NCBI GenBank assembly: GCA_020629115.1
Contig: JAHDDY010000020.1
Span: 13,542-55,352 of the forward strand
Length of the DNA: 41,811 nucleotides
DNA from: Paracoccaceae bacterium
GTDB lineage: Bacteria > Pseudomonadota > Alphaproteobacteria > Rhodobacterales > Rhodobacteraceae
Reading direction: 5' to 3'
Both the position numbers and the translations under genes were made by a program. This document shows, piece by piece, positions 1-41,811 of this stretch (positions are counted from its first letter, which is position 1; the number at the start of each line of letters is the position of its first letter). Below the pieces are notes generated by a model. The model had not been told where the DNA came from. It saw nothing but the letters and a program-made list of their open reading frames with translations, and did not search any database.

Positions 1-2
1 CT

Positions 3-1247
3 CACACCTCCCGCCGCTCCCTCCTGCGCGGCGCACTTGCCTTGGGCGGTGCTACAGCGGCGACCCCTGCGCTGGCGCGTGCGCCGGACCCGGCCATCAC
101 CGAACTGCAACCCTGGATGCAGGACCTCGGCGACGGCGTGGACGCGCGGCCCTACGGGATGCCGTCCGGGCACGAGGCGCATGTGGTGCGCCGCGACGTG
201 CCGTGGCTGACCGCCGATCCGGTCTCCTCGGTCAACTTCACGCCCCTGCACGAACTCGACGGCATCATCACGCCCAACGGCCTGTGCTTCGAGCGCCACC
301 ATGCGGGCGTCGCGGAGGTGGATCCGGCGCGGCACCGGCTGATGATCAACGGTCTCGTGGACACGCCGCTGGTCTTCACCATGGAGGACATCAAGCGCTT
401 CCCGCGCGAGAACCGGCTCTACTTCCTCGAATGCGCGGCCAATTCGGGCATGGAATGGCGGGGCGCGCAGCTCAACGGGTGCCAGTTCACGCACGGGATG
501 GTGCATTGCGTCATGTATACCGGCGTCCCGCTGCGGCACCTGCTGAACGAGGCGGGCGTGCGGACCAACGCGCGCTGGATCATGCCCGAGGGGGCCGATG
601 CCAGCGCCATGACGCGCTCCATCCCGCTGAAGAAGGCGATGGACGACTGCCTCGTCGCCTTCGCCATGAACGGCGAGGCGCTGCGCCCGGAGCAGGGCTA
701 TCCCCTGCGCATCGTCGTGCCCGGCTGGGAAGGCAACATGTGGGTCAAGTGGCTCCGCCGGATCGAGGTCGGCGACGCACCCTGGCACCACCGGGAGGAG
801 ACCTCGAAATACACCGACCTGATGGAGAACGGGAAGGCCCGGCGCTTCACCTGGGAGATGGACGTGAAATCCGTCATCACCAACCCCTCGCCCCAGGCCC
901 CGATCACCCATGGCAAGGGCCATACGGTGCTCACCGGCCTCGCCTGGTCCGGGCGCGGGACCGTCGAGCGGGTGGACGTGAGTCTCGACGGGGGGCGCAA
1001 CTGGCGGCCCGCCCGCATCGACGGGGGCAGCCATCCGATGGCGCTGCACCGTTTCTACCACGAGTTCGACTGGGACGGCTCGCCCCTCCTGCTGCAAAGC
1101 CGCGCGGTGGACAGCGACGGGCACGTGCAGCCGACCAAGAAGGCTCTGCGCGCCGTGCGGGGCGAGAACTCGATCTACCACAACAACGGCATCCAGACAT
1201 GGCACGTACGCGCGGGCGGGGAGGTGGAGAATGTCGAGGTTTCCTGA
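3..1247 (+). CDS. soxC: SoxC, sulfane dehydrogenase molybdenum subunit (5' end cut by window)
   Basis: Molybdopterin subunit of the periplasmic Sox(CD)2 sulfane dehydrogenase, which oxidises the sulfane sulfur bound to SoxY during thiosulfate oxidation. The protein has the sulfite-oxidase fold: a Moco domain with the ligand Cys in FLECAANSG (Cys codon 432-434), the stretch PLRIVVPGWEGNMWVKW, and a C-terminal dimerisation domain. The frame stays open to the window edge, and the residues encoded from nt 9 on (SRRSLLRGALALGG) are a twin-arginine signal, so the true start lies upstream and the TTG at 42 is not the start. It overlaps soxD by 17 bp. The rest of the sox cluster should lie to the left of the window. 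Confidence 0.95.
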   Translation, partial: HTSRRSLLRGALALGGATAATPALARAPDPAITELQPWMQDLGDGVDARPYGMPSGHEAHVVRRDVPWLTADPVSSVNFTPLHELDGIITPNGLCFERHHAGVAEVDPARHRLMINGLVDTPLVFTMEDIKRFPRENRLYFLECAANSGMEWRGAQLNGCQFTHGMVHCVMYTGVPLRHLLNEAGVRTNARWIMPEGADASAMTRSIPLKKAMDDCLVAFAMNGEALRPEQGYPLRIVVPGWEGNMWVKWLRRIEVGDAPWHHREETSKYTDLMENGKARRFTWEMDVKSVITNPSPQAPITHGKGHTVLTGLAWSGRGTVERVDVSLDGGRNWRPARIDGGSHPMALHRFYHEFDWDGSPLLLQSRAVDSDGHVQPTKKALRAVRGENSIYHNNGIQTWHVRAGGEVENVEVS

Positions 1248-1929
1248 TATCCGCACCCCGCCCCGGGCGAAGACCCGGGGCCTCGGCGGACGACGCGCCT
1301 TCTCGCGGCTCGTCCTGTCGGCGTCCGGCATCCTCGCGCTCCTCGCGGGACCGGCCCATGCCGAGGGCTACGGGCTGGGACGCGCGGCCCTGCCCGAGGA
1401 GGTGGCGGCGTGGGACATCGACATCCGCCCCGACGGCGCGGGCCTGCCCCCCGGCTCCGGCACCGCCGTCGAGGGCGAGGAACTCTACACCGACAACTGC
1501 GCCTACTGCCACGGCGATTTCGGCGAGGGGATCGACCGCTGGCCCGTGCTGGCGGGAGGGCAGGGCACCCTGACGGGCGAGCGCCCGGTCAAGACCGTCG
1601 GCTCCTACTGGCCCTATCTCTCAACGGTCTGGGACTACGTTCACCGCGCCATGCCCTTCGGCGCGGCGCAGACGCTGGAGGATGACGAGGTCTACGCGAT
1701 CACGGCGTACCTGCTCTACATGAACGACGTGGTCGAGGACGATTTCGAGCTGTCGCGGGAGAGCTTCCCGCAGGTGGCGATGCCGAACGCGGGCGGCTTC
1801 TTCGAGGATACCCGCCCCGACACGCCGACCCTGACGCAGGCGGAGCCGTGCATGCGCGACTGCAAGCCCGGCCCCGTCGAGATCGTCATGCGCGCCCGCG
1901 TGCTGGACGTGACGCCCGAGGAGGAGTGA
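1231..1929 (+). CDS. soxD: SoxD, c-type cytochrome subunit of sulfane dehydrogenase (short, one CxxCH)
   Basis: Electron-accepting cytochrome c partner of SoxC. A signal sequence ends near Ala44 (AGPAHA). One haem site, CAYCH, is encoded at 1498-1512, and MPFGAAQTLEDDEVYAITAYLLYMN supplies the axial Met region and the cytochrome c helix. The C-terminus carries CMRDCK, a Cys pair that is not a haem site. At 232 residues it is far shorter than the dihaem SoxD of Paracoccus (about 380), so it is a single-haem form. ATG 1231 follows a GGGGAGGTGGAGA ribosome site inside the end of soxC, indicating translational coupling. Confidence 0.92.
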   Translation: MSRFPDIRTPPRAKTRGLGGRRAFSRLVLSASGILALLAGPAHAEGYGLGRAALPEEVAAWDIDIRPDGAGLPPGSGTAVEGEELYTDNCAYCHGDFGEGIDRWPVLAGGQGTLTGERPVKTVGSYWPYLSTVWDYVHRAMPFGAAQTLEDDEVYAITAYLLYMNDVVEDDFELSRESFPQVAMPNAGGFFEDTRPDTPTLTQAEPCMRDCKPGPVEIVMRARVLDVTPEEE

Positions 1930-1965
1930 TCCCCTCCACGCCGCACGCTTCGGGATGCGGAACGG

Positions 1966-3258
1966 TCAGGTCAGCGCCCCGTCCGCCCCGATGCTCGATT
2001 TTCCGCCCAGGTACCCGTGCAGCGCCTCGGGAATCGCGATCGACCCATCCGCCCGCTGGCCGTTCTCCATCACCGCGATGAGGCATCGGCCCACGGCGAG
2101 GCCGGAGCCGTTGAGCGTGTGGACGAAGCCGGGCTTGCCGCCCCCCTCGGGCTTGAACCGGGCGTTCATCCGCCGCGCCTGGAAGTCGCCGCAGACCGAG
2201 CAGGAGGAGATCTCGCGATAGGCGTCCTGACCGGGGAGCCAGACCTCCAGATCGTAGGTCTTGCGCGCGCCGAAGCCCATGTCGCCGGTGCACAGGACCA
2301 CCGTGCGGTAGGGCAGGTCCAGCGCCTCCAGGATGCCCTCGGCGCAGCCGCGCATCCGCTCCAGCTCGTCGCCGCTGGTGTCGGGATGCGAGATGGTGAC
2401 CATCTCGACCTTCTCGAACTGGTGCTGGCGCAGCATCCCGCGCGTGTCCTTGCCCGCGCTGCCCGCCTCCGAGCGGAAGCACTGCGAATGGGCGGTATAG
2501 CGGCGGGGCAGGGTGGCGGCATCGACCGTCTCGCCCGCGACCATGTTCGTCAGCGTCACCTCCGAGGTGGGGATGAGCCACCAGCCGTTGGTGGTGCGGT
2601 AGCTGTCCTCCGCGAATTTCGGAAGCTGGCCGGTCCCGACCATCGCCTCGTCGCGCACGAGGACGGGGGTCCAGTGCTCCACGAGGCCGTTCACGTCGAC
2701 GTTGCGATCGAGCATGAACTGCGCCAGCGCCCGGTGCAGCCGCGCGAGCGCGCCCGACAGCACCATGAACCGCGCGCCCGACAGCTTGGCGGCGGTCTCG
2801 AAATCCATGCCGCCCATCGCCTCGCCCAGCTCCCAATGCTCCTTGGGGGCGAAGTCGAGGGCGGGCGGCTCGCCCCACTTGCGGACCTCGACGTTGTCGG
2901 CCTCGTCCTTCCCGTCCGGCACGTCCGGCAGGGGCAGGTTGGGCAGGACCATGAGCGCCTCGCGCAGGGCGGCATCGGCCTGCGCCGCCTCGGCCTCCAA
3001 TGCGGCGATCTCGGCCTTCTTGTCGGCGACCAGCGCGCGCAGGCGCTCGAACTCGGCTTCGTCGCCCGCCGCCCTGGCCGCGCCGACCTGCTTCGAGGCG
3101 GCGTTGCGCTCGGCGAGGGCGGCCTCGGCTTTGGTGACGAGGCCGCGCCGGGCCGCGTCGCGCTTCAGCAGGGACGACGAGACCGGGGCCAGCCCCCGCC
3201 GCGCCATGGCGGCGTCGAAGGCGTCGGGGTTCTCGCGGATCGTCCTGATGTCGTGCAT
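1966..3258 (-). CDS. serS: Seryl-tRNA synthetase
   Basis: Cytosolic class II aminoacyl-tRNA synthetase that charges tRNA-Ser (and tRNA-Sec where present) with serine. The N-terminal [15 protein letters not shown] leads into an Ala/Glu-rich antiparallel coiled coil (residues about 30-100) that grips the tRNA variable arm. The catalytic domain shows the TSEVTLTN serine site, the motif 2 region [20 protein letters not shown] and the [19 protein letters not shown] region. About 430 residues is normal for the family. I chose the ATG at 3258 because family members begin MHDIR; an ATG three codons upstream (3267) is also possible. It is convergent with soxD, 36 bp apart. Confidence 0.97.
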
Positions 3259-3316
3259 GTCTCGCATCCCTGCTTCCGAGGTGATGCGGGGTCTATAATC
3301 CGCCGCCGCGCCCCTG

Positions 3317-3895
3317 TCACGCCTCCGGTGCGGGCGGGGGCAGCAGGTCGGCGACGGCGACGGCGATGCCCGGCGGATCGAGCGTCAGCGTCTCGCCCGC
3401 CTCGTGCCGGCGCAGGATCAGCGCGCCCTCGCCCCGGGCGTAGCTGTGCACGATGCGCGTGACCGGATTGACGACGAGGACCCAGGCGAGCGAGGGCAGG
3501 GTGAAGTAGCCGTCGATCTTCGTGCTCATCTCGATGGTGGTGTTCGACGGCGACAGGACCTCGACCACGACGACGGGGTCCGCGATCCGGGTCGCATCGT
3601 CGTCGACCGGCTCTCCGCATCGCAGCATGGCATCGGGAACGTAGACGGAATCGTCCAGCAGGACGTCCATGCCGTCCGTGAAGACCTCGCACGGCAGGCC
3701 GGCGCGGGCGACGGCGCGTTCCATGGCGGCGGCACCGCGCCGCTTGGAGCGATTGTGTCCGGCCCGCTCGCTCTGCATCTCCACCGGCATCCCCCGGTCC
3801 AGCTCCCACCGTCCCTCGACGCCCGCGGTCCAGTCGAGGAAGTCCGCGACGGTCATGGTCGGATCGGTCAGGCGGGCGGGTGCGTTCATGGGCAT
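3317..3895 (-). CDS. Uma2-family (DUF820) putative endonuclease
   Basis: PD-(D/E)xK-fold protein of the Uma2/DUF820 family, common in cyanobacteria and scattered in other bacteria; its biological role is unknown. The typical order is visible: [29 protein letters not shown] (the PD aspartate), [13 protein letters not shown] (the E-x-LS element), STKIDGYF with the catalytic-type Lys, then [18 protein letters not shown]. It is 192 residues, the usual length, and all expected acidic/Lys positions are present, so an active nuclease fold is plausible. It lies just upstream of serS in the same orientation with a 58-bp gap. Substrate cannot be told from sequence. Confidence 0.85.
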
Positions 3896-3929
3896 GAGCC
3901 TACCATGCCCGCCCCGCCCCTCGCCAGCC

Positions 3930-4322
3930 TCAGATCGTCGCCATCGCCTTGCGGCAATCCTCGGCGCATTCGCGGCACATCTTCGCGCAGCGTCTGCAAT
4001 GGTCGTCGTCGTGATGCCCGCACATCCCGGCGCAGGCCTCGCACGCCTCCACGCAGAGGGACAGCATGGATTTCAGAAGCGCCTCGTTCGAGCCGGTGCG
4101 GCGGGAGGCGACGCGGTAGGTGGCCGTGCAGATATCGGACGTGTCGGAGCACATGCGGATGCAGTCGCGCCGCTCGGCCACGTCCGGCTCGGCGGCGCAG
4201 GCATCGGCGCAGGAGTTGGTGATGGCGGCGGCGTACATCGCGTGGCGCACGGCGAGGCCCAGCGCCTCGTTCTCGTTGCCGGCGACGTCGGGATGCTCGG
4301 CGATCATGGACTGGATGGACAT
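3930..4322 (-). CDS. Cys-rich four-helix-bundle copper-binding protein (Csp/DUF326-like)
   Basis: A 130-residue protein, starting MSIQSMIAEHP, with paired cysteines regularly spaced along predicted helices: NSCADACAAE, RDCIRMCSDTSDICTA, SLCVEACEACAGMCGHHDDDHCRRCAKMCRECAEDCR. This is the pattern of copper-storage proteins (Csp), which bind many Cu(I) ions inside a four-helix bundle. There is no signal peptide, so it resembles the cytosolic Csp3 type. ATG 4322 is preceded by GGAGAAGAA at good spacing, which decides the start against the upstream in-frame ATG at 4355. The metal is inferred from the family. Confidence 0.88.
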   Translation of the reverse strand: MSIQSMIAEHPDVAGNENEALGLAVRHAMYAAAITNSCADACAAEPDVAERRDCIRMCSDTSDICTATYRVASRRTGSNEALLKSMLSLCVEACEACAGMCGHHDDDHCRRCAKMCRECAEDCRKAMATI

Positions 4323-4420
4323 GGGTTCTTCTCCGGTATCGTTGCCGGGAAGCAATCGGGGCCGGGGCGATAGGTTCCGCCGCGGTTGAGCATGGCGACG
4401 CCGGTCTGCTAGGCATCCCC

Positions 4421-4738
4421 ATGACCTTCGCGCCCGAATCGCAGATCCTCCTCGTGAACGCCGCCATCCTGCTGGTCGCCTATCTGGGCGTGTACCCGGC
4501 CATCGAGGGCATCACGCCGATGCGGATGGCGACGATCGACATCGTGCTGACGGGCCTCGCGCTGGCGGTGGCGGGATACCTGTTCTGGGGGACGGGGACG
4601 CGGTTCTCGCTGCTGCTGTTCTCGACCAACTGGGCGGTGTTCTCCTTCGTGGCCATGCTAATCATGGAGATCCCCCTCTACATCTGGTTCTGCCGCGCCC
4701 GGGGGATGGATCCGTTCGGCGGCGACGGCGACGGGTAG
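4421..4738 (+). CDS. Small integral membrane protein, unknown function
   Basis: A 105-residue protein with three clear hydrophobic segments: about 9-27 (ILLVNAAILLVAYLGVYPAI), 38-57 (TIDIVLTGLALAVAGYLFWG) and 66-90 (LLLFSTNWAVFSFVAMLIMEIPLYIWF). The short tail is Gly/Asp-rich. I do not recognise a named family. It lies 53 bp upstream of hisB in the same direction and may be the first gene of that transcription unit. Codon use matches the neighbours, so it is very likely a real gene. Confidence 0.8.
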   Translation: MTFAPESQILLVNAAILLVAYLGVYPAIEGITPMRMATIDIVLTGLALAVAGYLFWGTGTRFSLLLFSTNWAVFSFVAMLIMEIPLYIWFCRARGMDPFGGDGDG

Positions 4739-4791
4739 GGCTGGCCTCCCGGCCCATGCGGCGGTAAGAACGCGCCCGAGGGGAGACGTCC

Positions 4792-5385
4792 ATGCGCACC
4801 GCCACGATTCAACGCGACACCACCGAGACGCAGGTCAGCGTCGAGATCGCCCTCGACGGGACGGGCACCTACGACATCGAGACGGGGATCGGCTTCCTCG
4901 ATCACATGCTGGAGCAGCTCGCCCGCCATTCGCTGATCGACATGCGGGTCCGGGCGACGGGCGACACGCATATCGACGACCATCACACGGTCGAGGATAC
5001 CGGCATCGCGCTGGGCCTCGCGCTGGTGAAGGCCCTGGGCGACTATCGCGGCATCCGGCGCTACGGGTCGTGCCTCTTGCCGATGGACGAGGCGCTGACC
5101 CGCTGCGCGCTCGACCTGTCGAAGCGGCCCTTCCTCGTCTGGACCGTCAAGTTCGCCACCGCGAAGGTCGGCACGTTCGACACGCAACTCTTCCGCGAAT
5201 TCTTCACGGCGCTGGCCATGAACGGCGGCATCACGCTGCACATCGAGACGCTGCACGGCTTCAACGACCACCATATCGCCGAAAGCGTCTTCAAGGCCGT
5301 CGCCAGGTCCCTGCGCGAGGCGGTCGAGATCGACCCGCGCAAGGCCGACGCGATTCCCAGTACCAAGGGCGTGATGGGGAGCTGA
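4792..5385 (+). CDS. hisB: Imidazoleglycerol-phosphate dehydratase
   Basis: Catalyses the dehydration of imidazoleglycerol phosphate to imidazole-acetol phosphate in histidine biosynthesis. It is the monofunctional form (197 residues, no HAD phosphatase domain). Metal-binding signatures are intact: [34 protein letters not shown], and [18 protein letters not shown] near the C-terminus. ATG 4792 follows GAGGGGAGACGTCC. It opens a run of eight genes with gaps of at most 5 bp or 4-bp overlaps that reaches hisH and beyond. Confidence 0.97.
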
Positions 5386-5390
5386 CGGTC

Positions 5391-6080
5391 ATGCTCCTCT
5401 CCGCCATCACCCGCTCTCTCGCGCAGCTTCCGACCCCGGCCATGCTGCGTCCGCTGCTGCTGGGCCTCGTCGTCACGGCGGTCTGCATCGTGCTGCTGGG
5501 CGTGACGGTCGGGGCGGGGGTCGGATGGCTGGTGTCGGGCGTGTCGATCCCGTTCGTCGGCGAGATCGGCGGGGCGGCGGACGATGCGGTGGGGTGGCTC
5601 GCCGGGGCGGGTACGGTTATCGCCATGGCCTTCGCCTTTACGCCCGCCGCCGCGCTCGCCATCGGCTTCTTCGTCGATCCGGTCGCCGACGCGGTGGAGG
5701 CGCGCCATTACCCCGAGCGCGGCCCGGCGCGGGGGCGGTCGATGGGGACGGAGGTGTCGATGGCCCTGCGCTATGCGGGACTGGCCATCGCGCTCAACAT
5801 CCTGCTCCTGCCCTTCTACTTCATCTTCCCGCCCCTGCCGGCGGCGGTGAACGGGTGGATTCTGGGCCGGTCCTTCTTCGACATGGCCGCCCTGCGGCGG
5901 GACACGCCCGCGCGGGTGCGCGAATTGCGCCGGTCGGTCCGGTTCCCGATGGTGCTGGGCGGTATCCTCCTCGCCGTGCTGACCCTCGTCCCGCTCCTCA
6001 ACCTCGTCGTGCCCGTTTTCGGTCTGGCGATGATGACGCATCTCTACAACGGCGCGCACCGGCGGAAGGGGGGCGCATGA
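5391..6080 (+). CDS. EI24-domain (CysZ-like) membrane protein
   Basis: A 229-residue protein that begins MLLSAITRSLAQLP, 5 bp after hisB. Four or more hydrophobic segments are visible (about residues 20-48, 65-95, 128-155, 190-215). The closing pattern NGWILGRSFFDMAAL...RFPMVLGGILLAVLTLVPLLNLVVPVFG is characteristic of EI24/CysZ-family proteins. CysZ in enterobacteria is a sulfate permease, but many alphaproteobacterial EI24 proteins have no assigned role. Its place between hisB and hisH says only that it is co-transcribed. An open frame extends upstream over hisB, but there is no reason to start there. Confidence 0.85.
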   Translation: MLLSAITRSLAQLPTPAMLRPLLLGLVVTAVCIVLLGVTVGAGVGWLVSGVSIPFVGEIGGAADDAVGWLAGAGTVIAMAFAFTPAAALAIGFFVDPVADAVEARHYPERGPARGRSMGTEVSMALRYAGLAIALNILLLPFYFIFPPLPAAVNGWILGRSFFDMAALRRDTPARVRELRRSVRFPMVLGGILLAVLTLVPLLNLVVPVFGLAMMTHLYNGAHRRKGGA

Positions 6081-6604
6081 GCGGGGGAGGGGAAACGGTG
6101 ATCTATTATCCGAACCCGTGGAAGCTGTGGCTATTCCTCGCCATCTGCCTGGGGTTCGCTGCCTTGGGGGCATTGATGGCCCTGACCGGATGGCGCATGG
6201 TGCCCCGGGATGTCGTCATGGTGGTGGTCGGCGGTATCGGGCTTGTCTTCTTCGGCGCGTGCGCCCTTGCGATCCTGTACGGTGCGCTGCGCCGTGCTCC
6301 TACGCTCGTCCTGTCGCCCCGTGCCCTGTCCTTCGGCGATCCGACGCGCGCGAATGCCCTGAGCGTGCCCTGGTCGAAGCTCGACGGTATATCCCTGTTC
6401 GGTGTCGCCGGGCAGTCGATGATCGGGATAGAGGTTGCGGACGAGGAGGCGCTGCTCGATCGTATGACGCGCGGCAAGCGCGCGCTGTTCCGGGCGAATG
6501 TGCGGATGGGCTATCCGCTCCTGTCCATCGCCCAGAGCGCGGTCGCCGCTCCCCTCGACGAGGTCGCCGAGACGATCCTGCACTACCGGGAGCGCTACGC
6601 ATGA
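6077..6604 (+). CDS. STM3941-like two-helix membrane protein
   Basis: A 175-residue protein starting [16 protein letters not shown]; its ATG overlaps the previous stop (ATGA at 6077-6080). Two adjacent transmembrane segments (about 17-37 and 45-68) are followed by a soluble domain with [15 protein letters not shown] and [16 protein letters not shown], a layout like the STM3941/PH-like bacterial membrane proteins. The family name is a resemblance I judge likely, not proven. Function is unknown. The 4-bp overlaps on both sides indicate translational coupling within the his unit. Confidence 0.75.
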
Positions 6605-7014
6605 GACGCCCGGACGCCGCCAGGCTGCTGACCCCCGACTGGAGCGTGTTCCGCAAGGGAGGCGACGCCGTCGCCGTGCCGCGGATGCCGCTGCTGATCC
6701 GCCTGCGCCGGGTGGTGGGGGAGGAGTATTTCGAGCAAGGCCCCCTCGCCCCGCTCAAGCGGTTCATGGAGGCGGTGTTCGTCCTCGGGCCGTGCTGCAT
6801 CCTCGGGGCGTACTATCTGCCCCGGGGGGGCGGGCTGCTGACCTGGTTCGGCATCGCCTGCCTCGCCATCGCCTCGCTCTACTGGTTCGCGCCGCATTTC
6901 CTGTGCCGGCTCTACCTGTCGCGGCGGGGCTACGCGCTGGCGGGGACGGTGGCGGCGGGGAGCCACGAGGCGGCGCTCGCCATGGCGCGGACGCCGGAGG
7001 GGAGAGAACGATGA
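6601..7014 (+). CDS. Small membrane protein between his genes, unknown function
   Basis: A 137-residue protein beginning [20 protein letters not shown]. The ATG at 6601 overlaps the upstream stop by 4 bp. A basic and hydrophilic N-terminal 50 residues precede two hydrophobic segments (about 61-75 and 80-96), then a short tail with an Arg/Ala-rich helix. I do not recognise the family. It is coupled to hisH by another 4-bp overlap. Codon bias is normal for the region. Confidence 0.75.
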
Positions 7015-7646
7015 CCACCGCGATCGTCGATTACGGCTCGGGCAACCTGCGCTCGGCGGAGAAATCCTTCCAGCGCGCGGCGCGCGAGGTGGGGGGCGGC
7101 GAGATAATAGTCACCGCCGACCCGGAGGCGGTGCGCCGGGCGACCCGCGTCGTCCTGCCCGGCGTCGGGGCCTTCGCCGACTGCCGCGCGGGGCTGGACG
7201 CCGTGCCGGGCATGGTCGAGGCGCTGGAGGAGCACCGCGCGTCCGGCAAGCCCTTCTTCGGCATCTGCGTCGGGATGCAGCTCATGGCGACCCTGGGCCG
7301 CGAGCATGGCGAGACGGCGGGCCTCGACTGGATCGGCGGGGCGGTCGAGCGGATCGTGCCCGACGATCCGGCGCTGAAGATCCCGCACATGGGCTGGAAC
7401 GCCCTGTCACTTGCGCGTGAACATCCGCTGTTCGACGGTGTATCGGGGGGCGATCATGTCTATTTCGTGCACAGCTACCACCTCGTGACCGACGACCCCG
7501 CCCACCGCCTCGCCCATGTGACCCATGGCGGGGAGATCACGGCCGTCGTGGGCCGGGACGCCCTGTTCGGCACGCAGTTCCACCCGGAGAAGTCGCAGGG
7601 GGTGGGGCTGACCCTCATCGGCAACTTCCTGCGCTGGAGACCCTGA
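7011..7646 (+). CDS. hisH: Imidazole glycerol phosphate synthase, glutamine amidotransferase subunit
   Basis: Supplies ammonia from glutamine to HisF, which makes imidazole glycerol phosphate and AICAR. The class I amidotransferase triad is complete: nucleophile Cys in [11 protein letters not shown], then His and Glu in TQFHPEKSQ. The N-terminus [15 protein letters not shown] and the oxyanion region VVLPGVGAF are typical. It is 211 residues, the normal length. ATG 7011 follows GGAGGGGAGAGAACG and overlaps the previous stop. hisA and hisF, often next to hisH, are not in the window. Confidence 0.97.
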
Positions 7647-7650
7647 CGTC

Positions 7651-8451
7651 ATGGAGAACGAAGGCCTTATCCGCATGTCCGTCTTCCTCGGCGTCTTCGC
7701 GCTCATGGCGCTGTGGGAGATGACGGCCCCGCGCCGGGCGCTGGTCGCGCCCAAGGGCAGGCGCTGGGGCGTGAACTGGGGCATCGTGGTGCTCGACACG
7801 CTGATCGTGCGGCTGCTCTTTCCCGTCGTCGCGGCGGGGGCGGCGCTGGACGCGGCGGCGAACGGGTGGGGGCTGTTCAACTGGCTCGGCTGGCCGCCCC
7901 TCGTCGAGATCGTCCTGGCCATCGTCATCCTCGACTGCCTCATCTACTGGCAGCACGTGCTGAGCCATCGCATCCCCGTCCTGTGGCGGCTGCACCGGGT
8001 CCACCATTCGGACCGCGACATCGACGTGAGCACGGCCATCCGCTTCCATCCCGGCGAGATCGCGCTGTCGATGGTGCTCAAGATCGGGGCGGTCTACCTG
8101 CTCGGCCCCGCCGCTATCGCCGTGATCCTGTTCGAGGTGATCCTGAACGGCTGCGCCCTGTTCAACCATTCGAACGTCCGGCTTCCCGGCTGGGCCGACC
8201 GCCTGCTGCGGCTCGTGGTCGTCACGCCGGACATGCACCGCGTCCACCATTCGGTCATCCACCGCGAGACGGACGCGAATTTCGGGTTCAACCTGCCCTG
8301 GTGGGACCGCCTGTTCGGCACCTACATAGATCAGCCGGAAAAAGGGCATGACGGCATGACCATCGGCCTGAACGAGTTCCAGGACGAGCGCCCGACCCGG
8401 CTGGGCTGGTCGCTGCTGCTGCCGCTGCTCGACCGCCGGGGTAATTCGTGA
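7651..8451 (+). CDS. Sterol desaturase / fatty acid hydroxylase family protein
   Basis: Membrane-bound di-iron oxygenase-like protein of 266 residues. It contains the family's His clusters: HVLSHRI, HRVHHSD, HSNV and HRVHHSVIH, which ligate two irons at the cytoplasmic face, between hydrophobic segments (about 5-22, 40-70, 80-100, 135-160). Substrates in this superfamily include sterols, carotenoids and lipids; nothing here tells which. The downstream FGFNLPWWDRLFGTY stretch is a common family signature. It starts 4 bp after hisH and overlaps the next gene by 4 bp. Confidence 0.9.
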   Translation: MENEGLIRMSVFLGVFALMALWEMTAPRRALVAPKGRRWGVNWGIVVLDTLIVRLLFPVVAAGAALDAAANGWGLFNWLGWPPLVEIVLAIVILDCLIYWQHVLSHRIPVLWRLHRVHHSDRDIDVSTAIRFHPGEIALSMVLKIGAVYLLGPAAIAVILFEVILNGCALFNHSNVRLPGWADRLLRLVVVTPDMHRVHHSVIHRETDANFGFNLPWWDRLFGTYIDQPEKGHDGMTIGLNEFQDERPTRLGWSLLLPLLDRRGNS

Positions 8452-9116
8452 CCCCCGCAGAGGTCGAGACGGCGGCGCGCGGGGCGGGCCTGACGAGCCT
8501 CGGCGTCGTCGCCGCGCGGCCCGAGCACAAGGCCCCCGAGGGCGTCGGCGCGGTCGTCCTGCTCGGGATGGCGCGGGAGGGGTGGGCGGCCTTCACCGCC
8601 GCCCCCGAATACGCCGACGGCGCGGCGGACCCGCTCGACCGCTGGTCCGTCCGGGTGGTGGAGGGGCTGGGCGAGAGCCTGGGCGCGCAGGCGCTCTTTC
8701 CCTTCGGCGGGCCGCCCTACCAGCCGTTCATGCGCTGGGCCGCGGCCTCGGGGCGGATGGGGCCGTCGCCGCTGGGCATGTCGATCCACGACGAACACGG
8801 GTTGTGGATGTCCTTCCGCGGCGCGCTGGGCTTCGCCGCGCTCGACGCCCTGCCGGAAGCGCGGCCCTTCGCCCGCCCCTGTGATACCTGCGCCTCGATG
8901 CCCTGTCTCAGGGCCTGCCCCGTCGATGCCTTCGACGGCGAGACCTACCACGTGGATCGCTGCGCCGCCCATGTCGCCGGCCGCGAGGGGGCGGCCTGCC
9001 GGGAGCGGGGATGCCTTGCGCGGCGGGCCTGCTGGGTGGGGCAGGATTTCGTGCCTGAACCGCCCCGCGCGGCCTTTCACATGGCCGCCTTCCTGCGGGC
9101 GCGGGGGTCGGCATGA
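8448..9116 (+). CDS. Ferredoxin-like protein with QueG-like [4Fe-4S] motif
   Basis: A 222-residue protein with a C-terminal Cys cluster, CDTCASMPCLRACP, followed by CAAHVAGREGAACRERGCLARRAC. This resembles the ferredoxin part of epoxyqueuosine-reductase-type proteins. The N-terminal half (TSLGVVAARPEHKAPEGVG, VVLLGMA) looks like a remnant of the QueG-type N-terminal domain, but the full cobalamin-binding region is missing, so it is not QueG itself. The GTG start at 8448 overlaps the previous stop (GTGA). Probable electron carrier; a partner oxidoreductase could be the adjacent desaturase-like protein, which is inference from position only. Confidence 0.8.
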   Translation: MTPAEVETAARGAGLTSLGVVAARPEHKAPEGVGAVVLLGMAREGWAAFTAAPEYADGAADPLDRWSVRVVEGLGESLGAQALFPFGGPPYQPFMRWAAASGRMGPSPLGMSIHDEHGLWMSFRGALGFAALDALPEARPFARPCDTCASMPCLRACPVDAFDGETYHVDRCAAHVAGREGAACRERGCLARRACWVGQDFVPEPPRAAFHMAAFLRARGSA

Positions 9117-9598
9117 AGACGCTGATCCTGCTGCGCCACGGAAAATCCGACTGGTCGGGGTCGGTGCCCGATCGCGAGCGCCCCATCAACAAGCGCGGCC
9201 GCAACGCGGCGACGCGCATGGCCGGGTGGATCGAGGAGACCGTGGGCCTGCCCGACCGGATGCTCGTCTCCCCGGCCACCCGCACCCAGCAGACCGCCGA
9301 CCGCCTCGTCGCCGAATGGGGCGACGTATCGCGCCGCACGCTCGACGCGCTCTACCTCGCGGAGCCGGAGGCCATCCTCGACACGATCCGCGCGGAGGCC
9401 AAGGGCGAGAGGGTGGTGGTGCTGGGGCACAATCCCGGCCTGGAGCGCGCCGCGATCCGCCTGTCGGGCGGCGACTGCCCGCCCGCCATGCCGACCTGCG
9501 CGGCGGCGGTGCTGCGCTTCGGCGTGACGCGCTGGGCCGAGCTGAGCTTCGGCGCGGGCACGCTGCTCCACCACGTCGCGCCGAAATCGCTGGACTGA
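9113..9598 (+). CDS. SixA-like phosphohistidine phosphatase (histidine phosphatase superfamily)
   Basis: A 161-residue protein. The catalytic RHG motif is at the N-terminus (MKTLILLRHGKSDWSG), the second His is in VVVLGHNPGLE, and SPATRTQQTA matches the SixA subgroup. SixA removes phosphate from phosphohistidine in phosphorelay or PTSNtr proteins; the specific target here is unknown. The ATG overlaps the upstream gene by 4 bp and it ends the coupled his-linked run. It is convergent with the next gene, with a stop-to-stop gap of 1 bp. Confidence 0.88.
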   Translation: MKTLILLRHGKSDWSGSVPDRERPINKRGRNAATRMAGWIEETVGLPDRMLVSPATRTQQTADRLVAEWGDVSRRTLDALYLAEPEAILDTIRAEAKGERVVVLGHNPGLERAAIRLSGGDCPPAMPTCAAAVLRFGVTRWAELSFGAGTLLHHVAPKSLD

Positions 9599-9599
9599 G

Positions 9600-10088
9600 C
9601 TACGGTACCAACCGCACGCGGAACTGGATCTCCCCCGTCTCGCCCGGGGCCAGCGCCCCGCCGAAGCGCCAGATGATCGAGCCTTCCTCGTTCTCGGAGG
9701 GCAGGACGGAGGGCTGCGGCCACAGTCCCGGCGGGGTCGAGATGTGCTCCGCGCTGCCGGGGATGTAGACCATCTGCGCGGGCACGATGTTGGTCACCCG
9801 CATGTGGCGGATGCCGAAATCGCCGTCGTTGCGGTAGCGGGTGCGGTAGACGATGCACTCGGCCGGGGCGAGGGTCTTCTGGGTCGCGAAGTTCCGGTCG
9901 CGCTCGGCTTCGTCCGTCAGGTCCCCGTCGCAGTCCCGGTCCACCGCCGCGACCATGAACAGATACAATTCCCGCCCGCTCCGCTCGCCGACGGTGGCGT
10001 CGGCTCCCGTCGCGGCGAGGGTCGCGTGCAGCGAGACCGACAGCGTGCCGAGTAGGGCGAGGGCGATCGGGGCGGCTTGTCTCTTCAT
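9600..10088 (-). CDS. Secreted protein with DUF11-like domain
   Basis: A 162-residue exported protein: signal peptide MKRQAAPIALALLGTLSVSLHATLA, then a beta-rich domain. The pattern IVYRTRYRNDGDFGIRHMRV, TNIVPAQMVYIPGSA, and a closing LAPGETGEIQFRVRLVP is that of a DUF11/isopeptide-like Ig fold. A DRDCDGDLTDEAERD segment (about residues 50-65) looks like a Ca-binding acidic loop. ATG 10088 has GAGGA seven bases upstream. The frame is open further upstream, antisense to pheS, but that part is not coding. Role unknown. Confidence 0.75.
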   Translation of the reverse strand: MKRQAAPIALALLGTLSVSLHATLAATGADATVGERSGRELYLFMVAAVDRDCDGDLTDEAERDRNFATQKTLAPAECIVYRTRYRNDGDFGIRHMRVTNIVPAQMVYIPGSAEHISTPPGLWPQPSVLPSENEEGSIIWRFGGALAPGETGEIQFRVRLVP

Positions 10089-10224
10089 GGCACAATCCTC
10101 GGGGTGGTTTCTTGCTTGCGTCCTCCCCTTGCGAAACCCGCGCCGCTTCGCGCGACCCTTGACCTCGCCCCTTGTGCTGGGTACCTCCCCGAAGACCCTC
10201 GACCCTTGATAGGACGACAGAGCG

Positions 10225-11301
10225 ATGGACGGCCTCGATACCCTGCGCGACACGCATCTGACCGCGATCCGCGACGCCTCGGACGAGGGCGCGCTGGAGG
10301 CCGCGCGCCTGGCCGCCATCGGCAAGAAGGGCGAGGTCGCGCTGAAGATGCGCGAGTTGGGAAAGATGACGCCCGAGGAGCGCGCCGCCGCCGGCCCCGC
10401 GCTGAACGCGCTCAAGTCCGAGATCACCGCCGCCGTGACCGCCCGGCGCCAGGCGCTGGGCGATGCCGCGCTGGCCGAGCGGCTGGAGCGCGAATGGCTC
10501 GACGTGACGCTGCCGCCCCGCCCGCGTCCGCAGGGTACGCTGCACCCGGTCAGCCAGGTGACGGAGGAGGTGACGGCCATCTTCGCCGACATGGGCTTCG
10601 ACGTGCGCGAGGGCGCGCAGATCGAGGACGACTGGCACAATTTCGACGCGCTCAACATCGTGCCCGAGCATCCGGCCCGGGCCGAGATGGACACGTTCTA
10701 CATGGCCTCGCGCGCCGACGGCACGCGCCACGTCCTGCGCACGCATACCAGCCCCGTGCAGATCAGGACGCTGGAGGCCGAGGGCGCGCCGGTCCGCTTC
10801 ATCGCGCCGGGCCGCGTCTACCGCTCCGACTACGACCAGACGCATACGCCGATGTTCCACCAGGTCGAGGGCATGGCCATCGACCGCGGCATCACCATGG
10901 CGCACCTGAAATGGACGCTGGAGGAGTTCGTCAAGGCGTTCTTCGAGGTGGACGACGTGGAATTGCGCTTCCGCGCCTCGCACTTCCCCTTCACCGAGCC
11001 GTCGGCGGAGGTGGATATCCGCTGCTCGTGGCAGGGGGGCGTGCTCAAGGTCGGCGAGGGGGACGACTGGCTGGAGATCCTCGGGTCGGGCATGGTCCAC
11101 CCGAAGGTCCTGTCCAATTGCGGGATCGACCCGGATGCGTGGCAGGGCTTCGCCTTCGGCGTCGGCATCGACCGCATCGCGATGCTGAAGTACGGCATCC
11201 CCGACCTGCGCGGCTTCTTCGAGAGCGACCTGCGCTGGCTGCGCCATTACGGCTTCAGCCCCTTCCAGGTGCCGACGCTGCACGGCGGCATCGGGGGCTG
11301 A
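10225..11301 (+). CDS. pheS: Phenylalanyl-tRNA synthetase alpha subunit
   Basis: Catalytic subunit of the alpha2beta2 enzyme that charges tRNA-Phe. It has an N-terminal coiled-coil arm (1-85), then class II motifs: the motif 2 stretch [21 protein letters not shown] and motif 3 [21 protein letters not shown]. At 358 residues it is full length. pheT does not follow directly within the window; a 256-bp spacer with a hairpin and then a microprotein gene come next. A weak TTGACC element (10159-10164) lies about 60 bp upstream of the ATG. Confidence 0.97.
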
Positions 11302-11340
11302 GGCCGATCATGCGCCGCGAACGGCGTTAATGCCACCCCC

Positions 11341-11372
11341 CGGCGGTGCCGCATATGCGCTCGGCACCGTCG
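11341..11372 (+). terminator. GC-rich hairpin downstream of pheS
   Basis: Arms at 11341-11351 and 11362-11372 pair over 11 positions (10 Watson-Crick pairs and one G-U), around a loop containing the palindrome GCATATGC. It begins 40 bp after the pheS stop. No T-run follows, so it may be a weak terminator, an RNA-stability element or a protein site. The rest of 11302-11557 shows no credible gene. Confidence 0.4.
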
Positions 11373-11557
11373 CGCGGGAGCGGCGGAATGCCCAGCTTTC
11401 GCGCAGGCCCGTCGCATCGCGCGCGAGTTAACGCACCCGCATTCCCCTCAAATTGACGGTATTATCGCGTATGGCGGGCGTACCCCGAACAGGAATTCTT
11501 TACGGCTGTCCGCCACTCTCTCCCCATCGCAACCGTACGATAGAGGGACAGAAGACC

Positions 11558-11686
11558 ATGGATTACGAGATGAACTTCGAAAAGCCGTTCGATGTCGATG
11601 CACTGGCCGGCGGAGAGATGGATTTCGACGACGATGCGCTGACCCTGCCCGAGGACGCGCTGTTCGACGACGAAGACGACTATTGA
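11558..11686 (+). CDS. Highly acidic 42-residue microprotein, unknown
   Basis: The protein starts MDYEMNFEKPFDVDALAGG and ends LFDDEDDY. Seventeen of 42 residues are Asp or Glu and only one is Lys, so it is extremely acidic and probably disordered. ATG 11558 has an AGAGGGA ribosome site about eight bases upstream; the frame is open further upstream but that part does not look coding. It lies between pheS and a GC-rich hairpin at 11696-11713. I know no named family. The clean ribosome site and the stop right before the hairpin argue that it is real. Confidence 0.6.
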   Translation: MDYEMNFEKPFDVDALAGGEMDFDDDALTLPEDALFDDEDDY

Positions 11687-11695
11687 GCGCTCCGT

Positions 11696-11713
11696 CCCCG
11701 CCCGAAGGCGGGG
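11696..11713 (+). terminator. Hairpin after the acidic microprotein gene
   Basis: Perfect seven-base stem CCCCGCC / GGCGGGG with a CGAA loop (a stable tetraloop-like turn), starting 10 bp after the stop. There is no T-run, so its efficiency as an intrinsic terminator is uncertain. Confidence 0.45.
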
Positions 11714-11794
11714 CGCGCTCGGACGATGTGGAGCGGGTGGACCACGGCCCCCGGTGGCAGAAGGCCCCGGCGCGGCGAAACGACCCGGAGAGAC

Positions 11795-12244
11795 CTATCG
11801 CTGATACTTGACGAACGGCGTCAGCGTGCCGATGCGATCGTAGAGCTTTCGCGCCTCCGCGTTGAAATCCTGCGTCGTCCAGTAGACCGACGGACAGCCG
11901 CGCCGGTCCGCCTCCGCATAGACCGCCTCGATCAGCGCCCGGCCCACGCCGCGCCCGCGCATCGACGGCTCGGCATAGAGATCCTGCAGGTAGATCACGT
12001 CCTCGATCCGCCAGTTGTGCGGATGCTGGATGTAGTGGACCAGCCCCACGGGCCGGCCCTGCGTCTCGGCGAGGAAGCCGCTTTGCATAGGGCGGGCCGG
12101 GTCGAGCAGCCGCGCGAAGGTGCTGTCGTAGACCGCCTCGCCCAGGCGCGCCCCGTAGAAATCGAGATACTCGCGCCAGAGCGCGTCCCAGGCCGCGCGG
12201 TCGTCCGCCCGCAGCGCCCGTATGCGAATCGCCTCTTCCGCCAT
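11795..12244 (-). CDS. GNAT family N-acetyltransferase
   Basis: A 149-residue acetyltransferase of the GCN5 superfamily. The acetyl-CoA binding loop is seen as DLYAEPSMRGRGVGRALIEAV (Q/R-x-x-G-x-G/A pattern), with VGLVHYIQHP as the central strand and the C-terminal YWTTQDFNAEARKLYDRIG region. The order fits small GNATs acting on amino compounds; the substrate is unknown. ATG 12244 has GGAGATGGAGCG just upstream. It is divergent from the cyclase-like gene at 12323. Confidence 0.88.
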   Translation of the reverse strand: MAEEAIRIRALRADDRAAWDALWREYLDFYGARLGEAVYDSTFARLLDPARPMQSGFLAETQGRPVGLVHYIQHPHNWRIEDVIYLQDLYAEPSMRGRGVGRALIEAVYAEADRRGCPSVYWTTQDFNAEARKLYDRIGTLTPFVKYQR

Positions 12245-12322
12245 CGCTCCATCTCCGTTTGACGCCCGCGCCTCGCGGGGCATTATCGTACCGCATACAG
12301 GTCCAGCAAGAGGAGACAGGCC

Positions 12323-13144
12323 ATGTGCGTTCCCGGATGTCATGCGATGGTGCATTCCCATCTCAACCGGCGCGGATTGTTCAAGGCGGGGGCGGCGGCC
12401 CTGACGGCCGGGGCGCTGGCCGGCGCCGCCCGCCCGGCCCAGGCCCAGGGCATGCGCGTCTTCAACCGCGTCGTGGACCTCACCCACACGCTGACGCCCG
12501 AGTTCCCGACCTACAGCCCCGACTGGAACCTCCAGGTCGAGCAGCTCGCCACCTTCGAGGATACCGGGTTCAACCTGCGCCGCTACACCATGACCGAGCA
12601 TTGCGGCACGCATATCGACGCGCCCATCCATTTCGCCGCCGAAGGCGCGACCGCCGACGAGATTCCGCTCGACGACCTGATCCTGCCCCTCGTGGTGGTC
12701 GACGTGCGCGCGAAGGCCGCCGAGAATGCCGACTACCAGCTCTCCCCCGACGATCTGGCGGCGTGGGAGTCGCAGCATGGCGAGATTCCCGACGGGGCCT
12801 GCATCGCGATGAACTCCGGCTGGGCGGCCAAGGCTCCGGGCGAGGGGTTCGTCAACCGCGACGACGAGGGCGTGATGCATTTCCCCGGCTTCCACGTCGA
12901 GGCGGCGGACATGCTGATGAGCGAGCGCGGCGCGCTGGGCATCGCCTCGGACACGCTGTCGCTCGACCACGGCGCCTCCTCGACCTTCGAGACGCATTAC
13001 GCCTGGCTGCCCTCGGGCCGCTGGGGCGTCGAGTGCATCGCCGGGCTGGACGCCGTTCCCGCCACCGGGGCGACGGTACTCGTCGCCGCGCCCAAGATCG
13101 GCGGGGCCACGGGCGGTAACTCGCGCGTGATGGCGCTGATCTGA
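12323..13144 (+). CDS. Tat-exported cyclase family (kynurenine formamidase-like) metal hydrolase
   Basis: A 273-residue protein of the cyclase/KynB-like superfamily. The metal site signature HCGTHIDAPIHF is intact, and FNRVVDLTHTLTPEFPTYSP is the usual opening of the domain. The N-terminus has a twin-arginine type signal (NRRGLFKAGAAALTAGALAG, cleavage near AQA), so it is probably folded with metal before export to the periplasm. Known members hydrolyse N-formylkynurenine or cyclic amides and esters; periplasmic location makes tryptophan catabolism less likely. Substrate is unknown. Confidence 0.88.
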   Translation: MCVPGCHAMVHSHLNRRGLFKAGAAALTAGALAGAARPAQAQGMRVFNRVVDLTHTLTPEFPTYSPDWNLQVEQLATFEDTGFNLRRYTMTEHCGTHIDAPIHFAAEGATADEIPLDDLILPLVVVDVRAKAAENADYQLSPDDLAAWESQHGEIPDGACIAMNSGWAAKAPGEGFVNRDDEGVMHFPGFHVEAADMLMSERGALGIASDTLSLDHGASSTFETHYAWLPSGRWGVECIAGLDAVPATGATVLVAAPKIGGATGGNSRVMALI

Positions 13145-13166
13145 GTCGAGGCGAAAGGCCCGGCGG

Positions 13167-14453
13167 CTATTCGATGAGGCGCAGGCTCCGCTCCGCGCCC
13201 TCGAAGCCGCCGGGCACGGGTACGCTCGTCAGGCCGTAGTCGCGGTTCAGCACCAGCTTCGCCTGGCCCTTCACCTGCAGCGTCCGCGTCACGACGATGG
13301 TGAAGGCCGACCCTTCGCCGACGGGGGCGTCCGTGTCGATGAGAATGTCATCGTCGGGGGTGAGGATGGTGCCGACCAGCTCCTTCACGCGGGGGCTTTC
13401 GATCCTGAACTTCCGCGCCTGCGATCCGTCGAACAATTGCCGCGAGACGATGAGCATGCCGGCGAAGTCGCCGGCGGTCCTGCCACTCAGCGAGACGTCG
13501 GCATCGTCGAGGATGCTCATGCCGGTCGAATCGCCGGCGAAGACCAGCGCCACGTCCTCCCCCTTGACGACGGCATCGTCCTCGATCCGCAGCTCGCCGC
13601 CCGTGAAGGTGTAGTCCCCCGGTGCCAGCGTCACGTCGGCATCGCCCGACAGGACGACGTCGTCGCAATAGCGGCCGGGCATGAGGTGGAACGGGTTCGG
13701 GCCTTCATGCTCGATTTCGTGGGGGAACATGCAGCCGACCGTGCCGAGGAGGCTGGAGATCGGGCCGCCGTTGTTGCTGTGCATCTCCAGCGGATCGTCC
13801 AGGCGGGGGCAGGTGTCGACCGCGTTGCCGTCGATCCGGGCGTTGCCCGAGACCTTGATGCCCCCTGCCGAGCAGATGGTCCCGACCGTAGCGACCGACT
13901 TGCCGTCGAGTTCCACGGCTTGCTCGTTGCGGGAGTTGGCGTGGAGCATGCACCCTTCGGCGAGGATCTCGGCATCCTGGTCGAGGTGCAGTACGTGCTT
14001 GCTGTTGTCCGTCCAGGTCAGCAGCATGCACAGATCCTCGGCCCCCAGCGCCTCCGCCGTGGAATAGGCTTCGGCGACCATCGTGCGCGCGCCGTACAGC
14101 TCGCCCAGGATCGGCTTGATCTCCCGCCAGGCGTGGACCCGCACGCGCCCCTCCCCGACGATGGAGGCATCGCTCCGAGCCGGCTTCTGGGTGGGGGTCA
14201 GTTGCAGGTCGACATAGGATTGCGCGACGCGGTCGATCTCCCTGTCCAGATCGACCCCTTCGAGGCGCGACAGGTAGCCCAGTTCCTTGGCGCTGGCGAG
14301 GGCGGCCGCGTCGGCGGCATCCTGGAGCAGGATCTTGTAGCGCGCGGTGTTGGCGTGATCCATGGCCATGATGCCGCCGGCGAAGAGGACCGGCAGGAAG
14401 ACCGCGGTCAGGATGGTGACATTGCCGTCTTCGCTCTTGAGAAATCTGCCCAT
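13167..14453 (-). CDS. TadG-like pilus-assembly/secretion protein
   Basis: A 428-residue protein. Near the N-terminus, after FLKSEDGNVTILTAVFLPVL, there is one transmembrane segment and then MDHANTARYKILLQDAADAAALASAKE, the TadE/TadG (DUF2134) signature of Flp pilus-associated minor proteins. The rest is periplasmic and beta-rich, with Asp/Gly-rich repeats (about residues 290-400, for example VVLSGDADVTLAPGDYTF) that look like a stacked beta repeat. ATG 14453 (MGRFLKSE) fits the TadG start. No other tad genes are in the window, so it is an orphan. Confidence 0.82.
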   Translation of the reverse strand: MGRFLKSEDGNVTILTAVFLPVLFAGGIMAMDHANTARYKILLQDAADAAALASAKELGYLSRLEGVDLDREIDRVAQSYVDLQLTPTQKPARSDASIVGEGRVRVHAWREIKPILGELYGARTMVAEAYSTAEALGAEDLCMLLTWTDNSKHVLHLDQDAEILAEGCMLHANSRNEQAVELDGKSVATVGTICSAGGIKVSGNARIDGNAVDTCPRLDDPLEMHSNNGGPISSLLGTVGCMFPHEIEHEGPNPFHLMPGRYCDDVVLSGDADVTLAPGDYTFTGGELRIEDDAVVKGEDVALVFAGDSTGMSILDDADVSLSGRTAGDFAGMLIVSRQLFDGSQARKFRIESPRVKELVGTILTPDDDILIDTDAPVGEGSAFTIVVTRTLQVKGQAKLVLNRDYGLTSVPVPGGFEGAERSLRLIE

Positions 14454-14491
14454 GCGCTTCGCTCGCCGACCCCGTTTGCGGTAGCGTAACG

Positions 14492-14507
14492 GTAAACGTG
14501 TAAACGT
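14492..14507. repeat. Tandem octamer GTAAACGT x2 in divergent promoter region
   Basis: Two perfect back-to-back copies of GTAAACGT lie in the intergenic region between the divergent TadG-like and BCCT genes, 39 bp upstream of the TadG-like ATG. Spacing of 8 bp does not match one helical turn. It may be part of an operator or simply a short duplication. Confidence 0.4.
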
Positions 14508-14521
14508 AGTCTCAAGCATCC

Positions 14522-14559
14522 GCCGGCCCGGCGCAGGGTCCGCCGCCGGGCCGGCCTTT
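14522..14559. other. Perfect 12-bp GC-only stem-loop upstream of BCCT transporter
   Basis: The arms GCCGGCCCGGCG (14522-14533) and CGCCGGGCCGGC (14544-14555) are exact reverse complements around a 10-nt loop, followed by CTTT. It sits between divergent genes, 60 bp before the BCCT ATG, and could be a leader hairpin or attenuator for the transporter. It is not the terminator of either gene because both transcribe away from it. Confidence 0.55.
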
Positions 14560-14614
14560 ACCTGCCTGCCATAATCCGGCACATGTGAGCGTCCGTAGAA
14601 CCGGAGCGTCCGCG

Positions 14615-16210
14615 ATGCACAATCCCCCCCGGATGGCGCTAGTCGTCATCCCCTTCTTCGTCTTTGCGGGCGCATGGCTGTCGTACAGGCGCGGCCTCGG
14701 TCCCCTGATCCTCGACTCGACCGAAGGGGCGCGGCAGACGAGCGTGGCACTTCTGAGCTGGCTGTACCTGGGGGTGGCCGCGCTCTCCATAATTGCCGTG
14801 ATCCTCGCCGCCGTCCTGATCGGCGGCGTGCGGATCGGGGGCAAGGACGCACCAATCCGCGTGACGGCCGGCGAAGCGGTCGCCGTGGGTTTCGGCGCGA
14901 CGACCTCCGTCGGCCTGCTGTTCTGGGCCGCCGGCGAGCCGCTCTTCCACATGCAGGCCCCGCCCCCCGGATTCGGCCTGGTCCCGCGCTCGCCCGATGC
15001 GGCGGTGATGGCGCGGACGGCGGCGTATCTGCACTGGGCGGTGCTGGCGCATCTGACCTTCGGCCTGTTCATGGTCGGCTTCGCCCTGTCGACGGGCACC
15101 CTGCGCGCGCGGCGCTCGGTCGAGAGCGTCCTGTCGGGGGCGCGGCTGGGGCGGCGCACGGCCTGGGGGGACCTGCTGGACGGCATCGTGTTCCTGTTCG
15201 TCGTGCTCGCGCTCGTCGGCGCGCTGGCGAGCGCGACGGTGTCGATCACGGCGCAGGGGCTGGCCATCTCCGGCACGCCGCTGATGCGGGGCGTGCTGAC
15301 GGGGGTGCTGGTGGCGCTGGTGCTGTCCGCGGTCTTCCTCGGCGCGCGGCCCATCGGCAAGAGCCTCGCCGCCACGGCGCGCATCGCGCTGATGCTGCTG
15401 CTGGTCTTCCTGCTGCTGGTCTTCGTCCTCGGGCCGAAGGGATACATCTTCGGCGGCGGGTTCAAGGCACTGTGGTGGATGATCCGCGATTTCTTCCCGC
15501 TCCTGTTCCTCGGGTTCCTCGACGAGCCGGGAACCTGGGCCGGGCGCTGGACGATCACGCATCTGGGCGGCTGGATGCTGCTCGCGCCGGTGGTGGGCTA
15601 CGCGCTCAGCCGGGCGGCGCGCGGCTATAGCATCGGCGCGGCGATCCGGCTCTTCGTCTTCCAGCCGATGCTGCTGAACATCCTGACGATCATGGTGCTG
15701 GGCGGGCTGGCGCTGTCGGTGGACGGGGGCGGGCGCATCTACGGCGAGTTGCCGCGCGTCGGGACCGACGGCGCGCTGCTGCTGGCGCTCAACGACCTGT
15801 GGGCGCCCAAGACGATGCGCGTCTTCCTGCTGCTGCTCAGCCTCCTGTTCTTCGTCACCTTCGCGGGGGCGGTGACGCAGGCGGTGGTGCATATCGTCGT
15901 GCCGGGCGCCGATTCCGACCGGCGCGTCATCTCCGAGCGGCGCGCGCTTCTGCTGCTCTGGGCGGTGGGGCTTGGCTTCGGGGGGTGGTGCCTGCTGCAT
16001 TACGGCGGCATGGGCGAGATCGCGGCCCTGTCGCGGCTGGGTGCGATACCGGGCGTGTTCGTCACGCTGGGGGCCGCGCTGGCGGTGCTGCGGCTCTCCC
16101 TGCGCGGGCCGAAGGCGCTGCACCCTCCGGCCGCCCCGGTTGACCCCGGCCCCGCGTCGGGCCATGACGGCGGGAGAGTGCGCAGGGTGAAACGCGTGAC
16201 GGGAAGGTAG
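14615..16210 (+). CDS. BCCT-family transporter, divergent (betaine/carnitine/choline type)
   Basis: An integral membrane secondary transporter of 531 residues with about 12 hydrophobic segments. The BCCT element FWAAGEPLFHMQAPPPG is clear. Expected solutes are quaternary ammonium compounds or similar, driven by Na+ or H+. The Trp-rich substrate box of classical members (TM8) is strongly changed here: residues near TWAGRWTITHLGGWML lack the aromatic cluster, so substrate may differ. ATG 14615 has CGGAGCG upstream; a GTG at 14585 is an alternative. It is followed 6 bp later by a HerA-like ATPase gene. Confidence 0.85.
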   Translation: MHNPPRMALVVIPFFVFAGAWLSYRRGLGPLILDSTEGARQTSVALLSWLYLGVAALSIIAVILAAVLIGGVRIGGKDAPIRVTAGEAVAVGFGATTSVGLLFWAAGEPLFHMQAPPPGFGLVPRSPDAAVMARTAAYLHWAVLAHLTFGLFMVGFALSTGTLRARRSVESVLSGARLGRRTAWGDLLDGIVFLFVVLALVGALASATVSITAQGLAISGTPLMRGVLTGVLVALVLSAVFLGARPIGKSLAATARIALMLLLVFLLLVFVLGPKGYIFGGGFKALWWMIRDFFPLLFLGFLDEPGTWAGRWTITHLGGWMLLAPVVGYALSRAARGYSIGAAIRLFVFQPMLLNILTIMVLGGLALSVDGGGRIYGELPRVGTDGALLLALNDLWAPKTMRVFLLLLSLLFFVTFAGAVTQAVVHIVVPGADSDRRVISERRALLLLWAVGLGFGGWCLLHYGGMGEIAALSRLGAIPGVFVTLGAALAVLRLSLRGPKALHPPAAPVDPGPASGHDGGRVRRVKRVTGR

Positions 16211-16216
16211 GGCACG

Positions 16217-17809
16217 ATGGACCGGGACAGCATCTTCATCGGGGGCGGCGGGACGGACTATGCGGAGGCGCAGTCGCTCCTGCTGAGATACGGCAACCGG
16301 CACGGCCTCATCGCCGGGGCGACGGGCACGGGCAAGACCGTCTCGCTCCAGATCCTCGCCGAGGGGTTTTCGGAGGCGGGGGTGCCGGTCTTCCTCGCCG
16401 ACGTGAAATCCGACCTCTCGGGCCTCGCGGCGGCGGGCACGCACGAGCACAAGCTGCACGGGAAGCTGGTGGCCCGGGCCGAGACGATCGGGTTCGACGA
16501 TTTCGGCTACGACGACTTCCCGGTCGTCTTCTGGGATCTCTTCGGGGAGCGCGGCCATCCCGTGCGCACCACCGTCACGGAGATGGGGCCGCTGCTGCTC
16601 TCGCGGCTCCTGGGCCTGAACGAGACGCAGGAGGGCGTGGTTAACATCGCCTTCACCCTGGCCGATGATCAGGGGATGCTCCTCCTCGACCTCAAGGACC
16701 TGCGCGCGATCCTCAACCACGTGGCCGAGAACGCGTCCGATATCTCGACCACCTACGGATACGTCACCAAGGCGAGCGTCGGGGCCATCCTGCGCCGACT
16801 CCTCGTGCTGGAGCAGCAGGGGGGCGAGGCGTTCTTCGGCGAGCCGGCGCTGAAACTCTCGGACATGATCGCGACCGACGCCAGGGGGCGCGGGCGCATC
16901 AACATCCTCGCCGCCGAGACGCTGATGCAGTCTCCCAAGCTCTATGCGACGTTCCTGCTCTGGCTATTGTCCGAGCTGTTCGAGGAGCTGCCGGAGGTGG
17001 GCGACCCGGACAAGCCCAGATTCGTGTTCTTCTTCGACGAGGCACACTTGTTGTTCGACGACGCGCCGAAGGCCCTGATCGACAAGGTGGAGATGGTCGC
17101 CCGGCTCATCCGCTCGAAGGGGGTCGGCGTCTACTTCATCACGCAGAACCCGGCGGACGTGCCCGACGACATCCTCGGTCAGCTCGGCAACCGAATCCAG
17201 CACGCGCTGCGCGCCTATACCCCGCGCGATCGCAAGGCCCTGCGCGCCGCCGCCGAGACGTTCCGCCAGAACCCCGCCTTCGACGCGGAGGAGACCATCC
17301 TCGATCTCGGCACGGGCGAGGCGCTGGTCTCGACGCTGGAGGAGAAGGGCGCGCCGTCCATGGTCCAGCGCACCCTCGTCCGCCCGCCCTCGTCGCGCCT
17401 CGGCCCCCTGACCGATGCGGAGCGCGAGAAGGTGATGCAGGATTCGCCCCTGTTCGGCCAGTACGACGAGATCGTCGACCGCGAGAGCGCCTTCGAGCAG
17501 CTCACGGGCCGGGCCGAGGAGGCGGTGCCGCAGGCGTCCGGCGAGGGCGGCCTGACCATCGACTTCGAACAGTTCAACAGCGCCCGCCGCTACGTCCCGG
17601 TCAACGGCCCCGCCGCCCGCCGCTCCCTGCCGTCCCGCCGATCCATGCAGGCCGCCGGGAAGGCGGAGGAGCCGAAGCCCAGGGGCCGGGGGCGCGGTCG
17701 CCAGACCGTCGCCGAGGCCGCGATGAAATCCTTCGCCCGCTCCGTTTCCTCCCGCATCGGGCGCGAGATCGTGCGCGGGGTGCTGGGCGGGATGTTCCGG
17801 GGACGGTAG
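16217..17809 (+). CDS. HerA-like ATPase, DUF853 family (YjgR-like)
   Basis: A 530-residue P-loop ATPase of the FtsK/HerA superfamily. Walker A is GATGTGKT at residues 34-41 and Walker B is [12 protein letters not shown]. Downstream features [19 protein letters not shown] and [19 protein letters not shown] are the sensor and arginine-finger regions of DUF853 proteins. The C-terminus is Lys/Arg-rich and low complexity. Members form hexameric rings; the cellular role of YjgR is not established. It follows the BCCT gene by 6 bp. There is no NurA or SIR2 gene beside it, so it is not an obvious HerA defence pair. Confidence 0.92.
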
Positions 17810-17830
17810 CGCAAGGCGCTCTGCCCCGGA

Positions 17831-18664
17831 TCACTCCCGGGACACCGTCTCCCGCAGCACGTCATACGCCGCAAGCCCCGCCACCAGCTCCCGGTTTCCC
17901 GGCAGGAGGCGCAGCATCGCCCGCGCCGGACCGCGCCCCCGGCGCATGAGGCGCATGAGGCGGCGCAGGCTGGCGCGGGCCTCGTCGTCCAGCGCTTCCC
18001 ACAGGATCGTTGCCGCCTCCGGGGCGAGGGCGCGGGAGAAGGGCAGGCCGCACAGGTCGTGGACCCAGATGAACGCGTCCCGCGCCTGCGCATCGGCCAT
18101 GGGCATGACCTCCCACGGGCGTTCCTCCAGATCGAGGATCGTCACCCGCGCCCCGTCCCACGCGAAATCGCGGATCTTGGGGCGGCCATGGGCGGTGCCG
18201 TGGCGGTGAAGGCCCGCGAGGGCGCGCGTCATGGCGAGGAGGGCGGTGCGCAGGTCCGCGTCGTTCAGCCCGCGCCTTTCCCGGCGGCGCGAGTCGCGCA
18301 CGGCCCCTTCGAGCGTCGGGCCGCCATCCGCCGTGATCAGCACGTCCCGGTCGGCATGGATCACCCGCGCGACCGGCACCCCCCGCGCCGCCAGATCGCG
18401 CAACCGCTCCGCCTGCCGCAGCAGGGTATCGCCCCCCTTGCCCGCCGTCCCGCGCCGCAGGATCGGCAGGGGCATGAGGCGCGCGAGGACGGGCAGGATC
18501 GCGGCGTTGACGTTGCGCCGGGGCGGCTCGACCGTCTTGGCCCAGACGACCCCGACCGGCGTCTCGATCCGCGCGACCCCGCCCCGCTCCACGGCGACCG
18601 GACCGTCGAGACCCAGCGCGTCGAGCGCGGCGGGGGGAAGGGGGAGAGAGGGACGCGTCGTCAT
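17831..18664 (-). CDS. Kinase-fold (Kdo/WaaP-like) protein
   Basis: A 277-residue protein starting MTTRPSLPLPPAAL. The pattern matches lipopolysaccharide-kinase or RIO-like proteins: VVWAKTVEPPRRNVNA (probable ATP-Lys region), TALLAMTRALAGLHRHGTAHGRPKIRDF for the catalytic loop, and ILDLEERPWEVMP for the metal-Asp (DFG-like) loop. The catalytic loop is HGRPKIRD rather than a standard HxDxxxxN, so activity is uncertain. It is convergent with the HerA-like gene. The frame stays open beyond the ATG, antisense to the dehydratase, but that is not coding. Substrate unknown. Confidence 0.7.
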   Translation of the reverse strand: MTTRPSLPLPPAALDALGLDGPVAVERGGVARIETPVGVVWAKTVEPPRRNVNAAILPVLARLMPLPILRRGTAGKGGDTLLRQAERLRDLAARGVPVARVIHADRDVLITADGGPTLEGAVRDSRRRERRGLNDADLRTALLAMTRALAGLHRHGTAHGRPKIRDFAWDGARVTILDLEERPWEVMPMADAQARDAFIWVHDLCGLPFSRALAPEAATILWEALDDEARASLRRLMRLMRRGRGPARAMLRLLPGNRELVAGLAAYDVLRETVSRE

Positions 18665-18702
18665 CGCCCGCACCGTATGGCCCCCGCCCGCCGAAGGAAA
18701 GC

Positions 18703-20436
18703 TCACCAGATCGCCGGTTCCGCCGTCTCCCCGCCGAAGGCGCGCTCCAGATAGTCGAAATCGCATCCCCTGTCCGCCTGCTGGATATGCTGCGCGACCA
18801 TCCAGCCGTAGCCGCGAGTATAGCGCGGGGGCGGCGGGGTCCAGGCGGCGCGGCGGGCGGCGAGCGCGTCCTCCGGCACGTCGAGCCGGATCGTCCGCGC
18901 GTCCACGTCGACGCGGACGATATCGCCGGTCTCCACCAGCGCGAGCGGCCCGCCGACGAAGCTTTCGGGCGCGACGTGCAGGATGCACGCGCCGTAGCTC
19001 GTGCCGCTCATCCGCGCATCCGATATCCGCAGCATGTCGGTGACGCCCTGGCGCAGCAGGACCCTGGGGATCGGCAGCATCCCCCATTCGGGCATCCCCG
19101 GCCCGCCCACCGGCCCCGCATTGCGCAGGACCATCACCGTATCGGGCGTCACGTCGATGGTCTCGTCCTCGGCCCAGGCCTTCATCGCGGCGTAGTCGTC
19201 GAACACCACCGCCGGGCCGGCATGTTTCAGAAAGCGCGGATCGCAGGCGCTGGGCTTCATCACGCAGCCGCCGGGGGCGAGGTTGCCCTTCAGCACCGCC
19301 AGCGCTCCCTCGGCGTAGATGGGGTTCGACAGGGGCCGGATCACGTCGTCATCATGCACCGTCGCTCCGGCCAGCGCATCGCCCCACGTCCCGCCCGTCA
19401 CCGTGCGGGCGCTCAGGTCCAGCCGGTCGGCGAGCCGCGACATCAGCCCGCGAAAGCCGCCCGCATAGTGGAAATCCTCCATCAGGTAGCGGTCCCCCGA
19501 CGGGCGGATGTTGGCGATGACGGGGATCGTCCGCGAGGCCGCCTCGAAATCGTCCAGCCCGATATCGACCCCCGCGCGCCGGGCCATGGCGATGACGTGG
19601 ATGATGGCGTTGGTCGAGCAGCCCATGGCCATCGCGACCGTGATGCAGTTCTCGAAGCTGGCCCGGGTCAGGATGTCCGAGGGTCTCAGATCCTCCCACA
19701 CCATCCCCACGATCCGCCGCCCGCATTCGGCGCTCATGCGGATATGGGCCGCGTCGGGGGCGGGGATCGAGGACGCGCCGGGCAGGGTCAGGCCCAGCGC
19801 GTCGGCGATGCCGGTCATGGTGCTGGCCGTGCCCATGGTCATGCAATGCCCGTGCGAGCGCGCGATGCCGCCCATCACCTCCTGCCATTCGTCCATGCCC
19901 ATCTCGCCCGTGCGCACGTCGTCCCAGTACCGCCACACGTCCGACCCGGAGCCAAGCGACGCCCCCCGGTAGTTCCCGCGCAGCATCGGCCCGGCGGGCA
20001 GGTAGATGCAGGGCAGGTCCATGCTCGTCGCGCCCATCACGAGACCCGGCGTGGTCTTGTCGCAGCCGCCCATCAGCACCGCCCCGTCCACGGGATGCGA
20101 GCGCAGCAGTTCCTCCGCCTCGATAGCCAGCAGGTTGCGGTAGAGCATGGTCGAGGGTTTCACGATCGGTTCGGACAGCGACAGCGCCGGCAGCTCCAGC
20201 GGAAAGCCCCCCGCCTGCCACACCCCGCGCTTCACGTCCTCGACCCGTTGCCGGAAATGGGCGTGGCACTGGTTGATGTCCGACCAGGTGTTGAGGATGG
20301 CGATGACCGGCTTGCCCGTCCAGTCCTCGGCCCCGTAGCCCATCTGCATGATGCGCGAGCGATGGTTCCAGGAGCGGTGCTGATCGTCCTGCGCCAGCCA
20401 GCGCGCGGAGCGGAGGGTCTCGTAGGGGACGGGCAT
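18703..20436 (-). CDS. IlvD/Edd-family dehydratase, sugar-acid (arabinonate/xylonate) type
   Basis: A 577-residue Fe-S dehydratase. Cluster and metal residues occur in GGCDKTTPG and CVTVAMAMGCSTN-like ENCITVAMAMGCSTN; the C-terminal signature is RISDARMSGTSYG. Sugar-acid dehydratases carry SDARMSGT, whereas dihydroxy-acid dehydratase has a TDGRFSG-type motif, so I favour an L-arabinonate/D-xylonate/galactonate-type enzyme over branched-chain amino acid synthesis. It would dehydrate an aldonic acid to a 2-keto-3-deoxy acid. No sugar transporter or aldolase lies beside it, so the pathway is not visible here. Confidence 0.88.
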   Translation of the reverse strand: MPVPYETLRSARWLAQDDQHRSWNHRSRIMQMGYGAEDWTGKPVIAILNTWSDINQCHAHFRQRVEDVKRGVWQAGGFPLELPALSLSEPIVKPSTMLYRNLLAIEAEELLRSHPVDGAVLMGGCDKTTPGLVMGATSMDLPCIYLPAGPMLRGNYRGASLGSGSDVWRYWDDVRTGEMGMDEWQEVMGGIARSHGHCMTMGTASTMTGIADALGLTLPGASSIPAPDAAHIRMSAECGRRIVGMVWEDLRPSDILTRASFENCITVAMAMGCSTNAIIHVIAMARRAGVDIGLDDFEAASRTIPVIANIRPSGDRYLMEDFHYAGGFRGLMSRLADRLDLSARTVTGGTWGDALAGATVHDDDVIRPLSNPIYAEGALAVLKGNLAPGGCVMKPSACDPRFLKHAGPAVVFDDYAAMKAWAEDETIDVTPDTVMVLRNAGPVGGPGMPEWGMLPIPRVLLRQGVTDMLRISDARMSGTSYGACILHVAPESFVGGPLALVETGDIVRVDVDARTIRLDVPEDALAARRAAWTPPPPRYTRGYGWMVAQHIQQADRGCDFDYLERAFGGETAEPAIW

Positions 20437-20507
20437 GGCGGGCGCTCCTGTGCTATCGCGGGCGGGGGCATGAAACCACGGATGGCGCGGCGGCGAAAGG
20501 AACGGGG

Positions 20508-20894
20508 ATGGACGGTACGGTGGTATGGCAGCGGGTCGAGGGGGCGGTCGTCTGCCTCGCGGGAGTGGTCTTGGCGGTCCATGCGGAGGCGGGACTGCCA
20601 TGGTGGCTGGCCGCCCTCGTTTTCTTCGTCCCTGATCTGAGCATCATCGCCTATCTGTTCGGGCCGAGGGTCGGGGCGATGGCTTATAATCTCGTGCATA
20701 CCTACGGTTTCGGCGCGGCGCTCCTCGCTATCGGCCTCTCGGGCGCGGGGGCGGGCGTAGCCGCGCTCGGCGCGCTCTGGCTCGCCCATGCGGGCTTCGA
20801 CCGGATGCTCGGCTACGGACTGAAATCGACCCGGGATTTCACCGTCACGCATCTGGGCACCATCGGGCGGCAGGGCGGAAAGGGTGCGCCTTGA
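20508..20894 (+). CDS. DUF4260 family membrane protein
   Basis: A 128-residue protein with three or four hydrophobic segments. The family pattern is clear: VFFVPDLSIIAYLFGPRVGA, YNLVHTYGFG, and the end LGYGLKSTRDFTVTHLGTIG. Function is unknown in the literature I know. It is divergent from the dehydratase gene (71 bp between starts) and 79 bp upstream of the LysE gene. Confidence 0.9.
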   Translation: MDGTVVWQRVEGAVVCLAGVVLAVHAEAGLPWWLAALVFFVPDLSIIAYLFGPRVGAMAYNLVHTYGFGAALLAIGLSGAGAGVAALGALWLAHAGFDRMLGYGLKSTRDFTVTHLGTIGRQGGKGAP

Positions 20895-20973
20895 CCGCCC
20901 AGCCTGATCTGTGAAAGCCGCGCGGGATGTGCGAAGGAGGGTCGTGACGCTCGCTCTTGCAGGAAACCTTCCC

Positions 20974-21591
20974 ATGACCCTCTCCCTCCTCGCCGCCTTC
21001 GCCCTGACCAGTTTCCTCATCGCCATCGTCCCCGGCCCGACCGTGACGGTGATCGTGGCCAATTCCCTGCGGGCGGGGACGCGGGCGGGGATGCTCAACA
21101 TCGCGGGGACGCAGGCGGGGCTGGTGCCCATGGTGCTCATCGTCGCGGCGGGGCTGGAGACGGTGGTCGCGCTCATGGCCGACTGGTTCTTCGTCGTGAA
21201 GATGCTCGGCGCGGCCTATCTCGTCTGGCTCGGCATCAGGCTGTGGCGCTCGGGCGGGGCCATCGGGTCGGACGCGGATGTGGCCCCGCCGAGGGGCGGC
21301 TATTTCTGGCAAGGGGTGCTCGTCATCTGGTCGAACCCCAAGGCGCTGCTGCTGCTGGGGGCCATCGTGCCGAACTTCGTGCGCCCCGAGGCGGGCAGCC
21401 CGTTCTGGCAAACCGTGGCGCTGGGCGGCACCTTCATGGTCGTCGCGACGGCGTGCGACGCGGGCTACGCCCTGCTCGCGGGCCGGGCGGGTCGCCTGCT
21501 CACGCGCGGGCGGGTCAAGGTCGTCGAGCGCATCAGCGGGACGCTGCTCATCGGCGGCGGCCTGTGGATGGCGGCGATGAAGCGCGCGTGA
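20974..21591 (+). CDS. LysE/RhtB family amino-acid exporter
   Basis: An inner-membrane exporter of 205 residues with about six transmembrane segments. The conserved opening IAIVPGPTVTVIVANSLRAG and FVVKMLGAAYLVWLGIRLWRSG are typical, as is the mid-region GVLVIWSNPKALLLLGAIVPNF. Substrates of the family are Lys, Thr, homoserine lactone or other amino-acid-like compounds; the actual one is not readable here. ATG 20974 has AGGAAAC upstream. Its stop overlaps the start of the next gene (GTGA). Confidence 0.92.
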   Translation: MTLSLLAAFALTSFLIAIVPGPTVTVIVANSLRAGTRAGMLNIAGTQAGLVPMVLIVAAGLETVVALMADWFFVVKMLGAAYLVWLGIRLWRSGGAIGSDADVAPPRGGYFWQGVLVIWSNPKALLLLGAIVPNFVRPEAGSPFWQTVALGGTFMVVATACDAGYALLAGRAGRLLTRGRVKVVERISGTLLIGGGLWMAAMKRA

Positions 21592-22559
21592 TCGAGGCCG
21601 ACGCGGCGCTGCGTGCGGCGCGGGCGGGGTGGGACATTCCGCCCGGCGCGACGGCTGCTCTCGTCAACGTCTCCGAGAACCTGACCTATCGCATCGACGC
21701 GGGCGATTCGCGCCGGTTCCTGCGCGTCCATCGCCCCGGCTATCACACGCGGGCGGGCATCGGGTCTGAGCTGGACTGGCTCGCGGCGCTCGGCGCGGAT
21801 ACGGCGCTGAGCGTGCCCGCCGCGATAGCAGGCCGGAACGGCGCGCGCGTGCAGTCGGGGCTGGGCCGGCATCTGACGCTGTTCGAGGGCCTGCCGGGCC
21901 GCCACGTCGCCCCCGGCGAGCCGATGGTCCCGATGTTCGAGCGCCTCGGCGCGGCGACGGCGCATCTGCACGTCCATGCGCGCGGCTGGAGGCGGCCCGA
22001 CGGGTTCGAGCGCTTCGCCTGGGACGAGGCGGCGGTGTTCGGTCCGTCCCCGACCTGGGGCGACTGGCGCGATGCGCCGAACGTGACGCCCGGTATCCGG
22101 GCGCTGCTGGAGCGGGTCGAAGGGACGGTGCGGACCCGCCTGCGCGCCTATGGCACCCGACCCGACCGCTACGGCCTCATCCATGCCGACCTGCGCCTCG
22201 CCAACGTCCTGGTCGAGGGCGTGCGGCTGCATCTCATCGACTTCGACGATTGCGGCTTCGGCTGGTTCGCCTACGACTTCGCCGCCGCCGTCAGCTTCAT
22301 CGAGGACGATCCCGCGCTTCCCGCCCTGCGCGACGCCTGGCTCGCCGGATACCGCACCGTCGCGCCGATGCCGCCCGAGGATGCGGCGATGCTGGGCACC
22401 TTCGTCATGCTTCGCCGCCTCGCGCTCCTCGCCTGGATCGGCAGCCATGCGGAGGCGACTGAGCCGCAGGCGCTCGCCCCCCGTTTCGCGGCGGAGACGG
22501 CGCGATTGGGCGCGCGGTATCTTGAATCCGCCATTTTCGGACCCGAAGATGCGGCATAG
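21588..22559 (+). CDS. Aminoglycoside-phosphotransferase (APH/ChoK) family kinase
   Basis: A 323-residue phosphotransferase. The nucleotide region NVSENLTYRIDAGDSRRFLRVHRP opens the kinase fold, the catalytic loop is RYGLIHADLRLANVLVEG, and the metal loop is LHLIDFDDCGFGWFAYD. The family covers choline, homoserine, ethanolamine and antibiotic kinases; nothing marks this one as a resistance gene. It starts at GTG 21588 overlapping the LysE stop by 4 bp, so the two are coupled. A possible functional link is phosphorylation of a small amino compound that LysE handles, which is inference. Confidence 0.88.
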   Translation: MIEADAALRAARAGWDIPPGATAALVNVSENLTYRIDAGDSRRFLRVHRPGYHTRAGIGSELDWLAALGADTALSVPAAIAGRNGARVQSGLGRHLTLFEGLPGRHVAPGEPMVPMFERLGAATAHLHVHARGWRRPDGFERFAWDEAAVFGPSPTWGDWRDAPNVTPGIRALLERVEGTVRTRLRAYGTRPDRYGLIHADLRLANVLVEGVRLHLIDFDDCGFGWFAYDFAAAVSFIEDDPALPALRDAWLAGYRTVAPMPPEDAAMLGTFVMLRRLALLAWIGSHAEATEPQALAPRFAAETARLGARYLESAIFGPEDAA

Positions 22560-22580
22560 CGGCAAGGGAGGAAGCGTACG

Positions 22581-23087
22581 GTGATTCGGCGCGCGCTCAT
22601 CGTGGTGGCGGGATTGTCCGGGGCGGTCGGTGCCTCCCAGGCTCCCGAACTCATGCAGCAATACACCCAGCGTCTGGGTGGCGCGGTGCAGGAGCTGACC
22701 GCCGTCATCGAGGATTTCGAGGCCGATGCCGCCCGCGAGGGCCTGAGCCTCGACATGGCGCTCGCCCGCTACAGCGCGTCCCAGGACGGCTTCTTCAACC
22801 GTCGCGGCCTGTCCATGGAGCGCACCTTCGCCCGCCACGAGCGCATCACCGCCCATCGGCGCGCATTGCAGGACGCGACCGCCTTCGAGCGGCCCGCCCT
22901 ATTCTGGCGATACCACGACCGCGCCCTGCTGGACGGCACGCTCGACGATTACCGCCCCGCCGTGCCGACGACGACGGAAGGGGCGGTCTACGCCTTCCTC
23001 GGCTTCGTGCTCGGCGGCGGGGCGATGGCGCTGCTGCTCGGTATCCTGCGTCGTCTCCGCCGTCCGCGCCGGGCCTCAGTTCAGTGA
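22581..23087 (+). CDS. DUF2937 family protein
   Basis: A 168-residue protein beginning with GTG (MIRRALIVVAGLSGAVGASQAPELMQQYTQ-like opening), after a strong GGAGG ribosome site. The order of a short N-terminal hydrophobic stretch, a helical soluble middle and a C-terminal transmembrane segment (EGAVYAFLGFVLGGGAMALLLG) is typical of DUF2937. Function is unknown. Its last 12 bp overlap the end of the convergent outer-membrane-protein gene. Confidence 0.85.
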   Translation: MIRRALIVVAGLSGAVGASQAPELMQQYTQRLGGAVQELTAVIEDFEADAAREGLSLDMALARYSASQDGFFNRRGLSMERTFARHERITAHRRALQDATAFERPALFWRYHDRALLDGTLDDYRPAVPTTTEGAVYAFLGFVLGGGAMALLLGILRRLRRPRRASVQ

Positions 23088-23603
23088 GATCTTCAGGCCT
23101 ACGCTGAAGCCGTGGGACTTGGCCTCTTCCTCGGCCAGGGCCGGGTTCTGGCCGGCGACGGCATGCTCGTACTGCATGTACGCCCCCACCGTCTCCGTGA
23201 AGTCGAGCGCGCCGCCGACGACGCCCTTGACCGCGTAGCCATCCGTCTCGCCGGGCGCGACCGCCGCGAACTTCGCCGACGCCTGGCCCACGCCGACCCC
23301 GACATACGGGCGAAAGCCCCCGTCGCCGAAGCTGCGCCTGAGGGTGGCGAAAGCGGGACGGGCCGTCTCGCGGTTCAGCGTCGCCCCGGCGACCAGGTCG
23401 GGCCGGTCGAGCGTGTGGTCGTAATCGACCTGCGCGTCCCATCGGCGCGTCGTCTTCCCGCTCGCCGCCTCTATCGGCATCCGCGTCACGGCGGCGGCGT
23501 CCTTGGTGCCGGAAACGATCTTTCCGTCCGTCGAGGCCGCCGCGCCGTGCAGCGAGCAGAGGGCGAGGGCGGGGGCGAAAGCGATGGCCTGTACGATCTT
23601 CAC
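23076..23603 (-). CDS. Outer-membrane beta-barrel-like protein
   Basis: A 175-residue exported protein with signal peptide (LALCSLHGAAAS, cleavage near residue 24). The mature part shows alternating strands with an OmpA/OmpW-like look: FRPYVGVGVGQASAKF, TDGYAVKGVVGGALDF, VGAYMQYEHAV, and a C-terminal HGFSVGLKISLN strand. Start is GTG 23603 preceded by AGGAGAGTCCCG. The C-terminal overlap with DUF2937 is only 12 bp. Small barrels of this sort often have no assigned role. Confidence 0.75.
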   Translation of the reverse strand: MKIVQAIAFAPALALCSLHGAAASTDGKIVSGTKDAAAVTRMPIEAASGKTTRRWDAQVDYDHTLDRPDLVAGATLNRETARPAFATLRRSFGDGGFRPYVGVGVGQASAKFAAVAPGETDGYAVKGVVGGALDFTETVGAYMQYEHAVAGQNPALAEEEAKSHGFSVGLKISLN

Positions 23604-23700
23604 CGGGACTCTCCTGAGATTTTCACTGTACGATATTCTTTTTCTTTCAGCATCTTAGGGGGGGTTCGTTAAGGGGGGGTGCAGAGTACGTCGTATGGAG

Positions 23701-23729
23701 TTGACAATCCGGGGTGTCTGGGGTCGATA
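23701..23729 (+). promoter_or_regulatory. Candidate sigma70-like promoter of hemB
   Basis: A perfect TTGACA (23701-23706) is followed after 17 bp by TCGATA (23724-23729), a partial match to TATAAT. It ends 30 bp before the hemB ATG. The region just upstream (about 23655-23690) has an unusual pair of G-runs, each preceded by TTAG or TTAAG. Confidence 0.55.
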
Positions 23730-23759
23730 GGGAGCCGAGGACCGGGGGGAGAGGACGCC

Positions 23760-24752
23760 ATGACGATGCACCAGTTTCCACGCACGCGCATGCGCCGGAC
23801 GCGGCAGGCCCCCTGGGCGCGCGATCTGGTGCGCGAGACGACGCTGCACGCCGCCGACCTCATCTGGCCGCTCTTCGTGGTGGAGGGCGAGAACGTGGTC
23901 GAGCCGGTGGGCGCCATGCCCGGCGTCGAGCGCATCAGCATCGACGTGGCGACCGAGCGCGCCCGCGAGGCCGCCGACCATGGCATCCCCCTCGTCGCGC
24001 TGTTCCCGAACATCGACCGCAGCCTGCGCACCGAGGAATGCGCCGAGGCGTGGAACCCCGACAACCTCGTCTGCCGCGCCACCCGCGCCATCCGGGCGGC
24101 GGTGCCCGATATCGGCATCATGGAGGACGTGGCCCTCGACCCCTACAGCGCGACGGGCCATGACGGCATCGTCCGGGGCGGGCGCATCGTCAACGACGAG
24201 AGCGTCGAGGCGCTGGTCCGTCAGGCGCTCGCCCAAGCCGAGGCGGGGGCCGACGTCATCGGCCCGTCCGACATGATGGACGGCCGCATCGGCGCGATCC
24301 GCGACGCGCTGGAGGGGGCGGGGCATACAGACGTGATGCTGCTGTCCTACGCCGCGAAATACGCCTCCTCCTTCTACGGCCCCTTCCGCGAGGCGGTGGG
24401 CGCGGACGCCACGCTCAAGGGCGACAAGAAGACCTACCAGATGGACGCGGGTAATGCGGACGAGGCGATGCGCGAGGTCGCCATGGACCTGGCCGAGGGG
24501 GCCGACATGGTCATGGTCAAGCCCGGTCTCGCCTATCTCGATATCTGTTCGCGTATCAAGCGCGAGTTCGCCGTGCCGACCTACGCCTATCAGGTCAGCG
24601 GCGAATACGCGATGATCGAGGCGGCGGCGGAACGCGGCTGGATCGACCGGGAGAAGGCCATCCTCGAAAGCCTCGTGGCCTTCCGCCGCGCAGGCTGCGA
24701 CGGCATCCTGACGTATTACGCGCTGGAGGTGGCGAAGGGCCTGCGCGGGTAG
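23760..24752 (+). CDS. hemB: Delta-aminolevulinic acid dehydratase (porphobilinogen synthase)
   Basis: Condenses two 5-aminolevulinate molecules to porphobilinogen in tetrapyrrole synthesis. Both catalytic lysines are visible: LLSYAAKYASSFYGPFR and MVMVKPGLAYLD. The metal region reads DVALDPYSATGHDG, with no Cys triad, so this is the Mg/K-type enzyme rather than the zinc type. 330 residues is normal. ATG 23760 follows GGGGGGAGAGGACGCC. It stands alone, with no other heme gene beside it; cobK at 34915 is the only other tetrapyrrole gene in the window. Confidence 0.97.
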   Translation: MTMHQFPRTRMRRTRQAPWARDLVRETTLHAADLIWPLFVVEGENVVEPVGAMPGVERISIDVATERAREAADHGIPLVALFPNIDRSLRTEECAEAWNPDNLVCRATRAIRAAVPDIGIMEDVALDPYSATGHDGIVRGGRIVNDESVEALVRQALAQAEAGADVIGPSDMMDGRIGAIRDALEGAGHTDVMLLSYAAKYASSFYGPFREAVGADATLKGDKKTYQMDAGNADEAMREVAMDLAEGADMVMVKPGLAYLDICSRIKREFAVPTYAYQVSGEYAMIEAAAERGWIDREKAILESLVAFRRAGCDGILTYYALEVAKGLRG

Positions 24753-24849
24753 GACGCGCCGCTCAGCGTTCGTCAACCATCGGTTCCCTATGCTCGCCGG
24801 CATCGCGGCCACCGTGCCGTTTTCCGTGAACGGGCCGAGGAAAGCCACC

Positions 24850-25719
24850 ATGCGAAACGATACCGACCACGAGGCGGGCGAGACGGTCTTCGCCGCCGAC
24901 GGGTTCACCATCCTGGCCGCCATCGTCATCCTGGTCGCGCTGGCCGTGGCCGCCGTTCTTTCGGCGGGGTTCGTCTCGCTTCTCGCGCTTCCCTGCATCG
25001 TGGTCGCCCTCTTCATCGCGAAGGGCTTCGTCAGCCTGGAGCCGAACGAGGCGGCGGTGGTGACGCTGTTCGGGGATTACCGGGGCACCGTGCGCGACCA
25101 TGGCCTGCGCTGGATCTTCCCGCTGTGTTCCAGCCAGAAGATCTCGCTGCGCACCCGGAACTTCGAGACCGAGCGGCTGAAGGTAAACGACGGGGCCGGC
25201 AATCCGGTCGAGATCGGCGGCATCGTCGTCTGGCGCGTGCGCGATCCGGCCAAGGCCATCTTCGCCGTGGACAGCTACACCGATTTCGTCACCACCCAGT
25301 CCGAGGCCGCCCTGCGCGGCATCGCGGCGCGCTATCCCTACGAGAGCGACCGGGAGGGGGCGGTCTCCCTGCGCGATGGGCGCGACGATATCGACGCGGC
25401 CCTTGCCGAGGCGGTGAGGGCGCGGGTGCGCGAGGCGGGGGTGGAGATCGTCGAGGCCCGGCTCAGCCACCTCGCCTATGCCGCCGAGATTGCCGCCGCC
25501 ATGCTCCAGCGCCAGCAGGCCGATGCGGTGGTCGCGGCCCGGGCGCGGATCGTGGACGGGGCGGTCGGCATCGTCTCGGACGCGCTCGACCGCCTGCGCG
25601 ACGACATCGACCCGGCGGCCCGCTCGCGGCTGGTCTCGAACCTCCTCGTCGTCCTGTGCGGCGACCGGGCGGTGCAGCCGACGGTCGATCTGTCGGACAG
25701 GCGCGGCGACGGGGCGTAG
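24850..25719 (+). CDS. SPFH/band-7 domain membrane protein
   Basis: A 289-residue protein with two hydrophobic segments near the N-terminus (about 18-38 and 41-58), then a SPFH domain opened by FVSLEPNEAAVVTLFGDYRGTV. EIGGIVVWRVRDPAKAIFAVD and TDFVTTQSEAALRGIAARYPY are the family pattern, and a long helix follows (RAREAGVEIVEARLSHLAYA-like region, QQADAVVAARARIVDGA). It should assemble at the inner membrane as an oligomeric scaffold. No NfeD or FtsH partner is beside it. ATG 24850 has GAGGAAA upstream. Confidence 0.85.
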   Translation: MRNDTDHEAGETVFAADGFTILAAIVILVALAVAAVLSAGFVSLLALPCIVVALFIAKGFVSLEPNEAAVVTLFGDYRGTVRDHGLRWIFPLCSSQKISLRTRNFETERLKVNDGAGNPVEIGGIVVWRVRDPAKAIFAVDSYTDFVTTQSEAALRGIAARYPYESDREGAVSLRDGRDDIDAALAEAVRARVREAGVEIVEARLSHLAYAAEIAAAMLQRQQADAVVAARARIVDGAVGIVSDALDRLRDDIDPAARSRLVSNLLVVLCGDRAVQPTVDLSDRRGDGA

Positions 25720-25761
25720 GGCGCAGATTCCGGACGCGGGATGACGGGCGGGGCTATGCCG

Positions 25762-26442
25762 TCAGAAGTCGGCGGCCAGCCTCCGCGCCTCCTCGCCCGT
25801 GAGGCCGGGCCAGGCGCGCTGCATCTCGATGGGGGCGATGCCGCTGAGCCGGTCCGTGCGGGTGCGCAGGGCGCGTATCCCGTCGGCGAAGTCGGGCCGC
25901 TCGGCCAGGGCCGCGACGATGCGGTAGGCGCGGGCGTAGCGCGGGGCGTCGATATAGGCGGGCGTGACCGCCCGGCCGATGGCGGCGAGGTACTGGAGCG
26001 AGACGTAGGTCGCCAGACCTTCCTCCAGCACGCTCGCCCGCTTGCCCGGTCCGGCGGGCGACAGAAGGTGCACGACCTCGTGCGCGAGCTGGAACAGGGC
26101 CTGGGTCTCGTCCGTCGCCGCGCTCTCCGTCAGCTGGATGATGATGGAATCGCCCACCCCGTCATAGGTCGGGTACCAGACCTGCGGCGCCTTGCGGCTC
26201 GTGAACTCGATCCCCAGCAGCGTCCACCCCCGGTCGCGCGGGCCGTAGCGGTCCTCGACAAAGCGCAGGATATGGCCCATGCGCGAGGCCAGCGTCCAGG
26301 AATAGGCGCAGGATGCACCCGGATCGCAGGGTGTCGCCAGCGTGAGCGCGCGGCTGGAGCGGACCCATCCCGCTTCCGTCCGTGCCATGGACGGCGCGAG
26401 GATCAGGAGGACCATGAGCGTGAGTGATGCGAAACGAGCCAT
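25762..26442 (-). CDS. Secreted HEXXH putative metallopeptidase
   Basis: A 226-residue exported protein: signal sequence 1-20, then a small domain with HEVVH at 121-125 and EEGLATY at about 140-146, the layout of a gluzincin-type zinc site (two His and a downstream Glu). Two cysteines (about 39 and 45) may form a disulphide. The rest does not match a peptidase family I can name, so the activity is inferred from the motif only. It is divergent from the GNAT gene at 26509. Confidence 0.75.
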   Translation of the reverse strand: MARFASLTLMVLLILAPSMARTEAGWVRSSRALTLATPCDPGASCAYSWTLASRMGHILRFVEDRYGPRDRGWTLLGIEFTSRKAPQVWYPTYDGVGDSIIIQLTESAATDETQALFQLAHEVVHLLSPAGPGKRASVLEEGLATYVSLQYLAAIGRAVTPAYIDAPRYARAYRIVAALAERPDFADGIRALRTRTDRLSGIAPIEMQRAWPGLTGEEARRLAADF

Positions 26443-26508
26443 GATCCGTATTCTCCGTGGTTATATGTACCACGGTGATGCAAGTTTCGGGCAAGACTGG
26501 GGCGACGC

Positions 26509-27027
26509 ATGAGGATACCGGCGACGAGAATGGCCCGGCCCGACGAGGCGGCGGCGCTGACGGCGCTGTGCCTGCGCTCGAAGGCCTCGAACGGCTACGA
26601 CGCGGCCTTCATGGCGGCCTGCGCGGCCGAGTTGACGGTGACGCCCGGCGAGATCGCGGAGGGGCTGTTCTGGGTGGCGGGAGACGCACCGCCCCTCGGA
26701 TGCGCCCAACTGATCCTCGATGCGCGGGGCGGGGCAGGCGAGGTCGCGCGCGTCTTCGTCGACCCGGAATGCCAGGGGCGGGGCATCGGTCGGGCGCTCT
26801 GGGGCCGCGTGCTGGCCGAAGCGCGCGCGCAGGGGCTGCGAAGGCTCCATCTGGATGCCGACCCGTTCGCGGAGGAGTTCTACCGCCGCCTCGGCTTTCG
26901 CGAGACCGGACGCTCGCCGTCCGGCTCGATCCCGGGGCGCACGCTGGCGCGGATGCGGCTGGATCTCGATGGAGGCGCGGTCAGCGCCGTGCCGCCACCG
27001 CCGCCTGCGCGCCCGTCACGGCGATGA
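26509..27027 (+). CDS. GNAT family N-acetyltransferase
   Basis: A 172-residue acetyltransferase. The acetyl-CoA site is [20 protein letters not shown] and the C-terminal strand-helix pattern [17 protein letters not shown] is typical of small GNATs. The family acetylates amines or peptides; the substrate is unknown. Its last 47 bp overlap the end of the convergent pta gene, and the C-terminal tail ([11 protein letters not shown]) is encoded in that overlap, so it may be a low-constraint extension. Confidence 0.85.
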
Positions 27028-27988
27028 GGTCGTAGACGTCCTGCGCGCTGCATCCGCGCGAGAGATCGTTGGCCGGGGCGGCGAGGCCCTGGAGGATCGG
27101 GCCGATGGCCCGCGCCCCCCCGATGCGCTGGGCGATCTTGTAGCCGATGTTGCCCGCCTCCAGCGACGGGAAGACGAATACGTTCGCCCGCCCCGCCACC
27201 GCCGAATCCGGGGCCTTGCTCGCCGCGACGGCGGGCACGAAGGCGGCGTCGAACTGAAGCTCGCCGTCCATCGCCAACTCGGGCCGCCGCGCCCGGGCGA
27301 GGTCGAGGGCCTCGGTCACCTTGTCCACCCGCTTGTGCCGCGCGCTGCCCCTGGTCGAGAAGGACAGGAAGGCGATCCGGGCCTCCTGCCCCAGCAGGGC
27401 GTCGAGCGAATCGGCGGAGGACAGCGCGATCTGGGCCAGCTCGGCGGCGGTCGGTTCGATCACGAGGCCGCAATCGGCGAAGAGGACCGGGCCGGGCAGG
27501 GGGTGCCCATCGCCTTCGGGCAGCATCAGGAAGAAGCTCGACACCGTGTCGATCCCCTCCGCGCGCCCGATGACGCGGAACGCCGTGCGCACGGTCAGCG
27601 CGGTGGTGGCGACGGCCCCCGCGATGGTGCCCCCCGCATCCCCGGCGCGCACCATGAGCGCGGCGAAGGTCATCGGATCGCGCGCCGCCGCCGCCGCCGC
27701 CTCGGCATCCACGCCCCGGTGGCGGCGCAGTTCGTGGAAGAGGTCGGCGTAGCGCGCCGTCTCGGATGCGGTGGCCGGGTCGAGGACCGCCACATCCGCA
27801 TCCGCCCCGTCCGCCGCCGCGAGGGCCGCGCGTACCCTGGTCTCGTCGCCGATCAGCACGGGCCGCGCGATGCCGTCCCGGGCCGCGCGGACAGCGCCCT
27901 CGACGATGCGCGTATCCTCGCCCTCGGGCAGCGAGACGATGGCGGGGCGCGCCTTCGCGGCGGCGAGGATGGCGTCGAACGGGGTCAA
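26981..27988 (-). CDS. pta: Phosphate acetyltransferase (compact form)
   Basis: Interconverts acetyl-CoA and acetyl phosphate in the cytosol. The 335-residue protein has only the catalytic PTA_PTB domain, as in the short bacterial form. Signatures seen are [40 protein letters not shown], and the end [20 protein letters not shown]. Start is TTG 27988 with GGAGATGC upstream; no better ATG is in frame near by. No ackA lies adjacent. In many marine Rhodobacteraceae Pta serves sulfoacetaldehyde (taurine) breakdown, but no such genes are in the window. Confidence 0.92.
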
Positions 27989-28181
27989 GGAAGCATCTCC
28001 GCATGATCGGGGCCGAAAAGCATTTAGGGCGGACCCGTCGCATTGACACAAAGTCGCGGCGGATAAAGCCGGTCGTCGGGATTTTGGGGTTCATTAAACA
28101 GTGTGGCGCAGTTATGCTCCGGGGACGGAGCGTTGCCGATGCGCACGATCACGGCGCATGAGGATGGTGGGAGAAGGCCGG

Positions 28182-29324
28182 GTGCCGAGGGACGCAAGCC
28201 ATTTTTTTGATTCTCTGAGCGTGCCCTGCACGCTCGGCATGCTCTTCGCGACCGTGTTCTCGATCACCGCCACGGTGGCCCTGGGGGGCTTTCTCCTGCT
28301 GAACGGGGAGGCGCCGCCGAATCTCCTACCCATCGTCGCGACAGGCGCGTTCGTCGCGGTCGTTCCGCTCTTCTTCTGTTTCCGGTCCACGCTCCGTCAC
28401 ATGCGGGCATCGCGGGACAGCCTCAAGGCGGTCTGCGACGATCTCACGAAGCGGGTCGCCGACCTGGACGAGGCCGCCGAGGCGCTGGAGGAGGCGCACG
28501 AAGCCCTCGAACTCCAGATCGCCCGCCGGAACCGCGAGCTCGACGCCGCCATCGGCGCGGCGGAGCAGGCCAACCGCGTCAAGTCCGCCTTCCTCGCCCA
28601 TGCGAGCCACGAATTCCGGACCCCCCTGAACGCGATCATCGGATTCTCCGAGATGATCCTGGAGCCGCGCTTCCTCTCGCCCGAGAACCGGCTGAATAAT
28701 ATCGAGGAATACGCGGGCATCATCCAGCACAGCGGAAAGCACCTCATGTCCGTGGTCGGCGACATGATGGCGCTGTCGATGGCCGGTCCGGGGCAGACGT
28801 ACCTCCAGATCGGCCGGGTCGACCTGCCGTCGCTGGTCAAGGATATCGAGAAGATGGTCGCCGAGCAGGCGCAGGTGCGCGAACAGACGCTGATCTGCTT
28901 GGTCGATCCGGGCGCGGGGGCGCTGGAGGCCGACCGCCGGGCGCTCGTGCGTATCGTGCTCAACCTGCTGAACAACGCCATCCGCTATTCCCCGTCCGGC
29001 AAGACGATCCTGTTCAGCGTGACCCGCGCGGCGGATCACGTCGCCTTCACCGTGCGCGACGAGGGGCCGGGGATGAGCGAGGAGGCGATGCGCGGGGCGG
29101 TCGAGCCGTTCACGCGGCTCGGCGATACGGACGAGACGCGCGAGGTCGGCCCCGGCCTCGGACTGTGCATCGTCTCGGCGCTGGCGAAGGCCCATGGCGG
29201 CACCCTCGCGCTGACCAGCGAACCGGACAAGGGCACCGAGGCCCGCGTCATCCTGCCCTGCCGCGTTCCGACCACCCCGGCGGTGCGCGTGACGAAGCGT
29301 CAGGAGCGGGCGGAGGTGGCCTGA
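28182..29324 (+). CDS. Membrane sensor histidine kinase
   Basis: An orphan histidine kinase of about 380 residues. Two transmembrane segments near the N-terminus (about residues 20-42 and 50-67) and almost no periplasmic loop suggest it senses through the membrane or a cytosolic partner. A coiled coil (AEALEEAHEALELQIARRNRE) leads to the H box HASHEFRTPLNAIIGFSE, then NLLNNAIRYSPSG (N box), VRDEGPGMS and GPGLGLCIV (G boxes). I chose GTG 28182 because GGGAGAAGG lies just upstream; the ATG at 28158 is the alternative. No response regulator is adjacent. Confidence 0.92.
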   Translation: MPRDASHFFDSLSVPCTLGMLFATVFSITATVALGGFLLLNGEAPPNLLPIVATGAFVAVVPLFFCFRSTLRHMRASRDSLKAVCDDLTKRVADLDEAAEALEEAHEALELQIARRNRELDAAIGAAEQANRVKSAFLAHASHEFRTPLNAIIGFSEMILEPRFLSPENRLNNIEEYAGIIQHSGKHLMSVVGDMMALSMAGPGQTYLQIGRVDLPSLVKDIEKMVAEQAQVREQTLICLVDPGAGALEADRRALVRIVLNLLNNAIRYSPSGKTILFSVTRAADHVAFTVRDEGPGMSEEAMRGAVEPFTRLGDTDETREVGPGLGLCIVSALAKAHGGTLALTSEPDKGTEARVILPCRVPTTPAVRVTKRQERAEVA

Positions 29325-29339
29325 GGCGGGGCGCCCGCG

Positions 29340-30527
29340 TCAGGTCAGCGCCTTCATCGCCGCGCCGATCCCGTCCAGCGTCAGCGGGAACATGCGGTTT
29401 TCCGCGATCTCCCGGATCATGCCGATGGAATGGGTGTAGCGCCAGCGATCCTCCGGCACCGGGTTGAGCCAGGCATGGCCCGGCCACTGCGCGAAGGCGC
29501 GGCGCAGCCAGACCTCGCCCGCCTCTTGGTTCCAGTGCTCGTTCGCCCCGCCCGGCACCTTGATCTCGTAGGGTGACATGCTCGCATCCCCCACGAAGAG
29601 GCACTTGTAGTCGCTGCCATAGGTGTTGAGCACGTCCCAGGTCGGGATCTGCTCCGTCCAGCGGCGGGCATTGTCGCGCCACACGCCTTCGTAGAGGCAG
29701 TTGTGGAAGTAGTAGTATTCGAGATGCTTGAACTCGCTGCGCGCCGCCGAGAACAGTTCCTCGACCACCTTGATATGGTCGTCCATCGACCCGCCCACGT
29801 CGAGGAAGATCACCAGCTTCACGGCGTTGCGCCGCTCGGGCCGGGTCACCACGTCGAGATAGCCGCGCTCGGCGGTCGCGCGGATGGTCTCGTCGAGGGC
29901 CAGTTCCTCGTCGGCCCCCGACCGCGCCCAGACGCGCAGGCGCTTGAGCGCGACCTTGATGTTGCGGGTGCCCAGTTCCACCGAATCGTCGAGGTTGCGG
30001 AACCTGCGCTTGTCCCAGACCTTCGCCGCCCGGCGATGGCGGCTCTCGTGCTGGCCGATGCGCACGCCTTCGGGGTTGTAGCCATAGGCCCCGAAGGGCG
30101 AGGTGCCGCCCGTACCGATCCACTTGCTTCCACCCTGGTGGCGGCCCTGCTGCTCTTCGAGGCGCTTCTTCAGCGTCTCCATCAGCTTGTCCCAGCCGCC
30201 CAGAGCCTCCACCTGCGCCTTTTCCTCCTCGGTGAGGAATTTCTCCGTCAGCTTGCGCAGCCATTCCTCGGGAATGGGCTGCTCCTCCACCGCCTCGCCG
30301 CTCGCGCCGCCCACCGCCTCGACGCCCTTGAAGACCTCCGAGAACACCCGGTCGAAGCGGTCGAGATGGCGCTCGTCCTTGACCAGCGCGGCGCGGGCGA
30401 GGTGGTAGAACCCCTCGATATCGTAGGTGACCAGCCCGGCCCGCATCCCCTCCAGCAGCATGAGGTATTCGCGCAGGGAGACGGGGATGCGGGCCTGCTT
30501 GAGCGTCAGGAAAAAGCGCGTGAACAT
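29340..30527 (-). CDS. CoxE-like VWA-domain protein
   Basis: A 395-residue protein of the CoxE/VWA family, which pairs with a MoxR AAA+ ATPase to insert metals or remodel complexes. N-terminal FFLTLKQARIPVSLREYLML, a charged middle (residues about 70-150), then the VWA domain. The MIDAS motif reads DVGGSMDD, with Gly for the usual Ser at the third position (DxSxS), as in some CoxE proteins. The usual MoxR partner is not beside it in this window. It is 395 residues, the normal length. Confidence 0.87.
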   Translation of the reverse strand: MFTRFFLTLKQARIPVSLREYLMLLEGMRAGLVTYDIEGFYHLARAALVKDERHLDRFDRVFSEVFKGVEAVGGASGEAVEEQPIPEEWLRKLTEKFLTEEEKAQVEALGGWDKLMETLKKRLEEQQGRHQGGSKWIGTGGTSPFGAYGYNPEGVRIGQHESRHRRAAKVWDKRRFRNLDDSVELGTRNIKVALKRLRVWARSGADEELALDETIRATAERGYLDVVTRPERRNAVKLVIFLDVGGSMDDHIKVVEELFSAARSEFKHLEYYYFHNCLYEGVWRDNARRWTEQIPTWDVLNTYGSDYKCLFVGDASMSPYEIKVPGGANEHWNQEAGEVWLRRAFAQWPGHAWLNPVPEDRWRYTHSIGMIREIAENRMFPLTLDGIGAAMKALT

Positions 30528-30558
30528 CCGCCCCTCCTAGCGCATCGGGCCGCGCACC

Positions 30559-31473
30559 TCAAACGCCGTTCTCCTCCCGCTCCCAGGGCGGGACCGGCGA
30601 GAAGATGCCGACGAGATGGTCGATGAAGGCCCGGACCTTGGGCGCGAGGTTCCGGCGGTCGGGATAGGCGGCGTAGATGTCCGACCCGTTATCCTCGTAG
30701 TCCGGCAGCACGTGCACCAGCCGCCCCGCGCGCAGATCCTCGCGCACGAGGTACATCGAAAGCCGCGCGATGCCGATGCCCGCCAGCGCGGCGTGATAGA
30801 GCGAATCGGCGCTGTTGGCCTCGAAGTTCCCGCGCACCGGTAGGGTACTCATCCCCTCGGCGATGCCCCAGTCGTTGAACCGGGAGACGGTCGAGAGGCG
30901 CATGCAATTATGCGCGCGCAGGTCGCGCGCCGCCTTCGGCGTGCCCATCCGGTCGAGATAGGCTGGTGCGGCGCACAGGATACGCCGGTTATGCGCCAGC
31001 TTGCGCACGACGAGCTGACGGTCCTCGATCTGCTCGGTGAACTGGATGGCCACGTCGATCTCGCCCCGCGCGTAATCGAGCGTGCGGTCGGTCAGGGTCA
31101 GCGACAGCTGCACGTCCGGATGCTCGGCCATGAAGGCGGGCAGGGCGGGGATGATCTGCGCCTTGCCGAAGGCCACCGTGCCCGCGATGCGCAGCTTGCC
31201 CTTGGGATGGTCGCCGAAGGAGACGACCAGCTCCTCCGCCGCCTCGATGGCCCCCTTGATCTCGGCGCAGCGCTGGTAGAAGGCGTGCCCGTCGTCGGTC
31301 AGGCTCACCCCGTGCTTGGAACGCGCCAACAGGCGCACGCCGACCCGATCCTCCAGCTGCGCGATCTGCTTGCTGACCGCCGAGGGCGACTGCGCCAGCT
31401 CCCGCGAGGCCGCCGAGAAGCTGCCCGCCTCGACCACGCGGGCGAAGAGGACGATGAGGTTTGGCAGGTCCAT
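30559..31473 (-). CDS. LysR-family transcriptional regulator
   Basis: A 304-residue DNA-binding regulator. The N-terminal winged helix-turn-helix FARVVEAGSFSAASRELAQSPSAVSKQIAQLE is followed by the effector domain with PKGKLRIAGTVAFGKAQIIP and GIARLSMYLVREDL. The wHTH resembles LysR proteins that control glutathione, pirin or redox genes, but the effector is unknown. ATG 31473 follows AAAGGAACC. It is divergent from a DUF1127 pair, and the gap holds a 31-bp dyad that recurs upstream of the DsbA-like gene, so both may be its targets. Confidence 0.93.
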   Translation of the reverse strand: MDLPNLIVLFARVVEAGSFSAASRELAQSPSAVSKQIAQLEDRVGVRLLARSKHGVSLTDDGHAFYQRCAEIKGAIEAAEELVVSFGDHPKGKLRIAGTVAFGKAQIIPALPAFMAEHPDVQLSLTLTDRTLDYARGEIDVAIQFTEQIEDRQLVVRKLAHNRRILCAAPAYLDRMGTPKAARDLRAHNCMRLSTVSRFNDWGIAEGMSTLPVRGNFEANSADSLYHAALAGIGIARLSMYLVREDLRAGRLVHVLPDYEDNGSDIYAAYPDRRNLAPKVRAFIDHLVGIFSPVPPWEREENGV

Positions 31474-31559
31474 GAAAGGTTCCTTTACGCGGCTTTTCCC
31501 TGTGGTCAAAGACGCCTTGACCCGACGGGGGCTACGGCCGGTTGCGGTGCTTACTATAT

Positions 31560-31590
31560 CGCAATGCAACAAGAATAATAGTGCATCGCA
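31560..31590. promoter_or_regulatory. Dyad A: candidate LysR-type operator (10-11-10 bp)
   Basis: Half-sites CGCAATGCAA (31560-31569) and GTGCATCGCA (31581-31590) are imperfect inverted repeats around an 11-bp centre. They sit between lysR (start 31473) and the first DUF1127 gene (start 31626). The right half-site is identical in dyad B at 32307-32337, and the spacing is the same. A TATATC / TATAGT stretch just to the left could be part of the lysR promoter. Confidence 0.5.
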
Positions 31591-31625
31591 GCATTCGACT
31601 CAGCCATGACCACAGGAGCAGAACG

Positions 31626-31850
31626 ATGACCCTAACGCTTGCACCCTCGACCGCCGCCCAGACCGGGGCGCTCGATCCCCGCCCCGCCCTCGAGCGCCTG
31701 GGCGCCGGCTTCCGCCGCGCCGTCCGGACCATGCAGTACGCCCGGATGCGCGAGGCGCTGTCCCAGCTCTCCGACGCGCAGCTCGCCGAGATCGGCCTGA
31801 CCCGGTCCGATATCTCGAGCCGCGCCCACGCCTGCATCTACGACCAGTAA
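31626..31850 (+). CDS. DUF1127 small protein
   Basis: A 74-residue protein. The C-terminal DUF1127 motif is ALSQLSDAQLAEIGLTRSDI; the N-terminal 25 residues are low in information. DUF1127 proteins in Rhodobacter and Agrobacterium are small Arg-rich proteins linked to RNA turnover and stress; the role here is inference from that. ATG 31626 has ACAGGAGC upstream. A second DUF1127 gene follows 25 bp later, so they are probably one transcript. Confidence 0.88.
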   Translation: MTLTLAPSTAAQTGALDPRPALERLGAGFRRAVRTMQYARMREALSQLSDAQLAEIGLTRSDISSRAHACIYDQ

Positions 31851-31875
31851 TCCCATCATATCGAAGGACGAAACC

Positions 31876-32100
31876 ATGACCATCCAGACCATCGCCCGGG
31901 ACAACGCCATCCTGCGTGTCGCCGGTGACATCTTCCCCTCCGCCACCGCCCGCCTGTCGCTCGCCCTGCGCCGGCGCAAGGCCTACAACCGGACGTACGC
32001 CGAGCTGAGCGCGTGCAGCGACCGCGATCTGAACGATCTCGGCATCGCCCGCACCGACATCCCGCGGCTGGCCCGCGATGCCGCCAACGACGCGGCATGA
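31876..32100 (+). CDS. DUF1127 small protein (second of pair)
   Basis: A 74-residue protein with the motif RTYAELSACSDRDLNDLGIA and RTDIPRLARDAA at the C-terminus, plus a basic segment (LSLALRRRKAYNRTY) typical of nucleic-acid-binding DUF1127 proteins. ATG 31876 has GAAGGA upstream. It shares only the DUF1127 core with the gene before it. Downstream are two related stem-loops (32134-32165 and 32207-32243), reminiscent of the Rhodobacter CcaF1 locus, where small RNAs follow a DUF1127 gene. Confidence 0.88.
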   Translation: MTIQTIARDNAILRVAGDIFPSATARLSLALRRRKAYNRTYAELSACSDRDLNDLGIARTDIPRLARDAANDAA

Positions 32101-32133
32101 CGCCGACCGCGCCGTCAGGCACGAGACCACCGG

Positions 32134-32165
32134 ATGCCCCGCTCTCGAAAGAGGCGGGGCATTTT
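32134..32165 (+). terminator. Rho-independent terminator or RNA stem-loop 1 after DUF1127 pair
   Basis: The stem ATGCCCCGC (32134-32142) pairs exactly with GCGGGGCAT (32154-32162), with an inner CTC/GAG stem, one bulged T and a GAAA loop, followed by TTTT. This is a strong intrinsic terminator 34 bp after the second DUF1127 stop. Its stem is shared with the next hairpin. Confidence 0.85.
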
Positions 32166-32206
32166 GATTCCGGAGCGAAGGAAACGGCTTCCCCATGACG
32201 CGGCAC

Positions 32207-32243
32207 AAAAAAATGCCCCGTCCTGCAAGAGGAGCGGGGCATT
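32207..32243. terminator. Stem-loop 2 with the same stem, A-run on its left
   Basis: AATGCCCCG (32212-32220) pairs with CGGGGCATT (32235-32243); an inner TCCT/AGGA stem closes a GCAAG loop. An A7 run precedes the left arm, so read on the minus strand it is a hairpin followed by T-run. Read on the plus strand it is a second terminator-like loop related to the first. Nothing but these hairpins and dyad B is seen in 32101-32444. Confidence 0.65.
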
Positions 32244-32271
32244 GAGTTTATGCTCTGCAAAGGGAGGAAAA

Positions 32272-32337
32272 TTGCATCGCTTGAGTTCAAGATATCCCTT
32301 TCATGCTGCGACGCAACAGGAACCGTGGTGCATCGCA
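32272..32337. promoter_or_regulatory. Dyad B plus extra half-site upstream of DsbA-like gene
   Basis: Half-sites TGCGACGCAA (32307-32316) and GTGCATCGCA (32328-32337) flank an 11-bp centre, the same geometry as dyad A; 20 of 25 bases match between 31566-31590 and 32313-32337. A further TTGCATCGC half-site lies at 32272-32280. The dyad ends 107 bp upstream of the DsbA-like ATG. A common regulator, most simply the LysR protein encoded at 30559-31473, is inferred. Confidence 0.5.
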
Positions 32338-32444
32338 AGATAATGATCCTTTCCGTGGAGGAAAAGATACGATCCGTCCCGCGACGACCCCGACCCGCAC
32401 GGTATGACTTGACGAAGGCGTCCCGGCGATGCTCAACCGGAGGG

Positions 32445-33107
32445 ATGACATCCGACGCCCCCCGCACCCTCGACATCCTCTCCGACCCGATCTGCCCCTG
32501 GTGCTACATCGGCAAGGCCCGCCTCGACGAAGCCCTGCGCGACGGGCCTGCCATGGCGCTCGATATCCACTGGCGCGCCTACCAGCTCAACCCCGACATG
32601 CCCGAGGGCGGCATGGGCCGCACCGCCTATCTGGAGCGCAAGTTCGGCGGGCCGGAAGGCGCGCGCAGCGTGTACGGACGCATCGAGCAGGCGGTGCGCG
32701 ACGCGGGCCTGCCCCTCGATTTCAGCAAGATCGAGCGCACGCCCAACACCCTCGACGCCCATCGCCTCATCCGCTGGGCGCGCACGACCGGCAAGCAGGA
32801 GGCGGTGGTGGACGCGCTCTTCCTCGCCTATTTCGCCGAAGGGGTCGATATCGGCGACCGCGATGCCCTGGTGGAGATCGGGGCGGCGCAGGGCATGGAC
32901 CCGGAGCTGCTGCGCCGGCTCTACGCCGAAGATGCGGATCGCGCGCTGCTGCTGAACGAGGACGCGCTCGCCCGCGAGATGGGCGTCACGGGCGTCCCCT
33001 GCTTCGTATTGGAGGAAACCTACGCCCTTGTCGGCGCGCAGGAGACCGCGACCTGGCGCATGGTCTTCGACCGCCTGTCGAGAGGCGAATCCCTGGGAGG
33101 GACATGA
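32445..33107 (+). CDS. DsbA/FrnE-family thiol oxidoreductase
   Basis: A 220-residue thioredoxin-fold oxidoreductase without signal peptide, so cytosolic. The active site is DPICPWCYIGKARLDEAL near the N-terminus, and the cis-Pro region is MGVTGVPCFVLEE. FrnE-like proteins act as disulphide isomerases or in oxidative stress and polyketide chemistry. I chose ATG 32445 (MTSDAPRTLD); GGAGGG sits very close to it. The frame is open further left over the hairpin and dyad region, which is not protein-like. The ATGA overlap links it to the next gene. Confidence 0.9.
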   Translation: MTSDAPRTLDILSDPICPWCYIGKARLDEALRDGPAMALDIHWRAYQLNPDMPEGGMGRTAYLERKFGGPEGARSVYGRIEQAVRDAGLPLDFSKIERTPNTLDAHRLIRWARTTGKQEAVVDALFLAYFAEGVDIGDRDALVEIGAAQGMDPELLRRLYAEDADRALLLNEDALAREMGVTGVPCFVLEETYALVGAQETATWRMVFDRLSRGESLGGT

Positions 33108-33664
33108 GAATGAACGCAACGCGCTTCACCCTGGCGGTTCTCGCCGCGCTGGTCGCCGCCCCCGTGCAGGCGGAGCAGGCCCCCTATGCCGGTCAGGAGG
33201 CCCGCGCCATCAAGGCCCTCGCCCCGGAGCGGATCGAGGGTCTGCGCGCCGGGGCGGGCCTGGGCTACGCCAAGGCCGCCGAGCTGAACGGCTGGCCCGG
33301 CCCGCTGCACGTGCTGGAGCTGGCCGACGCCCTGTCCCTGTCCGGCGAACAGGCCGCGCGGGTGAGCGCCATCCGCGAGCGGATGCTGGCCGAGGCCCGC
33401 CCCCTCGGTGCCGACCTGATCGAGGCCGAGGCCGCGCTCGACGCCCTCTTCGCCGGCGATGCGGCGACCCCCGGGGCCGTCGCCGCCGCCACCGCTCGCA
33501 TCGGCGCGCTGGACGCCCGGCTCCGCGCCGTCCATCTGGAGGCGCATATCGAGACCTACCCCCTCCTCACCCGCCACCAGCGGATGATCTACGCGAAGGC
33601 GCGGGGATACGGGGGCGGCCACGGTCACGGCGGGCATGGCCACGGGGGGCACGGCAATCACTGA
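33104..33664 (+). CDS. Periplasmic CpxP/Spy-like protein with His-rich tail
   Basis: A 186-residue exported protein: signal peptide to about residue 24 (LAALVAAPVQAE), then an all-helical domain with LADALSLSGEQAARVSAIRERMLAEA and YPLLTRHQRMIYAKARGYG, as in LTXXQ/CpxP-type and heavy-metal-resistance proteins. The C-terminus is GGGHGHGGHGHGGHGNH, which probably binds Ni, Zn or Cu. ATG 33104 overlaps the DsbA-like stop; ATG 33110 has better spacing to GGGAGG. It may be a metal-buffer or stress chaperone. Confidence 0.8.
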   Translation: MRMNATRFTLAVLAALVAAPVQAEQAPYAGQEARAIKALAPERIEGLRAGAGLGYAKAAELNGWPGPLHVLELADALSLSGEQAARVSAIRERMLAEARPLGADLIEAEAALDALFAGDAATPGAVAAATARIGALDARLRAVHLEAHIETYPLLTRHQRMIYAKARGYGGGHGHGGHGHGGHGNH

Positions 33665-33734
33665 TTGCGCCCTATCGCTTCGCGCCATTACCCCCTAGGA
33701 TGGCGGCCCGACCCCGCCATCCGAAAGCCCGCCG

Positions 33735-34937
33735 ATGTCGCTTCGCCCCATCACGACCACCGCCGATCTCGCCGCGCTGTGCGAGGATTACGCGGACAGC
33801 CCCTACATCACCGTCGATACCGAATTCCTGCGCGAGCGGACCTACTGGCCGATCCTGTGCCTCGTGCAGCTCGGCCGGCCCCGCCGGGACGGCGAGAGCG
33901 ACGCGGATTTCGAGGAGGACGGCGCGGTCCTGATCGACCCGATGGCCAAGGGGATCGACCTCGCCCCGCTCTTCGCCCTCATGGCCGACCGCTCTGTGCT
34001 GAAGGTCTTCCACGCCGCGCGGCAGGATATCGAGATCTTCGTCCACCTCGCCGATGCCGTGCCGACGCCCCTGTTCGACACGCAGATCGCGGCGATGGTC
34101 TGCGGCTTCGGGGATCAGGTGGGCTACGAGCGTCTGGTGCGCGCCGTCTGCGGACAGGGCCTCGACAAGTCGAGCCGCTTCACCGACTGGTCGAAGCGGC
34201 CCCTCTCCGACAAGCAGCTCGCCTACGCGCTGGCCGACGTGACCCATCTGCGCGACGTCTACGAGCATCTGTCGGAGCGGCTGGAGCGCGAGGACCGCCG
34301 TTCCTGGATCGAGGAGGAGATGGCGGTGCTGGAAGCGGAGGAGACGTACCGCGTCGACCCCGCCGAGGCCTGGAAGCGCCTCAAGATGCGCGCGCCGACC
34401 GCGAAGCTCTTCGCGGCGGCCAAGGCGCTGGCCGAATGGCGCGAGGCGGAGGCGCAGGCGCGGGACGTGCCGCGCAACCGGGTTCTGCGAGACGATGCGC
34501 TGATGGAGATCGCCGCCGCCCGCCCGACCGACCACAAGGGCCTGACCTCGGGCCGCCTGTCCCGGCGGGAGAACTTCTCCAACGCCGCCGCCGACGCGAT
34601 GCTGAAGGCCATCCGCGAGGCCGCCGGGCGAGACGGCGAGCGTCCCCCGAAGGCCGCGCCGAAGCCCGACCCCGTGCAGGCGGCCCTTGCCGACCTGCTG
34701 CGCACCCTGCTGCGCGCCAAAACCGCCGCCGAGGACGTGGCCGAGCGGCTGGTGGCCTCATCCGCCGACCTCGATGCCATCGCCATGGAGGCCGAGGCCG
34801 ACGTGCCCGCCCTGCGCGGCTGGCGGCGGGACCTGTTCGGGGAGGATGCGCTGCGGCTCAAGCGCGGCGAGGTGGCGCTGTCGGCGGGCCGGGAGGGCGT
34901 CGAGGTGATCGAGCTTGGACCGCGCGACCCCGCCTGA
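33735..34937 (+). CDS. rnd: Ribonuclease D
   Basis: A 3'-to-5' exoribonuclease that trims tRNA and other RNA 3' ends. The DEDDy exonuclease residues are visible: YITVDTEFLRERTYWP (Asp28, Glu30), LKVFHAARQDIEIFVHL, and AYALADVTHLRDVYEHL with the Tyr/Asp of exo III. An HRDC domain follows in the region around residues 215-300 (APTAKLFAAAKALAEWREAEA). 400 residues is normal. It overlaps cobK by 23 bp. Confidence 0.95.
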   Translation: MSLRPITTTADLAALCEDYADSPYITVDTEFLRERTYWPILCLVQLGRPRRDGESDADFEEDGAVLIDPMAKGIDLAPLFALMADRSVLKVFHAARQDIEIFVHLADAVPTPLFDTQIAAMVCGFGDQVGYERLVRAVCGQGLDKSSRFTDWSKRPLSDKQLAYALADVTHLRDVYEHLSERLEREDRRSWIEEEMAVLEAEETYRVDPAEAWKRLKMRAPTAKLFAAAKALAEWREAEAQARDVPRNRVLRDDALMEIAAARPTDHKGLTSGRLSRRENFSNAAADAMLKAIREAAGRDGERPPKAAPKPDPVQAALADLLRTLLRAKTAAEDVAERLVASSADLDAIAMEAEADVPALRGWRRDLFGEDALRLKRGEVALSAGREGVEVIELGPRDPA

Positions 34938-35574
34938 ACCCTGCCTCGTCGTCGACGGCGCGCGGGAGGCGCGGCCGCTGGCGGAGGCGATACCGGGGGC
35001 GCGACTCGTCGCGGCCCTGCCGGACGGCCCCGCCCCGCGGGCCGTCGTCGATGCGAGCCACCCCTGCGAGCGCGACACCCATGCCCGCGTCGCCGCCTTC
35101 TGTGCCGCGCGGGGGGTGCCGCTCCTGCGCTACGTCCGACCGGGATGGGATGCACGGCCGGGGGACGACTGGCGGCGGGTGCCGGATGGGGAGGCCGCGC
35201 GGGCGGCGCTCGATCCGGCGTGGGAACGCGTGTTCCTCTGCCTGGGACGCGGCGAGCGCGCCCCCTTCGCGGGCGATGCGGCGCGGCACTATCTCGTGCG
35301 CACCCGGCGCGACGATCCGGCGGCGGAGGGGTTGATGCGCTTCACGCTCACCGCGAAGGGCGGGCCGTTCGACGCCGGGGAGGAGGCCGCGCTGATGCGG
35401 GCCGAGCGCATTGCCGCGCTGGTCACGCGCGATGCGGGCGGGGCGGGGGCCTATCCGAAGATCGCGGGCGCGCGGCTGCTGGGCCTGCCGGTCGTCCTGA
35501 TCGACCGGCCCCCGGTCGCCTGCCCGGTGGCGGGGCGCGTGGAGGAGGTGGAGACATGGCTCGCCTCGCTCTGA
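34915..35574 (+). CDS. cobK: Precorrin-6A reductase
   Basis: Reduces precorrin-6A with NADPH in aerobic cobalamin synthesis. The N-terminal nucleotide element CLVVDGAREARPLAEAIPGA and VVDASHPCERDTHARVAAF match the family DATHP-type motif with some change (Cys-Glu in place of the usual Phe-Ala). PLLRYVRPGW and YPKIAGARLLGLPVVLIDRP are also typical. At 219 residues it is slightly short. It starts at TTG 34915 inside the end of rnd and overlaps the next gene by 19 bp. It is away from any cob operon. Confidence 0.85.
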   Translation: MDRATPPEPCLVVDGAREARPLAEAIPGARLVAALPDGPAPRAVVDASHPCERDTHARVAAFCAARGVPLLRYVRPGWDARPGDDWRRVPDGEAARAALDPAWERVFLCLGRGERAPFAGDAARHYLVRTRRDDPAAEGLMRFTLTAKGGPFDAGEEAALMRAERIAALVTRDAGGAGAYPKIAGARLLGLPVVLIDRPPVACPVAGRVEEVETWLASL

Positions 35575-36827
35575 TCGCGGCGCTGGCGGTGCTGCTGCCC
35601 GCGACGGTCAATGCCGCCGGGATCGCGGTGGATGTCGACCGCGCGACGGTGCTGGTCGCGGATGCGCCGGATGCCGTCCGCCGCCCCGCCTCGATCGTGA
35701 AGCTGATGACCGCCTACGTCGCTTTCGCCGCGCTGGAGCGGGGGGACGTGGACGAGGAGGATGTCGTCATCGTCTCCCGCGCCGCCGCGCGCCAGCCGCC
35801 CGTGAAGCTGCGTTTGCGCGCAGGGCAGGACGTGCGCTTCGGCGAACTGCTCGCCGCCATGGCCATCGGGTCGAAGAACGATGCGGCGGTAGCGGTGGCC
35901 GAGGCGGTGGCGGGGAGCGAGGCGGCCTTCGTCGCGCTGATGAACGCGGCGGCGTCGGATCTGGGCATGGTCAACACGCGCTATGCCAACGCCTCCGGCC
36001 TGCCCGCGCCGGGCCAGCGCACGACGGCCCGCGATACGGCGCTGCTGGCCCTGACCCTGCTGACCGACTACCCCGAACGCAGCCTGATCTTCGCGGAACG
36101 GCGCACCCGGGCGGCGGGGCGGGGGGTGACGACGACGAACCCGCTCTTCGGGCGAATCGCGGGGGCGCAGGGGATGAAGACGGGCTTCACCTGCGCGGCG
36201 GGCTACAATATCGTCGGGCTGGTCGAACGGGAAGGACGGCGCGTCCTGGCCGTGACGCTGGGCCATCCGGGCAAGGCGGCGCGGCTGAAGGCGGTGCGCG
36301 CGCTTCTGGAGGCGGGCTTCGAGGCGCTGGACACGGGCAAGCCGCTGGAGCCGGGTGCGCCGTCCGATGCCGCCCCGCCCGACGTGGGGGGCTGCGCGGC
36401 GCGGTCGGTCGCGCGGGCAGCGCCGGAACCGGAGCCGCCCGAGCCGGAACCGAACGACACCTACGTGCCGCCCGCGCCCCCCGTGCGGCAGGCCCTCGCT
36501 CTGCCTCGCCCGTCCCCGCCGCCCGTACCGCCGGCCCCGCCACCGCCGCCGCCGCTGTCGGGCTGGGCCGCCTTCCTCGGGGCCTTCGCGACCGATGCGG
36601 AGGCGCGGGCGACGATGGGGGTGGTGACCGCGCGCGCCAGCGGGGCGCGAACCCTGCCCCGGCGCACGTTTCCCCGCGCGCGGGACGGCCGCCGTCTCGC
36701 CGTGATCCATTCGCTGACCCGTGCCCAGGCGGGCGCGCTCTGCGCCATCGCCAAGCGGGCTGGGCGCTACTGCATCACGCTCAATCCGGCTGCCCTGCTC
36801 AACCCGAAGGCGCGATGGCGGCGCTGA
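35556..36827 (+). CDS. D-alanyl-D-alanine carboxypeptidase (PBP5/6-like) with C-terminal SPOR-like domain
   Basis: Periplasmic penicillin-binding protein that trims the pentapeptide stem of peptidoglycan. A signal peptide (1-20, ending VNA) precedes the S11 domain: SxxK in PASIVKLM (Ser46, Lys49), SKN at 106-108 and KTG in QGMKTGFT (208-210). A Pro-rich linker (about 270-330, runs of PPPAPPP type) joins a C-terminal SPOR-like region beginning WAAFLGAFATDAEAR, which in this family targets the septum. The fit of this last domain is my judgement. It overlaps cobK by 19 bp. Confidence 0.9.
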   Translation: MARLALIAALAVLLPATVNAAGIAVDVDRATVLVADAPDAVRRPASIVKLMTAYVAFAALERGDVDEEDVVIVSRAAARQPPVKLRLRAGQDVRFGELLAAMAIGSKNDAAVAVAEAVAGSEAAFVALMNAAASDLGMVNTRYANASGLPAPGQRTTARDTALLALTLLTDYPERSLIFAERRTRAAGRGVTTTNPLFGRIAGAQGMKTGFTCAAGYNIVGLVEREGRRVLAVTLGHPGKAARLKAVRALLEAGFEALDTGKPLEPGAPSDAAPPDVGGCAARSVARAAPEPEPPEPEPNDTYVPPAPPVRQALALPRPSPPPVPPAPPPPPPLSGWAAFLGAFATDAEARATMGVVTARASGARTLPRRTFPRARDGRRLAVIHSLTRAQAGALCAIAKRAGRYCITLNPAALLNPKARWRR

Positions 36828-36898
36828 CACGGTGGACGGTCCTTCCGGACAGGCTAGATGCTCTATCCGCCCCGAAGGGCGTGCCGGAGGGGAGAACC

Positions 36899-37324
36899 AT
36901 GGCCGAGATGACCTACGACGAGCTTGTCGAGAACTTCGAGTATCTCGACGACTGGGAGGAGCGCTACCGCTACGTCATCGAGCTGGGCAAGGCGCTGACC
37001 CCGCTGGACGAGGCGCGCAAGACCGATGCGACGCAGGTCGACGGCTGCGTCAGCCGCGTCTGGATCGACAGCCGCGCGGTGGACGGGGAGGGCGGCACCC
37101 GCATCGAGTTCGACGGCGACAGCGACGCACATATCGTGCGCGGCCTCATCGCCATCCTCCACGTCATGCTGTCCGGCCAGCCCGCCCGCACGATCGCGGA
37201 GAAGGACATCGCGGGCGAATTGCAGCGCATCGACCTCGCCGCCCATCTCAGTCCCCAGCGCAGCAACGGCCTCGGCTCGATGATCGAGCGGATCAAGGGC
37301 GTCGCCGCCGAACACGTCTCCTGA
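36899..37324 (+). CDS. sufE: Cysteine desulfuration protein SufE
   Basis: Accepts the sulfur from SufS and stimulates it in Fe-S cluster assembly. A 141-residue protein; the sulfur-accepting Cys is in TDATQVDGCVSRVWID. MTYDELVENFEYLDDWEERYRYVIELG is the standard N-terminus. ATG 36899 follows GGAGGGGAGAACC. It lies 71 bp after the carboxypeptidase; the suf operon is elsewhere. Confidence 0.95.
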   Translation: MAEMTYDELVENFEYLDDWEERYRYVIELGKALTPLDEARKTDATQVDGCVSRVWIDSRAVDGEGGTRIEFDGDSDAHIVRGLIAILHVMLSGQPARTIAEKDIAGELQRIDLAAHLSPQRSNGLGSMIERIKGVAAEHVS

Positions 37325-37338
37325 CGGTAGGGAGGGTG

Positions 37339-37443
37339 CTAGAACGCGCCCCAGTTGATGGTGTAGCTCGCCTCGGCCACCGCGATCGCGGAATCGAGGC
37401 ACAGCCCGATATTGATCGCCACCAGTCTCTCGATCATTCGCAT
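37339..37443 (-). CDS. Possible 34-residue small protein
   Basis: A short frame on the minus strand reads MRMIERLVAINIG..., then Cys, a hydrophobic Ala/Ile stretch and the end EASYTINWGAF. Almost all third codon positions (about 29 of 33) are G or C, like real genes here, even though the DNA to its right is AT-rich. A weak CGGGACAG lies upstream of its start. It could be a small membrane or leader peptide, convergent with sufE. No family is known to me. Confidence 0.35.
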   Translation of the reverse strand: MRMIERLVAINIGLCLDSAIAVAEASYTINWGAF

Positions 37444-37710
37444 GACGCTGTCCCGAATATTAATCAGTCCCCTGATCATATGTTCTATACCGGGATGACA
37501 GATTAATCAATCGTAAATATCTTTCCGACGGGAACGGACAGGTTTTGCTTGCCGCGCCAAGCCGTTTCGCAATAATTTTCAGGGTACGGGCGAACAACCC
37601 GATTGTACCTGTTCCGTTCACAGGGACAGGAATGTAATCATTTGTTAACGTGCGGAGCCGACACCTCTACGGCGACGCGGGTTCAAGGACGAAGGGCGGA
37701 CGGTTACGCG
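37444..37710 (+). promoter_or_regulatory. AT-rich control region of the SIR2-TPR gene
   Basis: This stretch is much richer in A/T than the coding DNA around it. It holds two ATTAATCA boxes 43 bp apart (37459-37466 and 37502-37509), a small hairpin ATCAG-TCCC-CTGAT (37463-37476), and inverted arms GGAACGGACAGG (37531-37542) and CCTGTTCCGTTC (37608-37619, one inserted base). I could not pick a sure -10/-35 pair. It contains no other gene. Confidence 0.55.
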
Positions 37711-40700
37711 ATGAGGACGATCTCCCCCTTCGAATTCGTGCGCCGCTTCCACCACGGACTCATCAACCATGACGGGCGCTACGTCTGGTTCCTGGGCGCG
37801 GGATGCTCCGTCAGCGCGGGCATCGGCGATGCGGGCGCGACGACGATGCGCTGGCTGGGCGAGCTGAAATATCTGGAGACGGGGACGGCGGAGGGGGTGG
37901 CCGACTGGGCACCCGAGCGATTCGCCGCCTTCGACCCTGCCGACCCGGCGGCGCTCTACGGCGAGGTGCTCGACGCCCTGTTCTACACCGAGCAGGAGCA
38001 GGAGCGCGAACTGGAGCGCATCAATGCGCAGGCCGAGCCGGGATTCGGCTACGCGACGCTGGCGCAGTTGGTGACGCAGCCCGACTGGGGCGAGCGGTGC
38101 AACACCCTCGTCACCACCAATTTCGACGATCTCGCGGCGGACGCGCTCTACCTCTACTCCCAGCGCAAGCCGCAGGTCCTGACGCACGAAAGCTTCGACC
38201 GCCGCATCCGCATCAGCACCTCGCGCCCGACCATCCTGAAGATCTACGGCGACGCGCATCTCGGCGGCGGGCGCGGTCCCGAAGAGGGACACTTCCTGCG
38301 CTCCGACGTCAAGGATCGCCTGCGCGCGCAGTTCACCGAGGCCGCGCTCGTCTTCGTCGGCTACGGCGGGCGGGACGAGTCGGTGGCGGACCTGCTGGCC
38401 GGCCTGCCGCGCGGCGCGCCGGCGGGGGGCATCTACTGGGTGAACGAGGACCCGCCGGGCGAGCCGATCCGCGCATGGCTGGAGGAACGCAACACCCTCT
38501 GGACGCCCTACGGCGACTTCGAGGGCCTGATGTACCTCATCCGCCGCGAATTCGAGCTGGGCCATCCCCGCATCGACCGCTTCGACCAGATCCTGCGCCG
38601 CTACGATGCGCAGTACCGCGCCCTGTCCGAGCGCGACGATCTCAGGCCCGATGCCGTGCCGGGCTTCGCCGCACCCGTCGCGCCCCGCCCCGAAGCCGCC
38701 CCGCCGCGGCCCGGGCCGGCCCCGCTCGCCCCCCTGCGCGACGATTCCGCGCCGGATACGACCGAACCGGACGGGTCCGCGTCGGACGAAGCGAAGACGG
38801 AGGAGACGTGGGAGGAGGTCTCCCTCGCCGGAACGATCGCCGACAGCTTCGACAGCAGCGACGTGATCGCCGAGGAGGAGCTGCACGGCTACGGCGAGGA
38901 CACGATCCTGGCCGGTCCCGGCGCACGGGACGAGGACGAATCCGACGAGGACGCCGACAACCGTATCGACCGCCTCATCGCCGCCGCCGTCGCCGCCATG
39001 GCCAACGGCCAGCGCGGGGAGCGGGTGAGCGAGGCGGGCATCCTGACCGAGACGCTCATGCCCGCCGACGACGAGCCGGACGAGCCGCGGGAAGTGCCCG
39101 ACAGCCCCGTCCTCGCGGTCGTCTCGGACGAGGCGGGGCGGGTCGAGCGAACCGTGCATGCCGAGGCCGAAGACCCGCCCGCCGCCACGCCCGAACCCGA
39201 ACCCGACGCCCCGGGGGAGGACGTCCCCGCCCCGTCTCTCGACATGCCCGAGGACGATGCGCTGGAGTTGCCCCGCCGCCTGCTGGGCCGGGCCGATGCC
39301 GCCGAGCTGGACCGGCGCTACCTCGCCGCCATCCAGGATTCGCCGGGCAACGTGCGGCTCCTGTCCCGCTACGCCCGCTTTCTCACCGTCGGGCGGCGCG
39401 ACCATGACGGGGCCGAGCACTACTTCAACCGCGCCATCGACGCCGACCCCCGCGACGGCGAGGCGCTGCGCGAGTTCGCGCGCTTCCTGACCGACGTGCG
39501 CCGCGACTACGACCGGGCCGAGGAATGCTACCGCCTCGCCCTGCGCGTGGATTTCGAGAATACAGAGACGCTCATCGCCTACGCCACCTTCCTGTGGAGG
39601 AACCGGGGCGACATGCAGGCCGCCGGCGAATGCTTCCAGGTCGCGGTCGACGTGGCCCCGCGCCATGCCCGCGCCATCGCCGCCTATGCCGAGTTCCTGT
39701 CCCAGGTCGAGCGCAAGGACGATGCGGCCTATGCCCTGCTGAAGCTCGCCACCGCCTCGACCACCACCGACCCGGAACCCGCCCTGCGCCTCGCCCGCTT
39801 CGTGGCCGAGAAGCGGGGCGATCTGGCGCGGGCCGAGGCGATCTACCGCCAGGCGACGAAGATCGACCCCCGCTCTGCCGAGACCATGGCCGCCGCCGCC
39901 GCCTTCCTCGCCGACATGGCCAAGAAGCCGGACGAGGCCGAGGGCTGGTTCGAGCAGGCGGTCGAGACCGACCCCGCCTCGCCCGAGGTGCTGCGCGCCT
40001 ATGCCCGCTTCATGTCGGTCCACCGCCGCGACGCCGATGCCGCCGAGGACCTGCTGGTCCGCGCGCTCGACGCCGACCCCGGCGATGCGCAGACGGCCCT
40101 CGCCTACGCCCGTTTCCAGGAGGACGAGCGCAGCGATTCCGAGGCCGCGGACGAGTATTACCGCCGCGCCGTCCATCTCGACCCGCGCAACGCGACGATC
40201 CTGTCCTCGCACGCGCGGTTCCTGCACAAGGTGCGCGCCAACCCGGCCGCCGCGCAGGACCGCTACCGCAAGGCGCTGGCGCTCGACGCGAAGGATGCGT
40301 TCACGCTGGCGCAATACGGCAACTTCCTGCTGCACGAGCGCAAGGACATGGACGCCGCCGAGCCGCTGCTGCGCCGGGCCACCGCCATCGCGCCGCGCGA
40401 TGCGGCGGCGCTGGCCGATCTGGGCCTGATCCTGCGCGAGCGGGGGCAGACGGAGGAGGCCGAGGCCCTGTTCCGCCGCGCCGTCGCCGCCGACCCGCGC
40501 CGGGTCGCGACCCTGCGCCGCTATGCCCGCGTGGTGAACACCGCGAAGACGAACCCGGCGGCGGCGGAGGCGTTCTACGACAAGGCCCTCGCCGAGAACC
40601 CGAACGACCCGGCGACCCTGTGCGGCGCGGCGCAGGCGATGTTCAGCCTCGGAAAACGCGAGGAGGGCCTCTCGATGCTCGACCGCGCCTTCGAGGCCGC

Positions 40701-40974
40701 CCTCGATGACGACCCTGCCAAGCGCGACCCGGACCTGCTGCTGGAACTGTGGTTCTACCGCTACGCCTTCGACGACCGCGCGGGCCAGGACGCCATCAAG
40801 GCGGCGCTGTGGCTCGTCCGCGCCGGGGCGCGGGCCACCCGCGACGACCTCGACGCCGTCCTGAAATTCGCCGTGACGGACGGCCACGCGGAGCCGGACC
40901 TGCTGTCGGAACTGGCGTCGGTGGCGTGCGGGGAGAGCGAGCCGGAGCAGTTGCGGCGGTTTAATGTGGCTTGA
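37711..40974 (+). CDS. SIR2-like domain fused to a 13-repeat TPR array
   Basis: A 1087-residue cytosolic protein. Residues about 20-290 are a SIR2-like domain: FLGAGCSVSAG (GAG at 29-31), LVTTNFDDLAADAL (TTNFD at 135-139), LKIYGDAHLGG (177-186) and VFVGYGGRDESVADLL. The usual catalytic His of the K-I/L-H-G element is Tyr179, with a His at 183. Residues about 311-540 are an acidic, Pro-rich linker. About 13 contiguous 35-residue TPR-like repeats follow (about 545-997), each with a Y/F-A-x-F-L signature, then a helical end. I start at ATG 37711 (MRTISPFEFV). SIR2 domains in defence proteins degrade NAD+; that role here is inference. Confidence 0.85.
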   Translation: MRTISPFEFVRRFHHGLINHDGRYVWFLGAGCSVSAGIGDAGATTMRWLGELKYLETGTAEGVADWAPERFAAFDPADPAALYGEVLDALFYTEQEQERELERINAQAEPGFGYATLAQLVTQPDWGERCNTLVTTNFDDLAADALYLYSQRKPQVLTHESFDRRIRISTSRPTILKIYGDAHLGGGRGPEEGHFLRSDVKDRLRAQFTEAALVFVGYGGRDESVADLLAGLPRGAPAGGIYWVNEDPPGEPIRAWLEERNTLWTPYGDFEGLMYLIRREFELGHPRIDRFDQILRRYDAQYRALSERDDLRPDAVPGFAAPVAPRPEAAPPRPGPAPLAPLRDDSAPDTTEPDGSASDEAKTEETWEEVSLAGTIADSFDSSDVIAEEELHGYGEDTILAGPGARDEDESDEDADNRIDRLIAAAVAAMANGQRGERVSEAGILTETLMPADDEPDEPREVPDSPVLAVVSDEAGRVERTVHAEAEDPPAATPEPEPDAPGEDVPAPSLDMPEDDALELPRRLLGRADAAELDRRYLAAIQDSPGNVRLLSRYARFLTVGRRDHDGAEHYFNRAIDADPRDGEALREFARFLTDVRRDYDRAEECYRLALRVDFENTETLIAYATFLWRNRGDMQAAGECFQVAVDVAPRHARAIAAYAEFLSQVERKDDAAYALLKLATASTTTDPEPALRLARFVAEKRGDLARAEAIYRQATKIDPRSAETMAAAAAFLADMAKKPDEAEGWFEQAVETDPASPEVLRAYARFMSVHRRDADAAEDLLVRALDADPGDAQTALAYARFQEDERSDSEAADEYYRRAVHLDPRNATILSSHARFLHKVRANPAAAQDRYRKALALDAKDAFTLAQYGNFLLHERKDMDAAEPLLRRATAIAPRDAAALADLGLILRERGQTEEAEALFRRAVAADPRRVATLRRYARVVNTAKTNPAAAEAFYDKALAENPNDPATLCGAAQAMFSLGKREEGLSMLDRAFEAALDDDPAKRDPDLLLELWFYRYAFDDRAGQDAIKAALWLVRAGARATRDDLDAVLKFAVTDGHAEPDLLSELASVACGESEPEQLRRFNVA

Positions 40975-40986
40975 AGTTATTCAAGC
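40969..40986. terminator. Hairpin carrying both opposing stop codons
   Basis: GCTTGAA (40969-40975) pairs exactly with TTCAAGC (40980-40986) over a GTTA loop. The left arm contains the TGA of the SIR2-TPR gene, and the right arm contains the reverse-complemented TGA of the convergent gene. No T-run is present; it may act as a bidirectional terminator. Confidence 0.55.
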
Positions 40987-41652
40987 TCCGGCGAAACTTT
41001 CTACATTTTCAATGAACGGGAATAATGTTTCAAACGCTTTCTGCGACTGTGCTTTACTGGGTGACCACCCTTTAGAAGATGCAGCAATCAGGTGTATTTT
41101 ATTTCTAGAATCATAGAGTTGTTTGAGAAAATCCGCATGGTTTGCATCAACGAAGCCAATACTTACAGCTAAATCTACACGCTCAGAGAATTTTAGATCA
41201 CGTACTTTTCCAGCAGTTCGGCGACATACAAAAAGTGGGGTAGTCGAACCAGAAGATGCATCATGGCGTTGTAATTTTACACCAGATGAAAAAGCTGTTC
41301 TTTCCTCTTTTAGAATTCTTCCTTCCAAAGCCGTATTGAGTTGAGGATAATCGTCTTTGTCTAACATATAATCAATCACAGCTTCGTATATCGAAGCGTA
41401 AGCTAATATCTGACCTTTAACGAAAGCGTTTAGGAAGTCACCCTGCAATCGAATCAATGATCTACTTTTTTCGAAGAGTCTTGCTTGATACCAGCATTCT
41501 GCAAGGCGCTTTCGTAACGAAGCGTCCGAAATGAAAGAGAATTTATTCTCAAAGTATTCCATTGGTTTACCGGGATACCCCTGCTCTGGTACTAAATCGC
41601 TCAATAAAAAGCTCTGCACTTTTGTTCTGTCTTGTGTTGTCAAACGTGGCAT
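40981..41652 (-). CDS. HEPN-like protein of foreign origin, convergent to SIR2-TPR
   Basis: A 223-residue soluble, mostly helical protein with low G+C and A/T-ending codons, unlike all other genes in the window. FLNAFVKGQILAYASIYEAV and LKFSERVDLAVSIGFVDANH are followed by LYDSRNKIHLI (Arg183, Asn184, His187), which resembles the catalytic RNxxxH of HEPN RNases with one residue fewer between Asn and His. The match is partial, so HEPN is tentative. ATG 41652 has GGAAAG upstream. It may be an RNase toxin, a partner of SIR2-TPR, or just unrelated cargo. Confidence 0.75.
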   Translation of the reverse strand: MPRLTTQDRTKVQSFLLSDLVPEQGYPGKPMEYFENKFSFISDASLRKRLAECWYQARLFEKSRSLIRLQGDFLNAFVKGQILAYASIYEAVIDYMLDKDDYPQLNTALEGRILKEERTAFSSGVKLQRHDASSGSTTPLFVCRRTAGKVRDLKFSERVDLAVSIGFVDANHADFLKQLYDSRNKIHLIAASSKGWSPSKAQSQKAFETLFPFIENVESFAGA

Positions 41653-41730
41653 TGCACTTTCCAGTATAGCTTCTCTGCGTGAACTACAGTGAAGTTGTCA
41701 CGTACTATATAAAGTGGCAAAATACAACTC

Positions 41731-41811
41731 TTACCCTCCCAGCGCCTCCACCATCACCTCCGCCTCCACGAATTCGTCGATCAGCCGGTCCTCCGCCTCC
41801 CCCGACACCCG
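41731..41811 (-). CDS. C-terminal fragment of a GC-rich gene, cut by window end
   Basis: The last 26 codons before TAA (41731-41733) read ...EAEDRLIDEFVEAEVMVEALGG, with high G/C at third positions. The rest is beyond the window, so the product cannot be named. Its stop lies 78 bp beyond the start of the foreign gene, and both are on the same strand. Confidence 0.6.
   Translation of the reverse strand, partial: RVSGEAEDRLIDEFVEAEVMVEALGG

Follow-up and report, generated by a model that had tools for sequence, protein, structure and literature searches.

A putative minus-strand small RNA beside a DUF1127 gene pair, with PhaR-type tandem operators at both promoters

We propose that the region behind a DUF1127 gene pair of a Paracoccaceae bacterium encodes a trans-acting small RNA on the minus strand (from about position 32283 to 32207), with one hairpin (hairpin 2) as its terminator, another (hairpin 1) as the end of the DUF1127 operon, and PhaR-type tandem operators at both. 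For this combined reading we estimate a probability of roughly 0.7. It is built on the sequence, its conservation in two relatives, the operator match and predicted folds; transcription, PhaR as the regulator that binds, and target pairing are what we infer from these. PhaR is a repressor that senses polyhydroxybutyrate. Positions are those of the window, i.e. the whole stretch of DNA that was analysed (41,811 nucleotides).

In the proposed mechanism the DUF1127 operon would be terminated by hairpin 1, and hairpin 2 would terminate a small RNA that converges on this operon from the minus strand. Stem-loop 1 of the RNA would present a CCUCCC sequence that pairs with Shine-Dalgarno sequences and blocks translation, and stem-loop 2 would end its transcription. 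The small RNA and the DUF1127 pair would have one copy each of the same tandem operator over the promoter; PhaR would control both promoters, with the adjacent LysR-type regulator in the same circuit. The features are as follows:

30559..31473, minus: LysR-type regulator gene (LysR_substrate and HTH_1, Pfam), divergent from the DUF1127 pair
31560..31593, plus: tandem operator 1, two PhaR-type half-sites (a YGCRNYGCR pair) at pitch 22, at the DUF1127 promoter
31626..31850, plus: DUF1127 gene 1, 74 aa (PF06568, 36.5 bits)
31876..32100, plus: DUF1127 gene 2, 74 aa (PF06568, 45.5 bits)
32134..32165, plus: hairpin 1, intrinsic-terminator-like end of the DUF1127 operon (folding, terminator scan, TTTT tail)
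32206..32283, minus: predicted small RNA of about 77 nt, 5' end near 32283 (conservation, fold, weak RF00519 match)
32252..32280, minus: small-RNA stem-loop 1 with CCUCCC in the loop (32267-32262; fold prediction)
32207..32243, minus: hairpin 2, equal to small-RNA stem-loop 2 plus a U7 tail, predicted terminator (folding; kept in the relatives L042 and L043)
32289..32316, minus: candidate promoter, TTGCGT (32316-32311), 16 nt, TATCTT (32294-32289), found by eye
32304..32337, minus: tandem operator 2, pitch 22, oriented towards the small RNA (second-best matrix score)
32445..33107, plus: DsbA-like thioredoxin-domain gene (PF01323, on the longer frame of the same ORF)

A PDB sequence search gives 3mz1 and 3hhg as the closest solved chains for the LysR protein, and among the NCBIfam matches listed (25 of 53) every score is under its cut-off. 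The DsbA-like gene is a flanking one: L042 and L043 have another gene in its place. Right behind it lies a gene for a heavy-metal resistance/LTXXQ-type protein (33110-33664; PF13801, PF07813).

Two hairpins behind the DUF1127 pair

As the original prediction described, the two hairpins share a stem, ATGCCCCG...CGGGGCAT, found at 32134-32162 and 32213-32242. The pattern occurs twice against 0.01 expected (none of 100 dinucleotide shuffles held two), and RNA of both regions folds well whichever strand is read: for hairpin 1, -28.8 kcal/mol (plus, z -4.1) and -28.2 (minus, z -4.8); for hairpin 2, -28.0 (plus, z -3.7) and -29.1 (minus, z -4.7). Within the 4.3 Mb assembly the stem is present at three places only, two of them at this locus. 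It is thus neither a repeat spread over the genome nor a terminator in general use there, and both ideas were rejected.

The decisive detail for telling the direction of the two hairpins is the strand of their tails. Hairpin 1 is followed on the plus strand by TTTTGATT (TTTT). Hairpin 2 is preceded on plus by AAAAAAA, i.e. a U7 tail on minus, and followed on plus only by TTGAGTTT. The two are probably transcription stop signals that face each other, and the suggested role of hairpin 2 in ending transcription of the minus strand agrees with what was found. The A-run is also kept in L042 and L043. The terminator scan reports both hairpins on the plus strand only; it asks for an unbroken stem and a loop of 3-8, and hairpin 2 is missed on minus because the minus-strand stem has a bulge. 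The candidate minus-strand promoter of the small RNA was not called by a sigma-70 promoter scan.

According to the original prediction the locus might be a minimal ccaF1-CcsR locus, both hairpins being homologous CcsR-type small RNAs processed from the plus-strand DUF1127 transcript. The DUF1127 context and the shared stem would suit this, as would the CcsR/ar14-like hairpins that follow DUF1127 on the same strand in more distant relatives. However, the plus strand of 32101-32260 is without CCTCC (the minus strand has one, at 32263-32267), and hairpin 1 is absent from both near relatives L042 and L043 (by eye; L042 has a smaller unrelated hairpin there). Moreover, a search with the CcsR1 and ar14 models (RF02791 and RF02344, both in Rfam) gives neither of them at E <= 10 in 31500-32500 on both strands. 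We regard this reading as very improbable. What stands of it is a small-RNA gene beside the DUF1127 pair, which is probable, though on the opposite strand and with a predicted promoter of its own instead of in a plus-strand cluster.

Fold, conservation and family of the minus-strand RNA

Searching named genomes with the LysR protein returned 16 loci, the nearest two of which (L042 and L043) come from uncultured Neomegalonema MAGs, with a LysR 73% identical to that of the window. As judged by eye, both keep lysR/DUF1127 followed by a hairpin with the plus-side A-run, GGGAGGAA..TGCACCGCTTG and an operator-like sequence. Thus GGGAGGAA..TGCAYCGCTTG, the minus-strand terminator and the operator are kept, and the gene beyond differs and is not DsbA-like. 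At the outermost pair of the stem the window has A-U where L042 and L043 have G-C, a compensatory change. MAFFT alignments of the three misplace the slightly longer loop and spacer of the window.

The trimmed RNAs of all three are predicted to fold into two stem-loops each, and the CCUCCC is unpaired in the loop of stem-loop 1 with a probability of 1.0 at all six bases in the window and of at least 0.99 across the three. Stem-loop 1 (32252-32280) also holds a near PhaR half-site (GCGATGCA..), kept as AGCGGTGCA in L042 and L043; this could reflect a third operator or a constraint on the RNA.

In the family, GGGAGGAA N0-4 TGCAYCGCTTG is found in 2 of 394 genomes, the window's own and G314, whose copy has no operator or terminator beside it (by eye). 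A whole-locus DNA search in the family had matches in 34 of 149 genomes, and outside the window's own genome these were short pieces only.

It might be argued that GGGAGGAAnTGCACCGCTTG is the ribosome-binding site and start of a small plus-strand protein, so that the look of a small RNA is incidental to the reverse complement. A TTG or ATG does stand behind GGAGG in the window, L042 and L043. Yet the frame of L043 stops after ten codons, so a plus-strand ORF does not explain the conservation; in addition the GGAGG spacing is 2 nt in L042 and L043, and the length changes downstream between these two (by eye). We find this explanation hardly credible.

The minus-strand RNA is not placed in a known family at threshold: Rfam gives none over the whole window. 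A permissive scan of 31500-32500 on both strands yields seven matches at E <= 10, the best by E-value being RF00519 (suhB/MmgR) on minus at 32271-32200 (23.7 bits against a gathering score of 41, E 0.022). The same family scores 19.0 bits in L042 and 12.8 in L043, in both cases at the right place and strand and under threshold; in L043 it is outscored by another family on the other strand. With a purpose-built MmgR model (R1, from 8 MmgR sequences) the window reaches 9.1 bits (E 1.9 in 88.6 kb), and L042 and L043 were not reported by this search. A purpose-built cuckoo-hairpin model (R2), which is unspecific in GC-rich DNA, has no match here. That the window RNA is the MmgR of this genome was rejected, a full MmgR being present at C66:83904 (66.4 bits).

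As a possible target we considered the start region of phasin and compared how well the RNA loop pairs with it and with shuffled sequences. In the genome of the window the pairing is suggestive (equalled by 27 of 1000 shuffles), and none is seen in the relatives G394, G395 and G054, where 415, 187 and 372 of 1000 shuffles are as good. Phasin was consequently rejected as a target.

Tandem operators and candidate regulators

A tandem TGCANTGCAGCA is conserved upstream of lysR orthologues in the family. We trained a half-site matrix on eight distant loci (L064-L067 and L070-L073), excluding the window, L042 and L043. Across the 41.8 kb window its top site is 31560-31593 on plus (28.1) and its second 32304-32337 on minus (27.7), each facing its gene; the next score elsewhere is 18.1 and the best of 30 mononucleotide shuffles 22.8. 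The best two sites in L042 (32.2 and 29.3) and L043 (33.3 and 24.3) are these same promoters, again each facing its gene.

At up to 2 mismatches the operator pattern is found at these two places alone in the genomes of L042 and L043 (backward control 0 and 1). In the genome of the window a related pattern matches perfectly at these two places only, and with up to 2 mismatches 63 times over both strands (control 4). Tandem YGCRNYGCR pairs at pitch 19-22 number four in the window, which are the two places on both strands; this count was reached by none of 200 mononucleotide shuffles and, in another 100, by at least one. Ten surveyed genomes hold the operator at 15 places (control 0), and among the places examined outside the first LysR loci, L093, L099, L100 and L104 lead into DUF1127-like ORFs (by eye).

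The half-site of the window equals the published core of PhaR, YGCRNYGCR. The Sinorhizobium meliloti motif is given as WNWD2NYGCRNYGCRNH2WNW, and in vitro the PhaR of this species binds the promoters of phasin genes and of mmgR, for which it is reported to be a repressor (PMC12542648, in the parts consulted); the Bradyrhizobium motif is described as NGCN3GC[GA] (PMC10888616, likewise). Two YGCRNYGCR boxes 34 nt apart precede the phasin gene in all four genomes examined (G000, which is that of the window, G394, G395 and G054), and G074 and G083 likewise have the operator in front of phasin genes. Over 11 phasin loci the boxes are not all strong (the best half-site in G013 scores 10.1). A scan covering seven of nine MmgR promoters finds at least one box in G000, G083, G394 and G395, and no box in G054, G074 and G364. 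The PhaR gene (PF07879) is present in four of five genomes searched, at 107.9 bits in G000, with none found in the MAG G395. Both sequence marks of a PhaR regulon are present here: the promoters have YGCRNYGCR palindromes, and the genome contains phaR. Because the half-sites are PhaR boxes, PhaR is the likely regulator, and judging from these sequences it most likely controls both the small RNA and the DUF1127 pair.

In 24 of the 394 family genomes a box has CCTCCC behind it, 26 times in all (two matches overlapping; control 1), and we examined 10 of the 26 more closely. Behind six of them, which represent five promoters, the start of a phasin-like gene is recognisable by eye. Only 4 of the 26 have a T-run no more than 110 nt farther on, namely the window, G054, G330 and an MmgR gene in G206 (R1 49.5 bits). 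In G054, of the genus of the window, the box pair is free-standing and is accompanied by a terminator and by a hairpin whose loop contains TCCTCCC (ar14 20.0 bits). In G330 (L189, 1407-1529) we observed a tandem ar14-like array with its own PhaR-box pair (56.5 bits against a threshold of 58.8), with no DUF1127 among the ORFs listed around it (by eye).

These data also bear on the question whether hairpin 2 is a mere bidirectional terminator that insulates the DUF1127 operon, with no small RNA and with conserved boxes that belong to the gene on the plus strand, here the DsbA-like one. It is not unusual for terminators to converge, the scan reports hairpin 2 on plus, and the second operator is nearly palindromic (17.6 on plus against 27.7 on minus) and ends 108 nt before the DsbA-like gene. 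Several observations speak against this. Read towards the minus strand, the operator gains 10 bits in score, and only that strand has the U7 tail. L042 and L043 retain the CCUCCC side despite a different gene on plus, and G054 has a similar layout standing free. We therefore judge a bare terminator to be improbable and retain the minus-strand small RNA.

Further evidence on the regulator comes from a survey of 19 loci, consisting of L042, L043 and the top 17 loci from searching the family (L058-L074; 394 genomes); left out were L044-L046 (44% identity) and the weaker matches of the named-genome and family searches. The DUF1127 profile used was seeded with six sequences from loci of this analysis. 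A divergent DUF1127 gene is found in 16 of the 19 loci, a box in 18, and a box pair at pitch 19 or 22 in 15. Since no more than 220 nt separate the box from the start of lysR in those 18 loci, including three without DUF1127, the LysR protein itself could be the binder, and both promoters would then be regulated by the adjacent LysR and not by PhaR. Two further points agree with this: the three more distant loci L044-L046 have neither DUF1127 nor box, and in Brucella both the sRNA AbcR2 and DUF1127 genes are under the control of a LysR regulator, VtlR, whose motif is reported as CAATGCAGCCATGCA (PMC12595884, in the parts consulted). On the other side, the half-site is identical to the core of the PhaR motif and is also seen before phasin genes at other sites in these genomes, S. 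meliloti PhaR binds the mmgR promoter in vitro and reportedly represses mmgR, and in L099 the box is accompanied by CCTCC hairpins and DUF1127-like ORFs although this LysR is absent from the stretch examined. Control by LysR in place of PhaR thus appears rather unlikely, though less so than the other alternatives. PhaR is our first choice on the grounds of these sequences, with LysR as the second candidate, and the adjacent LysR probably belongs to the same circuit.

The three loci without a divergent DUF1127 whose LysR orthologues keep the box beside their start are L059 (G054), L060 (G074) and L062 (G364). In the last two, an above-threshold MmgR/suhB gene lies directly 3' of the LysR orthologue on the same strand (L060, 2495-2566; L062, 2562-2637), and DUF1127 is not a neighbour of it.

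Related loci and known systems

Among the surveyed loci, L064-L073 all have a same-strand CCTCC within 175 nt behind DUF1127 (10 of 10, several being closely related). L074 has one as well, and L063 and L061 only at 235 and 330. The same-strand units of nine of L064-L073 and of L074 have the look of CcsR/cuckoo hairpins (by eye). On the opposite strand the first CCTCC behind DUF1127 is at 165 nt in the window, 102 in L042 and 61 in L043; L042 has a plus-strand CCTCC at 330 nt. CCTCC alone is unspecific: 6 of the 10 loci L064-L073 also have it on the opposite strand, at up to 500 nt. At Rfam thresholds neither CcsR1 nor ar14 is found in 20 loci scanned; L064 reaches 27.7 bits for ar14 and 24.3 for CcsR1, both below threshold. 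This locus (G359, 664-867) shows a sub-threshold ar14/CcsR1-like array after a DUF1127 pair, with a convergent MmgR/SorX-like RNA opposite that is likewise below the Rfam threshold; the latter (suhB 32.0 bits, R1 25.0 bits) has the layout of the window, but without a box.

Given that the ten distant loci have same-strand CCTCC hairpins after the LysR/operator/DUF1127 unit, the small RNA here would be an opposite-strand counterpart with its own operator. A wider interpretation, which we hold only tentatively, is a Rhodobacterales-wide module that senses PHB: PhaR boxes would drive DUF1127 together with anti-Shine-Dalgarno RNAs, usually in a same-strand cuckoo array, and the Neomegalonema lineage would have rewired it by losing the array and gaining an autonomous opposite-strand CCUCCC RNA with its own operator. 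If true, this would be a new sRNA family that links carbon storage to DUF1127 and riboregulation, and an opposite-strand small RNA with its own operator suggests that selection keeps co-regulation and not co-transcription. Of the DUF1127-linked anti-Shine-Dalgarno RNAs, CcsR depends on heat-shock sigma factors (PMC10253847, in the parts consulted). If a PhaR box is conserved at LysR/DUF1127/cuckoo loci, such RNAs would be connected with carbon storage, and their signal would become directly testable.

A supporting lead for the link between PhaR and cuckoo RNAs comes from S. meliloti, where SMc02051 and tig flank the NfeR1 locus (candidate C14; PMC2780559, as far as consulted). SMc02051 appears among the PhaR-regulated genes (PMC12542648), and its predicted PhaR box is some 500 nt away from NfeR1. 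Full-text searches, whose coverage excludes most subscription papers, gave no paper whose title and abstract connect PhaR with DUF1127 or with cuckoo RNAs. In the parts seen of PMC9230146, PhaR and DUF1127 are mentioned in separate places; in PMC10746234, AniA occurs only within a reference about mmgR.

Compared with the known systems (sources in the parts consulted), the locus resembles several without coinciding with any. With the PhaR (AniA) regulon of S. meliloti it shares the core YGCRNYGCR at targets that include phasins and mmgR; the main text of that study (PMC12542648), in contrast, has no occurrence of DUF1127 or NfeR1. In the Brucella VtlR-AbcR2-DUF1127 regulon, too, DUF1127 genes are controlled jointly with an sRNA and a LysR regulator takes part (PMC12595884), whereas in the window the half-site is that of PhaR and the sRNA, the DUF1127 pair and LysR adjoin. 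CcsR/cuckoo/alpha-r14 RNAs of the CIN1 locus (CcaF1, Rhodobacter sphaeroides) have the DUF1127 partner (PF06568 twice in the window) and CCUCC in a hairpin loop in common with the window RNA. There, CcaF1-CcsR is one transcript from an RpoHI/RpoHII promoter (PMC10253847), while here a single CCUCCC unit lies on the opposite strand with a predicted promoter and operator of its own; the conserved CCTCC is opposite to DUF1127 in the window, L042 and L043, and CCUCCUCCC-type motifs in hairpin loops that match RF02791 or RF02344 were not found. MmgR of S. meliloti (alpha-r8, RF00519 suhB), a 77-nt Hfq-dependent RNA that directly or indirectly lowers phasin output (PMC8401924), is similarly a short RNA with CCUCCC, a terminator and a PhaR box in its promoter, and the window has a CCUCCC core, an intrinsic terminator and a PhaR box over the promoter (all predicted). 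The Rfam consensus of MmgR differs in having a hairpin before CCUCCC, which in the window sits in the loop of the first hairpin. By the sequence-based tests made, the window RNA is thus not a CcsR/ar14 member and is under the MmgR threshold, and it most likely works like both, as an anti-Shine-Dalgarno RNA under PhaR-type control.
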